Below the pieces are notes generated by a model. The model did not search any database, had not been told where the DNA came from, and was given only the letters and a program-made list of their open reading frames with translations. A stretch of 64,000 nucleotides of DNA, from the NCBI RefSeq assembly GCF_001704115.1, contig NZ_CP016895.1, positions 248,001 through 312,000 on the forward strand, in the 5' to 3' direction. Each line of letters opens with the position of its first letter. The first letter of the stretch is position 1. The position numbers were made by a program, and so were the translations under genes. The DNA comes from Acinetobacter larvae. Its GTDB lineage: Bacteria > Pseudomonadota > Gammaproteobacteria > Pseudomonadales > Moraxellaceae. Positions 1 through 64,000 of this stretch are shown here, in pieces.

Positions 1-2
1 CC

Positions 3-1997
3 ATTCGTGTGATTGATGATTCTCCGTTGGCAGCTGGCTTGGTGGGTCAGGCATATGAAGACTCTTTCAACCAAGAAGACCGCGAAATTAAACGTGGTGG
101 TGGTGCGAAAGAAACGCGTGGCCAAAAGAAAGGTGGTCGTCGTGGTCAGGAAGAGCAAAACTTCAGCCACAACCAACACAAACGTGGTTTGAAAACCAGC
201 CAATCCAATAAACACGGTTTTGAAAAACCTGTTAAAAAACAAATTTATGACGTTGAAATTGGTGAGACCATTGTTGTTGCTGACTTAGCACAAAAAATGG
301 CGATCAAAGTCCGTGAAGTCATCAAAACACTGATGAAAATGGGTGAGTTGGTAACGCAGAATCAAAGCATTGATCAAGATACTGCCGCACTTGTGGTCGA
401 AGAAATGGGTCATAAGCCTATTTTAGTCTCGGATACCCAAGCCGAAGATAACTTGTTAGAAGCGGCTGAAGAAGCACGTGGTGAACTCAGTACACGTCCG
501 CCTGTGGTGACGATCATGGGGCACGTTGACCATGGTAAAACCTCGTTGCTGGACTGTATTCGCCGCTCTAAAGTTGCTGCTGGTGAAGCGGGTGGTATTA
601 CCCAACACATTGGTGCATATCACGTTAAAACAGAAAAAGGCATTATTACTTTCCTTGATACCCCAGGACATGCTGCATTTACAGCAATGCGTTCTCGTGG
701 TGCCAAAGCGACGGATATTGTTGTTCTGGTTGTTGCAGCAGACGATGGCGTTATGCCACAAACCGCTGAAGCGATTGATCATGCGCGTGCTGCCGGCACC
801 CCGATCATTGTTGCAATCAACAAAATGGACAAAGAATCAGCCGATCCAGATCGCGTGTTGAACGAATTGACTGCCAAAGAAATTGTGCCAGAACAATGGG
901 GCGGTGATGTACCTGTTGCCAAGGTTTCTGCACACAGTGGGCAAGGTATCGATGAATTACTCGACCTGATTTCGATTCAAGCCGAATTAATGGAATTGAA
1001 AGCATCGAATGAAGGTGCTGCACAAGGTGTGGTGATTGAATCACGTGTAGACAAAGGTCGCGGTGCGGTTACCTCTATCTTGGTACAAAACGGTACCTTG
1101 CATGTGGGCGATCTGGTACTTGCAGGTTCTGCACATGGTCGTGTTCGTGCCATGTCTGATGAAAATGGCAAGCGCATCAAATCTGCTGGTCCATCAATTC
1201 CTGTGGAAATTCTGGGTTTACCCGAAGCGCCAATGGCAGGTGATGAAGTACTTGTTGTGAATGACGAGAAAAAAGCGCGTGAAGTTGCCGATGCACGTGC
1301 AGATCGTGAGCGTCAAAAACGTCTTGAACGTCAAAGTAGCATGCGTTTGGAAAATATCATGGCCTCTATGGGCAAAAAAGATATTCCAACCGTCAACATC
1401 GTGCTCAAAACTGATGTCCGTGGTACGTTAGAAGCCTTGACTGTTGCCTTGAATGAGCTGTCTACCGATGAAGTAAAAGTTCGCATTATTGGTTCAGGCG
1501 TAGGTGCGATTACTGAGTCTGATGTGACCTTGGCTGAGTCTTCTGATGGCGTGTTACTTGGCTTTAACGTACGTGCCGATGCAACAGCAAGACAGAAATC
1601 AGACCAAGATGGTATCGATATCCGTTATTACAGCATCATTTATGAATTAATTGATGACGTAAAAGATGCGATGAGTGGTAAGCTTGCACCAGAGCATCGT
1701 GAAACGATTCTCGGTGTGGCGCAAGTACGTGAAGTATTCCGCTCAAGTAAGTTCGGCGCTGCGGCAGGTTGTATGGTGATGGAAGGTGTGATTCATCGTA
1801 ACAAACCAATCCGTGTCTTGCGTGACGATGTTGTGGTATTCCAAGGTGAACTTGAATCATTACGTCGCTACAAAGATGTTGTCGACGAAGTTCGTGCGGG
1901 TATGGAATGTGGCCTTGCTGTGAAAGGTTATAACGACATTAAAGAACTCGACAAGATCGAAGTCTATAGTGTGCAAATGGTTAAACGGAGTCTTTAA
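3..1997 (+). CDS. infB: Translation initiation factor IF-2 (5' end outside window)
   Basis: GTPase that brings initiator tRNA to the 30S subunit and promotes subunit joining. The reading frame is already open at base 3, so the N-terminal part lies upstream of the window. Visible are a basic, glycine-rich linker, the IF2_N-type region, and then the G domain: P-loop GHVDHGKTS near 519-545, switch [10 protein letters not shown] near 657-680, and NKMDKE near 819-836. Domains II to IV follow to the stop. The stop overlaps the start of rbfA (TAATG), the usual nusA-infB-rbfA coupling. Identification is firm; only the true start is missing. Confidence 0.97.
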
Positions 1998-2392
1998 TGG
2001 CTGGAAGTCAGCGTCTGAAGCGGATGGGTGATTCAGTACAGCGTGAGTTGTCTGAGCTGATCCGCCAAGAACTTAAAGATCCACGCTTGGGTGGTCTTGT
2101 GACCATCTCGAGTGTGAAGGTGAGCCCAGACCTTGGCTATGCCGATGTTTATGTGACGGTTATGGGGCGTGAGCTCAGTGATGATCAGAACGAAACAGCG
2201 CACCAAGAAACCTTAGATATTTTAAATAAAGCATCAGGTTTTTTGCGCCAAGAGTTGAGTCGTCGTATTAAAACTCGGATTACGCCACGTTTGCGTTTCC
2301 ATTACGACAAAACCAACGCCTATGGTAATTATATGTTTGGTTTGATTGCTGAAGCAGTCAAAGACTTACCAGAGCGTGAAGATCAAGATTGA
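1997..2392 (+). CDS. rbfA: 30S ribosome-binding factor RbfA
   Basis: Small KH-fold protein (131 residues, normal size) that binds immature 30S subunits and helps 16S rRNA 5'-end maturation, important in the cold. The N-terminus (SQRLKRMGDSVQREL, then LKDPRLGG) and the late segment RITPRLRFHYD are characteristic of the family. The start codon overlaps the infB stop by one base, so the two are translationally coupled. A strong hairpin terminator follows at 2411. Confidence 0.96.
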   Translation: MAGSQRLKRMGDSVQRELSELIRQELKDPRLGGLVTISSVKVSPDLGYADVYVTVMGRELSDDQNETAHQETLDILNKASGFLRQELSRRIKTRITPRLRFHYDKTNAYGNYMFGLIAEAVKDLPEREDQD

Positions 2393-2410
2393 TCCAAAAT
2401 CTCAAACAAG

Positions 2411-2432
2411 AGCCACCTTCGGGTGGCTTTTT
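2411..2432 (+). terminator. Rho-independent terminator of infB-rbfA
   Basis: Seven-base-pair stem AGCCACC / GGTGGCT closed by a TTCG tetraloop and followed by a T-run. The same stem-loop recurs after atpC at 35703. Confidence 0.93.
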
Positions 2433-2579
2433 GCAATATGATTACTATTAGCTTTTTATTTTTTTCCAAAAAATTTAACAACTTAGTTGCAATAGCATAA
2501 TCGCAACACAATATTAAGTATTTCAGTTTAAAATATTTTTAACTTAACAAATACAATGAAATACCGAGAGGAAGATGGA

Positions 2580-3167
2580 ATGAAGCAACTCAAAAAACTT
2601 CTTGTTGCCACGACTTTAGCCAGCAGCTTATTGTTTTCGGGCTGTGGTTATAATGCGCTACAAGCCAAAGATGAAGCAGTGGTCGCATCATGGTCAGAGG
2701 TGGAAAACCAATATCAACGACGTACAGATTTGGTGCCGAATCTTGTCAATGTCGTTAAAGGTTATGCCAAACATGAGCAGCAAGTTTTAACCGAAGTCAC
2801 GGAAGCACGCGCCAATGTTGCCGGATTAAAAGTAGATCGTGCTGTGCTTGAAGACCCAGAACTCTTTGCCAAGTACCAACAAGCACAATCGCAAATGACC
2901 AGTGCTTTATCACGGTTATTGGCTGTATCTGAAAATTATCCAGATTTGAAAGCCAATGAACAATTTCGTGACTTACAGGTGCAATTGGAAGGCACCGAAA
3001 ACCGGATTTCAACCGCACGTAAAAACTACATCGTGACGGTGCAAGATTACAACACCTATGTCCGTCAGTTCCCACAAGTGGTCACAGCAAAAGTCATCGG
3101 TATGAAAGTAAAACCGAATTTCCAAGCTGAGCAAGGTGCCGAAAAAGCACCCAAAGTCGAGTTTTAA
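2580..3167 (+). CDS. LemA family lipoprotein
   Basis: LemA-family protein of unknown biochemical role, commonly encoded with TPM-domain proteins as here. I chose the ATG at 2580 because GAGAGGAAG precedes it and because it gives a proper lipoprotein signal peptide: MKQLKK, a hydrophobic stretch and a lipobox LFSGC. An upstream in-frame ATG at 2556 would add eight charged residues before the signal. After the Cys the LemA helical core is clear (VVASWSEVENQYQRRTDLVPN, about residues 30-50; SENYPDLKAN, about 115-125). It is probably anchored in a membrane facing the periplasm. First gene of a three-gene operon with two TPM proteins. Confidence 0.9.
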   Translation: MKQLKKLLVATTLASSLLFSGCGYNALQAKDEAVVASWSEVENQYQRRTDLVPNLVNVVKGYAKHEQQVLTEVTEARANVAGLKVDRAVLEDPELFAKYQQAQSQMTSALSRLLAVSENYPDLKANEQFRDLQVQLEGTENRISTARKNYIVTVQDYNTYVRQFPQVVTAKVIGMKVKPNFQAEQGAEKAPKVEF

Positions 3168-3204
3168 GTATTGAATCAGTGGTTATGGTGATGGAGCTAA
3201 GTGG

Positions 3205-4218
3205 ATGCAGATGATCAAACATCAGAGAATATCACCTTATTTATTATGGGTATGCAGTTGTATACTCTGCATAATCTTAGCTTTGAGCACTGCATCTGTC
3301 GCGGCTGAGTCTGCGCCAGTGGGTCAGGAATCAACTGTTGTACCTACGCAAGTTGAGAATGAGCAAGCACGTCTGCAAGCAGTACAGCAAAGTGCCCATG
3401 ATCAAGCAGATGTGAGTATTCCTGAGCTCAATACACCCGTCATCGATGTTGCCAATGTCCTGACAGCGGAGCAAAAACAAAGTTTAAGTCTGCAAATCGA
3501 TGCGCTTTATCAACAAGCTAAGGCGCAGATGGCGATTATTATTGTGCCGACAACAGGTCAAGAAAGTATTTTTGATTTTACCATGCGTATTGCCAAGCAA
3601 TGGCAGCTCGGTTCCAAGAAGCGAGACAATGGTCTGCTCATGGCAATTGCCATCAATGATCGTAAGGTTCATATTGCCACAGGTTATGGTCTAGAAGGTG
3701 TATTGCCAGATATTGTTTTGGGTCGCATCATTCGTGACAAAATCACGCCTGAGTTTAGCGAGCAACGTTATGGGCAAGGTATTCAAGCGGCTGTGACAGA
3801 AATAGAGCGTGTGCTCAATATGGACCCTGAGCTGGCACAACAAGCTGCAGAAGACTTAAAACAGCAACAACAACAGGCTTTACAACAACAACGTGCCACA
3901 GAACGTATTTATAATACCGCAATCGTTATTTTTATTATTGCAGCCTTTGCATCCATGTTCATTGGTCGTCGGATTAGTGCTGCAACAGCTGGCGTGACAG
4001 GCATTGCTGCTGGCTTGATTTATGGCGCAGGTATTGTTCATAGTTTGATGATTGGCATCATCTTATTTATCTTATTGGTAACACCACTTGCCCAGTTAAT
4101 TTTACAAGCTTTTCTTTCTGGTGGTGGTCGTGGTGGCGGCGGCGGTCGAGGCGGTGGTGGAGGTTACCGTGGCGGCGGCGGTGGTTTTGGTGGCGGAGGA
4201 GCATCAGGTTCATGGTAA
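3205..4218 (+). CDS. TPM-domain (YgcG-type) membrane protein with glycine-rich tail
   Basis: N-terminal signal or anchor helix (about residues 10-33), then a TPM domain (about 75-200; VIDVANVLTAEQ, QWQLGSKKRDNGLLMAIA, GYGLEGVLPD), a Q-rich linker, two or three membrane segments (about 240-305) and a C-terminal run rich in Gly/Arg/Ser. This architecture matches the YgcG group, usually partnered with LemA, as here. TPM domains occur in periplasmic proteins, some implicated in photosystem repair or phosphatase-like activity; the bacterial role is not settled. Start ATG 3205 with GGAG upstream; a second ATG at 3211 is also possible. The 3' end overlaps the next gene by seven bases. Confidence 0.86.
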   Translation: MQMIKHQRISPYLLWVCSCILCIILALSTASVAAESAPVGQESTVVPTQVENEQARLQAVQQSAHDQADVSIPELNTPVIDVANVLTAEQKQSLSLQIDALYQQAKAQMAIIIVPTTGQESIFDFTMRIAKQWQLGSKKRDNGLLMAIAINDRKVHIATGYGLEGVLPDIVLGRIIRDKITPEFSEQRYGQGIQAAVTEIERVLNMDPELAQQAAEDLKQQQQQALQQQRATERIYNTAIVIFIIAAFASMFIGRRISAATAGVTGIAAGLIYGAGIVHSLMIGIILFILLVTPLAQLILQAFLSGGGRGGGGGRGGGGGYRGGGGGFGGGGASGSW

Positions 4219-4775
4219 CAACAACAGATACAACCCAAATCGTCACGACGGCAAAACTGCAATTACAAGCAGCGCCAAGTTTTAAGCGTTGGTTCAAGCA
4301 TTTGTGCTATCTCCCAATGACTAAGCGCTGGTTCAAAAAAGCAGATCAGCAGGTTATTGCGAGCGCAGTTGATCTGGCTGAACAAGGACATGCTGGAGAA
4401 ATTCAAGTCGTCATTGAAGGGCATATTCCTTGTGCGTTGGCTTATCGTCATAATACACGGCAGCGTGCCGAGCAATTATTTGCCGAGCTTGGTGTGTGGG
4501 ATACCGAATATAACAGTGGTGTGTTGCTCTATCTCAATCTTTGTGAGCAACGCATTGAAATTGTGATTGATCGTGGTATACACAGCAAAACGCTACAAGA
4601 AAATTGGCAGCAAATTTGCCAGCACATGGGGCAACAACTACAGCAAAAACAATACTGTCAGGCTGTGGTTGATGGGGTGATGCAAATTGGAGCACATCTC
4701 AGTGCTTATTATGCGCACTATCCTCAGCAGGATATCGGGAATGAATTGGCAAATGCTCCGATCCTGTTAGACTAA
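4212..4775 (+). CDS. Second TPM-domain protein
   Basis: 187 residues, no signal peptide visible. The TPM-type domain covers most of the protein (AEQGHAGEIQVVIEG; NSGVLLYLNLCEQRIEIVID; the closing helices GQQLQQKQYCQAVVDGVMQIG). The start overlaps the end of the preceding TPM gene, so it is translationally coupled and belongs to the LemA/TPM operon. It probably acts with the membrane TPM partner. Exact function unknown. Confidence 0.82.
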   Translation: MVTTTDTTQIVTTAKLQLQAAPSFKRWFKHLCYLPMTKRWFKKADQQVIASAVDLAEQGHAGEIQVVIEGHIPCALAYRHNTRQRAEQLFAELGVWDTEYNSGVLLYLNLCEQRIEIVIDRGIHSKTLQENWQQICQHMGQQLQQKQYCQAVVDGVMQIGAHLSAYYAHYPQQDIGNELANAPILLD

Positions 4776-4798
4776 AACAGTCCAATAAAATCACGATG

Positions 4799-4957
4799 TT
4801 TTAAAACGCTCAAAGTCTTAAAAACGTCCAAAGTATTAGAAACGTTCAAAGTCTTAAAAATAAGTGTTAAGACTTTGATCATAAAAGCAAATGCTTTGAT
4901 CATAAAAGTAAATGCTTTGGTCGTAAAAGTGAATACTTTGAGAATAAACGTCAAGAT
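4799..4957. repeat. Degenerate 18-bp and 21-bp tandem repeats
   Basis: Left part: units of 18 bp of the type GTCTTAAAAACGTCCAAA, about three copies. Right part: units of 21 bp built on CTTTGATCATAAAAG plus six variable bases, about four copies from roughly 4873. Both periods are multiples of three, so open frames persist on both strands, but the implied peptides are low-complexity and have no convincing ribosome site. Lies between the TPM operon and the pilin gene. Confidence 0.75.
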
Positions 4958-4961
4958 TTTG

Positions 4962-4987
4962 AAAAGTGACATAGGCTGTCACTTTTT
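4962..4987 (+). terminator. Hairpin terminator after the repeat tract
   Basis: Stem AAAGTGAC / GTCACTTT with a seven-base loop and a T-run. It probably ends read-through from the LemA/TPM operon before the pilin gene; the A-run on the other side could let it work in both directions. Confidence 0.8.
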
Positions 4988-5113
4988 TATTGTCTATTTT
5001 ACTCATTGTTTGACGTATTCATTTCTAAATTATTTTTTTAAAACTGTTATTTTTAAATTGCTATTTTAAAGTTGCTATAGCGATAAACAACAATAAAAAA
5101 AGGAAGGTGAAGG

Positions 5114-5599
5114 ATGAAAAATCACCAAATTGGTTTTAGTTTATTAGAGCTGGTGATTGTATTGCTCATTATTGGTATTTTGGCGGTTGTTGCTGTACCT
5201 GCCTATCAGAACTATGTCGCAAGAGCGCAATTGGTGGAGGCTTTCAATTTAGCCAGTAGTTTAAAAGCCTCGGTGGTAGAGGCTTTTATTCAAGATGGTC
5301 AATGTTTGGATAATACACAAGCTCAAGTCGAGCAAACAGGCGTTGCTGCGGCACAAGATATTACCGGACGCTATGTCGAATCAATTAGCTTGGCTGCGGG
5401 TACAGGTGGTGATGCCAGCTGTACGATTACCGCCAAAATGAAAAGCCAGGGTGTGGCAAGTGATATTCAAGCCAAATCATTGGTGTTGACCATGTCCAAT
5501 AGCACTGCTGTCAACAATTGGCGTTGTAGTAGTAGTGATATTGCGCCGCAATTTTTACCCAAAGCGTGTCAGGTCGATGCCAATGCAGCTGGAGGCTGA
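5114..5599 (+). CDS. pilA: Type IV pilin (PilA/ComP-like)
   Basis: Structural pilin subunit: short leader MKNHQIG, cleaved and N-methylated by PilD at G7/F8, then the hydrophobic polymerisation helix FSLLELVIVLLIIGILAVVA with Glu5 of the mature protein present. The globular part has four Cys, including a C-terminal pair (CSSSD to KAC) that would close the D-loop disulfide. It ends in GG, not in the C-terminal Ser that TfpO-type enzymes glycosylate. A strong Shine-Dalgarno (AGGAAGGTGAAGG) precedes the ATG. The next gene is a PglL-type O-oligosaccharyltransferase, the arrangement known for pilA-tfpO and comP-pglL in Acinetobacter. Whether it is the main pilus or a competence pilin cannot be told from sequence alone. 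Confidence 0.92.
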   Translation: MKNHQIGFSLLELVIVLLIIGILAVVAVPAYQNYVARAQLVEAFNLASSLKASVVEAFIQDGQCLDNTQAQVEQTGVAAAQDITGRYVESISLAAGTGGDASCTITAKMKSQGVASDIQAKSLVLTMSNSTAVNNWRCSSSDIAPQFLPKACQVDANAAGG

Positions 5600-5852
5600 G
5601 GCTAGTAATGTGTTTAGATGTACAGCGATGAAAAGTTTACAACGATGAAAAGAATGAAGCGCTCAGAAAATGAAGCGCTTAGAATGAGTTCAAAGCTAGA
5701 AAGTTGCTATTTTCATGATGCACTGGGTTTGCAAATTTACAATTAGACATCATTTTTTTGCTATGATGGGCGCAATTTTTTGCTCCCGCATGAGATTGAT
5801 GGAGCAAGAGATTTTATCTTTTGCACCTTAGGCGACCCCGAGATACTTGTAT

Positions 5853-7478
5853 ATGAAAGCCCTTCTGCTGGTGTTATCTGCAATTCTATTTGCTTGGGCA
5901 TGGATGGTGCCTGTACATCGAACACCTTGGACTACTTTCCATAGCGAAATTTTAAGTTTTTCAGCAGTTTTAAGCATATGCTTGATTTTTGTGCTGCGAC
6001 CATTAACGATTCGTAAACCACAATTGATCGGTGCTATTTTTTTACTTTTGCCAATGGGGCAATGGTTATTTGGGCAGCAGCTTTATTTGAGCAATGCGCT
6101 ATTATGCACAGCATATATCGTGATGTTTTGGTTGATGATCGCAATGGGTGATCAGCTGAGTCAGACAACAGCAGCACGGGAAAATTTGTTTAAATGGGGC
6201 TGTTTACTGTTGTTCGTAGTTGCCTTAGCTTCTTGTTTTATTGCCATGGTGCAGTGGTTACATCTGTCACCACTATATGGTCCGTATATGAGTGCGCTTA
6301 AAGGTAATCGCCCTTATGCAAATTTTGCACAACCGAATAACTTTGCAACATTTTTAACTATGGGCTTGTTGGCAACATTGTATTGTTTTGAGAAACGCCA
6401 TTTGCCAGCAGTATGGGTTAGCTTGTTTGCCGCACTATTCATTTTTAGTATTGCATTGACTCAGTCTCGAACGTCATGGGTGGTTGCCCTATTTTTGTTG
6501 CTATATTGCTGGGGGTTTCGGAAACGTGCGAGCTTACGCATCAAACCATGGCAGTTGCTGTTGGGACTAACCTGGTTTGTGCTTTGCGTTGTTTATTTAC
6601 CCGTTATTACGACCACTATAACCACATGGACTGGGCAACCCATCACTCATACAGTCTCAGCAGTTGAACGTGCATCATCGGGTTATCTACGTCTAGATAT
6701 GTGGAAGCAGTCATTAATAGCGATCTTTCAGCAGCCATGGTTCGGTTATGGTTGGAACCAGACCGGTATGGCACAGATTGCGGCATTTGATCATTATCCG
6801 TCCAATGAATGGTATAAGAGCGCGCACAATATTGTATTAGATTTAGTAATTTGGAACGGTATTCCGATCGCTATTGTATTACTGAGCTATCTATCATTAT
6901 GGATGGTCTGGTTGCAAAAAGGTGTGCGTGATGTGGTATCTGTTTTTGCATCCTTAATGGTTGCCGCGATTCTCATCCATGCCTTGTTGGAGTATCCGAT
7001 TCATTATGCTTATTTCTTGTTGCCGATGGGTTTTTTACTCGGTGTGATTCAGGCGCAATATCCCAAATTGCCGGCATGGACTTTGCCTCGCCCGGTGATG
7101 GCACTATGGATTGTCATTGTGGTGGTGTGTATGACGGTTTTTAGTTTAGATTATACCCGATATAAGACATTGAATATTGCTGCTAGCAATGGTCAGTTGA
7201 GTAGCAAAGATCAGCACAGTATTGTTTTACTAGATCAGTTTAAGCAGCGTTTATGGTGGTTAAATACTGATCCCTATCAAAAGCGTTCTATAGAAGAAAT
7301 TCAATATATTCAGCGCATGGTAGCCCAGTCAGCATCGTATTATGATCTGCTAAAGTATGCAAAAGTCTTGTTTGCCAATGGTCAGGTTCAAGAAGCGCGC
7401 CATCAAATTTGGATCATCAATACCTTACATAACAAAAATATAAGCTTGCAAGATTTGGAGCAGAAGACTACATCCTAG
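5853..7478 (+). CDS. PglL/Wzy_C-family O-oligosaccharyltransferase
   Basis: About 541 residues with a dozen predicted membrane helices. RPYANFAQPNNFATFLTMGL (near residue 150) is typical of the PglL N-terminal region, followed by a large periplasmic loop holding SAHNIVLDLVIW (Wzy_C region) and a C-terminal soluble segment. Such enzymes transfer a lipid-linked glycan in the periplasm to Ser/Thr of pilin or other proteins. Its place right after the pilin gene points to pilin as substrate. I use the ATG at 5853; a TTG six bases earlier is possible. A 7-bp hairpin (5780-5807) sits in the leader. Followed by a bidirectional terminator at 7506. Confidence 0.88.
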   Translation: MKALLLVLSAILFAWAWMVPVHRTPWTTFHSEILSFSAVLSICLIFVLRPLTIRKPQLIGAIFLLLPMGQWLFGQQLYLSNALLCTAYIVMFWLMIAMGDQLSQTTAARENLFKWGCLLLFVVALASCFIAMVQWLHLSPLYGPYMSALKGNRPYANFAQPNNFATFLTMGLLATLYCFEKRHLPAVWVSLFAALFIFSIALTQSRTSWVVALFLLLYCWGFRKRASLRIKPWQLLLGLTWFVLCVVYLPVITTTITTWTGQPITHTVSAVERASSGYLRLDMWKQSLIAIFQQPWFGYGWNQTGMAQIAAFDHYPSNEWYKSAHNIVLDLVIWNGIPIAIVLLSYLSLWMVWLQKGVRDVVSVFASLMVAAILIHALLEYPIHYAYFLLPMGFLLGVIQAQYPKLPAWTLPRPVMALWIVIVVVCMTVFSLDYTRYKTLNIAASNGQLSSKDQHSIVLLDQFKQRLWWLNTDPYQKRSIEEIQYIQRMVAQSASYYDLLKYAKVLFANGQVQEARHQIWIINTLHNKNISLQDLEQKTTS

Positions 7479-7505
7479 ACAAGGATGTTTAAATTTCTCA
7501 ACAAC

Positions 7506-7540
7506 AAAAAAGCTGAATATTTAAGATTCAGCTTTTTTTT
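7506..7540. terminator. Bidirectional terminator between pglL-like gene and bfr
   Basis: Stem AAAAAGCTGAAT / ATTCAGCTTTTT with a short loop; A-run on the left and T-run on the right allow termination of both converging transcripts. Confidence 0.92.
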
Positions 7541-7582
7541 GCTGGCATACAATGCCAGATCATGATGCTTTAACCTAGAGAA

Positions 7583-8047
7583 TTACATTTGACTCTGAAT
7601 GTAATTTTCAATGCTGACATTGCCAATTAAATCAACTTGTGTGGTGAGCCAATCCCAGAATTCCTCTTCTTTTTCAAGGATTTCTTGTAATAAGTCACGG
7701 CTAACATAGTCTAGATTTTGTTCACACACATTGATCGCTGTTCTAAGTGCTTCAACATTTTCAACGACTTTACGAATGTCACATTGGATTACTTCAGCAG
7801 TATGTTGCCCGATATATAGCTTGCCAAGATGTTGTAGATTCGGTAAACCCTCTAAAAATAGAATGCGCTCAATGACTTTATCGGCATGTTTCATTTGGCG
7901 TATAGATTCTTTGTAGTCTGCGGAGCCTAATTTTTCGATTCCCCAGTCATTGAACATACGAGAATGTAAGAAATATTGGTTAATGGCAGTCAGATGATGA
8001 AAAAGAACCTGATTGAGCTGAGTGATAACGTCGCGATGGCCTTTCAT
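7583..8047 (-). CDS. bfr: Bacterioferritin with degenerate ferroxidase site
   Basis: Ferritin-fold subunit of the 24-mer iron store, 154 residues, aligning without gaps to classical Bfr. The haem ligand Met52 is present in QMKHAD. Of the six diiron ligands of classical Bfr (E18, E51, H54, E94, E127, H130) only H54 and E127 remain; the others are H18, Q51, V94 and F130. The subunit should therefore bind haem but not oxidise iron by itself. In organisms with two Bfr subunit types, such a subunit pairs with a ferroxidase-competent partner; no partner is in this window. The bacterioferritin-associated ferredoxin gene lies just upstream on the same strand. Confidence 0.93.
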   Translation of the reverse strand: MKGHRDVITQLNQVLFHHLTAINQYFLHSRMFNDWGIEKLGSADYKESIRQMKHADKVIERILFLEGLPNLQHLGKLYIGQHTAEVIQCDIRKVVENVEALRTAINVCEQNLDYVSRDLLQEILEKEEEFWDWLTTQVDLIGNVSIENYIQSQM

Positions 8048-8368
8048 TATAATTTAACTCCAGAAAGCATTTTGCCTCAGGCTTAAGTTTGCCGAGACGA
8101 TTTGTCAGTATATTAACCAACTGGGACCTAAGCTGCGAGTAATTTATTGAACAGCAAATGAAAATCGAAATCGACTAGAATCTTTGTCTCGCTGCGACTG
8201 GCATGAATAAAATTAATTTTAGGCAAAAATAATCCCGCTTTTTAGGGCGGGGGAGGAACTGTAAGATCTCGCGATCATCATATATTTTTTGTTTTATCTT
8301 TACTATTTTGGCTTTTTAGTTATCGCAATAATGGTTTTATTGAGGTGTGTTTGATCCGTCATCAATGC
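8048..8368. other. Intergenic region between bfd and bfr
   Basis: About 320 bp without a gene. It should hold the bfr promoter. A C/G-rich hairpin (CCCGC / GCGGG, about 8234-8250) has no T-run. I see no clear Fur box here. Confidence 0.5.
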
Positions 8369-8563
8369 TTATGCAGCAACTGAAATTTTTGCCGCAATAG
8401 CTGCTAACTCTTCACTAATAATACTACGTGCTTCTGGCGCACAACGCCCACAGCATGTGCCCAAATCTAATAAATCTCGAACTTCACGAAAACTTTCACA
8501 GCCATTATTCACGGCATCTTGTATATCTTGATCAGTAATTCCACGACATAAACAAACGTACAT
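8369..8563 (-). CDS. bfd: Bacterioferritin-associated ferredoxin
   Basis: 64-residue [2Fe-2S] protein that reduces bacterioferritin haem to mobilise stored iron. MYVCLCRGIT supplies the first Cys pair and LGTCCGRCAPE the second pair in the Bfd/Fer2_BFD spacing. Oriented like bfr but separated by 320 bp. A Fur-type palindrome at 8604 lies about 40 bp upstream of the start, consistent with expression under iron starvation. Confidence 0.94.
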   Translation of the reverse strand: MYVCLCRGITDQDIQDAVNNGCESFREVRDLLDLGTCCGRCAPEARSIISEELAAIAAKISVAA

Positions 8564-8603
8564 CTAACACAACCCATGATTAAATTGCGATATCCACTAT
8601 TAT

Positions 8604-8618
8604 TGATAATTATTATCG
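8604..8618. promoter_or_regulatory. Fur box upstream of bfd
   Basis: TGATAATTATTATCG is a 7-1-7 inverted repeat (6 of 7 pairs) matching the GATAAT-N-ATTATC core of Fur sites, in the promoter region of bfd. Confidence 0.75.
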
Positions 8619-8640
8619 TTTGTCAATGAATTTTATTTAG

Positions 8641-9588
8641 AATCTTGATTATAATGATCGGGTTTTTGGATTATTCTCAGAATATTATTTAAATATCAGA
8701 TAAATAGCATAAGTTCATCAAATTTCCCCTGTATCATAATGGGCATAATATATTTTAAATCCATGTTATACCGACAATCTCTCAGCTAAGCGTTTGGCTG
8801 GATCATTTGTAGTGAGCTGAGACGGTGCTTTGAGCGCTGTGCATTTTGCGCTGAAGTGGCAAGGTTATAAATGGTGATATATCAAGCGCTAGTTAAAAGT
8901 TAGAGTAAAAACAATGCGTCAAAGCAAAACATCAAAGTAGTCTATAAAAGTCATTCATAAAAACCATGGACAAAAAAAATACATCTGCCGCTAGAAGCAA
9001 GATGTATTAAAAAGAGATTACAGCGCACGATTTTCAAAATAAATTGTATGTGCTGCACATGATATAAATTGAGCTGGGCTGGAGAAAGTCTATTTTTAGA
9101 ACACAGAGTTGCGAAATTGTGTGTTTAGCAAAAATGTTCTGTATATGTTTAGCGAAGGATGCGTTGGAAAAATGAGCTTGTAATAAAAAGGAAGGGCTTC
9201 TGTCCCACAAAACAGAAGCCCGCACGCTGTGTTCTACTTTTACTTTGGTTTTTGTGATCAAGTTGTCATTTTTGTGCTGTCATAGTAAGTTAAGAGTGGT
9301 AGGCTGTAAACCAAATAAGCGATATATGAACATTATTTGGTCTAAATGTTGTGATACTACAACGTATTATTATTAAACGATCTACAGATAATAACTATAA
9401 GTTAACAAACGTACTTATTTTTAACATTTATTGGCGATTTTATCGCTGAAGCAGCCGCTTGATGGCTCGCTTCAGTTGTTGATTTTTGGCTTTTATCTAT
9501 TTGAGGGTAAAACTGGAAGTTTTTAATAAGAAGTTTTGTTGTCGCTTGCCGCATAATAAAACGCATCATATAAGCATGGAATATAACT
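8641..9588. other. Long structured intergenic region
   Basis: About 950 bp with no convincing gene. It holds three perfect inverted repeats: 8978-9008 (9-bp stem, a minus-strand terminator), 9194-9221 (10-bp stem GGGCTTCTGT / ACAGAAGCCC) and 9310-9341 (9-bp stem ACCAAATAA / TTATTTGGT). The arrangement suits a minus-strand non-coding RNA ending at 8972. The only ORF of note (9034-9261, minus, TTG start) shows no family features. Confidence 0.45.
8972..9008 (-). terminator. Minus-strand terminator without an obvious gene
   Basis: Read on the minus strand: stem AATACATCT / AGATGTATT followed by eight T. Textbook Rho-independent form, yet no credible minus-strand gene lies upstream of it before the divergent oxidoreductase at 9589. 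Confidence 0.8.
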
Positions 9589-10887
9589 GTGAATATAGCT
9601 GTGATTGGTAGTGGAATGGCAGGGCTCGCTGCGGCAAGAATACTAAAAGATGCAGGGCACCAAGTCACTATATTTGAAGCACTCTCTGGACGAGGGATGG
9701 ATAGTCATAGTATCCAATTTGAGGATGGTTTAATTGATGCGCCTTTACGGGTGATGAATGCTCATCTTTGGAAAAACACTTTAAGTCTAGCGGCATACTT
9801 AGAGATTCCGACTTTTCCAGTGCGTACCTATATGGCTTGTAGTTGGCTTTTTGAAGACAAAGTCGAAACATGGTTGACCACAACGCGCAGTCGTATCGGT
9901 AACTTCCCTATTATTAATAACCGCAAGGGCATTAAGCAGTATGGCTGGCGTTTGGTCAAAGGCATGTTGCAGCTTAAAACGGCGATTCATAAATTTTTTA
10001 AGACTAAAGATCAAGAAATGACCTTGGCTGAATTTATTAATCAGCATGAAATTGAAGAAGTTTTTTGGCATGGCGCAGTCATGCCGGTGCTCTACACCAT
10101 TTGTACTTGTAATCCAAAGACAATTGGTGAATGGCCGGCCAAACCGTTACTCAAATTTTTAAAGCATTTGACCGATGGTGATGCTCTACTGCGTTTGCAA
10201 GGGGGGACACCGGCATTGGTCGATAAACTGGTTGCTGGTATTGAGATTCGAAGTGGATCAGCAATCCGCCATGTGGCACAACATGCCGATGGGCTCTGGG
10301 TTGAAGATGAAAATGGTGAACGTTTTCAGTTTGATCGTGCGGTGGTGGCAACCCCCACGCATAAGATTGAGCAGTTCCTTGATGCCAAACAATTTGCTGA
10401 AGATCTAGAGTTGCTCAAACAGTTCCGTTTTGAACAGGGTGATTTGGTGATTCACACCGATAGTTCAGTAATGCCGCCTAAACGCAAAGACTGGACCGTG
10501 TTGAGTTATATGATGGATCGTAAGTTTACCCGTCAGCAATTTACGGTATGGTTAAACTCTGTCGAACCCAGTTTGGTGGGTAAAAATGCAGTATTCCAAA
10601 CTTGGCGTCCTGTGACTGAGATTGACCCTAAAAAAGTAATTTCTACGGTGTCATTAACGCGAGCTGTGGTAGACAAGCAAACTGTTGAGCTTAATAAACA
10701 ATTGCAGCAACGTCATTTAGATGTCAACCGTAAAGTATTTTATTGTGGCTCTTGGTCATGTGATGGTTTACCCATTTTAGAGTCTGCTGTTACTTCGGCA
10801 ATGCACATTGCCGAGATCTTTGGTGCGCCATTAGAGTTTGTCGGTATGAAACCGAAAATTGAAGTTGCTCCGCAGTTGGGTTATTAA
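9589..10887 (+). CDS. FAD-dependent amine-oxidase-type oxidoreductase
   Basis: 432 residues beginning at GTG with the Rossmann dinucleotide motif (IAVIGSGMAGLAAARIL, residues 3-19) and an acidic end of strand 2 (VTIFEA). A second FAD-contact segment occurs near the C-terminus (FYCGSWSCDGLPILESAVTS). The fold class is the flavin-containing amine oxidase/phytoene-desaturase-like family, so the substrate is open. No membrane helix. It lies three bases before a SAM methyltransferase, so the two probably form one operon. A similar pairing with fatty-acid-modifying methyltransferases is known in cfa-type clusters, but that link is inference here. Confidence 0.82.
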   Translation: MNIAVIGSGMAGLAAARILKDAGHQVTIFEALSGRGMDSHSIQFEDGLIDAPLRVMNAHLWKNTLSLAAYLEIPTFPVRTYMACSWLFEDKVETWLTTTRSRIGNFPIINNRKGIKQYGWRLVKGMLQLKTAIHKFFKTKDQEMTLAEFINQHEIEEVFWHGAVMPVLYTICTCNPKTIGEWPAKPLLKFLKHLTDGDALLRLQGGTPALVDKLVAGIEIRSGSAIRHVAQHADGLWVEDENGERFQFDRAVVATPTHKIEQFLDAKQFAEDLELLKQFRFEQGDLVIHTDSSVMPPKRKDWTVLSYMMDRKFTRQQFTVWLNSVEPSLVGKNAVFQTWRPVTEIDPKKVISTVSLTRAVVDKQTVELNKQLQQRHLDVNRKVFYCGSWSCDGLPILESAVTSAMHIAEIFGAPLEFVGMKPKIEVAPQLGY

Positions 10888-10890
10888 GTT

Positions 10891-11733
10891 GTGACTGCGC
10901 GCAATATGATGGTCATGCGCCTCCTGCAACAGGCTGCACAGCATAAGTTTGCAATCGATACGGCTTATTTGGGGGATGATGCTGTACTGGCTTGGAGTAA
11001 TCTCGGCTATTGGCATGGTTCTGATCTAAGCTATGTGCAGGCCTGTCAACAATTGGCAGATCGTTTAGCGCAAGCGCTACAGCTGGGTCCCAATGATCAT
11101 GTCTTAGATTTGGGCTGTGGTTTTGGCGCCAGTTTACAACATTGGCAACAGCATTATGCGGTGCAACAGATTTCTGCGGTAGAGCTGCAAGCGGCATGTA
11201 CGCAACGCATTAAACAAGTCTTGCAGCATAAAGTCTCTGTGTATCAACACTCTTTTTTGGAGCTCGCACATTTACCGATAAAAGCCGATGTAGTTCTATC
11301 GATAGATGCCGCCTACCATTATGATTTAAATGATTTTATCAGTGCAGTAAAGACGGTGCTGGCGCCGCAGGGTCGTATCGGCTTTCATTATTTGCTACGC
11401 ACCGCAGCATGGCAAAATTGCTCTGCTTGGCAGCGGCAACAGTATCGCTATTTGCTTAAGGCTGCTGCAGTTGATTTGGCTCATCTTCCCGATGCAGCAC
11501 AATTACGGCAATGCCTTCAGCAACATCAATTACAGCACATTGAGATGCAGTCTTGTGGGCGTGAAGTGTTGGCAGGCTTTGCAAACTATGCCAAACAACA
11601 GGCGCAGATGCAAAAGCAGTCAGCATCGAGTATCTGGGCACAATTAAAAATTAACATGACGGCAAAACTCTGTCATAAGCTGTATACCGATGGCTTGATT
11701 GACTATGTGCAGGTGACCGCAAGAGCAGGGTAG
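10891..11733 (+). CDS. Class I SAM-dependent methyltransferase
   Basis: 280 residues, GTG start directly after the oxidoreductase stop. Motif I VLDLGCGFGASLQHW lies near residues 71-85, and the post-I acidic position follows in SAVELQ. ADVVLSIDAAYHYDLNDF matches motif IV and LAPQGRIGFHYLL motif VI. The layout resembles the cyclopropane-fatty-acid-synthase/small-molecule methyltransferase group. Substrate unknown; its partner flavoprotein suggests a two-step modification of the same molecule. Confidence 0.8.
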   Translation: MTARNMMVMRLLQQAAQHKFAIDTAYLGDDAVLAWSNLGYWHGSDLSYVQACQQLADRLAQALQLGPNDHVLDLGCGFGASLQHWQQHYAVQQISAVELQAACTQRIKQVLQHKVSVYQHSFLELAHLPIKADVVLSIDAAYHYDLNDFISAVKTVLAPQGRIGFHYLLRTAAWQNCSAWQRQQYRYLLKAAAVDLAHLPDAAQLRQCLQQHQLQHIEMQSCGREVLAGFANYAKQQAQMQKQSASSIWAQLKINMTAKLCHKLYTDGLIDYVQVTARAG

Positions 11734-12144
11734 CGCTAGCGTTTAGCTATTTTGTGGTGTCATTTGCCATGGCGCTGGTCATGGTGGGCTTGAAAGCGTT
11801 TCATTAAATTTTCTGAGTAATGTCAGCATTTTAAAACTTTAAAATACCGCATCAAGCCCCGCAGAGGGTTGCAGAGATCGTATCACGCTACAAAACGACT
11901 TATGTTGTCGTTTAGGCTAAGAAAGCTATTTCAAATCACATATTTCACGCTAAACTATAGGAAATTTCATGCTTTTTTAGGTTTGCTGTAATATGAGCCA
12001 AACTCACTGCCATCATCAGCTTTAAAACGAATCTGCTGGCTAAGTTCTCACTTTTTATGAAGGTAAAACAAAGGTCCTTAATTTACTTGTGTTGTAGTAA
12101 AATAGGTGCAATTTATTCTATATCAATAATTTACAGGGCGTTAT
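11734..12144. other. Intergenic region before the type I RM operon
   Basis: About 410 bp, no gene. A small hairpin AAACGAC / GTCGTTT at 11893-11913 lacks a T-run. The hsdM promoter should lie in the last 150 bp, but I see no near-consensus pair of boxes. Confidence 0.4.
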
Positions 12145-13695
12145 ATGGCACGTGCTCCAAAGAAAGAAACCAAGCAGGAATCTCTAGAGGTTGTACTGTG
12201 GAAAGCAGCAGATAAATTGCGTAAAAATATTGATGCTGCTGAATATAAGCATGTGGTACTCGGTCTAATTTTTCTCAAATATATTTCTGATTCTTTTGAT
12301 GTACATTATCAGCAATTGGTCAAAGGTGAAGGTGAATTTGTAGGCGCTGATCCTGAAGATCGTGATGAGTATATTGCCTATAATGTTTTCTTTGTACCTG
12401 AGCAAGCACGTTGGAACTATCTGCTTAGCCAAGCCAAGCAAACTACGATTGGTCAATTGGTTGATGCAGCAATGGAAGCCATTGAGGGGGAAAACCCACA
12501 GCTCAAAGGTGTACTACCTAAAGTCTATGCGCGGCAAAATCTAGATGCCACCATACTGGGTGAGTTGATCGATATGATCGGCAATATCGCACTCGGTGAT
12601 GCCAAAGAGCGCTCTGCTGATGTGTTAGGTCATGTATTCGAATACTTTCTTGGTGAGTTTGCGCTTGCAGAAGGAAAACAAGGTGGTCAGTTCTATACGC
12701 CTAAGTCCATCGTAAGCCTCTTGGTGAATATGCTTGAGCCCTATAAAGGCCGTGTCTTTGATCCATGTTGTGGTTCGGGTGGTATGTTTGTGCAGTCGGA
12801 GCAATTTGTCGAAGCACACCAAGGCCGTATTGATGACATCTCAATCTATGGTCAGGAAAGTAACCAGACAACTTGGCGCTTAGCCAAGATGAACTTGGCG
12901 ATTCGTGGCATTAATGCAGAACATGTCAAGTGGAACTCGGAAGGTTCATTTCTCAATGATGCGCATAAAGACCTGAAAGCCGATTATATTATTGCCAATC
13001 CACCCTTTAACGTCTCTGATTGGAGTGGTGAGCAATTGGCAGGTGATGCACGCTGGCAATATGGAACACCACCAACGGGCAATGCCAACTTTGCTTGGAT
13101 GCAGCATTTCTTGTTTCATCTATCACCCAAAGGCCAAGCAGGTGTGGTACTGGCCAAAGGTGCACTGACCTCTAAAACCAGTGGTGAAGGTGAGATCCGT
13201 AAGGCTTTGGTGGCTGAGGCCAATGTGATTGATTGTATTGTCAATTTGCCTGCAAAGCTTTTTTTGAACACGCAAATCCCTGCTGCACTATGGTTTATGC
13301 GGCGTGATCGTGCCAACTCCAGCAGCTACCGTGATCGTAGCGGTGAAATCCTATTTATCGATGCACGTAACTTAGGCCATCTAATCAACCGTCGTAGCAA
13401 GGTGCTCTCTGAAGAAGATATTCAATTGATCACCGATACTTACCATAATTGGCGTAATCCAGAAGGTGCTTATGAGGATGTGGCTGGTTTTTGTGCCTCA
13501 GTGTCACGTGATAAAGTCGCAGAACTCGACTATGTACTCACCCCAGGGCGTTATGTTGGACTAGCGGATGATGAAGATGAATTTGACTTTAAAGAACGCT
13601 TTACAGCACTAAAAGCAGAGTTTGAGGCGCAGTTGGTAGAGGAAGCTCAGCTGAATCAAGCTATTGTGGAGAACTTGGCAAAGGTGATGGTATGA
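12145..13695 (+). CDS. hsdM: Type I restriction-modification methyltransferase HsdM
   Basis: N6-adenine methyltransferase subunit, 516 residues. The N-terminal HsdM helical region ([36 protein letters not shown]) leads into the catalytic domain with SAM motif [12 protein letters not shown] (about residue 208) and catalytic motif IV NPPF (about 288). HsdM modifies host DNA and is also needed with HsdS and HsdR for cutting unmodified DNA. The stop overlaps the hsdS start by four bases (ATGA), so translation is coupled. Confidence 0.96.
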
Positions 13696-14753
13696 GGGAG
13701 CAAGGCTTATTGGATTTAGTTAATCTTACGACCGGTAAGTTAAACTCTAATATGGCTGTGGAAAATGGAAAGTATCCATTCTTTACATGTTCACCTGAAA
13801 CATTGTTAATTGAGCAATTTTCATTTGATACTAAGGCTTTGCTTTTGGCAGGGAACAATGCTGAAGGTAACTTTTGTCTCAAGTACTATGAAGGTAAGTT
13901 TGATGCTTATCAAAGAACATATGTACTAACACTTGATGATGAGTCTGCAACGACTTACAAGTACTTGTTCTATTATCTGAAAACCAAATTGCTTGAGTTG
14001 AAGAATAATTCAGCAGGATCAGCAACTAGATTCCTTACATTATCTATTCTGCGTGGTATTAGAGTACCTTTACCTCCTCTCCCTGAACAAAAAGCCATTG
14101 CCGCAGTGCTTTCATCACTGGATGATAAAATCGATCTACTTCATCGCCAAAATAAAACCCTAGAAGCGATGGCTGAAACGCTATTTAGGCAATGGTTTAT
14201 TGAAGAGACAAAGGCAGATTGGGAGGAGGGAGTGTTGGGTCAACTTATAGACCTTAAATATGGTAAAGCTTTGAAGCAAGAAGATCGTTCTGGTACAGGA
14301 TATCCTGTTATGGCATCTAGTGGTATTGTTGGTTTTCATAAAGAATATTTAGTAGAAGGGCCAGGTATTGTTATAGGCCGTAAAGGTACATTAGGTAAAG
14401 TCTATTTTATAGTGGATAACTTCTATCCAATTGATACAAGCTATTTTATTCAATCCAAAGTCTCTCAAAGTAATCTGATTTTTGAGTATTTCCTGCTCAA
14501 GTCATTAGACTTTGTTAACATGAACAGTGATTCTGCTGTGCCAGGTTTGAATAGGGATATCGCGCTAGGTACACAGATTCAAATACCTCCGCACAAGAGT
14601 ATTTTAGAATTTAATCAGATTACATGTCCTTGGTTTAGTAAGTTTCATGCAAATACTAATCAAATCCAAACCCTTGAAAAACTCAGAGATACCTTACTAC
14701 CAAAGCTTATGAGTGGTGAAGTACGGGTACAGTTTGAGGAACAAACCCAATAG
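13692..14753 (+). CDS. hsdS: Type I restriction-modification specificity subunit HsdS
   Basis: 353 residues with two target-recognition domains. TRD1 (about residues 1-130; [10 protein letters not shown]) is followed by the central conserved region ([20 protein letters not shown] then a coiled helix ending [10 protein letters not shown], about 133-176). TRD2 is about 180-325 ([19 protein letters not shown]), and the C-terminal conserved helix repeats the central one ([17 protein letters not shown]). TRD order defines the bipartite DNA target, which cannot be read from sequence. TRD1 is AT-rich compared with hsdM, as expected for exchanged specificity domains. Confidence 0.93.
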
Positions 14754-14852
14754 TCATTGATCAGGACAGCTCCGCAGTGCTGCTGTCCTACAGAAGCAAA
14801 ATAGAAAGATAAGCCAGCCTATGGGCAGCACTTGAGTAAAGTTGGAAAGCGT

Positions 14853-17800
14853 ATGAAAGAGTCCGATATTGAGCATATGGCGATCGCGCTATTGCAAGCA
14901 CAAGGTTATACCGCGGTTTATGGCCCCGATATTGAAGCGTCTGGGCTTTATCCGATGCGTAGCTATAAGCAAGTTGTGCTGGAAAAGCAACTGTTGCAGA
15001 ACATACAGCGTCTCAATCCACAACTGACTGAAGACAAATGCCAAGAAGCATTGAAACAGGTGCTTGCTATCCAATCACCTGATTTGCTTAGTAATAACCA
15101 AGCATTTCATCGTATGCTCACCGAAGGCATTAGCCTTGAAGTGCAAAAAAATGGTCATACTCAAGGTGAACTGGTCTGGCTCATCGACTTCGCACAGCCA
15201 AGCAATAACCAATTTCAAGTGATCAGCCAAATCACCATTAAAGAGGCGCGCCGTACGCGTCGTCCAGATTTGATACTCTATGTCAACGGCTTGCCATTGG
15301 TGGTTATTGAGTTGAAAAGTGCCGTGAGTGAGAGTGCCAGCGTGGAGACGGCCTACAATCAGATTCAAACCTATCAAGATCAAATTTCGACGCTATTTAC
15401 CTATAATGCATTCAATGTGATTTCGGATGGACTGGAAGCCAAAGCAGGCACCATTTCCGCAGATTTCAGCCGTTATATGGCATGGAAGACTGGTAATGGC
15501 GTAGACAAGGCAACTAAGACCCAGCCACAACTTGAAGTACTGATCCAAGGGTTGCTCAACCCAATCACGCTACTGGATATGATCCGACATTTTACCGTGT
15601 TTGAGGCGACCAAGCATCAAGATGCACAAGGTCTGATTACGATAAAAACCATTAAAAAAATAGCAGCTTATCATCAGTATTATGCGGTCAATAAGGCGGT
15701 ACTTTCGACCATTCGGGCGACAGCGGTCAATAGCAGTTCTCAATCTGCCGAAAGCGCCATGCAGATCCAAGGAGGCAATAAAAATAACCTCGTTTCAGAG
15801 CAAATATTAGGTGACCGTAAAGCTGGGGTGGTGTGGCATACCCAAGGTTCAGGGAAATCTTTGTCGATGGTGTTCTATACAGGTAAAATTGTACTGGCAT
15901 TGGACAATCCTACTGTGCTGGTGCTGACTGACCGTAATGATCTTGATGATCAGTTATTTGGAACTTTTGCTGCATCAGCGCAGTTGCTTCGACAAACACC
16001 ACAGCAAGCGGATTCGCGTCAAGAACTTAAAGAATTGTTGAAGGTCGGTTCGGGTGGGGTGATTTTTACCACGATACAAAAGTTCCAACCTGAAGATGGT
16101 TCAAGCATCTATGAGCAACTGTCTGATCGGACCAATATCATTGTGGTGGCAGACGAAGCACACCGTTCACAATATGGTTTTAGTGCGCGAGAGGTCAATG
16201 TCAAAGACCAAGATGGTCAGGTGACAGGGAAGAAAACCGTTTATGGTTTTGCCAAATATATGCGTGATGCACTGCCAAATGCCACCTATCTTGGTTTTAC
16301 AGGTACACCGATTGAGAGCAATGATGTTAATACACCTGCAGTATTCGGTAACTATGTCGATATCTATGATATTTCTCAAGCGGTTGAAGATGGTGCTACG
16401 GTCAGAATTTTCTATGAAAGTCGTTTGGCGAAAATTAGTATCAGCGACGAAGGCAAGGAGCTGATCAAAGCTTTTGATGATCAGTTTAGTGAAGATCAGC
16501 TCAACGAAACTCAAAAAGCGCGTGGTAAATGGGCACGTGTTGAAGGGCTGATTGGAAGTCGTGAGCGTATCAAAGCCATTGCCCAAGATATTGTGCAGCA
16601 TTTCGAACAACGCTTGGTCGCCAATGCCAATCAAGGTAAAGGCATGGTTGTCAGTATGTCTCGGCGTATCGCAGTTGCACTTTACAATGAGATTGTTGCG
16701 CTTAGACCTGAATGGCATAGCGATGATCTCTATGATGGCGTGATTAAGGTGGTGATGACTGCCAGCGCAGATGACGGTGCGGATATTGCTAAACACCATA
16801 CCACTAAACGTGAGCGACAAACTTTAGCCAATCGCATGAAAGACAATGACGATAAATTGAAGTTAGTTATTGTCAGGGATATGTGGTTAACAGGCTTCGA
16901 TGCGCCAAGTATGCATACCTTGTATATCGACAAGCCGATGAAAGGTCATAACTTGATGCAAGCCATTGCGCGGGTTAACCGTGTCTATAAAGACAAAGTC
17001 GGTGGCTTAGTGGTGGATTACCTCGGCATTGCATCTGATCTCAAAGAAGCCCTATCGTTCTATTCCGATGCAGGGGGGAAAGGTGATCCTGCTTTGGTGC
17101 AAGAAGAAGCCGTTACGCTGTTGCAAGAGAAGCTCGAAGTGTTGGATGCCATGATGCATGGTTATGATTATCGTGCTTATTTTTCAGCAGATACTGCCAG
17201 AAAACTTTCGATTATTTTAGAGGCTGAAGAGCATATCCTCGGACTTGATCAAGGTAAGGCGAAAACACGTTTTTTGAGTGCAGTATCTACGATGTCACAA
17301 GCTTTTGCCTTAGCGACCCCCCATCCAACCGCGATGGAACTTGCAGCCGTAGTTTCTTTTTTCCAATCACTAAAAGCACGATTAATAAAGTTCAATTCTG
17401 GCACTGGCCAAGGTATAACGGGCAATGACGCTGAACTAGAAGCTAAGGTTAAACAAACAATCGACCAAGCTTTGGTGACAGAGCAAGTGATCGATATTTT
17501 TGATGCTGCAGGTATTCAAAAACCTGATATTTCCATTCTATCTGATGAGTTTATGGATGAAATGCGTGGCTATGAGCATAAGAATATTGCCCTTGAGACA
17601 CTCAAGAAATTACTAGCAGATGAAATCAAAGTACGAGAGAACCGTAGTGTTACACAAGGTAAAAAATTGATGGATATGCTGAGTTCTGCGATCAAAGGCT
17701 ATCAAAGCAAAGTTCTCACGGCTGCGGAAGTGATTGAAGAGTTGATTAAGCTTGCAAAAACCATTCAAGAGTCAGATAACTTGGCTGCTGAACTCAATCT

Positions 17801-18083
17801 GACCGAATATGAATATGCGTTCTATTCCGCTGTAGCCGAAAATGAAAGTGCGCGTGATCTCATGGAGAAAGACGTGCTTAGGGAGTTAGCCATCGTACTG
17901 ACTGCTTCAATCCGTCAGAATGTTAGTATTGATTGGTCAATCAAAGAATCTGCTCGGGCAAAAATCCGTGTGATTGTGAAGCGGCTACTGAAAAAATACG
18001 GTTATCCACCAGATATGGCGTTGTTGGCGACAGAAACAGTATTGCAACAAGCAGAGCAATTGGCGGATGAGCTAGCAGTATAA
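14853..18083 (+). CDS. hsdR: Type I restriction endonuclease subunit HsdR
   Basis: Motor/nuclease subunit that translocates and cuts unmodified DNA. I choose ATG 14853 (GGAAAG upstream, MKESDIEHMAI typical of HsdR); a TTG at 14832 would add seven residues. The PD-(D/E)xK nuclease (RRPDLILYVNGLPLVVIELK) is followed by helicase motif I TQGSGKSLSM and motif II DEAHRSQYG. Later come TYLGFTGTPI (motif III), VIVRDMWLTGFDAP and QAIARVNRVY (motifs V-VI), then the C-terminal HsdR helical domain. About 1076 residues, full length. An 80-bp gap separates it from hsdS. Confidence 0.95.
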   Translation: MKESDIEHMAIALLQAQGYTAVYGPDIEASGLYPMRSYKQVVLEKQLLQNIQRLNPQLTEDKCQEALKQVLAIQSPDLLSNNQAFHRMLTEGISLEVQKNGHTQGELVWLIDFAQPSNNQFQVISQITIKEARRTRRPDLILYVNGLPLVVIELKSAVSESASVETAYNQIQTYQDQISTLFTYNAFNVISDGLEAKAGTISADFSRYMAWKTGNGVDKATKTQPQLEVLIQGLLNPITLLDMIRHFTVFEATKHQDAQGLITIKTIKKIAAYHQYYAVNKAVLSTIRATAVNSSSQSAESAMQIQGGNKNNLVSEQILGDRKAGVVWHTQGSGKSLSMVFYTGKIVLALDNPTVLVLTDRNDLDDQLFGTFAASAQLLRQTPQQADSRQELKELLKVGSGGVIFTTIQKFQPEDGSSIYEQLSDRTNIIVVADEAHRSQYGFSAREVNVKDQDGQVTGKKTVYGFAKYMRDALPNATYLGFTGTPIESNDVNTPAVFGNYVDIYDISQAVEDGATVRIFYESRLAKISISDEGKELIKAFDDQFSEDQLNETQKARGKWARVEGLIGSRERIKAIAQDIVQHFEQRLVANANQGKGMVVSMSRRIAVALYNEIVALRPEWHSDDLYDGVIKVVMTASADDGADIAKHHTTKRERQTLANRMKDNDDKLKLVIVRDMWLTGFDAPSMHTLYIDKPMKGHNLMQAIARVNRVYKDKVGGLVVDYLGIASDLKEALSFYSDAGGKGDPALVQEEAVTLLQEKLEVLDAMMHGYDYRAYFSADTARKLSIILEAEEHILGLDQGKAKTRFLSAVSTMSQAFALATPHPTAMELAAVVSFFQSLKARLIKFNSGTGQGITGNDAELEAKVKQTIDQALVTEQVIDIFDAAGIQKPDISILSDEFMDEMRGYEHKNIALETLKKLLADEIKVRENRSVTQGKKLMDMLSSAIKGYQSKVLTAAEVIEELIKLAKTIQESDNLAAELNLTEYEYAFYSAVAENESARDLMEKDVLRELAIVLTASIRQNVSIDWSIKESARAKIRVIVKRLLKKYGYPPDMALLATETVLQQAEQLADELAV

Positions 18084-18155
18084 AGTAGTTGAGTTCTCGT
18101 GCTAATTCTTAATGATCAGCACGAGTACGAATACACAGCATCAATCATCTTCTAG

Positions 18156-18527
18156 CAGAATCCATTATCATATACAGATCCAAGAGGAGAAACCCCAGCA
18201 CATGTCGGTGCAGGGACTGGGGTATATGCGTTCGGTGCTGCTGTTATAGCTGGTGGTGCATGTTATATAAATAATTGCGGTGAAGTTATTCCTGTAGCAA
18301 TGGAGGCTGGTGGAAAGGCTTGGGATTCTGTCACGACGTTAATGGCGGCTCCAGGAAACCAAGCAGACTCAGCGATAGTTGATGCGTTTGGGCGAGAAGC
18401 TAGTAGATCTGATGATAGATGTGAATGGCTTAGAAGAAATGCTCATAGATTTCCGAAAGCAGCGGTTAAAGCAACTGAAAAGGCTTGGGGCTGTCGTCAT
18501 AGTAGAGCAAGTAGGGATAAAAAATGA
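18156..18527 (+). pseudogene. Orphan RHS C-terminal toxin-tip fragment
   Basis: The frame is open from 18156, just after a stop, and starts with NPLSYTDPRGETPAHVGAG, the characteristic end of an RHS-repeat core. A variable C-terminal domain with a hydrophobic Ala/Gly stretch follows, ending in DDRCEWLRRNAHRFP and KATEKAWGCRHSRA. No RHS repeats, start codon or ribosome site lie upstream; the first in-frame ATG (18300) is inside the tip. So this is a headless RHS tip, as left by recombination at rhs loci. The stop overlaps the start of the next gene, as in toxin-immunity pairs. I cannot name the toxin activity with confidence. Confidence 0.8.
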
Positions 18528-19102
18528 TTAAAGATAATGAAACTAGTTTAGCGATTTTTGCAAGTCGATATTTAGATACATTACCGACAGCAGAATTATT
18601 TGAATGGATTGATGATAAGAGTGCAGAAGTTAGAACTTTGGTTGCAAGGAACTTGCAGTGTCGAGGTACAAAAGAAGTTTATAAATTTGCAAAGAAAAGA
18701 ACAAAATCATCTAAAGTCTACCAAAGAGAGATCGCTGCATTTATTTTAGGACAATTAGGTTGTCTATTTACTGGATCTGAAAAATATCCTTTTAAATTAC
18801 AGTCAAAATCTCTGTTAATGAGTTTAGTGGATGATAGATCAAAATCTGTAAGGGCAGCAGCAATAGCAGGCCTCGGACATCTGTATATCGATGGATTGGA
18901 TAAAGACATTGAAAATCTAGTCATTAGGCATTCAAAAGATAAATCTAAAGTGGTTAGGATAGCATTGTCTATAACGTTGGGAGCTTCTTCTGGTAATAAA
19001 AAAATACGTAAAATTTATACAGATTACTTAAAACAAGGTGGTGAGGTTGCCGAGTGGGCAGAAGTAGGCTTGGAAATACTTAATGATAGATTACAAACCT
19101 AA
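18524..19102 (+). CDS. HEAT-repeat protein, putative immunity to the RHS tip
   Basis: 192 residues composed of HEAT-like helical pairs (DDKSAEVRTLVARNLQ; DDRSKSVRAAAIAGLGHLY; KDKSKVVRIALSITLGA). No signal peptide, so cytosolic. It overlaps the RHS tip fragment by four bases (ATGA). Position and fold fit an immunity protein that binds the toxin tip. It is AT-rich relative to neighbouring core genes, consistent with transfer as a tip/immunity cassette. Function is inferred from context. Confidence 0.72.
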   Translation: MIKDNETSLAIFASRYLDTLPTAELFEWIDDKSAEVRTLVARNLQCRGTKEVYKFAKKRTKSSKVYQREIAAFILGQLGCLFTGSEKYPFKLQSKSLLMSLVDDRSKSVRAAAIAGLGHLYIDGLDKDIENLVIRHSKDKSKVVRIALSITLGASSGNKKIRKIYTDYLKQGGEVAEWAEVGLEILNDRLQT

Positions 19103-19227
19103 AAATCCTGTAGCAAACAAACAACTCACATACGTCTCCGCATCTCTAGCGTAGCCCGACTGGAAAGTGGGGTGCTTGAAAATGCCTATGCGTGAGAGAA
19201 AGTAGGGAAGGGTGAGAAGATATGGTG

Positions 19228-19381
19228 AGACCTAGACCATCAGACTATTGAAGCGATGGACCAAGAAACAGCACGGCTCCAAAAACACTAGACCATAAAA
19301 AACCCCATAAATCTTAGACTTACGAGGTTTAATACTGGTGCCGACACTCGGATTCGAACTGAGGACCTACTGATTACAAGT
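19228..19381. repeat. Direct repeat A, left copy (tRNA-Thr 3' end plus terminator)
   Basis: 154 bp nearly identical to 22964-23117 (constant offset 3736). It contains the last 46 bases of tRNA-Thr including encoded CCA (19336-19381, minus orientation), the tRNA terminator hairpin and the last codons of a small ORF (DHQTIEAMDQETARLQKH). Identity stops in the anticodon arm, so this is a tRNA fragment, not a gene. It is the signature of an integration or duplication event at tRNA-Thr. Confidence 0.92.
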
Positions 19382-20242
19382 AAAGGTAAATTAACATAAA
19401 ATATATAAAAAACAATAAGTTATAATATTTATTTTGTATCAAGATCAATAAAATCAAGAGGGCTATAGTATAAAATGTAAGGCGTTGTTTTGTAAGGAAA
19501 AGCATATATGAGGTCGCTCGATATTCAAATTTCCAAAATAGCTAAGTATCAGAATAATAAGTAATTATTTTTGGAGATAGACCACGTTTTGGACCTTGTT
19601 TCGCAGTCGTTATCCTGATGAACCCTAAACGTAACTCGAAGAAAATAAAGAATCTTTTCAAAGACCGTCGTAGACCCTATTGTTTTCTGGGATGAGTCAT
19701 TGCAAATTCCCAGTACCCATAGATGGCGAGTGATACCCAAATAGTCCAATTTCGCAAAGTGTTTTGTTCGGCAGAACAAATTACAGGGGGTGTCAGATTG
19801 CCAAAAAATATACCGCAATCAACACAATTGGCTAGGTCTTGTGCCCAGTGTGAGAGCAGTCCAAATTCAAGGCAATCCTTGCAAAATGCTCATCGCCAAA
19901 ATGGCAGCACAGTCAAATAAAAAAATAAGCGAAACTCCCCCTAGCAAATGACAAAGGCAGAAGGAAAGCCAACAGCAAGTCAAAAAAATGACAGCGATCA
20001 AATTTTCCCCCTGAATACTCCACCTCAGTTTTTACCTCGCCAAAGCACATTGCGAGTCCGCAATACACCTGTCGAGCATGGGCTTGGATGAAGTGAAAAT
20101 AATGCTGGTCTGTGATTCTCATAGCCTAAAAATACAAAGACAAACTGCCCAGAAATACTAGGCAGATAGAAAAATGAAGTTTAACTAATCAACATTGTGG
20201 AACTTTGATCAAAAAAAAATACGTGGAACATGAAAATTCATA
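19382..20242. other. Gene-free remnant region with repeat B, left copy
   Basis: About 860 bp of very AT-rich DNA followed by a mixed stretch with only short ORFs. Bases 19927-20012 are repeat B, nearly identical to 22847-22932; read on the minus strand it keeps the frame GGKFDRCHFF, LLLAFLLP, SFARGSFAY. No credible full gene seen; likely debris of a mobile element. Confidence 0.6.
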
Positions 20243-20276
20243 AAAAAACCCGATCCGTAAGGATGGGGCTTTTTTT
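20243..20276. terminator. Hairpin terminator at the left edge of the pdif-like module
   Basis: Stem ATCC-GTAA-GGAT extended by CCC/GGG and A/T runs on both sides, with TTTTTTT on the right. Could end transcription in either direction beside the module. Confidence 0.7.
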
Positions 20277-20315
20277 GTGTTTTAAGAGACTGATTTAAAA
20301 AGAGAAAGTTAGGCC

Positions 20316-20343
20316 ATTTCGCATAAGGTGTACCATGTTAATT
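20316..20343 (+). other. pdif-like XerC/XerD recombination site (left, C/D orientation)
   Basis: 28 bp in the 11-6-11 layout: XerC-type arm ATTTCGCATAA, spacer GGTGTA, XerD-type arm CCATGTTAATT. It closely resembles the pdif sites that bracket mobile modules on Acinetobacter plasmids; the CC at the start of the D arm is the main departure. Inverse in orientation to the site at 22595. Confidence 0.8.
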
Positions 20344-20412
20344 TTAGATATTTTTAAGAATCAAATACACTAATGGAAGAAATAAGGCATCTTAATTATC
20401 CACTCATATTGA

Positions 20413-21027
20413 TTAAATTATAGTCAGAACTTTAGAGAGGGGTTTTCTTGGTTTCTGAGGCCAATTATTACTCGTTGCATAACCTACAGCAACAATCAAA
20501 ACAGGTATCTCAGTTGAGTTAAGTCCAAACTCATAAGCGACCTGTGTCCCATCAAAACCTCCTATTGCACAGGTTCCTAAACCTATATCTTGAGCTGAAA
20601 GCATTAAAGACATCGCTGCTAAAGATGCTGATCGAATAGCTTCATCTCGCTGTAATATAAAGTTTCCCTCATGGGAAGCGATTTGGGTAACCCATGCATC
20701 GACAACCTTTTGCTCCATGATATTTGCTTCTAAGCTGGGCTGTAACGCTGAGCGTAATTGTTTATGTGCTTCCAAAGTACCACATATGATGAAATTTACT
20801 GAACAATTCAGAATCTTGTCCTGCCCAAATGCTGCAGCTTGCAAACGTATTTTTGCACTTTCTGACCTTACAGCAATAAACCGCCAATTTTGCAAATTGT
20901 AGGCTGATGGTGACTTGGTCGCTAAATCAACCAATGATGTAATGACTTCATCTTTTAGTGGACGATTCGGCTGGAAGCTATTTACCGAAATTCGAGTATT
21001 AATAATATTTTTTAGAGAAGTATTCAT
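20413..21027 (-). CDS. Nitroreductase family protein
   Basis: FMN-dependent NAD(P)H oxidoreductase of the nitroreductase fold, about 204 residues. RISVNSFQ near the start and SPSAYNLQNWRFIAVR match the FMN phosphate- and ring-binding segments; GLGTCAIGGFDG matches the C-terminal part. I choose the ATG at 21027 (MNTSLKNIINTR); an upstream in-frame start at 21087 would run into the EamA gene. It follows the EamA transporter by about 20 bp on the same strand. Together with the divergent MarR regulator it suggests a small detoxification or export module. Confidence 0.87.
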   Translation of the reverse strand: MNTSLKNIINTRISVNSFQPNRPLKDEVITSLVDLATKSPSAYNLQNWRFIAVRSESAKIRLQAAAFGQDKILNCSVNFIICGTLEAHKQLRSALQPSLEANIMEQKVVDAWVTQIASHEGNFILQRDEAIRSASLAAMSLMLSAQDIGLGTCAIGGFDGTQVAYEFGLNSTEIPVLIVAVGYATSNNWPQKPRKPLSKVLTII

Positions 21028-21046
21028 AATAAGTACCAAATAAAAT

Positions 21047-21916
21047 TTAAATAGCTCGTGAACTTGTCCATTGGACAGCGAACACACTAATTAGCACAAT
21101 GATTAACCCCCAAAGTGCAGTTCCAGAAATTGATTGTGAAAGTAGCCACCAACCTAATACTACAGCTGTCAGTGGACTGAGTAGACCAAGTGATGCAACA
21201 GCTACTGTGGGTAACCGTACGACTCCTCTAAACCAGAGTGCATATGCAAGTAAAGCACCTGCCATGCTAAGGTAAATGTAGGCAAAGTATTGCAATGGTT
21301 TTAATAGAGGAAGAGGCGCATCAAAGAAATACATCATAGGCATAAGCATCAAACCACCAATGACAAGTTGCCAGCCTGTCATTGCTAATAATGGTAAGTC
21401 CAGTTTCCATCGACTTGTAAGCCATACTCCACAAGCCATACAAGCCGCTCCCAGTAATGCTGCTACAATACCAATAGGATCAAATACTGTGCGAGGTGAT
21501 AATAATAAAATCGCCATTCCACATATGCCTGCCATAGCTGAACATAGAGTGGATAATAAAGGAGACCGTCCATCTATTAGCCAAGCTATTAGCATCACTA
21601 ATAATGGTTGAATTGCACCGAGTACTGCTGCTAATCCTCCGGGTAAACGGTAAGCAGCGATAAATAGAAGAGCTTGAAAAATACCGATATTTAATGCCCC
21701 AAGAATTAATAAACGCCACCAGTCTTTTTTTGCAGGCATATGTCGGGTAAATAAAAGTAATAAAAATCCCGCTGGCAATACACGTATCAGAGCAGCTGTG
21801 AAAGGTCGATCTGCTGGAAGTAGCTCAGATGTTACGATGTAAGTAGACCCCCAAATAATGGGTGCAAAAGCGGTCAGCATGGCATCTTTCCATGGGAAAG
21901 AAGTTTTTATTGGCAT
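21047..21916 (-). CDS. EamA/DMT-family transporter
   Basis: 289 residues with ten predicted membrane helices in two EamA halves (APIIWGSTYIVTSELLPADRP opens the first; GAACMACGVWLTSRWK the second). It probably exports a small metabolite or drug. Divergent from marR with a 69-bp gap containing two palindromes, so the MarR protein likely represses it. The C-terminal segment is Trp/Ser-rich (VQWTSSRAI). Substrate unknown. Confidence 0.88.
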   Translation of the reverse strand: MPIKTSFPWKDAMLTAFAPIIWGSTYIVTSELLPADRPFTAALIRVLPAGFLLLLFTRHMPAKKDWWRLLILGALNIGIFQALLFIAAYRLPGGLAAVLGAIQPLLVMLIAWLIDGRSPLLSTLCSAMAGICGMAILLLSPRTVFDPIGIVAALLGAACMACGVWLTSRWKLDLPLLAMTGWQLVIGGLMLMPMMYFFDAPLPLLKPLQYFAYIYLSMAGALLAYALWFRGVVRLPTVAVASLGLLSPLTAVVLGWWLLSQSISGTALWGLIIVLISVFAVQWTSSRAI

Positions 21917-21926
21917 ATTTTTACCA

Positions 21927-21948
21927 TTTATCTTGAATTTAAGATAAA
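21927..21948. promoter_or_regulatory. Palindromic operator O1 in the eamA-marR intergenic region
   Basis: Near-perfect inverted repeat with half sites TTTATCTTGAA and TTTAAGATAAA, immediately upstream of the EamA start. It shares the TATCTTGAA motif with the second palindrome at 21966. Typical MarR operator size. Confidence 0.72.
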
Positions 21949-21965
21949 ATAATTGTGCAGACCAA

Positions 21966-21985
21966 TTACCTTGAAGTCAAGATAA
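21966..21985. promoter_or_regulatory. Palindromic operator O2, directly before marR start
   Basis: TTACCTTGAAGTCAAGATAA, an inverted repeat of TTATCTTGA with one mismatch, ending at the base before the marR ATG. A bound regulator would block marR expression, consistent with autorepression. Confidence 0.68.
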
Positions 21986-22504
21986 ATGAATAAACAATCT
22001 AATCGTAATAATTTTGATATGGTGGATGTCATTCTTGAGCAATGGCAGAAAGAACGCCCAGATCTTGATATCTCACCTATGGGACCTATTGGGCGTATTA
22101 AGCGATGTGCAATTCTTTTAGAACGCCAACTTGAATCAAAATTTGCAATGTTTGATCTTAATCTTTGGGAGTTTGATATGTTGGCTACATTGCGGCGTTC
22201 AGGTGCCCCATACTGCCTAAGTCCAACAGAACTTTTCTCAATGCTGATGGTCACTTCTGGAACGATGACTCATCGACTAAAGCGACTGGAAAGTAGAAAT
22301 CTGATAAAGCGCGTCTCAAACGTAGAAGATGCTCGTAGTACACTTGTACAACTTACAGAGAAGGGGCTTGAGCTGATTGATGTTGCTGTAGAGGAACATG
22401 TTAAGAATGAACATATAATACTTGAAAAATTGCCCGCAGATGTTCTTAAAAATCTTGATGAACACTTAGCTATGTTACTAAAAACTCTAGAGGCACCCAT
22501 CTAA
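21986..22504 (+). CDS. MarR family transcriptional regulator
   Basis: 172 residues. The winged helix-turn-helix is visible (LSPTELFSMLMVTSGTMTHR as recognition region, then VEDARSTLVQLTEKG as the wing, about residues 73-125), flanked by dimerisation helices. Divergent from EamA/nitroreductase; two TATCTTGAA-type palindromes lie between them. Likely a ligand-responsive repressor of the transporter operon and of itself. It is the regulator of a complete cargo module enclosed by two pdif-like sites. Confidence 0.9.
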   Translation: MNKQSNRNNFDMVDVILEQWQKERPDLDISPMGPIGRIKRCAILLERQLESKFAMFDLNLWEFDMLATLRRSGAPYCLSPTELFSMLMVTSGTMTHRLKRLESRNLIKRVSNVEDARSTLVQLTEKGLELIDVAVEEHVKNEHIILEKLPADVLKNLDEHLAMLLKTLEAPI

Positions 22505-22594
22505 GGATGTCGATACAATTGAGAAAATTTAAAATGTATCTGAAGTTAGAAAAACATGTTAGAAATCCAAATAACAAACTTAAATTCTGTTTCT

Positions 22595-22622
22595 ATTTAA
22601 CATAATGGGCATTATACGAAAC
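22595..22622 (-). other. pdif-like XerD/XerC recombination site (right, D/C orientation)
   Basis: 28 bp: XerD-type arm ATTTAACATAA, spacer TGGGCA, XerC-type arm TTATACGAAAC. Inverse orientation to the site at 20316, as in plasmid-borne pdif modules. The enclosed 2.3 kb carries nitroreductase, EamA and marR. Confidence 0.82.
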
Positions 22623-22846
22623 ACCATTGTTAGAACCCATTTAAAGTGTCTATATCCTCACCAATAAAAATGTCTGATTTATGATGTTCATCGTCACAGA
22701 CCATGCTTACGGCGAGATTGCTCCAAAATGCCCCTAAGTAAACAGCATTGCTGGGGTCCTGTATTGAGGGTGAGAGCAACCGAATCTGTGTCGATCCTCG
22801 TAATTATGGCTGTGCCCAAAGCGTAGCGCAGCCAAAAAATAATCAT

Positions 22847-22932
22847 AAGCGAAACTCCCCCTAGCAAATGACACAGGCAGAAGGAAAGCCAACAGCAAAC
22901 CAAAAAAATGACAGCGATCAAATTTTCCCCCT
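22847..22932. repeat. Repeat B, right copy
   Basis: 86 bp nearly identical to 19927-20012 (offset 2920). Here it abuts repeat A almost directly (22964), whereas in the left copy A comes before B with 545 bp between them. Minus-strand translation keeps a hydrophobic, signal-like peptide in both copies. Confidence 0.85.
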
Positions 22933-22963
22933 ACTATATCCACCAAGTTTTTTGCTACGCCAA

Positions 22964-23147
<184 letters not shown>

Positions 23148-23354
23148 AATATGGCGTGAATTTTAGCGGCTTTTCAGATGAATGCAAGCTCTGATTTAAT
23201 TTGCTGTGTTTTTTTGTATAAAAATAAAGCGATATTGCAGGGGGATGATAGGCTCCCATGTAGCGCTACATGGGAGTGATTGGGTATTTAAAAATCTAAA
23301 TATTGTGTTATCCGTAAATATTTGGATTTAAATCATGTGATTGTTATGGAGTGG

Positions 23355-23582
23355 TTATCTTCCTCTAAGCGCACTATCTAAAGCTTGGGCACATTCTTCT
23401 AGTGTGAGTGCCATATCGATTTGCATTTGCGGTTTGAGTTCATTGGCGAGCCTTCTCCATTCTTCAATTAATTTGGTTGCCTTTTGCACTTTATGTTTGT
23501 TGATGTCTTTAGCAATAGTTGGGGTGTAACCGCCACGTTTAGCATTTTTGATCTGTTTTACATAATTGATGCTGTTATTCAT
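23355..23582 (-). CDS. Small protein of unknown function
   Basis: About 75 residues from ATG 23582, which has GGAG five bases upstream; a GTG two codons earlier is less likely. Sequence NNSINYVKQIKNAKRGGYTP, a basic middle, then amphipathic helices (ATKLIEEWRRLANELKPQ). No signal peptide or membrane segment. I do not recognise a family. It stands alone beside tRNA-Thr. Confidence 0.6.
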   Translation of the reverse strand: MNNSINYVKQIKNAKRGGYTPTIAKDINKHKVQKATKLIEEWRRLANELKPQMQIDMALTLEECAQALDSALRGR

Positions 23583-24028
23583 AGTCACTCCGGAATAGCA
23601 GTTTTCGATTAGTACAACTTGCAGTTTAAAGTCGATTGTTGTGCTGCATTGCTAGCTTATCGAGCTTAGGTTGCGCCTTGATGATAATCTGTTTATTTCT
23701 TAATCAATTAATCAGCTTTGAAGATGCAATATTTCGATGGTCTATGGGGTTGAAAAAAGTATTTGATGGGTGCTCAAATACGGTGGATTTCCAACAAAAC
23801 TGTTGGATACTCATGTATATAGCATATCGCCAATGCCTTGCAAAGTACTCTAGGTCAGCGCATGTGTGCTTTGTGCTGAGGCATGTAACATTGCGTTGGG
23901 AGATATTGGCTTGCTCTGTATTTTAAAATAGGTTTTATCATTAATACTGTGCTGCGGCATAAATAGCAATGCGCTCACCTCGGAGCGCATTGTAAATCAG
24001 CTAGATTGGGCAGATGAGGTCGATGAAA
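23583..24028. other. Intergenic region between small gene and dyp
   Basis: About 440 bp. An ORF at 23636-23926 (+) has no ribosome site and an unnatural composition, so I do not call it. A perfect 10-bp hairpin CAATGCGCTC / GAGCGCATTG (23968-23992) lies at the 3' end of dyp and may terminate it, though without a T-run. Confidence 0.5.
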
Positions 24029-24952
24029 TTAATCTGCGTCGATGACATCTTCTAAGAGTTGTTGGCTTGGAACAAAGAAATACGCACCATCAACAGGCGT
24101 GGTAAAGCGCATTAAGTGGTCATTGATACCATCTGCGGTATGACCAAACATATTGCCCAACATACGGTCAATAATGTTTAAATCACGGGTATAGGCCACA
24201 AAAAATAAACCTTGTTCGCCATGACCCTCACCATAAGGCAAGGAGTGACGTAGAATTTCCAACTCTTCACCGGCATCATCTTCAATCACCACACGGGCAA
24301 TATGCGCATCATCCGGTTTGACGTCATCAGCCATTTCGATACTTTCTAGTTTAGACCGACCAATGACTTTTTCTTGATGATCTACAGAAAGCTTTTGCCA
24401 GCGGTCCAAATGGTGAACATAGCGCTGGACAAAGACAAAAGAACTGTCTTGGAATACACCATGTTGTGCATCGAGTAAGGTGGTTTCAGCGCGCTCATCC
24501 AGTTGCTGTGGATTTTCAGTACCATCAATAAACCCAGTCAAATCACGGCTGTCGAGATAACGAAAACCGACACGTTCGTTTAATACTTCAATCTGCTCAC
24601 GAATCCCTTCAAAAAAACACTGACTTAAGATAAAGCAAAAGTCTTCCCGATCAGCTGCAATATGAATAAATAAATCCGCTGCACGTGCCGGCATTGGTAG
24701 CGGACCGTCTATGGCAGCTAAATCGTGAAAGCCTGCTGGACGTTCAGGATAGAGCTGCGACCATAACTGCGTACCAAAAGCGATGACTGTTTTTAAGTTG
24801 GCCTTTGGATCTTGAGTGATGAGTCGATCTCTGGTGCTCAGCAATTGCGTGAGTTTTTTCTTTAGCTCTTCAAGAGAGAGCGTTGTTAAATTTAAGACCA
24901 AATAACGTGCATGCGGTGAGGGTAAAGGCAAAATTAAGGATTGTGCTGTCAT
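24029..24952 (-). CDS. Dyp-type haem peroxidase
   Basis: 307 residues, the size of the YfeX-like (class P) Dyp peroxidases. The family motif GxxDG is seen in LTGFIDGTENPQ (about residues 140-151). The distal Arg lies in EILRHSLPYGEG and the probable haem-ligand His in KPDDAHIARVVIEDD. No Tat or Sec signal, so cytoplasmic. It oxidises dyes and possibly porphyrins with H2O2; the natural substrate is not known. Monocistronic. Confidence 0.92.
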   Translation of the reverse strand: MTAQSLILPLPSPHARYLVLNLTTLSLEELKKKLTQLLSTRDRLITQDPKANLKTVIAFGTQLWSQLYPERPAGFHDLAAIDGPLPMPARAADLFIHIAADREDFCFILSQCFFEGIREQIEVLNERVGFRYLDSRDLTGFIDGTENPQQLDERAETTLLDAQHGVFQDSSFVFVQRYVHHLDRWQKLSVDHQEKVIGRSKLESIEMADDVKPDDAHIARVVIEDDAGEELEILRHSLPYGEGHGEQGLFFVAYTRDLNIIDRMLGNMFGHTADGINDHLMRFTTPVDGAYFFVPSQQLLEDVIDAD

Positions 24953-25249
24953 GAATCGATGGCTCCTAAGGGCGCTTGCCCATGTGAATAAGCGAACTCA
25001 TTCATCTAAGTTAAATGCATATGGCAATTTCAACGGCTAATTTCAAAATTCAACGGCTGACGTCAATGTATAGTGAACTTTAAAATAAAGAAAAACAGTC
25101 AATACAACGATTGCTCACTATCATAACAAGTTGGGCATTATTCGAGAAGCTTCTGTGACTCTCCTGGAAATTATCCTATAAATAGTTGAGCTGCTTGGCA
25201 TTTATTTTACGCTTTGTTTGAAGCAATATGCGCCGATTTGCGCATGGTT

Positions 25250-26050
25250 TTAGCTGGTTTTGCTAAATTTCTGTAGCACAAAAATCAGTGCAAAAATAAA
25301 AGCCATACATAAAACAATGCTTAAACCGGTGGCAATATTGACCCAAGCACTGGACCATAAGCCAATGGCGATGCCCAGCTGTGCCAAGATAAAAGTGATG
25401 ATCACCATTTGACGCGGTGAGTGTGCCAACAGTCTAGCGCTGAGTGCGGGGATCACCAGTAGCGCCCCCATCAGCAGTGAACCGACCGCACGCAAGGCCA
25501 ATACCGTAAATAATGCCAGTAATAACATAAAGATGAGACGTTGCCATTTGGCATTGACGCCTTCACTGACGGCAATATCTGGGTCTATGGCGACTTGTAA
25601 TTGTGCGCGCCAATTTTTCCATAGGATCACCAGAGACAGCGCAATAATGACTGCAAAAATCGGCAGGTCTTCCCAGCTGATGGTGAGTAAGTCACCAAAT
25701 AAGTAGCTCAGTAGCTCAGGTCTAAGGCTTGGAATGTTTTGGATAAAGACTAAGCCTGCACAGAGTAAAGTTGCCGAGCATAATGCCAAGAGTGCGTCAT
25801 TGGGGAGGCGCGGGTCATAGAGTATCCATAAAATTCCGACCAACAATAAAGCCAACAAACCGACACCAAACCAGAGCGGTAAACTGAGGGCTGCGGCAAT
25901 GGCAACCCCTAAGAGCGTGCCATGTGCCATGGTATCTGCAAAAAAAGACATGCGGCGCCACAGCATCAAACAGCCCAGAGGTGCTGTTAGAAAGACCAAT
26001 AAGCTCCCCATAATCCAGGAGGGCAGTAATAAATTAAGCCATTCGATCAT
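25250..26050 (-). CDS. znuB: Zinc ABC transporter permease ZnuB
   Basis: 266 residues, about eight membrane helices, ABC-3 family. Typical segments are SFFADTMAHGTLLGVA (near residue 36-50) and LRAVGSLLMGALLVIPALSA (near 185-205). It moves Zn2+ across the inner membrane with ZnuC and ZnuA. Last gene of the zur-znuC-znuB operon; three bases separate it from znuC. Confidence 0.94.
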   Translation of the reverse strand: MIEWLNLLLPSWIMGSLLVFLTAPLGCLMLWRRMSFFADTMAHGTLLGVAIAAALSLPLWFGVGLLALLLVGILWILYDPRLPNDALLALCSATLLCAGLVFIQNIPSLRPELLSYLFGDLLTISWEDLPIFAVIIALSLVILWKNWRAQLQVAIDPDIAVSEGVNAKWQRLIFMLLLALFTVLALRAVGSLLMGALLVIPALSARLLAHSPRQMVIITFILAQLGIAIGLWSSAWVNIATGLSIVLCMAFIFALIFVLQKFSKTS

Positions 26051-26053
26051 TAC

Positions 26054-26833
26054 TTAGGCTTCCGGTTCGGGGTGAATATGAGGAGGACGATGTTGTTGGC
26101 AAGGTGTTGCGGTATCACCATGTAAGCAATGGTCATGATGATGCTGATACAGCACGCGAGACTGACCAAACAAAGCAACATAAGCTGGATCTTGTTGAAT
26201 ATGTTCTGGTGTGCCGCTACAACAGATATGTTTATTGAGGCAAATCACGCGCTGAGTGCCTTGCATCACCCATTGTAAATCGTGTGACACGATTAAAATC
26301 GCGCAGCCATAACGTTCAGGTAGGCTACGGACATAATCATATAGTTCGGCTTCAGACTGAATATCTAAGCCTTGCATCGGCTCATCCAATACCAGAATAT
26401 CGGGTTGTCTGAGTAAGGCGCGGGCGAGTAAGACCCGTTGTCGTTCTCCGCCTGACAATTGCTGTACTTTGGCATATTGTAGTTTCTCTATGCCGACATC
26501 TCGCATGATTTCTTGGCGGATCTGGGCATTACACTGCTCTTGTTGTAATAGGTCATGCACACGTAAGGGCAAACTATGCGAAGGATTAAATTTTTGTGGC
26601 ACATAAGCCATTTTTAATGCATCAGCACAGATGATTTGACCTGTGCTTGGACGAATAATGCCAAGCAATACTTTTATGAGTGTCGATTTGCCTGCGCCAT
26701 TGGGACCAATTAAGGTAACGATCTCTTGAGGATATAAAGCAAAATCTATATTTTTTAAAATATTACGCTGATCAATTTCAACATTAATCTGTTGGAGCTG
26801 AATCAGCGCATCGGTTTTTAGGCGTGATTGCAC
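26054..26833 (-). CDS. znuC: Zinc ABC transporter ATP-binding protein ZnuC
   Basis: 259 residues: Walker A GPNGAGKST, Q-loop in YVPQKF, signature LSGGERQRV, Walker B ILVLDEP, H-loop SHDLQWV. The C-terminus is His/Cys-rich (HHHDHCLHGD, CQQHRPPHIH), likely metal-binding and fitting a zinc transporter. The GTG start used here overlaps zur by 16 bases. Confidence 0.94.
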   Translation of the reverse strand: MQSRLKTDALIQLQQINVEIDQRNILKNIDFALYPQEIVTLIGPNGAGKSTLIKVLLGIIRPSTGQIICADALKMAYVPQKFNPSHSLPLRVHDLLQQEQCNAQIRQEIMRDVGIEKLQYAKVQQLSGGERQRVLLARALLRQPDILVLDEPMQGLDIQSEAELYDYVRSLPERYGCAILIVSHDLQWVMQGTQRVICLNKHICCSGTPEHIQQDPAYVALFGQSRVLYQHHHDHCLHGDTATPCQQHRPPHIHPEPEA

Positions 26834-27312
26834 TGCTGACAGGTTCCAGAAATTTCAATAATACTGTGTTGTGCATTGAATTGACCCGCACTGGCAATTT
26901 GATTAATTTCTTCAATTAGCGCTTGTGCAGATGCTTCTTTGACGGTACGGCATTGGGTACAAATTAAAAAAGCTGCTTGATGTCCTTCACGAGGATGGCA
27001 GCAGGGGATATACGCATTGATCGAGGTCAGTCGATGAATAAGCCCTTGTTCAAGTAAAAAATCTAGCGTGCGGTATACCGTCGGCGGTGCGGCAGGGCGT
27101 TCCGAGGCGCTTTTGAGTTTGGCTAAAAGGTCATAGGCGCCAATCGGGGCATTGGCATTTAAGATGAGCTCAAGCACCTCTTTACGCAAAGGGGTTAAGC
27201 GTGTGCCGGCATTTGCACACATCGTTTCAGCATCTCTTAGGCGTTGTACTGTGCTGACATGATCGTGCACGCCATGTAAAGCGTCATGATGCCCATGTGA
27301 ACAAACACTCAT
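26818..27312 (-). CDS. zur: Zinc uptake regulator Zur (Fur family)
   Basis: 164 residues from ATG 27312, which has AGAGG upstream; a longer in-frame start at 27342 lacks support. The His-rich N-terminus (SHGHHDALHGVHDH) precedes the winged helix (TPLRKEVLELIL, TVYRTLDFLLEQGLIHRL). The structural zinc site is made by CTQC and CQQC pairs. Zn-bound Zur represses zinc uptake. Divergent from znuA, with a Zur palindrome at 27431. Confidence 0.94.
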   Translation of the reverse strand: MSVCSHGHHDALHGVHDHVSTVQRLRDAETMCANAGTRLTPLRKEVLELILNANAPIGAYDLLAKLKSASERPAAPPTVYRTLDFLLEQGLIHRLTSINAYIPCCHPREGHQAAFLICTQCRTVKEASAQALIEEINQIASAGQFNAQHSIIEISGTCQQCNHA

Positions 27313-27390
27313 AATCAACCTCTTTGCAGCGGGTAAACACAAATAATGAAAAAGAGTATTTAAAAATAATCTTTAAATTGGAATGATATC

Positions 27391-27408
27391 ATGACACTAA
27401 AGTGTCAT
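27391..27408. promoter_or_regulatory. Second palindrome in the zur-znuA gap
   Basis: ATGACACT-AA-AGTGTCAT, a perfect 8-bp inverted repeat with a 2-bp spacer, 23 bp from the Zur box on the zur side. Unrelated in sequence to Zur sites. Could be an operator for another regulator or the leader of the zur transcript. Confidence 0.5.
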
Positions 27409-27430
27409 CTAAGAATAGTGGATTGATAAC

Positions 27431-27451
27431 TTTTGTTATAATATAACAAAA
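27431..27451. promoter_or_regulatory. Zur box between zur and znuA
   Basis: Palindrome with core GTTATAATATAAC flanked by TTTT and AAAA, matching the GTTAT-N-ATAAC type of proteobacterial Zur sites. It lies 23 bp before the znuA start and can control both divergent operons. Confidence 0.88.
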
Positions 27452-27474
27452 AATAGCTAAAGGTATGCGGTGCC

Positions 27475-28329
27475 ATGTTGCGATATTTAATTTTTTTTCT
27501 TAGTGTATGCAGTGTATGCATGTTCAGTGCAGGGTGGGCTGCACAGTCACCTTTGCTGATTTCCACCTATCCAATTTATTTGATTGCCAAGGAAGTCACG
27601 CAAGGGGTTGAGCAGCCCGTTTTATTGTTAAAAAATCAGACGGGTCATGATGTACAGTTAACACCAGCTGATCGTAAAGCCATTCAAGATGCGGGTTTGG
27701 TGATTTGGGTGGGCAAAGCACATGAAGCCCCCTTAGAAAAACTGTTGAGTTCAAATAAAAAGGCCATTTCAATTTTGGACTCGGGCATTATTGAGGCACT
27801 GCCACTACGGAATACGCGTGGTGTTGCATTAAAAAATACAGTAGATACGCATGTTTGGTTAGATCCCAATAATGCGATACGGATTGGATTCTTTATCGCA
27901 GCATTACGTTCACAGCAATATCCAGAACATAAACAGCAATATTGGAACAACGCACGTAAGTTTGGTAAAGAGTTATTCCAAGCATCTCAGCAGTTCAACA
28001 CACAGCGTGCTGCGCGTCCATACTGGGCATTTCATGATGCATATCAATATCTTGAGCGCCCATTAAATATTAAATTTGCTGGTGCTTTGACTGATGACCC
28101 GCATGTACCGATGAATATTAATCAGATTAAGTATCTCAATGACAACCGTCCATTCAAGAAAATGTGTTTATTAGCAGAAGCCAATACCAGCCCTAGCCAA
28201 TACCAAAAATTAGGTGATGTTTGGTTTCAAAAAGTCGATGAAAATCTATCTGAGCAACAGAATTTTATTCAAGCGTGGCAGGCTTTGGCAAAGAATGTAC
28301 AACAATGTGTGATGAATGCGCGGCAATAG
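27475..28329 (+). CDS. znuA: Periplasmic zinc-binding protein ZnuA
   Basis: 284 residues with a signal peptide (ends GWAAQS, about residue 25). Metal ligand positions of the ZnuA/TroA family are visible: His in TGHDVQLTP, His in DTHVWLDP and His in AFHDAYQYL. The His-rich loop found in many ZnuA proteins is absent. It delivers Zn2+ to ZnuBC, encoded divergently. The Zur box directly upstream implies induction in zinc starvation. Confidence 0.93.
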   Translation: MLRYLIFFLSVCSVCMFSAGWAAQSPLLISTYPIYLIAKEVTQGVEQPVLLLKNQTGHDVQLTPADRKAIQDAGLVIWVGKAHEAPLEKLLSSNKKAISILDSGIIEALPLRNTRGVALKNTVDTHVWLDPNNAIRIGFFIAALRSQQYPEHKQQYWNNARKFGKELFQASQQFNTQRAARPYWAFHDAYQYLERPLNIKFAGALTDDPHVPMNINQIKYLNDNRPFKKMCLLAEANTSPSQYQKLGDVWFQKVDENLSEQQNFIQAWQALAKNVQQCVMNARQ

Positions 28330-28406
28330 TCGGAAAAATAAGCTAAAAATAGTTTGCAAAAATTAAAAATAGCTTGCAAAAAAACTCGACTAAGGTCGGG
28401 AAATGA

Positions 28407-28435
28407 TTGCATGTTTAGGGGGGTAACTCTATAAT
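28407..28435 (+). promoter_or_regulatory. Sigma70 promoter of the atp operon
   Basis: TTGCAT (28407-28412), 17-bp spacer, TATAAT (28430-28435), about 74 bp before atpI. Near consensus and correctly spaced, suiting a strongly expressed operon. Confidence 0.78.
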
Positions 28436-28508
28436 GCCTGCGATTAAAATCGATTGTTAACCTAAAGTACCACTTGTCAAGCAGATACACTGTAGGTAGG
28501 AAAAAGAA

Positions 28509-28907
28509 ATGAGCCGACCTCAGCGCTTGGTCGATCGAAGATTAGCCAAAGCGATCGTTCTATTACAAACTGTGATGGTTCCTGTGGTCGCATTATTGGC
28601 ATGGGCAATACAAGATCTCAAAGCAGCACAGAGTGCTGCTTTAGGCGCGTTTGTCTGTTGGCTCGCCAGTAGTTATTTTTGTTGGCAATCTTTTCGTGTC
28701 GCAGGTGCTAGAGCTTCACAACAAATCCTCTCCAATATGTATCGTGGAATGATTGGGAAGTTTGCGATCGTGGTTGTCGGTTTTATCATTATTTTAAGCA
28801 GTGTAAAAACATTGTCGCCTTTGGCATTGATTTGTGGTTTTATGCTTGTACAGAGCATGTCGTGGATTGCACCAATTTGGCTAGCACGACTACAGAAACA
28901 AGTATAA
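28509..28907 (+). CDS. atpI: ATP synthase subunit I
   Basis: 132 residues with four membrane helices; first gene of the operon, where AtpI (Fo assembly helper, not part of the final enzyme) is normally found. Sequence similarity in this family is low, so the call rests on size, topology and position. Start preceded by AGGAAAAAG. Confidence 0.85.
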   Translation: MSRPQRLVDRRLAKAIVLLQTVMVPVVALLAWAIQDLKAAQSAALGAFVCWLASSYFCWQSFRVAGARASQQILSNMYRGMIGKFAIVVVGFIIILSSVKTLSPLALICGFMLVQSMSWIAPIWLARLQKQV

Positions 28908-28930
28908 ACGTGCTTTAAAGTTTTTTTTAG

Positions 28931-29884
<954 letters not shown>

Positions 29885-29957
29885 TAGAATTGCCTAATTA
29901 TCTCATGGTGATTGGGCGCTGATTTTTAATTTAATTTGGTGAAAACCTAACCTCTGA

Positions 29958-30212
<255 letters not shown>

Positions 30213-30251
30213 TCAGCTTAATTCCGAAATCCACTATTTGAGGAATTTGCA

Positions 30252-30722
30252 ATGAATATCAACCTCACATTGATTGGCCAAGCGATTGCGTTTGCGATAT
30301 TCGTCGCATTCTGCATGAAGTTTGTATGGCCACCACTAATCAATGCGATTAGTGAGCGTCAGCGTCGTATCGCTGATGGCTTGAATGCTGCTGAGAAAGC
30401 CAAATCTGACCTTGCCGATGCGCAAGCACAAGTGAAGCAAGAAATCGATGCAGCGAAAGCACAAGCGGCTCAATTGATTGAACAAGCGAACCGCCGTGCA
30501 GCACAATTGGTAGAAGAAGCGCGTACCCAAGCAGCAGCTGAAGGTGAGCGTATTCGTCAACAAGCGAAAGAAGCTGTTGATCAAGAAATCAATACTGCTC
30601 GCGAAGAATTACGTCAACAAGTCGCTGCGCTTGCCGTAGCCGGTGCAGAGAAAATTCTGGATCAACAAGTTGACGCAGAAGCTCACAATGCCATGCTAAA
30701 TCAGCTGGCTGCTAAACTTTAA
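30252..30722 (+). CDS. atpF: ATP synthase Fo subunit b
   Basis: 156 residues: one N-terminal membrane helix (about 5-25), then a long Ala/Gln/Glu-rich coiled-coil that forms the peripheral stalk dimer. The conserved start [14 protein letters not shown] is seen. Ends 12 bases before atpH. Confidence 0.97.
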
Positions 30723-30734
30723 GCGAGGCGAGAT

Positions 30735-31271
30735 ATGGCTGAACTCTTGACGTTAGCACGCCCATATGCCAAAGCAGCATTTGCTTATGCTTCTGAGCAA
30801 GGTGCAACAGACAACTGGTCAAATGCGTTACAAGTGCTTGGTGCTACGGTACAAGACGATGCATTTTCAGATTATTTGAATCGCCCTGAGTTAACGCCTG
30901 CTGAGCAAGTTAGCTTATTTGCTAAGATTTTGGGTGACCAACAATCTGCTGCTGTGTCTAACTTTTTGACACTGCTTGCAGAGAATGGTCGTTTAGCTTT
31001 ATTACCCGAAATTTCAACCGAATACGAGCAGCTCAAAGCACAAAATAACAATGTTGTTGATGTTGTGATTGAATCAGCATTTCCACTTAATGCCGAACAA
31101 GAACAGAAAATTGCTCAAGCGCTTGAAAAGCGTTTTAACAGTGCTGTTCGAGTCACCGTTGAGGTGAATAAAGCATTAATCGCTGGTGTTGTTATTCGTG
31201 CAGGCGACCAAGTGATAGATGATTCTGCGCTTAGCAAGCTTGAGAAAATGCGGACACGTCTTCTTGCTTAA
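30735..31271 (+). CDS. atpH: ATP synthase F1 subunit delta
   Basis: 178 residues. It links the peripheral stalk to the top of F1. N-terminal helical domain [14 protein letters not shown]-terminal signature with [20 protein letters not shown]. Normal size and position. Confidence 0.97.
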
Positions 31272-31316
31272 TTGCTTGAAGAAGACTGAACTTATAAAAG
31301 ATTGAGGTATAGCGCA

Positions 31317-32861
31317 ATGCAACAACTGAATCCATCCGAGATCAGTGCGCTCATTAAACAGCGAATCGGCGATCTGGACACCAGCGCGACCGCTAAAAAC
31401 GAAGGGACCATTGTAATGGTTTCCGACGGTATTGTGCGCATTCACGGTCTTGCAGATGCAATGTACGGTGAGATGATCGAATTCGACGGCGGCTTATATG
31501 GTATGGCACTGAACCTAGAACAGGATTCAGTGGGTGCCGTCGTTTTAGGTAACTACTTAAGCCTTCAAGAAGGCCAAAAAGCGCGTTGCACAGGTCGTGT
31601 ATTAGAAGTTCCGGTTGGTCCAGAACTTTTAGGCCGTGTGGTCGATGCTCTTGGTAATCCAATTGATGGTAAAGGTCCAATCGATGCAAAATTGACAGAT
31701 GCTGTTGAAAAAGTAGCACCTGGCGTAATTTGGCGTCAATCTGTAGACCAACCTGTACAAACTGGTTATAAATCAGTAGATACAATGATTCCTATCGGTC
31801 GTGGTCAACGTGAGCTTATCATTGGTGACCGCCAAACTGGTAAAACTGCAATGGCCATCGATGCCATCATTGCACAGAAAAATTCTGGTATTAAGTGTGT
31901 CTATGTTGCGATCGGTCAAAAACAATCGACCATTGCCAACGTGGTACGTAAACTAGAAGAAACTGGCGCATTGGCATATACCACTGTTGTCGCAGCGGCG
32001 GCTGCAGATCCTGCAGCGATGCAGTATCTTGCACCATACTCTGGTTGTACAATGGGTGAGTATTTCCGTGACCGCGGTGAAGATGCATTAATCATTTATG
32101 ATGATTTGTCTAAGCAAGCTGTTGCTTATCGTCAAATTTCATTGCTCCTTCGTCGTCCACCAGGTCGTGAAGCGTACCCAGGTGACGTATTCTATCTTCA
32201 CTCTCGTCTACTTGAACGTGCTTCGCGCGTATCTGCAGACTATGTAGAGAAATTCACCAAGGGTGAAGTGACTGGCAAAACAGGTTCTTTAACTGCTTTA
32301 CCGATCATTGAAACTCAAGCGGGTGACGTCTCTGCATTCGTACCAACCAACGTAATTTCGATTACTGACGGTCAGATCTTCTTAGAAACTTCTTTATTCA
32401 ACGCGGGTATTCGTCCTGCGGTGAACGCGGGTATTTCGGTATCGCGTGTTGGTGGTTCTGCACAAACGAAGATCATCAAAAAATTGTCAGGTGGTATCCG
32501 TACCGCGCTTGCACAATACCGTGAATTGGCAGCATTTGCTCAGTTTGCTTCTGATCTTGATGAAGCAACACGTAAGCAACTTGAGCATGGTCAACGCGTT
32601 ACTGAGTTAATGAAGCAAAAACAATATGCGCCTTACTCAATTGCTGACCAAGCTGTTTCAGTTTATGCATCGAACGAAGGTTATATGACTGACGTTGACG
32701 TGAAGAAAATTGTAGATTTTGATGCTGCACTCATTTCTTACTTCCGTTCAGAGCATGCTGAATTGATGCAAAAAATCGATGAAACTGGTAACTATGACAA
32801 AGACATCGAAGCTGCAATCAAAGCAGGTATTGAGAGCTTTAAAGCGACTCAAACTTACTAA
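31317..32861 (+). CDS. atpA: ATP synthase F1 subunit alpha
   Basis: 514 residues from ATG 31317 ([17 protein letters not shown]), with TTGAGG nine bases upstream. Non-catalytic nucleotide site P-loop GDRQTGKTA (about 169-177). The family signature [17 protein letters not shown] is present. With beta it forms the F1 hexamer. Confidence 0.98.
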
Positions 32862-32908
32862 GTTTAGCCGTGTCTAAATCACAGTTAAGTTTGAATCACG
32901 GATCAACC

Positions 32909-32934
32909 TTCGGAGGCTTGCAAGGGCCTTCGAA
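32909..32934 (+). promoter_or_regulatory. Hairpin in the atpA-atpG spacer
   Basis: TTCGGAGGC pairs with GCCTTCGAA (one mismatch) around an 8-base loop, ending 15 bases before the atpG start. No T-run, so more likely an RNA-stability or translation element than a terminator. Confidence 0.5.
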
Positions 32935-32949
32935 TACTAGGTTAAGCGT

Positions 32950-33819
32950 ATGGCAAATTTAAAAGAAATTCGCGCCAAAGTAGCTAGTATCAAAAGCACG
33001 CAGAAAATTACGCGTGCGATGCAGATGGTAGCTGCTTCGAAGATGCGTCGTGCGCAAGAGCGCATGGCTCAAGGCCGTCCGTATGCCGAAAATATGCACC
33101 GTGTTATTGCTCACTTAGTCCAAGCAAATCCAGAATATAAACATCGTTATATGGTGGAACGTCCGGTAAAACGTGTGGGTTATATCATCGTTTCTTCGGA
33201 TCGTGGATTGGCTGGTGGCTTAAACATTAACTTGTTTAAAAAAGTTGCCAAGCATGTGCAACAGCAACAAGAGCAATCAATTGAAGTTCAATTTGCTTTA
33301 ATTGGGCAAAAAGCGGTTTCGTTTTTTAAAAACTACGGCGGTAAAGTGCTCGGTGTAACGACGCATATAGGCGATACACCAAGTTTGGAACAGTTATCTG
33401 GTTCAGTACAAATCATGTTAGATGCATTCGATAAAGGCGAGATTGATCGCATTTATTTGGTATCTAATGGTTTTGTCAATGCCATGACTCAAAACCAAAA
33501 AGTAGAACAACTCGTTCCTTTGGCAGCTGCTGCTGAAGAAATGGACCTCAACCGTACCTATGGTTGGGATTACCTCTATGAACCTGAAGCTGAGACACTG
33601 CTGAATGGTCTATTGGTACGCTACATTGAGTCTATGGTATACCAAGGTGTAATTGAAAATATTGCTTGTGAACAGTCTGCACGTATGGTGGCGATGAAAG
33701 CTGCTACAGACAACGCAGGTGAATTGATCAAGAGCCTACAACTCATTTATAACAAGCTGCGTCAAGCCGCGATTACTCAGGAAATCTCTGAGATCGTTGG
33801 TGGTGCCGCTGCCGTTTAA
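32950..33819 (+). CDS. atpG: ATP synthase F1 subunit gamma
   Basis: 289-residue central stalk. N-terminal helix [20 protein letters not shown] and C-terminal helix with [19 protein letters not shown] form the coiled-coil axle; the core has [11 protein letters not shown]. Normal length. Confidence 0.98.
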
Positions 33820-33830
33820 CACTATTTTGA

Positions 33831-35240
<1,410 letters not shown>

Positions 35241-35264
35241 TTAGCACTCTTTTAGGAGATTCTC

Positions 35265-35684
35265 ATGTCAACTTTGCAATGTGATATCGTAAGTGCTCAA
35301 GAGTCTTTGTACTCTGGCACGATTTCGATGCTGATTGCCAAAGGTGCAGGCGGTGAGCTTGGTATCATGCCAGGACATGCTCCGCTCGTCACTTTGCTAA
35401 AACCAGGTGCAATTCGTGTGCTATTAGAAAATGGCTCAGAAGAATTAATTTATGTATCTGGTGGCGTGTTAGAAGTTCAACCGCATGTGGTGACAGTGCT
35501 TGCAGATACTGCAGTACGTGCTGAAAACCTGGATGAAGCAGCAATTTTAGAAGCGCGTAAAAACGCAGAACATTTGCTTGCCAATCAAAAAAGCGATATG
35601 GACTCAGCCGCTGCACTTGCAGCTTTGGCAGAAACCGCAGCTCAGCTCGAGACGATTCGTAAAATTAAAAATCGCGCAATGTAA
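35265..35684 (+). CDS. atpC: ATP synthase F1 subunit epsilon
   Basis: 139 residues: N-terminal beta-sandwich (VSAQESLYSG, LGIMPGHAPLVTLLKPG) and C-terminal helical hairpin that can inhibit ATP hydrolysis. Last gene of the operon; a strong terminator follows 20 bases later. Confidence 0.97.
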   Translation: MSTLQCDIVSAQESLYSGTISMLIAKGAGGELGIMPGHAPLVTLLKPGAIRVLLENGSEELIYVSGGVLEVQPHVVTVLADTAVRAENLDEAAILEARKNAEHLLANQKSDMDSAAALAALAETAAQLETIRKIKNRAM

Positions 35685-35702
35685 TATTGCCGATTGCCAA
35701 AG

Positions 35703-35725
35703 AGCCACCTTCGGGTGGCTTTTTT
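35703..35725 (+). terminator. Terminator of the atp operon
   Basis: AGCCACC-TTCG-GGTGGCT plus T-run, the same hairpin as after rbfA. Confidence 0.94.
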
Positions 35726-35837
35726 GTGGGTGGTGGATACGCTACAATTTTATGGAGTCGCTTCGTGATTTATTTATAAACTTTGCGGTTTAAGTAGGCA
35801 ATTGAATAGTTTGATGCTTGCAGAGGGATATTTAAAA

Positions 35838-36135
35838 ATGAAAATATTCAGTATAGGATTAACTTTGGTATTTTCTTTATTGGCTTGTGTCAATTCTAAA
35901 ATTAAACCCAAAGAAAATTTTTTAAGACAGGTATATTTTAATACACCAGCACCCTATAAAGCGTGTATGGTTGATTATATAGAAACACATTGGAATAAAG
36001 TGTGGCAAATCCATAATGATGCGCAGGATAGGGGGGGAAATCAGAGCATCCAGAGGTCAAGCTGATATTGTTGGTTTTATGATAAAAAGATTTCTAAGTG
36101 AATGTAAAACTGAAGTGGATAACATCAAAGAATAG
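35838..36135 (+). pseudogene. Small lipoprotein gene interrupted at a G7 run
   Basis: ATG 35838 opens a lipoprotein signal (MKIFSIGL, then LVFSLLAC with the lipobox Cys) followed by a short mature part with PAPYKACMVDYIETHW. At 36031-36037 there are seven G; past them the frame ends after SIQRSS (36065). Reading one base further on instead gives GEIRASRGQADIVGFM and continues to a stop at 36135, about 98 residues in all. So one G too many appears to break the gene. Either a true frameshift, slipped-strand variation, or a sequencing error in the homopolymer. Function unknown. Confidence 0.65.
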
Positions 36136-36346
36136 ATCAACGGGTATAAGTTTTAAATCAAATTTGACTGACAATTTTTACGAAAAAGATGCTTAAATGC
36201 TGGGCGAGCTAAAACTTGAAGTACTACATAAATCTCCCATTTATATAGGTCTATGATCTAAAGATAAAACGCTAATTCTTATATATTCAAAGAACTATCA
36301 CATAAAATAAAGGATTTGGCGTGGATGAATAGTGCTATAAGAATTT

Positions 36347-37294
36347 TTAAAATAGATTCAGTACTAGCGGAATGGTCACTAGGGCAAGTGGCAGCGAGAC
36401 GATGATGGAGAGCGAAATGATATCTTGAAGGTAGTTGTACTTTTTGGCGAAGACATATACCCCTGCACCGATGGGTTGTGCTGCCATTACTACCGCCACT
36501 GCTAGCCAAACGCCTTGACTCATGCCAAAGACATAGGTTGCTACTGCAAAGGTTATTGCGGGCTGTGCGAATAACTTCAATGCGATCATAGGGATGACTA
36601 TTCTGCCAGCCGTTACATTCAAATGTTTCCTGACGTTGAGACGGGACAGTCCTAAGCCCAGTGCGAAGAGTGCCGTTGGACCTGCTGCGTTACCAAGGAA
36701 ACTTGCAAAGGACTCAATGAAAATCGGTACACGGATGTCGAATAGCACAAAGGCGAGCCCCGCTAGAACAGAGATTGTTAGGGGATTTTTTACCGTAGTC
36801 AATGCAGCAGTTATCACACTACGAAATAGTGATATTTGGTTTTTAGTCGTTCGATTTGAAAACACACCCCAACTGATGATGACGGCCATGATGGCGGGTA
36901 TGTTGTGCAAAATCGTTGCCAAGGCAGCCGGTAATGTTGCTTGCTCACCATAAATTGAAATCAAAATTGGTACCCCCATATAGCCTGTCGTTCCGTAGCA
37001 TGCCCCCATGCTGAATATAGAGGATTGTGGTAGCCCGATCTTCATGCTTTTAGCAAACATTGTGGCAATGACATATGACGCCACGATTCCGATGAGGGTA
37101 GACATGACGAATCCCCACTGTTTGAGGTCTGCTATGTCAGCACGAGCAACAGCAATGAATAGCAAGGCTGGTAGCGCGATATAGAGAACATAGTCGTTGA
37201 TCAGCTTGTCCGCTTCACCGCTGTCAGGTTTCAGTCTTCCATAGACATAGCCAACGAGGATGACGAGAAATATTGGCATTACGATCAAGAACAT
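36347..37294 (-). CDS. AEC-family (auxin efflux carrier type) transporter
   Basis: 315 residues with about ten membrane helices in two five-helix halves (MPIFLVILVGYVYGRLKP at the start; FLGNAAGPTALFALGLGLSR in the second half). Bacterial members export or import organic acids such as malonate or malate. No pathway genes remain nearby; the upstream side is cut up by IS elements. Substrate unknown. Confidence 0.85.
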   Translation of the reverse strand: MFLIVMPIFLVILVGYVYGRLKPDSGEADKLINDYVLYIALPALLFIAVARADIADLKQWGFVMSTLIGIVASYVIATMFAKSMKIGLPQSSIFSMGACYGTTGYMGVPILISIYGEQATLPAALATILHNIPAIMAVIISWGVFSNRTTKNQISLFRSVITAALTTVKNPLTISVLAGLAFVLFDIRVPIFIESFASFLGNAAGPTALFALGLGLSRLNVRKHLNVTAGRIVIPMIALKLFAQPAITFAVATYVFGMSQGVWLAVAVVMAAQPIGAGVYVFAKKYNYLQDIISLSIIVSLPLALVTIPLVLNLF

Positions 37295-37496
37295 GAGTTA
37301 TCTCTCTTGGGTTTCTTTGAGTGACTAGAGAACCTCAGATCCGTATGTGTTCTGAAGCTTGTTTGTGATTATTCTATGATGCTCCGTCCCTTGAGTACTG
37401 AGTGGCGATCAAGTCTCTTACATAATGGCCAACAGTGGATGCATAGATGACATTGGATGTATAGAACTGGATCAAATCTTCTCTTATCTTATTGAA

Positions 37497-37703
37497 TTAT
37501 ATATACTTATTTGAATAGGTATCCATAAGGATCGTGTCGAGCTTTTGTTTAACCAATTGTATTATGTCGTCATCGGCTTCCGATTCGAGCCCCTCTTCTT
37601 GAAGAATGCGTTGTATCGTAGCATCATGCAATCCAGTGCTGTTGAGGAAGTATGGAATGTCACGCGTAGCTCCTAAGAAAGCCGGAATATTGGCGACTCC
37701 CAT
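37497..37703 (-). CDS. Small protein of unknown function upstream of the AEC transporter
   Basis: 68 residues, MGVANIPAFLGATRDIPYF, then an acidic helix-rich part (IQRILQEEGLESEADD). AAGAGA lies just before the ATG, and three tandem copies of a GATCAAG-type heptamer precede that. It begins only 40 bp from the degenerate IS3 element, so it could be the remainder of a longer gene. No family recognised. It may share a transcript with the AEC transporter (200-bp gap). Confidence 0.45.
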   Translation of the reverse strand: MGVANIPAFLGATRDIPYFLNSTGLHDATIQRILQEEGLESEADDDIIQLVKQKLDTILMDTYSNKYI

Positions 37704-37742
37704 GTTCTCTTTGATCCTTGATCCTTGATCCTAGTCATATTA

Positions 37743-38598
<856 letters not shown>

Positions 38599-38609
<11 letters not shown>

Positions 38610-38852
38610 TTCTCTTGGCATCCTCGGTGAGAAAGTATACATGCGCTTTTTTTAATATGTCATTCGCCTCGCGGAGACGTTTATTCTCTTTTTCTAAATC
38701 CAGAATACGCTGCTGCTCAGGTGTAAACTGACGTTTGCTAGAGCCAGCCTCGCTAGATTGACGAACCCATTTATCAAGTGTTGAGTAACCAATACCAAGC
38801 TTATTGGCGATTGCTGCTATAGATTCACTTGAGTTCGCTAAGGCGCGGTAAA
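38599..38852 (-). pseudogene. IS3-family orfA, 5' truncated
   Basis: Reads YRALANSSESIAAIANKLGI (helix-turn-helix) then a leucine-zipper part (QQRILDLEKENKRLREAND) and ends at 38599. The codons before Tyr are replaced by the end of IS-2, so the start is lost. Confidence 0.8.
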
Positions 38853-39157
38853 TGTCAAGGTAGTTGTCACCCTTTGTTGATTTTAAGCCGCTATTTTTAA
38901 TCGCTCAGGATTAAGCATAACAACATCTTTTCTGTGCCAGTTTCTAATCTGCTTTGACCAGCGTTCTGGTTTTGCTTCTCGCGCTATACGATATACTTCA
39001 GACCGTTGCGCTAATAACCCAATATCCTCACCTTTATGCCGTTGTGATGGCGTAACATAACTAATACCACTATGACGATGTTCTTCGTTATACCAGTGAA
39101 TAAAACCGTCAACCCAAACTCGGGCTTGATCTAAACTTTCAAAGCCTGATGATGGCC
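38853..39157 (-). repeat. Partial tandem copy of the IS-2 end
   Basis: The first 305 bp of IS-2 plus the six preceding bases GGTAAA (38847-38852) are repeated at 39158-39468 with offset 311 and almost no differences. It contains the inverted repeat and the 3' part of the transposase orfB only. Confidence 0.9.
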
Positions 39158-39193
39158 GGTAAATGTCAAGGTAGTTGTCACCCTTTGTTGATT

Positions 39194-40048
39194 TTAAGCC
39201 GCTATTTTTAATCGCTCAGGATTAAGCATAACAACATCTTTTCTGTGCCAGTTTCTAATCTGCTTTGACCAGCGTTCTGGTTTTGCTTCTCGCGCTATAC
39301 GATATACTTCAGACCGTTGCGCTAATAACCCAATATCCTCACCTTTATGCCGTTGTGATGGCGTAACATAACTAATACCACTATGACGATGTTCTTCGTT
39401 ATACCAGTGAATAAAACCGTCAACCCAAACTCGGGCTTGATCTAAACTTTCAAAGCCTGACGATGGCCAATAAGGTACGTATTTCAAGGTCTTAAATAAT
39501 GACTCAACATAGGCATTGTCATTACTCACCCGCGGTCTACTGTGTGAAGGCGAGATATTTAAATCCGTTAACTTCACCTGTAAAGTTTGAGATTTCATTG
39601 CAGCCCCATTATCTGCATGCAGTATTAATGGTTGGCGATAGCATTGCTCACGCAGTACCGTACGATGAACGAGTTCAGCCGCAAGCTCACCACTCTCAAC
39701 TTCATGTACTTCAGCTCCAGTAATCTTGCGACTAAATATATCTTCAATCAGATACAAGTAATACCAACGACCACGGACCTTTGAGGGGAGCCAAGTAATA
39801 TCCCAACTCCACACCTGACATGAGGTGTGGGCTTTGAAAGTTGTCGGTGGTTTTATGTTCCTTGGTTTGTGCTGTCGTCCTCGGTGATGAATCTCCCCAT
39901 GGCGTCGAAGCACTCTATAAAATGTAGACTCACTGGCGATGTAAATGCCTTGATCTGCAAGCCTTGGAACAATTTGAGAAGGTGGAAGCTCAGCATATCG
40001 AGGCTGATGACAGATCTCTAATATCTGTTGTTCTTCTTCAATACTCAA
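39194..40048 (-). CDS. IS3-family transposase OrfB (DDE domain)
   Basis: DDE motif: Asp in WSWDITWLPSK, Asp in LILHADNGAAMKS, Glu in NDNAYVESLFKTLKY. The frame stays open upstream of the TTG used here, to near 40264, so the natural product is probably an OrfAB fusion made by -1 frameshifting at A6G (40264-40270, minus strand). C-terminal region SGISYVTPSQRH is family-typical. No lesion seen. Confidence 0.9.
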   Translation of the reverse strand: MSIEEEQQILEICHQPRYAELPPSQIVPRLADQGIYIASESTFYRVLRRHGEIHHRGRQHKPRNIKPPTTFKAHTSCQVWSWDITWLPSKVRGRWYYLYLIEDIFSRKITGAEVHEVESGELAAELVHRTVLREQCYRQPLILHADNGAAMKSQTLQVKLTDLNISPSHSRPRVSNDNAYVESLFKTLKYVPYWPSSGFESLDQARVWVDGFIHWYNEEHRHSGISYVTPSQRHKGEDIGLLAQRSEVYRIAREAKPERWSKQIRNWHRKDVVMLNPERLKIAA

Positions 40049-40224
40049 TCGGTTGACTGGTGTTGGGCGGATAACAGTCGTTCTACGATCTTCACTCGAT
40101 TTCTGCCATCTACGCCAAGTCCGTAAACTTAAATTAACCTCTTTAAGGGCTATTTTTAAGCGCGCACCTGCTGTTACTGCTTCACCAATCCATAAAATAA
40201 TTAGCTGGCGATGATCAATACTCG

Positions 40225-40707
40225 TTAATTGTCCTCGTCGACTTCCCCGTAATAATCGTTGAGCTTTTTTCGAAGAACCAGAATCGCTGCCGCCTCAGCT
40301 AGTGCTTTTTCTTTACGAATCAGTTCTCTTTTTAATTTTGCATTTTCACTTTTCACTTTTTTAAGCTCATTTTTACTGACTTTTTCAGGTATGTCTAAGA
40401 AATTACTTTTCCATTCGATGAGTTGAGAAGGATAAAGTCCTTTTTTACGACAGTATTCAGCAATTTCAGCTTCACTCATGGTTGCAGTTTCAACGATCAC
40501 AGCAAATCGAGCCTCGACAGGCCATTGTTCAGTTGTAATATTCGTACCTGGCACAGGAATTCCTTTGGCTTTAGCTTGTTGTCGCCAATTATAAAGGGTT
40601 GATTCAGAAATACCTTCCATTTGAGCAACAGCTGCTACAGTCATATTGTAAGGTGGTAATAATTTAGCTAAGACACTCGTTTTTCGTTCAGATGAAATAT
40701 GTTTCAT
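40225..40707 (-). CDS. IS3-family transposase OrfA
   Basis: 160 residues: helix-turn-helix AAVAQMEGISESTLYNWRQQ (about 28-47) and a leucine-zipper-like helix (LKKVKSENAKLKRELIRKEK). The -1 slippery site AAAAAAG near its end would join it to OrfB. Confidence 0.9.
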   Translation of the reverse strand: MKHISSERKTSVLAKLLPPYNMTVAAVAQMEGISESTLYNWRQQAKAKGIPVPGTNITTEQWPVEARFAVIVETATMSEAEIAEYCRKKGLYPSQLIEWKSNFLDIPEKVSKNELKKVKSENAKLKRELIRKEKALAEAAAILVLRKKLNDYYGEVDEDN

Positions 40708-40765
40708 TTGTCACTCCTTTACCCTCATAAATTTAGTTTCAGAGGGGGTGACAACTATCCTGACA

Positions 40766-40873
40766 GTGAGAGGGGCTTCCAAAGGGATATTGGGGGTATA
40801 AAATATGGGGGTAAATCGCTATACCCCCAACTTCATCTGGTTTGCAATAGATAAAGTGGATACCATGAGACAT
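40766..40873. other. Probable end of a second, lost island
   Basis: Short stretch between IS-2 and attL. It has C5/G5 tracts (GGGGGT...ACCCCC) and TTGCAAT, then GGATACCATGAGA, paralleling the inside of the right end of the tRNA-Ser island (GGGGG, TTGCAAT, GGATGTCATGAGA at 47156-47181). This suggests that another related element once sat in tandem here. Confidence 0.5.
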
Positions 40874-40945
40874 AAAAAAAGACCTAAACTCTTTAGATTT
40901 AAGTCTTTAATACATCATAAGAACTCATGATATTCGAATCTGGCG
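40874..40945. repeat. attL of the tRNA-Ser island
   Basis: 72 bp matching 47195-47266, including the tRNA-Ser terminator region and a 25-bp identical core that starts GAACTCATGATATTCG and ends with the tRNA CCA complement (TGG). The next bases (AGAGAGGGA) still resemble the tRNA T-arm end. Confidence 0.88.
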
Positions 40946-41015
40946 AGAGAGGGAGTCATATATACATGATAAGCATCTGAAAAACAAATAGAATAAGTTT
41001 AATTATTTTATTCAA

Positions 41016-41032
41016 TCCCCCAATTGTCCCCC
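41016..41032. repeat. Integrase arm-type site, left end of island
   Basis: TCCCCCAATTGTCCCCC, matching TCCCCCAATTATCCCCC at 47132-47148 in the same orientation. Both lie just inside the att repeats. Confidence 0.7.
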
Positions 41033-41047
41033 AAGCACTAAGCTTTA

Positions 41048-41779
41048 TCAACTTAGTTTGACTAAATGCTTCATAAAAGAAGAGGTCATTTCGAAAATAA
41101 ATTCAATCTCTTGCTCAATGACAGCATCATTATGCTTTACAAATGTATTTTGATATTTTGAGTAATAATCAACCAGCTTTTGAAACATATTTGAGAAATG
41201 TGGTGAACCGCCACTTGTATTGATATATGTACCTATACTACTTAGTTGATTTTCTAAAGATTTATCATTATTAAAAATGGACTTAAGTAGTAATTCTAGT
41301 GCCAACCTTAAATCATCAAGAAGATTTCGTTCAAAAATATTATTCTCAAATTTTAAAAGAGCTGACTCGTATTGCTTCAGGCTTAAAGGATAGGCACCTA
41401 ACCAATGCTTAGTCTCTTCAACCAAAGCTTGATTTAGGGTCTCTGAAGATATAGTGCCAAACAGGCTACTATATCTAGCAATTAGCTGAATTTTTAAATT
41501 ATCAATACTAGTATCTATAGGTTGGGGTAAATATGGACTATCGCATAATTCAAGAATAATTTTATATTGTTGCTCTGGTTGAAAGCACTTTAAATTTTCA
41601 AGTAAGGCAGTTCTCTTATTTGGTGCATTTAATGGGAGTGATGCATAAGGGACATCAACATTGAAATCGACAGCATAGGCTGAAAATAGTTTAGTGATTT
41701 TACTACCTGGAAGTCCTGTATCTGTATTTGCAAGTACTTCTGAAGAATGAGTGAGAAATGTTAAAGGAATACTATTCAT
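41048..41779 (-). CDS. Unknown cytosolic protein, possible HEPN-like C-terminus (cargo 2)
   Basis: 243 residues, no signal or membrane segment. An N-terminal part with TGLPGSKITKLFSAYAVDF is followed by an all-helical C-terminal half (LLDDLRLALELLLKSIF then FQKLVDYYSKYQNTFVKHND). The layout recalls HEPN-type domains of abortive-infection proteins, but the usual R-x4-6-H motif is not clear (NTFVKHND is the closest). It follows the YaaC-like gene by 14 bases on the same strand, so the two are almost certainly co-expressed. Unusually AT-rich. Function unknown; defence role inferred only from context. Confidence 0.6.
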   Translation of the reverse strand: MNSIPLTFLTHSSEVLANTDTGLPGSKITKLFSAYAVDFNVDVPYASLPLNAPNKRTALLENLKCFQPEQQYKIILELCDSPYLPQPIDTSIDNLKIQLIARYSSLFGTISSETLNQALVEETKHWLGAYPLSLKQYESALLKFENNIFERNLLDDLRLALELLLKSIFNNDKSLENQLSSIGTYINTSGGSPHFSNMFQKLVDYYSKYQNTFVKHNDAVIEQEIEFIFEMTSSFMKHLVKLS

Positions 41780-41793
41780 TGCTTTGCCTTTTT

Positions 41794-42822
41794 TTAAAAA
41801 CTTGCATAGGCTTTCAGAACACTTTGTCCGAGAACTCTAGCAGTTGCTAAATAGAGAAATTGTTTTGGCTGAGTATTTAAAAACTCACTCATTAGCCATT
41901 GTTCTTTATCAGAAAATATTTCATCAAACATATAAGGGTGATAACGAGTTATAGAACCTAGATAAAACATCGTCATATAGATAATAGATTCTTGGCTATA
42001 ACGATCTGTAGCAGAATTTGAGATATACATGGTATATCCATCATTTCCTATCAAGTACCAAATCCCTTTATTTCTAAGTAAATTACTTAAGGCAGCATAA
42101 TCTTTCCTTGAAGGGGTATATGTGGACATTATGATATGCTCAGACCAAATAATGTTACCATCTTCATTTTCTGATAAGTTGTACTGTTGTGCATTTAAAA
42201 GATGCATTTCACTCAAATCGCACTTAATTTCAGCATTAAATATTAGTTGCTTGCCATGTTTATATAGTCTGTATTTTTCAATTTTAAAAAATATTTCTTT
42301 TTGCTTGTAAATTTCAGCATAAGGTCTATGTATACCAATACAGTGACTTAATAATGATTTCACATTAATAGAAATGTCGACATTAGGAATATTTGGTTCA
42401 AAAAGAGAAATTAGTTCATGAGCCACTTGAACAAGCTGGATTTTTTGTTTTTGTTTCATAATTTCCGAGTGTATAAATCGATTGTTATGTTTTTCACTCG
42501 CTCCATGCATATATGTTTTATTGAAACCAAAACCTCCATTTATATTTATAAGAATTTTAGCAAAATTTAAGAAGGAATAATAATAAAGAAGAGGTTGACT
42601 TTTAACAGGACTTGATTCAGCTGTAATGTAAAAATGTTTTGCTTGTTCTAACAGTGATTGCAAAAAAATCCTTTCTTTTCTATCGGAAGTTCTTTTTTTG
42701 ATAACATAGTCCCAAAATGCCCAAATATCAGAAATAATTAATTTTTGATTATTCCCTAAATTTACTAAAGAGGCTTCTTTAGAGAAAAGAGGAAATCCAA
42801 ACTTAATTTCAACTTCTATCAT
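41794..42822 (-). CDS. YaaC-like family protein (cargo 1)
   Basis: 342 residues. Features of the YaaC-like family: SQPLLYYYSFLNFAKILI and a following HG (YMHGASEK) in the first half; SITRYHPYMFDEIFSDKEQW and the helical end EFLNTQPKQFLYLATARV in the second. Biochemical role of the family is not known to me. No signal peptide. It leads a two-gene unit at the integrase-distal end of the island, the usual place for accessory or anti-phage cargo. AT-rich compared with the core genome. Confidence 0.72.
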   Translation of the reverse strand: MIEVEIKFGFPLFSKEASLVNLGNNQKLIISDIWAFWDYVIKKRTSDRKERIFLQSLLEQAKHFYITAESSPVKSQPLLYYYSFLNFAKILININGGFGFNKTYMHGASEKHNNRFIHSEIMKQKQKIQLVQVAHELISLFEPNIPNVDISINVKSLLSHCIGIHRPYAEIYKQKEIFFKIEKYRLYKHGKQLIFNAEIKCDLSEMHLLNAQQYNLSENEDGNIIWSEHIIMSTYTPSRKDYAALSNLLRNKGIWYLIGNDGYTMYISNSATDRYSQESIIYMTMFYLGSITRYHPYMFDEIFSDKEQWLMSEFLNTQPKQFLYLATARVLGQSVLKAYASF

Positions 42823-43104
42823 ATGGATCCTAATATGTTCATATAAAAATATTTTGCTTAATTATGTATTATCTAAATATAAGAATGTTGTTTTTATTTC
42901 TATTTTTATAAATGGACTACATACAGCATTTCGTTTATTTTCTAAGACTTCGCTCATCTGCTTACATGAATAAGTTCTAGTTAATTAATTGTTAAGCCGA
43001 ACTATCTATATAACCTATATGGGTATATAAGTTATTAGGCAGATCAATCTAAGGGTAAGACCCGTAAGCCTTATAAATTAAAGCTTACGGTAGAATCTTC
43101 ATGG

Positions 43105-44268
43105 TTAGGCACTGATAGCAAAGTTGCGAAGTAAATTATGAACGGCACTGGAAATAAGCCGATTTAATTCAGCATATTTTTCTATATGTTCTCGTAGTGT
43201 CCGCTTATGCCGAGACTTGCCATAATAGATTTCTTGCTCCATGCCAAAAGGTTGATTCGAATCCCTATAAGTGTCTTTCATAGATTGAGGAGCATGGCTC
43301 ATTAATTGGGTAAAGCTCAGTCCTTTAAATCCTTCGAGTAATACTCTCTTTAAGTTGGTGAGTTGATTATCCATTTTATTTAGAACATTATGCTTAATGT
43401 TTTTTTCGGCACGGATTCGCCATTTGTCTTTGGATAAAGGTTGTTTGTTTTGATCTGTTGTTTTGACATAAAGATGCCAGTATTCGTCAGCATTTTTATA
43501 GTTGATTCCAATGTTATATCCGCTTTCAAGCCGTTTCATCATGGTGAGTGGTGTTGTCGGTACTGGTGTAAATACACCTGATTGGCTTTTAAAGACACGA
43601 AAATTTTTTGCCGTATTAGGTAGGTAAATGGATTTAAATAGGGCTGTAACAAGCGCTCTGTGCTTAAAATGATAGAAGTCAATTGCTAGCTCAATTTCCA
43701 TGATTCTCAAGCTTTCTTTATTGCATTTAAAGTGATTTAAATGTTGAACACGGCGCTGTAATTCATTCCAAGAATTCATATCATGTAAACGAATGATAAA
43801 TCCTTTTTTGTGTTCTGAGATGTAGTGAGTAATTCCAGTCTTTTCGGTTAAGTATTTTTTAATGTCATGCCGCGTAGAAGGTTTTTCAATCTCAAAATAT
43901 AAATCTAAAAAATCAACTTGAGCCTTAACCTTAATATTCATTGCTTTGAAATCATAGTTGCTAATATTGGAATAAATGACTGTTTCTAAATCATCTGCAG
44001 CTTTAGCATTTTCAGAGTAGGTATCTGCTAATGATTTCAATAAGGATGCCATCTCCTCATCCGATGTATGAGTCGAGAGAGTTAATACTTTAGGCTCAGG
44101 ATCGATTGGAAAATCTTCTCTCTCAGATTTAGCCTTGAGATAGGCAAAGTCAAAATGAATGTGCTGCATTTCGATATAATAATCATCGTGAAATGGATCA
44201 ATTAAATCTAAATGATCGAATCGATTTATCAGTTTTTTGTATTCGGGGCTGAGTTGAATATCATTCAT
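43105..44268 (-). CDS. Rep-like replication initiation protein of the island
   Basis: 387 residues. The central part MEIELAIDFYHFKHRA and the later EYWHLYVKTTDQ with WRIRAEKNIK resemble replication initiation factors of filamentous phage and plasmid-like elements (strand-rich HUH-like core), though I cannot place the catalytic Tyr with certainty. Position downstream of AlpA in a tRNA island fits the replication gene of a phage satellite. A terminator at 44303 separates it from the small genes upstream. Confidence 0.6.
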   Translation of the reverse strand: MNDIQLSPEYKKLINRFDHLDLIDPFHDDYYIEMQHIHFDFAYLKAKSEREDFPIDPEPKVLTLSTHTSDEEMASLLKSLADTYSENAKAADDLETVIYSNISNYDFKAMNIKVKAQVDFLDLYFEIEKPSTRHDIKKYLTEKTGITHYISEHKKGFIIRLHDMNSWNELQRRVQHLNHFKCNKESLRIMEIELAIDFYHFKHRALVTALFKSIYLPNTAKNFRVFKSQSGVFTPVPTTPLTMMKRLESGYNIGINYKNADEYWHLYVKTTDQNKQPLSKDKWRIRAEKNIKHNVLNKMDNQLTNLKRVLLEGFKGLSFTQLMSHAPQSMKDTYRDSNQPFGMEQEIYYGKSRHKRTLREHIEKYAELNRLISSAVHNLLRNFAISA

Positions 44269-44302
44269 GGCTTCTAAATTCCTATAGATTTAAGTGCAAT
44301 AA

Positions 44303-44323
44303 AAAACGGCTCTTAGAGCCGTT
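44303..44323 (-). terminator. Terminator after the small-gene operon of the island
   Basis: On the minus strand AACGGCTCT pairs with AGAGCCGTT and is followed by TTTTTT. It lies between the 90-aa gene and the rep-like gene and may limit rep expression. Confidence 0.85.
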
Positions 44324-44339
44324 CTTCAATCTTTATGTA

Positions 44340-44612
44340 TTAACAAGGGATGTTTTGAATCATTTGATTGAATTCCTCCGATTGTCGACTCATTTCATCA
44401 TTAAAGACTTTGTTGCCATATTGAATGATTTGCTTGTATTCAGGACATTGGAGTAATCGCTGAATTTTTGAAGTAAGTTCCTTGTTATTTACTTCAGCTT
44501 GGAAAGCTGTCCAATCTGTGTATTCCATGAATGAATCCCAGTCTTTGTGATTCATTAAATCCGCAACGACTTGTGAAACTACCGTGCTGAGAATTTTAGT
44601 TTTAACGTCCAT
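44340..44612 (-). CDS. Small island protein, unknown (90 aa)
   Basis: MDVKTKILSTVVSQVVADLM then an acidic, Gln-rich helical sequence ending MIQNIPC. No known domain recognised. Overlaps the preceding 91-aa gene by 11 bases, so it is part of the alpA operon. Confidence 0.7.
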   Translation of the reverse strand: MDVKTKILSTVVSQVVADLMNHKDWDSFMEYTDWTAFQAEVNNKELTSKIQRLLQCPEYKQIIQYGNKVFNDEMSRQSEEFNQMIQNIPC

Positions 44613-44877
44613 GTTGAACTCCTTTGTTCATTTGGTTGTAGGGGGTGGTTGACGATTTAATGAAGGCAAGCAAACTGTTTTCTGAATAACAGATTTGTCT
44701 TCCAACTTCTTGAAACGTCAATTTGTAAACGTGCTTTGATTGCCGAATGTTTCTAACAAGCCAGTGATGCCATTGAGCTGCATTCTTATGCTGTAAATGA
44801 CTTGCTAGAAATTCAGATGCTTGTTTACGGTTGTAAATTCTAGATTCTGTCATTTCTAGCCTTGTGCCTTCATCCAT
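44602..44877 (-). CDS. Small island protein, unknown (91 aa)
   Basis: TESRIYNRKQASEFLASHLQ, then WHHWLVRNIRQSKHVYKL and FQEVGRQICYSENSLLAFI. The pattern (Arg-rich N-terminal helix, Trp-rich middle) suggests a nucleic-acid-binding, excisionase-like fold, but I do not recognise a family. Overlaps alpA by 22 bases. Confidence 0.65.
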   Translation of the reverse strand: MDEGTRLEMTESRIYNRKQASEFLASHLQHKNAAQWHHWLVRNIRQSKHVYKLTFQEVGRQICYSENSLLAFIKSSTTPYNQMNKGVQHGR

Positions 44878-45065
44878 GCCTGAATTTCAGACATTCTGAA
44901 TATAGAAATGTTAGAACCGATTTTTGTGGGAGCAGGGAATTTTTTTTGTTGAATCCACCGCCAAAGTGTTTGGGAGGAAACGCCAATCAGCCCTTTGCTA
45001 TCGGGACGATTGGCTAAGTCTTTCATTCGAACAAACTGTTCGTATTGAAGGTTTCTGGAAATCAT
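44856..45065 (-). CDS. AlpA-family regulator/excisionase
   Basis: 69 residues with the MerR-like helix-turn-helix of AlpA proteins: VRMKDLANR, GLIGVSSQTLWRWIQQKKFP, then KIGSNISIFRMSEIQAWM. Such proteins control integrase expression and excision of P4-like elements and satellites. First gene of a four-base-overlap-style operon. Confidence 0.87.
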   Translation of the reverse strand: MISRNLQYEQFVRMKDLANRPDSKGLIGVSSQTLWRWIQQKKFPAPTKIGSNISIFRMSEIQAWMKAQG

Positions 45066-45157
45066 ATTGCACCTATGTAATCAAGGTATTGCGCCGTTGA
45101 TGTGCAGTATGTGTTTAGAGATGATTCGATAATTCTATATAGAATTGGAAAGAAAAA

Positions 45158-45874
45158 TTATTCAAGCTCTTGTATTCTTTTTAACCATTTCCCTATTGCA
45201 TCTTTCCCGACGGTTTCTCCACTTAGTTCAATTTGTGTCTTAATCTTTTGGTTGGTTTCACCATATGGACTGTCGATAGTTACTTTAGAAATTTCAATTA
45301 ATGATTTCATGATAAGAGCTACTTTTTTTCTTTCATTGGCTCTTAGATCTTCTGGAGAAGAAGGGGCTGGAGTCAAAGTTATAGCTTTGCTTAATTCCAT
45401 AATCTTGAAAATGTCGGAATCTTTGAAATATAGATCTCGTAAAGTTATTTCATGTGTATAAAGATCTTCTTCTTTACCAATTATTAGCATTTCATAAGAG
45501 ACGGGTAGATAAGGTAAATAATTATTTTGGTCAATTTGGTTTTTAAATAAGTAAATTTTTTGGTTTGTTAAAGATATAGGATCATCTCCTAAATAGCCTT
45601 CTATTTCTGTAATATTTATTGAATTTCTTTCATTCTTTAATAGCTCTAGAAAAGAGTCATAAGGATATAATTTTGCAAATCCATTGAATGCTTCTAGTGA
45701 TTCAGCATATTGGTCATGTGTTGAAACTCTACAAATAGTACAGTCAATAACAGTATAAATAGCCAATGCTCCACTTTTTATGTATTTCATGAAAAAATTC
45801 AAAACATCATCTTCATCATGAATATTAAAATTTAGAATTTCTAAGGTTTCATATAAAGTGGAGAGCTTGCTCAT
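45158..45874 (-). CDS. Unknown protein next to the integrase (238 aa)
   Basis: The first 170 residues show no recognised domain (acidic; YLPYLPVSYEMLIIGKEED). The last 70 (ANERKKVALIMKSLIEISKV, then TVGKDAIGKWLKRIQ) match the helical C-terminal module seen on many phage and island proteins, a putative DNA-binding segment. Ends nine bases after the integrase gene stop on the same strand side (8-bp gap). Role unknown; perhaps regulation of integration. Confidence 0.65.
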   Translation of the reverse strand: MSKLSTLYETLEILNFNIHDEDDVLNFFMKYIKSGALAIYTVIDCTICRVSTHDQYAESLEAFNGFAKLYPYDSFLELLKNERNSINITEIEGYLGDDPISLTNQKIYLFKNQIDQNNYLPYLPVSYEMLIIGKEEDLYTHEITLRDLYFKDSDIFKIMELSKAITLTPAPSSPEDLRANERKKVALIMKSLIEISKVTIDSPYGETNQKIKTQIELSGETVGKDAIGKWLKRIQELE

Positions 45875-45882
45875 ACAATAGT

Positions 45883-47079
45883 TCAGGCTAATTTTGCTTT
45901 AGGAAAAGGAATCACATTATTCCGCATACTATCAATAAAATCTGACCACTCTTGCATCATCTTGATTCGATAGTCCATATGTTGAGCATGGTTATAGGCT
46001 TGAGACACTGCGTTACCAACTTTATGCGCTAATTGGACTTCAATAGCATCGTGCATGTAGCCTTGTTCATGTAGTGTGGTTGAGGCTAGCCCCCGAAAGC
46101 CATGACCAGTCATTCTGCCGTTATATCCCATTGTGCGGATTGCACATAATAATGCATTACTACTAATCGGTTTCGCCGTGCTGTAATTATAAAAAACATA
46201 TTGTTTGATACCCGTAATTGGGCGAATCAGCTCTAATATATCTATTGCTTGCTTTGATAGTGGAACGATGTGCGGTAGAGCCATTTTCATTTTCTCAGCA
46301 GGAATACGCCATAGTCGATTTTCAAAATCAACCTCACTCCATTCCATTAGCCTAAGCTCAGCGGTTCTGACAAAGGTAATCGTCATGAGTTGTAATGCAG
46401 ATTTGATAATTAAATTGCCATGATAGCGATCCATTCTTTCAAGAAAAGCAGGAAATTCAGAAATATCTAAACGTGCCATATGTTTCACTTTACGGGGCTT
46501 TAGCGCCTCTTGTAAGTGAGGTGTAGGATCATGTTCAATTATGCCTTTACGGATTGCAAAACGAAAAATACGCCCAGCCAAAGGGATAGAGCGTTTAGCC
46601 ATTTCTTGTGCGCCACGTTGTTCAATTTTCTTGGCACACGCAAGAACATCTTTCCCATTGATTTGATCAATAGGCAAGTTCCCAAGAGCAGGGAATAAGT
46701 CTTTCTCAAATACTGATAGATCACGTAAGTAGGTAGTTTCTTTGATAACGGCTTTACGATCTTCCATCCACTCCATAGCAAGTGATTTAAAAAGAATATT
46801 TTCATCAATTTGTTGTAAGCGTTGGTTCTTGACCGCATTAGGATCAATATTGCTGTAAAGCTGAATACGAGCCTCATCACGGGCACGGCGAGCTTGTGCT
46901 AATGTAATTTCAGGATAGCTGCCAATGGTTAATGTGCTTTCACGCCCGTCAAATCGGTACTTCAAACGCCAAAATTTACCACCAGCTGGAGTGACTTCTA
47001 GATACAAGCCTTTCTCATCAGAATAGCGTTTCTTCTTTTCAAGTGGCTTGATCTTTCTAATTTGAGCATCTGTGAGCAT
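45883..47079 (-). CDS. P4-type tyrosine integrase
   Basis: 398 residues. N-terminal arm-binding (DUF4102-type) domain MLTDAQIRKIKPLEKKKRYS and GLYLEVTPAGGKFWRLKYRF; core-binding helices; catalytic domain with Arg in FVRTAELRLMEW, Lys in AEKMKMALPH, His-x-x-Arg in MTGHGFRGLAST, His in LAHKVGNAVSQAY and nucleophile Tyr in AYNHA. It lies next to the tRNA-Ser end of the island, the usual position, and should act on the att repeats described here. Appears intact. Confidence 0.95.
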   Translation of the reverse strand: MLTDAQIRKIKPLEKKKRYSDEKGLYLEVTPAGGKFWRLKYRFDGRESTLTIGSYPEITLAQARRARDEARIQLYSNIDPNAVKNQRLQQIDENILFKSLAMEWMEDRKAVIKETTYLRDLSVFEKDLFPALGNLPIDQINGKDVLACAKKIEQRGAQEMAKRSIPLAGRIFRFAIRKGIIEHDPTPHLQEALKPRKVKHMARLDISEFPAFLERMDRYHGNLIIKSALQLMTITFVRTAELRLMEWSEVDFENRLWRIPAEKMKMALPHIVPLSKQAIDILELIRPITGIKQYVFYNYSTAKPISSNALLCAIRTMGYNGRMTGHGFRGLASTTLHEQGYMHDAIEVQLAHKVGNAVSQAYNHAQHMDYRIKMMQEWSDFIDSMRNNVIPFPKAKLA

Positions 47080-47131
47080 TTTGATGTGTTTCCATACAAT
47101 TTGGGGGACGAAAATCCGCTAAGATAACCTG

Positions 47132-47148
47132 TCCCCCAATTATCCCCC
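47132..47148. repeat. Integrase arm-type site, right end of island
   Basis: TCCCCCAATTATCCCCC, partner of 41016-41032. Related C5/G5 tracts lie at 47103 and 47155. Confidence 0.7.
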
Positions 47149-47194
47149 TCAGAATGGGGGATTGCAATGGATGTCATGAGAGTGTGTGAACCAA

Positions 47195-47266
47195 CAAAAA
47201 AGGCTTAAACCCTTTAGATTTAAGCCTTTAATACTTCATGAGAACTCATGATATTCGAATCTGGCG
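47195..47266. repeat. attR of the tRNA-Ser island
   Basis: 72 bp paired with 40874-40945. Contains the tRNA-Ser terminator (GGCTTAAA / TTTAAGCC with a T-run on the minus strand) and reaches the tRNA 3' CCA. Confidence 0.9.
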
Positions 47267-47351
47267 GTGAGAGAGGGATTCGAACCCTCGATACGCGCAA
47301 ACGTATACACACTTTCCAGGCGTGCTCCTTCAGCCACTCGGACACCTCACC
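47262..47351 (-). tRNA. tRNA-Ser (anticodon GGA)
   Basis: 90 nt including CCA and a long variable arm, as expected for tRNA-Ser. Acceptor GGTGAGG / TCTCACC, anticodon loop CTGGAAA (GGA), T-arm GGTTCGAATCC. Target of the island; the gene is intact on this side. Confidence 0.96.
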
Positions 47352-47469
47352 ATGGCGAGGGATAATACCCAAAAAAAAGCCATCTGCCAAGCTGAAACAA
47401 TTGATTTGAGGAAAAACTTTGAACTGAATGTTATGATTTGCAAAAATATTGACGTATCGATTATTTAGT

Positions 47470-49350
47470 ATGCAAAGTTCTGCTAAAAAAGCTGCAATGC
47501 CAGCGATCACCCTCGCAGCTTTAGGTGTTGTATTTGGAGATATCGGCACTAGCCCGCTTTATGCTTTGCGGCAATGCTTTTCGGCTGCGCATATTGCGAT
47601 ATCAGAGGCGACGGTGATGGGGATTTTATCACTGATCTTCTGGTGTATGATGCTGACCATCAGCTTTAAATACGTCACAGTCATCATGCGCGCCGACAAT
47701 AATGGCGAAGGTGGCATTATGTCTCTGTTGGCACTCAATCTACGTTCTACACGGATTGCCGAAGATAAAAAAATCTATCTAATTGCCTTGGGCTTTATCG
47801 GTGCCTCTTTGTTTTTTGGTGATGGCATTATTACCCCAGCGATTTCAGTATTATCCGCGATTGAAGGGCTTAGTATTGCCACACCGATGTTTAATCATTG
47901 GTTAATGCCATTAGCGATTGGTATTTTGACGGGATTATTTTTGCTACAACGTCATGGTACGGCAACCATGGGTAAATTCTTTGGTCCAATCACTTTATTG
48001 TGGTTCTTGTCGATTGGTTTGCTCGGATTATTGAGTATTGCGCAAACGCCTTTTGTTTTGGCGATGATGAGTCCACATTGGGCGATTAGTTTTGTCGTAC
48101 AACAGCCTTATGTTGCATTTTTGACGATGGGGGCGGTTATTCTAACCATGACAGGTGGCGAGGCGCTCTATGCAGATATGGGGCATTTTGGGCGGATGCC
48201 GATTAAACTGGCTTGGTTTATGATTGTATTGCCGTGTTTGTTGTTGAATTATGCAGGACAAGGGGCGCTGTTATTACGTGATCCGAATGCGATTGCCAAT
48301 CCATTTTATATGTTGGTACCCAATTGGGCACTTTATCCAATGATTGGTTTGGCGACCGCTGCTGCTGTAATTGCATCACAAGCTGTGATTACGGGTGTAT
48401 TTTCGATGGCGAATCAAGCCATCCAATTACGTTATTTGCCACGCCTGACTGTGCGCCATACCTCAGATGTAGAGCAGGGGCAGATTTATGTGCCTTTTAT
48501 TAACTGGGTGTTATTTATTTCCGTCTTAATCCTGATTTTGTTATTTCATAATAGTAATAATCTGGCCAGTGCCTATGGTGTAGCGGTGACGATGACCATG
48601 CTCTGTGGCACAATTTTAATTTCCATTTTGGCTTATGGTTTCTGGCGTTGGCCGATTTGGAAAGTTGCATTATTTGCTATTCCATTTTTAGTGATTGATT
48701 TAGTTTTCGTAGCATCGACATCATTAAAAATCGTTGCAGGGGGCTGGGTACCAATTTTAATAGGTGCCGTGATGTTTACGATTTTAATGACATGGAAAGA
48801 TGGTCGCGCCATAGTCTTACAGCGTTTAGAGAAAGACGCTTTGCCCATGGATGTCTTTATTAAAAGTATTAACTTAAGTCCAGATTTTATTTTTGTACCT
48901 GGGCATGCAGTTTATTTGACTGGAACGCCGAATATTGTGCCACATGCGATGTTACATAATATTAAGCATAATAAAGTATTGCATGAAAAAAATATCTTAG
49001 TGACTGTCGTAACACGTGATGTACCCTATGTTCCGCCTATAGAGCGGATACGTGTTGAGCAGCTTGAACAGCGTTTCTATCGTATTTTTGTGTACTATGG
49101 TTTTAAAGATCAGCCCAATATTCCTAAAGCATTAACACAAGCTTATGAGCAAATGGGCATTGAGTTAGATATGATGCAAATGAGTTTCTTTATTTCCAGA
49201 GACCGTTTGATTCATACCGTAGGGGATGGTATGGCACCGTGGCGAGAAAAATTATTTATTTCTATGCAACGTAATACCAGTCCAGTGAGTGATTTTTATC
49301 AGATCCCACCCAATCGGGTAGTAGAAATGGGTAGCCAAATCGAAATTTAA
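47470..49350 (+). CDS. kup: Kup potassium uptake protein
   Basis: 626 residues from ATG 47470 ([20 protein letters not shown]); the longer TTG start is not needed. About 12 membrane helices in the first 430 residues ([35 protein letters not shown]), then a cytosolic C-terminal domain. It imports K+ with protons. A 19-bp perfect hairpin follows at 49384. Confidence 0.96.
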
Positions 49351-49383
49351 TACAACAGGGTATGCCTTAATATAAAGTGAATC

Positions 49384-49425
49384 AGATAGCACAAAGCCAA
49401 GGAGAACCTTGGCTTTGTGCTATCT
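49384..49425. terminator. Perfect 19-bp hairpin between kup and a secreted-protein gene
   Basis: Arms AGATAGCACAAAGCCAAGG and CCTTGGCTTTGTGCTATCT with AGAA loop, no T-run. It lies between convergent genes; probably stops or stabilises transcripts. Confidence 0.6.
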
Positions 49426-49483
49426 GGACGACATCGACACCGATAAAATGCCGATGTGATGTCAAGTTTGGCGTATTGATGGT

Positions 49484-49789
49484 TTATTGTTGTGGTTGTT
49501 GAGGTTGCGGTGCTGGTTGTGGTGCTTCAGCTTGAGAAGCAGGCGCAGCATTGGGGGCGGTTTCAGGCGCTGGTTGTGGTGCAGCAGCTTGATTTGGATC
49601 AACCAATTTGATTTGCCCACTTTGAACCAGTTCAACCAAAGAGGCGGGTTGACCGTTTACGGTTGTTGCCACTTTAACTTGAGATAAACTTTCTAAAGTT
49701 TCCCCTGCTTGTACAGCTGGCTCAGCAAAAGCAGATGACATTGCAACCAATGATAAGGCAGAAACTAAACCGATGAAGTGTAAACGCAT
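49484..49789 (-). CDS. Secreted Pro/Ala/Gln-rich small protein
   Basis: 101 residues: signal peptide MRLHFIGLVSALSLVAMSSA cleaved after AFA; a short folded part (LESLSQVKVATTVNGQPASL); then a tail of Pro, Ala, Gln and Glu (repeating APQPAPE-like). Probably periplasmic or surface-exposed; the tail may be a flexible linker. Function unknown. Confidence 0.75.
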   Translation of the reverse strand: MRLHFIGLVSALSLVAMSSAFAEPAVQAGETLESLSQVKVATTVNGQPASLVELVQSGQIKLVDPNQAAAPQPAPETAPNAAPASQAEAPQPAPQPQQPQQ

Positions 49790-50447
49790 ATCATACTCCT
49801 GAATTGATGCGATGAAATGAATTGTGAGCTCTATCTGTCTGGGCTTGATGTGGTATCTAGAAAGCTATTGTTCCGCTCAATGTGGTCTGAAACAGAATGG
49901 CTGCTAGATATCAGTTTGCTGAAATTAGCCTCAGATGTTTTGCTGTGAATGGTGTTTGTAGACAACAACAGCCACGCAATCAAAACCGATAATGCTCACA
50001 TTTGCATGCACAGCAATGGCAATAAATAGACAATAAATAATTTAAGGCAATGCTTTAAACTTGCATGCAGCGTCTAACAAGTCGTAAAAGAATGTAGCAT
50101 GTCTTTTATAGCTTGCTACTATGCTGCCACGCAGACAAGCTAAGTACATATTTAATTTAAAGTTTTATATAAAAAGCCATAAAATAAACAACAAATCTTC
50201 CTTAAAAGAGCTTGACTTCCATTCCGTAGAAATGTTTGAGCCCGTAGGGATCGGCTGTTTTCGTGTTAAGCTTAAACACCGTCGCATGATGATTAAATTG
50301 ATTATTTTGAATAAGATACAAATCTATATCATGATATTGGTGAAGCTTTGTACAGCTACATCTGTTTTACATATACTTCTGCCTGAGAGCTTGCTAAGCT
50401 GCCAAGCCATTGAGGTTGTATCGTTTTGCGGGCATTAGCAGTTTAAA
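49790..50447. other. Intergenic region before the nuclease gene
   Basis: About 660 bp. Contains an ORF (50121-50438, +) that I do not call: no ribosome site, odd composition. TTTTAAATTTAA-rich DNA; no clear regulatory palindrome. Confidence 0.4.
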
Positions 50448-51509
50448 ATGGCAAGAAAAAAGAAAGTCATGGGAGTCAATGCAACAGCATTACAAGTGTT
50501 GATTGGCTTGGTGTTGGCAGGTGCATCGGCCCTGTTTTTTGGAAAAGAGCAAGTCACCCAATATATACCGTCACTTGCGCAAAATAATAACCGTTGTTTA
50601 TCGCAATTTTATGCAGATCAGCCGCCCTATTTAAGTCGTGCCAGCTTAGAGCAAAATAGTTTTCCTTTATGTTTTAATGGCTTCAATGTCATGTACTCCG
50701 GGATATCTAAAACACCTTTATGGACGGCCGAGCATTTGACTGTAAGTCGCCTAAGTCAAAAAATTCCGCGCGAAGATCAGTTTCATGAAGAAAGCCGTGT
50801 ACCGCAACAGTACCGTGCATTATTAAGTGATTATCGGGGTTCTGGCTATGATCGAGGGCACATGGCACCAAATGGTGATATGGGTGATCGTGCCTCACAA
50901 AAAGACAGTTTCTCTTTGGCCAATATGGTGCCACAAGCGCCTAAAAATAATCAGGAAGTTTGGCGTAAGTTAGAAGAAGCTACGCGCAGTTTGGTGCTGA
51001 AAAATAAGCAAGAAATTTATGTGGTGACGGGGCCAGTGTATCGCTCGAAGAAATTGAAAACGATTGGTAAAGGTGTGATCGTCCCAGATGCGACCTATAA
51101 AGTCTTGTATATCCCGAAAACGGGTGTGCTTAGTGCCTATTATGCTCCGAACAATAATTCATTACAGGTGCAAGTAATCAGTGTATGCCAGCTGGAAGAA
51201 TATACTGGGATTAACTTTTTCCCCAGCTTAAGCACGGATCAAAAGCGTAATGTTTATCGTCTGCCTTTGTCTGCTGCACAGGTTAAAGCCAATAAGCCAA
51301 TTGCGTATGATCGTTGGGATGGTAGCAGTCGTTGTGCGGAGGCGGTCAGTTCAGAGCGGGTGCAGAAATTACAAAAACGGTTTCAGTCGAGTACATCTGA
51401 TGGCAATATTGAAAATCAGAGTACACTGAATAGCCAAGCCAATGCTTCAGAAAGCGAGTTGCAGCAACTTATTAAAAATGTACTACGGCAATTGCTGGCT
51501 CAACTGTAA
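50448..51509 (+). CDS. Membrane-anchored DNA/RNA non-specific endonuclease
   Basis: 353 residues. Basic start (MARKKK), one membrane helix (about 13-33), then the NUC domain with the Ser/Arg/His motif YDRGHMAPNGDM (about 142-153; DRGH catalytic His) and LANMVPQAPKNNQ (metal-binding Asn). The C-terminal tail is low-complexity. Likely faces the periplasm and could degrade incoming or extracellular nucleic acid; nutritional or barrier role is inference. Confidence 0.9.
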   Translation: MARKKKVMGVNATALQVLIGLVLAGASALFFGKEQVTQYIPSLAQNNNRCLSQFYADQPPYLSRASLEQNSFPLCFNGFNVMYSGISKTPLWTAEHLTVSRLSQKIPREDQFHEESRVPQQYRALLSDYRGSGYDRGHMAPNGDMGDRASQKDSFSLANMVPQAPKNNQEVWRKLEEATRSLVLKNKQEIYVVTGPVYRSKKLKTIGKGVIVPDATYKVLYIPKTGVLSAYYAPNNNSLQVQVISVCQLEEYTGINFFPSLSTDQKRNVYRLPLSAAQVKANKPIAYDRWDGSSRCAEAVSSERVQKLQKRFQSSTSDGNIENQSTLNSQANASESELQQLIKNVLRQLLAQL

Positions 51510-51592
51510 CGCGCAATTGCAAGCTAAAATTTATTTGATCCAATAAAAATTGAGTTCAAGTGATCGGATCATCATTCCAGTGAGGTATTGAT

Positions 51593-51838
51593 ATGTTTAA
51601 GCCTTTTAGTAATGCGACAGATTCACATGCAGTACAAGATTTAACTTTTGAAAATCAGGGTGATAGTGTCAATATTTATGGCAACATCCAAATTACTAAA
51701 GACCAGCAAGGGCTGCGAGCAGCCAAAGTTTTACAGAAAATCTGCAACGATATGGTGGCGCAGTTAGAACAAGTGCCCGAATTACCGGCAAAGATTGTTT
51801 TGCAAGAAGCGCAAGAAATAGATAATCCATTCCTCTAA
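51593..51838 (+). CDS. Small conserved-looking protein of unknown function
   Basis: 81 residues: MFKPFSNATDSHAVQDLTFE, NQGDSVNIYGNIQIT, then a helix (LRAAKVLQKICNDMVAQLEQ) and ELPAKIVLQEAQ. GAGGTATTG precedes the ATG. Beta-strand then helix; no signal peptide. I do not know a family name. Confidence 0.72.
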   Translation: MFKPFSNATDSHAVQDLTFENQGDSVNIYGNIQITKDQQGLRAAKVLQKICNDMVAQLEQVPELPAKIVLQEAQEIDNPFL

Positions 51839-51980
51839 ATGGTATGTGCTTTGAGGTTTCTGATGGTTTTGAAGTGATGAAGCTCTCGTAAGCCTTGTAA
51901 GCGCTAAAGTAATTTAAAATTGAATGAAAAATAATGAAAAAAGTTGTTTATTGTTTTTGTAAATATTATATAATGTTTTG

Positions 51981-52109
51981 TAAGTTTTAAAATAAAGAGG
52001 CACTACCCACTGGGGTAGCACCTGTTTATTGTTATTGAAGTTTTATCAAGAAAACTGCGCTGTGTTTTCCTTTTATGTTTTAGGAGTCTTTCAAGACTCC
52101 TTTTTTTTA
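51981..52109 (+). ncRNA. Candidate small RNA
   Basis: Between an 81-aa gene and convergent hisF. A TATAAT box at 51969-51974 (TTGTTT 19 bp upstream) would start near 51981; the 5' part folds (CACTACCC / GGGGTAG), an unstructured A/T middle follows and the end is a strong terminator (AGGAGTCTT-TC-AAGACTCCT plus eight T, 52082-52109). No ORF inside. Could also be just the 3' end of the 81-aa gene transcript. Confidence 0.45.
52082..52109 (+). terminator. Rho-independent terminator
   Basis: AGGAGTCTT-TC-AAGACTCCT followed by a T-run. Ends either the candidate sRNA or the upstream gene. Confidence 0.9.
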
Positions 52110-52193
52110 CGCTATTTTTATTGTATTGGCTCATGTGCATATCGCTTTATATGCCATGAGCGATTTATTTTTTGAAATGCTAACAAGCCAATA

Positions 52194-52952
52194 TTACAAT
52201 CGCATGACAATGCCTTGATCGGCCATATAGCGTTTCGCTTCAGGAATAGTATGTTGACCAAAGTGGAAAATACTGGCGGCTAAGACCGCATCGGCACCAC
52301 CTTTTAACACGCCATCTGCCAGATGTTGTAAATTTCCGACGCCACCAGAGGCAATGGTGGGAACCGAGACACGATCATTAATGTGACGCATCAGTTCTAA
52401 GTCATAACCGGCTTTGGTGCCATCGGCATCCATTGAGGTGATGAGTAATTCACCTGCGCCGTATTCTGCCATTTTGACCGCCCATTGAATTGCATCGATC
52501 CCAGTGGCTTTACGTCCGCCATGGGTAAAAATTTCCCATTGTTGTGGAGCGACTTTTTTGGCATCAATCGCCACCACAATACATTGGGCACCAAAGCGTT
52601 GCGAGGCTTCTAAAACAAACTCTGGTTGAAAGACCGCCGCAGAGTTAATACTGACTTTGTCTGCACCAGCATTGAGTAAAAGACGAATATCTTCGACCTT
52701 GCGTACACCACCGCCTACCGTCAGCGGTACAAAGACGGACTCTGCCATGCGTTCCACTGTGCGATAGGTGGTATCACGACCACTGGATGTCGCTGTAATA
52801 TCTAAAAAGGTAATTTCATCTGCGCCTTGTTCGTTATAACGTCGTGCAACCTCGACAGGGTCACCAGCATCACGTATATCAAGGAACTGCACACCCTTCA
52901 CAACGCGACCGTTATCGACATCTAGACAGGGGATAATCCGTTTGGCAAGCAT
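52194..52952 (-). CDS. hisF: Imidazole glycerol phosphate synthase cyclase subunit HisF
   Basis: 252-residue TIM barrel that uses ammonia from HisH to make IGP and AICAR in histidine synthesis. Catalytic Asp in [11 protein letters not shown] (Asp11) and in VVAIDAKK (Asp130). Phosphate loops TVGGGVRK and IASGGVGN. Separate from hisH (5 kb away). Confidence 0.97.
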
Positions 52953-53065
52953 AATTATTTTCCAAAAATAACAATCGGATAGTAAACTAATCCACTTAGG
53001 CGCTACACCTTAATTGTGGGAACGAGTATTCTATCAAACTTAATTCAGTTTATTGCAGGTTTTGT

Positions 53066-54007
53066 ATGTCGGTATATACCTCTTTGAGTTTAAAACAAGT
53101 TCAAGATTTTGCTTCAGCTTTTTCTTTAGATGTGCTTGAGCTTATCCCTATTCAAGGCGGGATTCAAAATACCAATTATTTTTTACGTTGTGCCGATGCA
53201 GACTATGTACTAACTTTATTTGAAGACATGAGCGCAGAGCAAGCGGCTGAAATCATTCCAGCTTTAGACCAATTGGTGGCACAGGGTGTGGCAGTACCGG
53301 CACCTTTAAAGATCAATGGTCAGGCTTTGCATGTGCTGGCAGATAAACCTGCACAAATTACACCGCGTGTCTTGGGCGAACATCCAGAAACAACCACTGT
53401 GGCACAAGTGCGTGCCATCGCTCAAGCACAAGCTCGGATGCATTTGGCATTAAAAGATTTCCCATTGACACGTCAGTTTAACCGCAACCATGACTATTGG
53501 TATGCTGTGGCAAAGCAATTACAGCCACAAATGTCTACCGAAGACGCTGCTTTGTTGCAACAACTGATAGAACGCTTTGCTGAAATACGCCAACAATACC
53601 CAGATCGTCCACGTGGTCTCATTCATTCTGATTTGTTCCGAGATAATACTTTATTTATCGGCGATGATTTGCAAGGAATCTTAGACTTTTATGAGATGAA
53701 CCATGATGAGCTGCTCTTTGATGTGGCAATTAGCATCAATGATTTTTGTAGTGATTATCCGGATGTGAGCTTAAATGATGAGAAGGCTGCTGCATTTCTT
53801 GAGGCTTATCAACAATTACGTCCATTTACTGCAGATGAGCAAGCTTGCCTAGATAGCTATTTGGCAGCCATGGCGGGTCGTTTCTGGCTATTACGTTTAA
53901 GCGTGGTTTTGAAAAATCAGCAACAGGGTCGTGATGGTGAGCAAATCTTGGTCAAAGATCCAGAAGTTATGCGACACATGGTATTAAACCGTTTAGCACG
54001 ACTGTGA
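53066..54007 (+). CDS. thrB: Homoserine kinase (APH-fold)
   Basis: 313 residues of the aminoglycoside-phosphotransferase-like homoserine kinase type. IQGGIQNTNYFLRC as nucleotide loop; catalytic RGLIHSDLFRDNTLF (Asp and Asn) and ILDFYEMNHDELLFD (metal Asp). It phosphorylates homoserine for threonine synthesis. Divergent from hisF. Confidence 0.9.
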   Translation: MSVYTSLSLKQVQDFASAFSLDVLELIPIQGGIQNTNYFLRCADADYVLTLFEDMSAEQAAEIIPALDQLVAQGVAVPAPLKINGQALHVLADKPAQITPRVLGEHPETTTVAQVRAIAQAQARMHLALKDFPLTRQFNRNHDYWYAVAKQLQPQMSTEDAALLQQLIERFAEIRQQYPDRPRGLIHSDLFRDNTLFIGDDLQGILDFYEMNHDELLFDVAISINDFCSDYPDVSLNDEKAAAFLEAYQQLRPFTADEQACLDSYLAAMAGRFWLLRLSVVLKNQQQGRDGEQILVKDPEVMRHMVLNRLARL

Positions 54008-54016
54008 GTTGCAATC

Positions 54017-54640
54017 ATGCGTGATCAAGGGCGTTTAATCGAATGGTTTGATGAGCAGGGATACGGTTTTATTCAACCGAATGATGCCAAGAAAGCAAAA
54101 GTTTTTCTACATATTAAAGATTTTAGTAAAGCTGGACCGCGTCCGATTATCGGTTGTGCCTTAGATTATCGCGTTACAGTAGATGGTCAAGGACGTTATC
54201 GCGCGACGGATGTGGTGTATTTAAAGGCGCGACAAGTTCGTGCTCAGGCAGCAGAGCAGGTGGTACAGCACGGTACTGCTACGAAAACGGCATTACAACC
54301 GATGCAATATCTGATCGCGGGCTACTTGATTGTTTTAGCTATTTTATCTGTGTTGGGGTATTTGCCGAGCTTAACTTGGATTTGGCTGATGTTGGTGAAT
54401 GTCTTGTGTTATTGGTGCTATGCCCTTGATAAAGAAGCGGCTAAAACACAGAAGCGTCGGATTCCAGAACAAAATTTGCATATTTTAGCGGTATTGGGCG
54501 GATGGCCTGCTGCATGGCTGGCACAGCAACGGCTCAGGCATAAAACACAAAAACAGCCGTTTCAAAAAATTTATCGTTTCAGCATTCTGTTTAATGTGTT
54601 ATTGCTACTTTGGTTGTTGTCACCGCTCAATGTTTTTTAA
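54017..54640 (+). CDS. Cold-shock-domain plus DUF1294 membrane protein
   Basis: 207 residues. N-terminal cold-shock domain (RLIEWFDEQGYGFIQPND, VFLHIKDF, residues 5-65), a linker, then DUF1294 with three or four membrane helices; VNVLCYWCYALDKEAAKTQK and RIPEQNLHILAVLGGWP are characteristic of it. Nine bases after thrB, probably co-transcribed. Role unknown; RNA binding at the membrane is inference. Confidence 0.88.
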   Translation: MRDQGRLIEWFDEQGYGFIQPNDAKKAKVFLHIKDFSKAGPRPIIGCALDYRVTVDGQGRYRATDVVYLKARQVRAQAAEQVVQHGTATKTALQPMQYLIAGYLIVLAILSVLGYLPSLTWIWLMLVNVLCYWCYALDKEAAKTQKRRIPEQNLHILAVLGGWPAAWLAQQRLRHKTQKQPFQKIYRFSILFNVLLLLWLLSPLNVF

Positions 54641-54674
54641 GGGGCTGTGCTGCAGCAAGATCGTAAATACTATT

Positions 54675-54706
54675 AAAAATAGCGCCATATCAAGGCGCTA
54701 TTTTTT
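54675..54706. terminator. Bidirectional terminator
   Basis: AAAAATAGCGCC / GGCGCTATTTTT, 12-bp stem with 7-base loop, T-run on the right and A-run on the left; serves the thrB operon and hisA. Confidence 0.92.
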
Positions 54707-54794
54707 ATGCGAATGAAAAGCGGGTTCTGGCTAAAGCTTAATCTAGCTAAAGCTTAACGCCTTTTTTCGATCAAATATTTGAATATTTGGGGGC

Positions 54795-55517
54795 TTATTG
54801 GTCTAGCAGTTGCTGTGCTTCGCTGAGTTTTAAGGTGCCTTCATAGATAGCGCGACCTGTGATAGCACCTAAGATACCCGGTTGCCCTTTGAGCTTGCGG
54901 ACATCATCTAAATTGGTGACACCACCAGACGCAATCACGGGTAGACCGGAATATTCTGCTAATTGTACCGTTTGTTCAATATTAACCCCTTGCATCATAC
55001 CGTCACGGGCAATATCGGTATATACCACACTCGACACACCTGCATCGGCAAAACGTTTGGCTAAATCTGTTGCTTTAACGTCAGTTACATTGGCCCAACC
55101 ATCGGTTGCCACCATACCATTCATCGCATCGATGCCAACAATAATATGTCCTGCAAATTGACGGCATGCCTCACTGACAAAGTCTGGGTCTTGTACCGCT
55201 TTGGTGCCAATGATCACATAAGACACACCTGCATCTAGATAATGTTCGATGGTTTCTAAAGAACGAATACCGCCCCCAATTTGAATAGGGAGTTCTGGCA
55301 GTGCTTGGCTAATTGCTTCCACCACGGGTTTGTGGATTGGCGTACCAGCGAATGCACCATTGAGATCAACAAGGTGTAAGCGACGAGCACCTTCTGCGAC
55401 CCAATGTTGTGCAGTGGCAACTGGGTTATCAGAAAATACCGTATCATCTTCCATACGGCCTTGTTTTAAACGGACACATTGACCATCTTTGAGGTCGATC
55501 GCTGGAATGATCAGCAT
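54795..55517 (-). CDS. hisA: Phosphoribosylformimino-5-aminoimidazole carboxamide ribotide isomerase HisA
   Basis: 240 residues from ATG 55517 (AAGGAG upstream). Amadori isomerase of histidine synthesis, TIM barrel: Asp8 in [20 protein letters not shown] phosphate loop, Asp in YTDIARDGM and IASGGVTN. An in-frame extension to 55571 is not supported. Confidence 0.97.
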
Positions 55518-55796
55518 GCTTGGGCTCCTTGACTCAGTATTGGATTGCATTATATGCCGCCATCTTAGCAAAGTATTGCGCAGACTCTAAGTCACTGATG
55601 CGATTATTTTGCGCCAGCATGCACGCTATCTGCATGACATTTTTTCAGTTATGATGCTAAATCATAACCAAAATGAAAGAAGCCCCTGTAAAACTGTTGA
55701 CTTGTGATGGTGTGATGGGGGATTGAAGATGTATTGCGGTGTGATTAAACGGCACTGGGTTGTGGCAGCGTATTGTCTGAATGTTGGAGCGTAGCG

Positions 55797-56231
55797 ATGG
55801 ATAAGCAAGATGAAGATTTGATTGTAGATGGTATCAAACGGATCAAGCAGTTAATTCAAGATAAAAATTTAAAGCAGTTGGATTTGAGTGGTGCTTTGGA
55901 TGTGTCGAAAAAAACAGTTGCACAATGGTTGCAAGAATCCAACTCGCAAAGTGCACAACACTTAGTGGAATTGGCACGTTTGATTGGGCGCAGTGAACAA
56001 GTTGGTACGACAACGAAAAAGAATGATGCAGCAACGCCGCATAGTGCTGTACAGGCATCAGATTTAGACCATACCGCGGTTACTGACTTAAAGACAAACG
56101 TAGATTTAACTGTGGTACCAGTAGAGCAGTTATTGGCAGAGATTAAACAGCGCTATCATGCTTTGAATTTAAAAGCAGATATACAGATTCATGTTAGCCC
56201 CTTAGAGGGTGGTTTTGTCAGTCAGGATTAA
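55797..56231 (+). CDS. Helix-turn-helix protein
   Basis: About 144 residues from ATG 55797 (TTGGAGC upstream). N-terminal HTH (LKQLDLSGALDVSKKTVAQW then SAQHLVELARLIGR), an acidic linker, and a C-terminal segment (LLAEIKQRYHALNLKADIQI) probably for dimerisation. Likely a transcriptional regulator; target unknown. Confidence 0.75.
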   Translation: MDKQDEDLIVDGIKRIKQLIQDKNLKQLDLSGALDVSKKTVAQWLQESNSQSAQHLVELARLIGRSEQVGTTTKKNDAATPHSAVQASDLDHTAVTDLKTNVDLTVVPVEQLLAEIKQRYHALNLKADIQIHVSPLEGGFVSQD

Positions 56232-56321
56232 GCCTTCAGCTTCATGACTTTGTGTACTTGAGCGAACTTGAGCGAAATAGTCTTGTATTCGCCTTGAAGA
56301 TAATCGCGTTCCAATGCTTAA

Positions 56322-56347
56322 AAGTAACCCGATCGATCGGGTTACTT
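56322..56347. terminator. Perfect 26-bp palindrome between convergent genes
   Basis: AAGTAACCCGATC joined to GATCGGGTTACTT without spacer, no T-run. Position between the HTH gene and a DUF805 gene suggests a shared 3' end. Confidence 0.6.
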
Positions 56348-56353
56348 GATGGT

Positions 56354-56872
56354 TTAGGGAATGCTAGGTTGATTGATTAGGGCTATGATGCTGAGCACAA
56401 TGCCGATTGCCAGTACAATTACATAGACGAGGCTGACGATGCTTTCCCACATTTTTGCTGGTCGAGGTTGACCATATGGATTGTCCTCTGGCTGGCCTGC
56501 GACACAAAGTAGATAAAGTGCAAAGATTACATTGATTATAGGCAATAAATAGCACAGGCTGAGCCAGCCTGAACGATTTAAATCGTGTAAACGACGTATG
56601 CTAAAAATAAAAAAGAAATAACAGACCGTGGCAGAGATCAGTACACTAATACTGGCAAAGACCCAGAGTGATGATTCCGGCAGTTGCGCGATGCTGCTAT
56701 TGTTTGGACTTAATCTGAGCGGGATGATACTCACGATCATTGCTAGTATGCCGAGTAGCGTTACCACGACATTCCATGCTAGATAACTTCTACGACCAAA
56801 GCGCCCTTGGGCACTGAGGAATGCATCATCGGCTAAAGGAGCAGCATTTGGAGGAGCGATAAATGTATTCAT
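56354..56872 (-). CDS. DUF805 membrane protein, copy 1
   Basis: 172 residues from ATG 56872 (AAGGTG upstream). FLSAQGRFGRRSYLAWNVV opens the domain; four membrane helices; RRLHDLNRSGWLSLCYLLP is the DUF805 hallmark. Paralogue of the next gene; function unknown. Confidence 0.88.
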   Translation of the reverse strand: MNTFIAPPNAAPLADDAFLSAQGRFGRRSYLAWNVVVTLLGILAMIVSIIPLRLSPNNSSIAQLPESSLWVFASISVLISATVCYFFFIFSIRRLHDLNRSGWLSLCYLLPIINVIFALYLLCVAGQPEDNPYGQPRPAKMWESIVSLVYVIVLAIGIVLSIIALINQPSIP

Positions 56873-57006
56873 TATTTTCACCTTTTTTATCATTATGGTG
56901 TTGTATAAATATTAAGCTAAATTAAAATTTAAAAACATCGATAATTATAAAATTTTGTCAATACAATGAACTATCACAGCGTAACCCAAGGCGTAGCTCT
57001 ATTCGC

Positions 57007-57519
57007 CTAATTTAATTGATTGAGTGTTGCCCAGATCATACTCATGGCAATTGTTGCAGTAATAACCGCAATGACATACAGATAAGCCGCAATTTTTTCC
57101 CAAGGTTTGGATGGGCGAGGTTCACCAAAATGATTGCTATTAGCTGATCCCTTCGCAAAGATTAAATAAAGTTCAAAAAGCACATTGCCGTAGGGAATAA
57201 AGCTACACAATGACAGCCAACCAGAGGCGTTGAGGTCGTGTAAGCGTTTAATTTGACATATAAATCTATAGCCAATCAATAGGAAGAATCCAACTTCGAT
57301 GATGATTAAGCTATCTGATTGCGCCCAACTGGGTTGGTACATTGCTAAAAAGTGAATATTTGAAATCGAAACCGATTGAATAAATAAAGCAGCAAGAACG
57401 AAGAGTACGATCAGACTAAGAAAGTTCCAGGCCAAATAAGATGTTCGATTTAAGCGACCTTGTGCGCGGAAGAAGCTGTTTTTGCTTGCTGTAGGCATTT
57501 CTGTATTATGTACAATCAT
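57007..57519 (-). CDS. DUF805 membrane protein, copy 2
   Basis: 170 residues, four membrane helices. FFRAQGRLNRTSYLAWNFLS and IKRLHDLNASGWLSLCSFIP match copy 1 clearly, so the pair arose by duplication. Both face the same way with a 134-bp gap. Confidence 0.88.
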   Translation of the reverse strand: MIVHNTEMPTASKNSFFRAQGRLNRTSYLAWNFLSLIVLFVLAALFIQSVSISNIHFLAMYQPSWAQSDSLIIIEVGFFLLIGYRFICQIKRLHDLNASGWLSLCSFIPYGNVLFELYLIFAKGSANSNHFGEPRPSKPWEKIAAYLYVIAVITATIAMSMIWATLNQLN

Positions 57520-57684
57520 GATGGTTGATGAGGGCTAATTATCATTTTATTTAAGTTATTGTTGATGCTAACTGAAAATTGTTTTCGAATAAAGCACAGT
57601 GTAAGAATAAAACAGCAGCTCAATGAGCTAGGCACATGGTGGCTTCGCTCATCCTGCTTAAAACAGTGCAATGCTGAGATGGTT

Positions 57685-58302
57685 TTAGATGTTCCAGTCC
57701 ACGAAGTTTTTTAACAGCTGTAAGCCCGCGGTATGACTTTTCTCTGGGTGGAATTGGGTTGCAAAGACATTGTCTTTTTGTAGGGCAGCACAAAAATCTA
57801 AACCATATTCGCTACGCGCTGCAACCAAAGTGCTATCTTGCGGTTGCACATAAAAGCTATGCACAAAATAGAAACGGCTATCTTGTGCAATATCACGCCA
57901 CATTGGATGGCTCGGATCGACTTGATGTACTTCATTCCAGCCCATATGCGGTACTTTTAAACCGGCTTGGTCTGGAAATTTTTTGACCACGCCGTCAAAG
58001 ATATTGAGGGCATCTGCGCCACCATTTTCTTCCGAGTGATGCATCAATGCTTGCATACCAACACAAATCGCCAAAATCGGTTTTTGAAAGACCGCATCGC
58101 GAATGACTTGATCGATGCCCGCATCTTGCATGCCTTTAATGCAATCACGCATTGCGCCTACACCAGGGAAGACGATTTTATCGGCTTTGGCAATGAGTTG
58201 TGGGTCGTTGGTTACATCAACGTGTGCACCGACATATTCCAATGCTTTGGCTGCAGAGTGCAAGTTACCCATGCCGTAGTCTAGTAAAGCAATACGCGTC
58301 AT
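57685..58302 (-). CDS. hisH: Imidazole glycerol phosphate synthase glutaminase subunit HisH
   Basis: 205-residue class I glutaminase feeding ammonia to HisF. Nucleophile Cys in [12 protein letters not shown]; His and Glu in [13 protein letters not shown]; start [16 protein letters not shown]. Its start overlaps the hisB stop by one base. Confidence 0.97.
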
Positions 58303-58895
58303 TACAAAGTCCCTTTGGTTGAAGCAACCGTGTTGGCAGCGCGAGGATCTGTTTCACAGGCCATTCGCAGAGCACGTGCCAATGCTTTAAACACGCATTC
58401 AATTTGGTGATGGCTGTTTTTACCTTTTAAATTGTCGATATGAAGTGTAATCAAGGCATGGTTCACAAAACCTTGGAAGAATTCGGAAAATAAATCGACG
58501 TCAAAGGTGCCAATTCGTGCACGGGTAAAGGGGATGTCCATAAATAGACCAGGTCGCCCAGAAAGATCTACCACCACGCGGCTGAGTGCCTCATCCAAAG
58601 GGGCATAGAAGTGACCATAGCGGCGTAACCCTTTTTTATCACCCAACGCTTTGGCAAAGGCTTGACCTAGCGTAATGCCACAGTCTTCTACTGTATGGTG
58701 ATCATCTATTTCTAAATCTCCATCACAATGGATGTCAATATCAAATAAACCATGGCGTTTGATTTGGTCGATCATATGATCAAGAAAAGGGATACCGGTA
58801 TTGAGTACACCTTGACCTGTACCATCTAAATTTAGCCGAACGCTAATTTTAGTTTCATTGGTATTTCTTACGACTTCACTGATACGCTGCGTCAT
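58302..58895 (-). CDS. hisB: Imidazoleglycerol-phosphate dehydratase HisB
   Basis: 197 residues from ATG 58895 (GAGG upstream); the dehydratase only, not fused to a phosphatase. Metal-binding segments [26 protein letters not shown] and [17 protein letters not shown] style C-terminus (here [15 protein letters not shown]). Operon with hisH. Confidence 0.97.
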
Positions 58896-58992
58896 GGACA
58901 CATTCCTCAAAAAAAACGCTAAAATTGCTTGATTTAAAAATATTGGCTGTGACAAAGTCATGGCATATTAGATTGCTCTGGAGGGTTAATCA

Positions 58993-59385
58993 ATGCCTAT
59001 TACCGTACAAGTTTACACCGCATTGGAAAATGATGATATTCGAGATCAACTACAGCGTCTCTATGATACTAGTCCAGAGTTTAGCGATGGGGAAGATGCA
59101 ATTGCCCAATTGCAGCAGAATTTGACCAAGTATACTCAGCTTTATGTTGCAGAATTTAATAGTAAAATTATTGGTGCAATCTGGTGTACTGGGCAGGGGC
59201 AAAGTAAAGTCTTGGAAAATATCGTTGTCCATCCTGCCAATCGCGGGCGTGGTGTTGCCGAACGTCTGGTTTCCGAAGCTTGCCGTCTTGAAGAACAAAA
59301 TGGTGTGGAGCGTTTTGAGCCGGGGTGTGGGGCAATCCATCGCTGTCTGCTACATCTTGGTAAGCTATCCAATCATGAGTCATGA
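58993..59385 (+). CDS. GNAT-family protein, PanZ/PanM-like
   Basis: 130 residues with the acetyl-CoA-binding core: LYVAEFNSKIIGAIWCTG, VLENIVVHPANRGRGVAERL (P-loop-like R-G-x-G-V-A). The short form and N-terminus MPITVQVYTAL resemble PanZ, which senses CoA and controls PanD maturation; other short GNATs cannot be excluded. The C-terminal HLGKLSNHES may be normal. Confidence 0.72.
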   Translation: MPITVQVYTALENDDIRDQLQRLYDTSPEFSDGEDAIAQLQQNLTKYTQLYVAEFNSKIIGAIWCTGQGQSKVLENIVVHPANRGRGVAERLVSEACRLEEQNGVERFEPGCGAIHRCLLHLGKLSNHES

Positions 59386-59537
59386 TTGGACCGCTTCTTT
59401 TTAAGGCATACTGCGGCATAACGTGTTTGATATGCCGTGTGGCAAGCGTATAACTTGCCTTAAAAATAAGCTGTCAGATAAATTATTGTTGAGAGTACTT
59501 GACGCTGCGGGCATTAAATTGTTTAATACGCCCCATT

Positions 59538-59613
59538 GGCGTGATAGCTCAGTCGGTAGAGCAACGGATTGAAAATCCGTGTGTCCCCAGTTCGATCCTG
59601 GGTCTCGCCACCA
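59538..59613 (+). tRNA. tRNA-Phe (anticodon GAA), copy 1
   Basis: 76 nt with CCA; anticodon loop TTGAAAA, D-arm AGCTCAGTCGGTAGAGC, T-arm GTTCGATCC. Acceptor GGCGTGA / TCTCGCC has a U5-U68 mismatch. Confidence 0.95.
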
Positions 59614-59637
59614 TATTTTTTGTATTTGTGTTTTCAG

Positions 59638-59664
59638 TCCCTGATCCCATCAGGGATTTTTTTT
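59638..59664 (+). terminator. Terminator after tRNA-Phe copy 1
   Basis: TCCCTGAT-CCC-ATCAGGGA followed by T8. Confidence 0.92.
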
Positions 59665-59745
59665 GGGTAAAAAATACTCGAACAAATGAAAAGCGCATGA
59701 ATTGTATTGACTAATCAACACAGATACGGCTTAATACACCGCAAC

Positions 59746-59821
59746 GGCGTGATAGCTCAGTCGGTAGAGCAACGGATTGAAAATCCGTGTGTCCCCAGTT
59801 CGATCCTGGGTCTCGCCACCA
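59746..59821 (+). tRNA. tRNA-Phe (anticodon GAA), copy 2
   Basis: Identical to copy 1 over all 76 nt, including the acceptor mismatch. Separate terminator, so the two are probably separate transcription units. Confidence 0.95.
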
Positions 59822-59826
59822 TATTC

Positions 59827-59867
59827 AAAAACCTCAGTACATCAACATGATACTGAGGTTTTTTTTT
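59827..59867 (+). terminator. Terminator after tRNA-Phe copy 2
   Basis: AAACCTCAGTA / TACTGAGGTTT with an 11-base loop and T9. Confidence 0.92.
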
Positions 59868-60196
59868 GTCGCTGATTTTATGAATGGGTTTGTTAATGGT
59901 TTTATGAATGATTCTTTAATGGTGGCATGGATGATTTCATAGCAGCTCATGCTCATCGTGCTCATCGTGCTCATCTAGTAGCGAGTAGCTGATTTGTCGA
60001 TTATTTAATGGCTAAATTGGGGAGTGCTTTTGAGCTAAGTTTTACCAGTATCTACTTTAGGGCTTTACGGCTGATCATGATTTTGCTGGAATGAATGATA
60101 GCTATAAGTGAATAAGCTTAAGATAATTTCTTCGATGACTTGTGATCGGCTTTCTTTTATAGTGACTGCACCAATAACAATAAGAACTTTAAAATA
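59868..60196. other. Intergenic region before the FadL-like gene
   Basis: About 330 bp, no gene. Holds short direct repeats of GCTCATCGT (about 59946-59976) and probably the porin promoter. Confidence 0.4.
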
Positions 60197-61477
60197 ATGC
60201 GTATACCACCGTTACGATTCCCGTTTGTTCATTATCGATACCTCTACTATGGTTTATTGTGCTGTAGCAGCCTGACACATGCGACCAATGGTTATTTCAT
60301 GCATGGCTATGGGGTAAAGACACAAGCCAATGCGGGTGTGTCTACGGCGCTTTTTCAGGATTCGATGACCATTGCCAATAACCCCGCCGGCCTAAGCTGG
60401 TTGGCTACGCGCTTAGATCTGGGTGCCACATTATTTGTTCCCACACGAGATGCAGAAATTCAGGGCAATGCAGCAGGTGCGGATGGGCATTATGATGGCA
60501 ATGCTAGACAGTATTTTCTGTTACCGGAGCTGGCCTATAACCACCATCTATCAGATCAAGTCGCATTGGGTGTCGCAGTCTATGGCAATGGCGGCATGAA
60601 TAGCAGCTATTCAAATAATCCCTACGCTGCTTTTGGCAATCAAGGCAGTGCCGGGGTAAACCTAAGTCAAGTCTTTGTTTCGCCTGCTGTTGCATGGCGG
60701 TATCAGCCACAGCAGTCAATCGGTATTGCCGCCAATGTGCTGTATCAGCGTTTTGAAGCCAAAGGGCTTGAGGGCTTTGCTGGATTTTCAACTGATCCAC
60801 AACATCTGTCTAACCAAGGTGCGGATCATGCAACAGGCATTGGCTTGCGTGTAGGCTGGGCTGCACATGTGCTAGATGAGCGTTTAACTTTGGGAGCGAG
60901 CTATGCTTCAAAAATAAAAGCGACCCGTTTTAAGCGTTATCAGGGATTATTTGCTGAACAAGGGCGTTTTGATGTTCCTGAAAACTTTTCTCTAGGCGTG
61001 GCTTATCAAGTAACGCCACGTTTAAACCTCGCAGCAGATTTTCAATACATTGCTTATAGTGATATTGCGGCCATTGCAAATCGTTTTGATGTGGCAGATT
61101 TACAACAAGGGCAGTTGTTTGGGCATGGGCAAGGACCAGGTTTTGCTTGGCAAGATAGCAAGATTTATAAAATTGCGCTCAATTATCAGCTTAGTCCTAA
61201 ATTACGTGTTGCGGCGGGATATAGCCACAGTAATCAAGTGATTCCAAGTGGACAAACATTTCTCAATATTTTAGCACCCGCAGTGGTGCAGGATCATTTG
61301 AGCGTTGGTGCGACGTGGCAATTTGACCCACATCAACAGTTCAGTGTGGCTTATACACATGCTTTCTCACAACGGCTCAAAGGGCAGCAGTCTATTGCTA
61401 CGCCATTTGCTGGCGGTGAAGCCGATTTGAAAATGCAGCAGCATATTCTGGGAGTGGCTTATGCATACCAGTTCTAA
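60197..61477 (+). CDS. OmpP1/FadL/TodX-family outer-membrane protein
   Basis: 426 residues. Signal peptide to about residue 29 (LTHA), then the FadL N-terminal plug NGYFMHGYGVKTQANAGVST and DSMTIANNPAGLSWL, and many amphipathic beta strands ending with the aromatic VAYAYQF. Such channels admit long-chain fatty acids or other hydrophobic molecules; the substrate is not known. Followed by a 17-bp tandem repeat and a terminator. Confidence 0.92.
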   Translation: MRIPPLRFPFVHYRYLYYGLLCCSSLTHATNGYFMHGYGVKTQANAGVSTALFQDSMTIANNPAGLSWLATRLDLGATLFVPTRDAEIQGNAAGADGHYDGNARQYFLLPELAYNHHLSDQVALGVAVYGNGGMNSSYSNNPYAAFGNQGSAGVNLSQVFVSPAVAWRYQPQQSIGIAANVLYQRFEAKGLEGFAGFSTDPQHLSNQGADHATGIGLRVGWAAHVLDERLTLGASYASKIKATRFKRYQGLFAEQGRFDVPENFSLGVAYQVTPRLNLAADFQYIAYSDIAAIANRFDVADLQQGQLFGHGQGPGFAWQDSKIYKIALNYQLSPKLRVAAGYSHSNQVIPSGQTFLNILAPAVVQDHLSVGATWQFDPHQQFSVAYTHAFSQRLKGQQSIATPFAGGEADLKMQQHILGVAYAYQF

Positions 61478-61494
61478 GGATGCTGTTTGAGCAA

Positions 61495-61579
61495 AGACCA
61501 TGATCGAGTCAAGACCATGATCGAGTCAAGACCATGATCAAGTCAAGACAGTGATTGAGCAAAGACCATGATTGAGTCA
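61495..61579. repeat. Five tandem 17-bp repeats
   Basis: Unit AGACCATGATCGAGTCA, five copies with small changes in the last three, just after the FadL-like gene stop and before the terminator. Confidence 0.9.
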
Positions 61580-61593
61580 GGAAAGACAATTTA

Positions 61594-61629
61594 AAAAAGC
61601 CGGGTCATAATTGCTAACCCGGCTTTTTT
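61594..61629. terminator. Bidirectional terminator
   Basis: AAAAAGCCGGGT / ACCCGGCTTTTT with an 11-base loop; serves the FadL-like gene and the CoA-transferase. Confidence 0.93.
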
Positions 61630-61682
61630 ATACTTTCATGCTGCGTACTCTGTTGTGCAACTCAGCATTTAAGCAATGTGTT

Positions 61683-63197
61683 TTATGCTGTTTTTGCCAT
61701 TTTAGCCGTACCGAGCATATGACCGGTTTCTTCAAAGTTAGCATGCCAAGCAAGGGCTTCACGTAGAATATGTGGTGTGTGACCACCTTTTTCACATGAG
61801 CGCTCAAAGTAATCATATAGTGCATCACGATACAATGGATGTGCGCAGTTATCGATAATCGCTTTTGCGCGTTCACGTGGTGCCAGACCGCGTAAATCTG
61901 CTAGACCTTGTTCAGTCACTAAGATATCGACATCATGTTCGCTATGGTCAACATGGGACGCCATTGGCACGATCGAGGAGATGTCACCCCCTTTGGCAAT
62001 AGATTTGGTCACAAAAATAGCCAAGTGTGCATTACGTGCAAAGTCACCCGACCCTCCGATACCGTTCATCATTTTGGTACCACATACGTGGGTAGAGTTG
62101 ACGTTACCATAGATGTCAAATTCTAAGGCGGTATTGATGCCGATAATACCCAGACGACGAACGATTTCTGGATGGTTAGAAATCTCTTGCGGGCGTAACA
62201 CCAGCTTATCTTTATAGGCTTCGATATTACCAAAGACTTTGTCTCCACATGCAGCAGACAAGGTAATAGATGAACCCGATGCAAACTTCATTTTACCGGC
62301 ATCGATCAGTTCAAAAGTACAGTCTTGCAATACTTCTGAATACATCACCAAGTCGCTAAAGTTGGAGTCTTTTAAGCCTGTGAGCACCGCATTGGCAATA
62401 GAGCCAATACCAGCTTGTAGCGGACCAAGGTTGGCAGGTAGGCGATCATTTGCAACTTCATTTTCAAAGAAGTGAATAAGATGCTGTGCAATGGCTTGGG
62501 TTTCATCATCTGGCAAAGTGACCGTAGACGGTGAATCCGAGCTATCGTTAAATACAATGCCGACAATTTTACTTGGGTCGATTTGAATGGCAGTGGTACC
62601 AATGCGTTGATCCACTTTGGTTAGCGGAATTGGTTGCCGTGTTGGACGATATGACGGAATGTAGATATCGTGTAAACCTTCAAATGCTGGGCTCAGTGAG
62701 GTATTAATTTCAACAATCACTTGTTCAGCAAAAATTGCAAAGCTTGCAGAGTTCCCTACAGATGTGGTTGGAATAATCCCACCATCTTCAGTAATTGCTA
62801 CTGCTTCAATGACAGCTACATCAGGGCGTTTTAATTGCATATTACGCATTTGTTCAACGGTTTCAGACAGATGCTGATCGATGAACATGACTTCACCCTG
62901 ATTGATGGCACGACGTAAAGTATTGTCGACTTGGAATGGAAGACGACGAGCAAGTACACCTGCTTCAGTAAGTTGCTTGTCTAGATCATTACCGAGACTG
63001 GCACCTGTGATGAGGGTAATTTTGAGCGGATTACTTTGTGCTTGCTTGACCAGAGCTTGTGGAACAGCCTTTGCTTCACCTGCACGGGTAAAGCCACTCA
63101 TACCAACAGTCATACCATCTTGTATAAATTGAGCTGCCTGCTCTGCACTCATCACTTTATTATGTAGTGATGTTAAACGAATGCGGTCTAAATCCAT
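61683..63197 (-). CDS. Acetyl-CoA hydrolase/CoA-transferase family (succinyl-CoA:acetate type)
   Basis: 504 residues, class I CoA-transferase of the Ach1/AarC/Cat1 group. Start MDLDRIRLTSLHNKVMSAEQ; GMTVGMSGFTRAGEAKAVP; the active-site Glu is likely in VMYSEVLQDC. GIGGSGDFARNA and HDVDILVTEQGLADLRG in the C-terminal half are family-typical. It exchanges CoA between acyl-CoA and acetate, succinate or propionate; the precise pair is not deducible. Monocistronic. Confidence 0.92.
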   Translation of the reverse strand: MDLDRIRLTSLHNKVMSAEQAAQFIQDGMTVGMSGFTRAGEAKAVPQALVKQAQSNPLKITLITGASLGNDLDKQLTEAGVLARRLPFQVDNTLRRAINQGEVMFIDQHLSETVEQMRNMQLKRPDVAVIEAVAITEDGGIIPTTSVGNSASFAIFAEQVIVEINTSLSPAFEGLHDIYIPSYRPTRQPIPLTKVDQRIGTTAIQIDPSKIVGIVFNDSSDSPSTVTLPDDETQAIAQHLIHFFENEVANDRLPANLGPLQAGIGSIANAVLTGLKDSNFSDLVMYSEVLQDCTFELIDAGKMKFASGSSITLSAACGDKVFGNIEAYKDKLVLRPQEISNHPEIVRRLGIIGINTALEFDIYGNVNSTHVCGTKMMNGIGGSGDFARNAHLAIFVTKSIAKGGDISSIVPMASHVDHSEHDVDILVTEQGLADLRGLAPRERAKAIIDNCAHPLYRDALYDYFERSCEKGGHTPHILREALAWHANFEETGHMLGTAKMAKTA

Positions 63198-63406
63198 GTT
63201 TGACTCTCAAAAAAAATCTAACGTATGTTAGGGGAGATTGTACCTAGCTACGCCATGAAAGTGCATAGCTGTTAGGCTAAGGTCTAATTTCTCAAATAAA
63301 TGTCAACATTTATTTAAATGATGATTTGTAAGCCTTTGAAAAGCAATGTTAATTTTAAAAAATATTTTAAATAAAACAATCGTTTGTGTTTAAGAACTGA
63401 GCAATA

Positions 63407-64000
63407 TTAGAATCGTTCGCTTAAACTTTGTTTGATTTTCCCTAAAGTGCTACTGGGTGTGTTGTCTTTGTCATTTTCATGGGGTGCAATTGGTAAAGTA
63501 ATCACCACCTCTAGACCGCCTGCAGCATGATTGTGTATATCAATTTCACCTTGATGAATATCGACAATACGTTTCACGATGGCCAAACCTAAACCACTCC
63601 CTTGAATGGTGCGTGCAGTATTGCCACGTACAAAAGGCTGCATCAACTCCTCAACTTGGTCGCTGGGAATGCCTTCTCCATGATCGGCAACACGAATTAA
63701 GATGTTTTGCTCATTGACTTCTGCGCTGAGCTCAATCGGCTCTGCACCATAGCGTTTAGCATTATTGATCAGGTTGCCAATGAGGCGTTTTAAAGAGAGC
63801 GAACGGGCTAAAATAGTGGGCAAAGGGTGGGCTTGGAAGCGGATATCTAGTGGTTTAAATTGGATGACTAATTCTTGCAATAAGGTGTTGAGATTGGTGC
63901 TTTGTGGTTCTTCATCGGAACCATCACGCATATAGGAGATAAACTGATCGAGAATAGCATCCATATCCTCGACATCATAAATCAAGCCTTCTTTTAAGAA
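63407..64000 (-). CDS. envZ: EnvZ-like sensor histidine kinase, C-terminal part (cut by window end)
   Basis: Only the end of the gene is inside the window. Seen are the end of the dimerisation region (GLIYDVEDMDAILDQFISYM) and the ATPase domain: N box LIGNLINNAKRYG, G1 VADHGEGIP, G2 GSGLGLAIVKRI. The pattern is that of EnvZ, the osmosensor acting on OmpR; other HisKA kinases remain possible because the sensor part is missing. Confidence 0.78.
   Translation of the reverse strand, partial: FLKEGLIYDVEDMDAILDQFISYMRDGSDEEPQSTNLNTLLQELVIQFKPLDIRFQAHPLPTILARSLSLKRLIGNLINNAKRYGAEPIELSAEVNEQNILIRVADHGEGIPSDQVEELMQPFVRGNTARTIQGSGLGLAIVKRIVDIHQGEIDIHNHAAGGLEVVITLPIAPHENDKDNTPSSTLGKIKQSLSERF

Follow-up and report, generated by a model that had tools for sequence, protein, structure and literature searches.

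A D-type dif module with eamA-nitroreductase-marR cargo in the Acinetobacter larvae chromosome, and a conserved element on the XerC side of its left site

The window analysed here, a stretch of 64,000 nucleotides of the Acinetobacter larvae chromosome (NZ_CP016895.1, positions 248,001 to 312,000), contains a compact three-gene unit enclosed by two XerC/XerD-type sites at window positions 20316-22622. Two genes lie on the minus strand as an operon: gene 1 encodes an EamA-family transporter of 289 aa (21047-21916; PF00892), which would be of the drug/metabolite type, and gene 2 a nitroreductase-family protein of 204 aa counted from its ATG (20413-21027; PF00881). A MarR-family regulator of 172 aa diverges from them on the plus strand (21986-22504; PF01047). 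Two operator-like palindromes, TTATCTTGAATTTAAGATAA (21928-21947) and TTACCTTGAAGTCAAGATAA (21966-21985), the latter abutting the marR start codon, occupy the intergenic region, and both recur in seven hand-picked loci from four genera. Probably, the MarR protein represses the eamA-nitroreductase operon through these palindromes, making the cargo self-regulated via marR; an earlier note on this DNA had claimed such self-regulation, which the recurrence in seven loci renders probable, with the role of MarR itself putative. The GC content of the module (0.387) is mildly low only, ranking 37th among 247 windows of 2,250 bp across the 64 kb.

The bounding sites agree in position and polarity with the earlier note, which had described two 28-bp XerC/XerD sites bracketing one three-gene unit plus its operators; all three genes and the intergenic region indeed fall inside them. 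The left site (C/D; 20316-20343, plus strand) reads ATTTCGCATAA GGTGTA CCATGTTAATT in an 11-6-11 arrangement, and the right site (D/C; 22595-22622, minus strand), read from C to D, GTTTCGTATAA TGCCCA TTATGTTAAAT. Each 28-mer was found once, at these coordinates, allowing up to three mismatches, and matches appeared in 0 of 100 shuffles. A scan of the 3.74-Mb genome (G000) with a degenerate pattern for Acinetobacter dif/pdif yielded six sites at ≤2 mismatches and none in the reversed control, compared with nine sites and two control matches at ≤3, so that only the ≤2 level is clean. One of the six, at G000:1846731 with spacer TGTATA, is the primary dif; of the module's own sites, the right one departs from the pattern at one position and the left at two. 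A further weak pair of sites lies at G000:3009884/3010495, with two and three mismatches.

Both boundaries are clearly of Xer type, even if the left one has probably lost its activity. Its XerD arm is CCATGTTAATT where TTATGTTAATT would be expected, and because two spacer-proximal bases of the arm are altered, the site is probably inactive and uncleavable by XerD. This arm variant, with otherwise consensus arms, occurred in 1 of 175 Acinetobacter genomes, namely this one. According to PMC11705084, the site xrs107, divergent in ATAA-N6-TTAT, fails to support catalysis, a parallel that suggests loss of catalysis at the altered left arm as well. The two spacers are also unlike (GGTGTA and TGCCCA) and, therefore, recombination between the left site and the right one is not expected. 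As to the recombinases, one gene of the genome scores above the XerD cut-off and a second, at 274.9 bits, is taken for XerC, both being open frames.

Judged on structure only, with a 28-bp site at each end, the two inverted and their XerD arms inside, the segment qualifies as a chromosomal dif module of D type. It resembles the D-type pdif modules of Acinetobacter Rep_3/OrfX plasmids (PMC13141974, PMC6449649) in its inverse 11-6-11 sites with internal XerD arms, its spacers ending in GTA and CCA (our naming), its small cargo with its own regulator and its C-module-like flanks; it differs in being chromosomal, in its altered left XerD arm and in that a plasmid copy was not found. The arrangement, away from the primary dif, is likewise that of the chromosomal dif modules and islands of Acinetobacter (PMC12907356), among them the terC module of A. 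indicus (PMC6449649). Those published modules are reported to be ~99% identical to plasmid modules, and some carry resistance genes, whereas no close copy of the present one turned up in the collections searched; it is apparently decayed and sits in a tRNA-Thr island. Since the literature already describes secondary dif sites and modules in chromosomes (PMC6449649, PMC12907356), a new kind is not supported: this is a fresh member of the known chromosomal dif modules, with a cargo, eamA-nitroreductase-marR, that was not met as dif-module cargo in the literature searched. There is a likeness to the ohr-ohrR dif module (PMC6449649), in which a small gene of detoxification type is likewise accompanied by a regulator of the MarR family, the genes themselves being different. 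Secondary dif sites were found in 13 of 16 single-contig Acinetobacter genomes hand-picked from a listing of genomes (at least G145 and G148, also single-contig, lie outside this sample), with 59 sites against 2 reversed-control matches; 8 of the 16 have one or more pairs of D type within 5 kb.

Searches for relatives of the cargo gave distant or context-free matches. No second copy lay between pdif sites in the plasmid records or in the 175 genomes, with two candidates scored per genome, so the module was not encountered in different contexts. No plasmid record covered 80% of the module. Matches came from 204 plasmid records, and every one listed covers the right site with the adjacent IS1202-family end, not the cargo; among the protein matches listed, the best plasmid relatives (nitroreductase 49.5%, EamA 66.1%) belong to other genera; one plasmid protein tally also includes four Acinetobacter records, all <60%. 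A plasmid origin by direct match, considered for the module, was dropped on the 80%-coverage result and the distance of the protein relatives among the matches listed. EamA relatives were returned by the contig search only from Paenalcaligenes and Acidovorax. Long cargo matches occurred in 3 of the 174 other genomes (two candidates scored per genome), and within the stretch examined around each of the three, none had a pdif at ≤4 mismatches; the cargo unit occurs without pdif in G015 and G119.

On the right, the module is followed by a truncated IS1202-family (ISAjo2-like) end (22628-22687, plus strand), separated from the XerC arm by 5 bp (22623-22627). An intact relative in another locus (L007) has a 5-bp duplication, CGACT on both sides; in the window, homology to the intact element stops after ~60 bp, leaving a remnant of one end, with neither the complete transposase-bearing element nor a 5-bp duplication. 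The ISAjo2 group of the IS1202 family, called 'dif site hunters' (PMC10132070), agrees with the window's IS end in sequence, in orientation and in lying 5 bp from the XerC arm and differs in that only ~60 bp of one end, lacking the transposase, is present here. The right flank, beginning with the stump of a dif-targeting element, looks plasmid-derived.

Beyond this stump lies a tRNA-Thr (tgt) gene (23072-23147, minus strand). Its 3' end with downstream sequence is duplicated, the tRNA-proximal copy (22964-23117) being matched by a distal copy (19228-19381) over 154 nt at 98% identity, which bears out the duplicated tRNA-Thr ends reported beside the module. A second direct repeat, absent from the earlier note, runs at 19915-20045 (left copy) and 22835-22965 (right copy, 85% identical to the left), with related sequence in G081, G082 and G119. 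No integrase was found among ORFs of at least 80 aa between the repeats, and an integrative element at tRNA-Thr looks decayed.

Two other genomes share these surroundings. In G081 (L086), both window flanks enclose different cargo: the left flank is 83% identical, the right flank matches at 74% after the first and 79% after the second following pdif, each homology beginning at the pdif, and the intervals hold capH/capP-like genes (first) and a dCTP-deaminase-like gene (second). G082 (L085) shares the right flank only, in the neighbourhood of tRNA-Thr; further pdif sites and different genes follow it, and the two clean sites of that genome point the same way instead of being inverted. The right repeat copy and IS end form a 339-bp stretch that is 94% identical in G082 and 81% in G081. 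As the spacers of the window and G081 are unlike, the exchange of cargo there may reflect homologous recombination of the flanks, not Xer. When the neighbouring Dyp-peroxidase region was used as an empty-site probe, the gene and the rest of the query matched separate places among the matches listed.

The left flank carries a conserved non-coding element on the XerC side (20184-20274, plus strand; 61.9 bits against a profile HMM trained without the window sequence), common to hundreds of Acinetobacter plasmids. It consists of two GTGGAAC motifs ~25 bp apart (20197-20203 and 20223-20229, both plus strand) and a terminator-like hairpin (20249-20268, plus strand), preceded by an A tract and followed by a T tract, in which relatives show double changes at 8 of 9 base pairs; it ends ~40 bp from the XerC arm. 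Among loci picked by flank, a pdif lies at the colinear place in 29 of 30 (28 of 29 without the window; exception L120). Counted over all distinct sites gathered, many of them chosen by flank similarity, the element accompanies 54/80 GTA, 1/37 CCA and 7/25 other spacers and 0/4 primary dif sites. Because that collection is partly flank-chosen, the fair test is an independent chromosome set, in which the element stands at 11 of 19 GTA-class sites against 0 of 19 others (Fisher p 1.3e-4) and at none of 38 XerD sides. The conserved sequence at fixed distance is thus not universal, being missing from 8 of these 19 GTA-class sites and from the genome's own site at 1306216. It follows rep-orfX in 4 of 10 fetched plasmids, as well as in L096 and L097, and in one of the 10 fetched plasmid loci (L152) occurs without a pdif. 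By its likeness to Rep_3/OrfX backbone ends, the left flank looks plasmid-derived. The idea that it is what remains of a module for a 'ser' recombinase (L008) was dropped because this flank is also seen after orfX and several other genes.

What the element does can be read in two ways. Tentatively, and with rather less than an even chance, we propose that plasmid and chromosomal pdif sites with a GTA spacer have, on their XerC side, an accessory sequence so far unrecognised, which would bind a protein, perhaps the plasmid-encoded HTH protein OrfX, and control Xer exchange of dif modules. The plasmid dimer-resolution sites cer and psi have ~100-200 bp of XerC-side sequence at fixed phase, and it is this phasing that would form the analogy; the element differs from them in showing no ArgR or ArcA box by eye, in its other motifs and in the hairpin in between, and its accessory role is putative. 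In 58 of 62 cases (a non-random sample), 39-41 bp separate the element from the XerC arm although the hairpin sequence varies, which speaks against the competing view that the flank is an inherited plasmid-backbone or C-module end, a terminator plus some other binding site, kept by descent and spread on joining new D modules. That view, somewhat doubtful in our estimate, draws on the terminator-like hairpin, on Rep_3-type rep matches in 17 and OrfX matches in 13 of 28 non-window flank-picked loci, and on the interval between element and site, whose own partial conservation (mean pairwise identity 0.55; 0.64 for the element, 0.31 farther away) makes the fixed length less telling. Against it, neither the window nor any of the 11 chromosomal loci with the element gave a match to rep, OrfX or ser at E ≤ 0.01, mostly with ~700 bp covered on each side of those chromosomal sites, and the nearest mechanically called ORFs fall into 15 groups upstream and 27 downstream.

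For the locus as a whole, we consider it likely that a D-type chromosomal dif module, the relic of a plasmid dif-module array, lies in a decayed tRNA-Thr element and is now fixed, with the flank element as a proposed Xer accessory. The left outer flank would correspond to the C-module ends that follow orfX in Rep_3/OrfX plasmids; the right one starts with the IS1202-family stump. Host XerC/XerD would move such modules by recombining sites whose spacers match, as reported for plasmids; in at least one other genome, the window's flanks enclose different dif-module cargo. The present module could not excise alone, since its sites are inverted and their spacers different, and with a left site that is probably uncleavable it would be effectively fixed. 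The element ~40 bp from the left XerC arm would help in assembling the XerCD complex at sites with a GTA spacer, or in restricting it there. How the array reached the chromosome is evenly balanced: the duplicated tRNA-Thr end, the flank sequence common to islands in G081, G082 and G119 and a gene for a phage-type integrase in the stretch from G081 are consistent with an array carried as cargo by the tRNA-Thr element and brought in by its integrase, not by Xer, whereas the window has no integrase among ORFs of at least 80 aa between the repeats. Such an entry accounts for the address and not for the pdif sites, and hence adds to the relic interpretation without replacing it. It is very improbable that an ordinary resident operon simply lies between two dif-like sequences that arose by chance or are degenerate; the pdif-free cargo units in G015 and G119 and the degenerate left arm would fit, yet the genome gave no control match at ≤2 mismatches, the IS1202-family end and the phased element adjoin the sites, and G081 has both flanks at pdif sites with other cargo between.

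The flanks shared with G081, where the enclosed genes look like phage defence, show chromosomal dif-module cargo varying between genomes. If the accessory role is true, module ends would gain polarity, with one controlled and one free end. Sites of such modules are said to lack accessory sequences in PMC7399989, and the authors of PMC11705084 saw none beside two sites whose spacer is T/CCGCCA; a conserved, phased element at GTA-class sites makes the question directly testable. It bears on how single dif modules move and on the role of OrfX, in the system by which resistance genes are reshuffled between plasmids of Acinetobacter.

Both 28-bp sites proposed in the earlier note lie where it placed them (left, 20316–20343; right, 22595–22622), and its reading of them as an inverted pdif-like pair was borne out: the XerD arms point inward (C/D left, D/C right), an arrangement called a D module in the terminology of the available part of PMC13141974. 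The two spacers are unlike each other. Outward from the right XerC arm, 5 bp precede TGTTAGAACCC..., a match over ~60 bp to the terminus of an ISNCY/IS1202-type element on plasmid pALWED3.1 (locus L007). The plasmid copy includes a transposase gene and is bordered by CGACT at both ends; the window retains a stump of such an element and nothing more of it. IS1202-family elements sited 5 bp from XerC arms are described in the accessible text of PMC10132070. The window occupies 248001–312000 of a 3.74 Mb single-contig genome, in which a degenerate dif pattern gave six sites at ≤2 mismatches and 0 reversed-control matches. Besides the two module sites, these are the primary dif (1846731), another inverted pair (1306216/1306595) and a single site at 3009884; at ≤3 mismatches there were nine sites vs two control matches. 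The second inverted pair forms another D module (locus L006, 8217–8623; genome 1306216–1306622): its sites enclose an ORF of 93 aa with a YCII domain, and here as well the end of an IS1202-family element lies 5 bp away from the XerC arm. One recombinase gene of this genome passed the XerD cut-off, and a second, scoring 274.9 bits, we take for XerC.

The XerC-side flank of the left site carries a conserved element (20184–20274), whose flank matches occur in at least 97 of 175 Acinetobacter genomes, four candidates being scored per genome. Among 30 returned loci picked by similarity to 20150–20300, a query leaving the pdif site outside, a pdif site (≤2 mismatches) stood at the colinear place in 29, or 28 of 29 without the window, its offset from the window spacing being +1 in 24, 0 in two, −1 in one and +6 in one (n=28). 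When flanks are lined up from the XerC arm outward (29 flanks reduced to 24 non-redundant ones, window included), conservation begins at about −130 and takes in GTGGAAC-type motifs spaced by ~25 bp, together with a GC hairpin that has A and T tracts. Pairwise identity averages 0.31 between −180 and −136, 0.64 between −135 and −61, 0.55 between −60 and −1, and 0.92 within the site itself. Hairpin pairing is kept in 41 divergent flanks, with double changes at 8/9 pairs and 1 to 11 of the 41 sequences broken or gapped at each pair. Across a non-random sample of 62 element-bearing sites, the element most often ends 40 bp short of the XerC arm (50 sites), with gaps of 39 bp at five, 41 bp at three, and 42, 36 or 33 bp at the remaining four.

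A profile built from 23 flanks, the window left out, was run on 12 other single-contig chromosomes, which have 38 secondary sites at ≤2 mismatches. It matched at ≥31 bits in 11/19 sites with GTA spacer ends vs 0/19 others (Fisher p 1.3e-4); below 31 bits, the profile gave 8.4 bits at a single GTA site and, on the opposite strand, 14.7 bits at a single non-GTA site. None of the 38 sites had a match on its XerD side, and the window's left flank scored 61.9 bits. In the non-random sample of sites, the element is near-absent from CCA-type sites (1/37); it was also not found at the 1306216 site, also GGTGTA, where the XerC side is an IS end. The chromosomal element of genome G138 matches 527 plasmid records, 521 of them from Acinetobacter; ten plasmid loci fetched from rows spaced along the ranking have a pdif site at offset 0 in nine and none in the tenth (L152). 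Upstream of the element lies rep-orfX in four of the ten, and a serine recombinase, toxin-antitoxin genes, umuDC or other genes in the rest. Four 'Acinetobacter phage' records of 4–8 kb also match (PP798960.1, PP799044.1, CAKLQF020000043.1 and CAKLQH020000068.1) and may be plasmids filed as phages.

The plasmid sites cer and psi carry XerC-side sequences, to which the element near pdif sites can be likened. Conservation of this kind could also mark a terminator-bearing module end kept by descent; it is for function at the site that the near-constant distance, held while the hairpin varies, argues, and the element may act at the Xer site as an accessory sequence. In the part of PMC7399989 available, Xer sites of such modules are described as without accessory sequences, and the corresponding part of PMC11705084 reports none near xrs38 and xrs66, two sites with T/CCGCCA-type spacers, in agreement with the 1/37 at CCA-type sites. 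No prior description of the element was found in the literature searched, which covers part of the field.

Within the module, the nitroreductase (20413–21027) and the EamA transporter (21047–21916) form a minus-strand operon, and the MarR regulator (21986–22504, plus strand) is divergent. Two palindromes between operon and marR recur in seven hand-picked loci (Acinetobacter, Paenalcaligenes, Acidovorax and Pantoea), which supports regulation by the MarR protein; we infer repression through the palindromes, and the cargo probably serves detoxification or efflux. Long DNA matches to the cargo occur in at least three of 174 other Acinetobacter genomes, two candidates being scored per genome so that more may exist: all three genes are present in G015 and G119, and eamA and marR in G081, while G076 has a shorter match of 140 bp. 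No pdif site at ≤4 mismatches was present in the G015, G119 and G081 stretches examined around these matches, no plasmid record covered 80% of the module, and the best plasmid-borne protein relatives, among the matches listed, belong to other genera. As far as these collections show, this appears to be an ordinary operon caught once between pdif sites, presumably captured by Xer exchange. Literature searches returned no paper on pdif/dif modules with 'nitroreductase' among the matches listed, and none combining EamA, pdif and Acinetobacter.

The tRNA-Thr 3' end is duplicated over 154 nt, and the module lies between this duplication and a second repeat, an arrangement that points to a decayed tRNA-Thr integrative element. 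A HEAT-repeat ORF (18524–19102, Pfam) adjoins the tRNA-Thr repeat, and type I restriction-modification-like ORFs were recognized by eye at 12145–18083. Elsewhere, a weak XerD-profile match (46231–46770, 33.8 bits) lies inside an open frame of 411 aa that may encode a tyrosine integrase; tRNA-Ser (47262–47351) is close by, and the region is possibly another island. In G081 (locus L086), a flank of the window's left type (83%) runs as far as a pdif site, followed by a gene without Pfam domain (weak PADLOC match), capH-like and capP-like genes, a pdif site with an outer side like the right flank in the window (74%), next a dCTP-deaminase-like gene, and then a further pdif site with a right-type flank (79%); this stretch has a tRNA-Thr end copy and no tRNA gene. 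Repeated IS-end stretches and pdif sites (L086:6562–12628, contig C135) divide the dCTP-deaminase-like gene from the capH/capP-like pair. The L086 layout suggests that phage-defence genes move in chromosomal dif modules. In G082 (locus L085), a right-flank stretch 94% identical lies ~450 bp from a tRNA-Thr gene, with one pdif site 30 bp past the IS end and another, in the same direction, 4.4 kb beyond; a 3-mismatch site and several genes, including a Gp49/HTH pair, lie between them, and the window's left element was not seen there. The 30 bp between IS1202-family end and XerC arm (L085:9082–9111) form a perfect hairpin in place of the usual 5 bp. At least two genomes have therefore carried unlike dif-module cargo inside the same flanks, and since the spacers at these loci also differ, cargo may have been exchanged by homologous recombination between flanks.

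Secondary sites occur in 13 of 16 single-contig Acinetobacter genomes chosen from the cargo-search listing (43 in total), those ≤5 kb apart forming 11 D pairs (eight genomes), two C pairs and three direct pairs; the reversed control gave two matches vs 59 sites. Chromosomal dif modules are already reported in the available portions of PMC6449649 and PMC12907356, so the present module adds to a known kind. Its left XerD arm is changed at two spacer-adjacent bases, a form that, with arms otherwise consensus, occurs in 1/175 Acinetobacter genomes, A. larvae itself, and the left site is probably inactive. The GGTGTA spacer is shared, in the same orientation, by sites at 268316, 1007110 and 1306216 (2, 3 and 1 mismatches), the altered arm belonging to the window's copy; recombination of the outer two (268316 × 1306216) would remove ~1.04 Mb of the chromosome.
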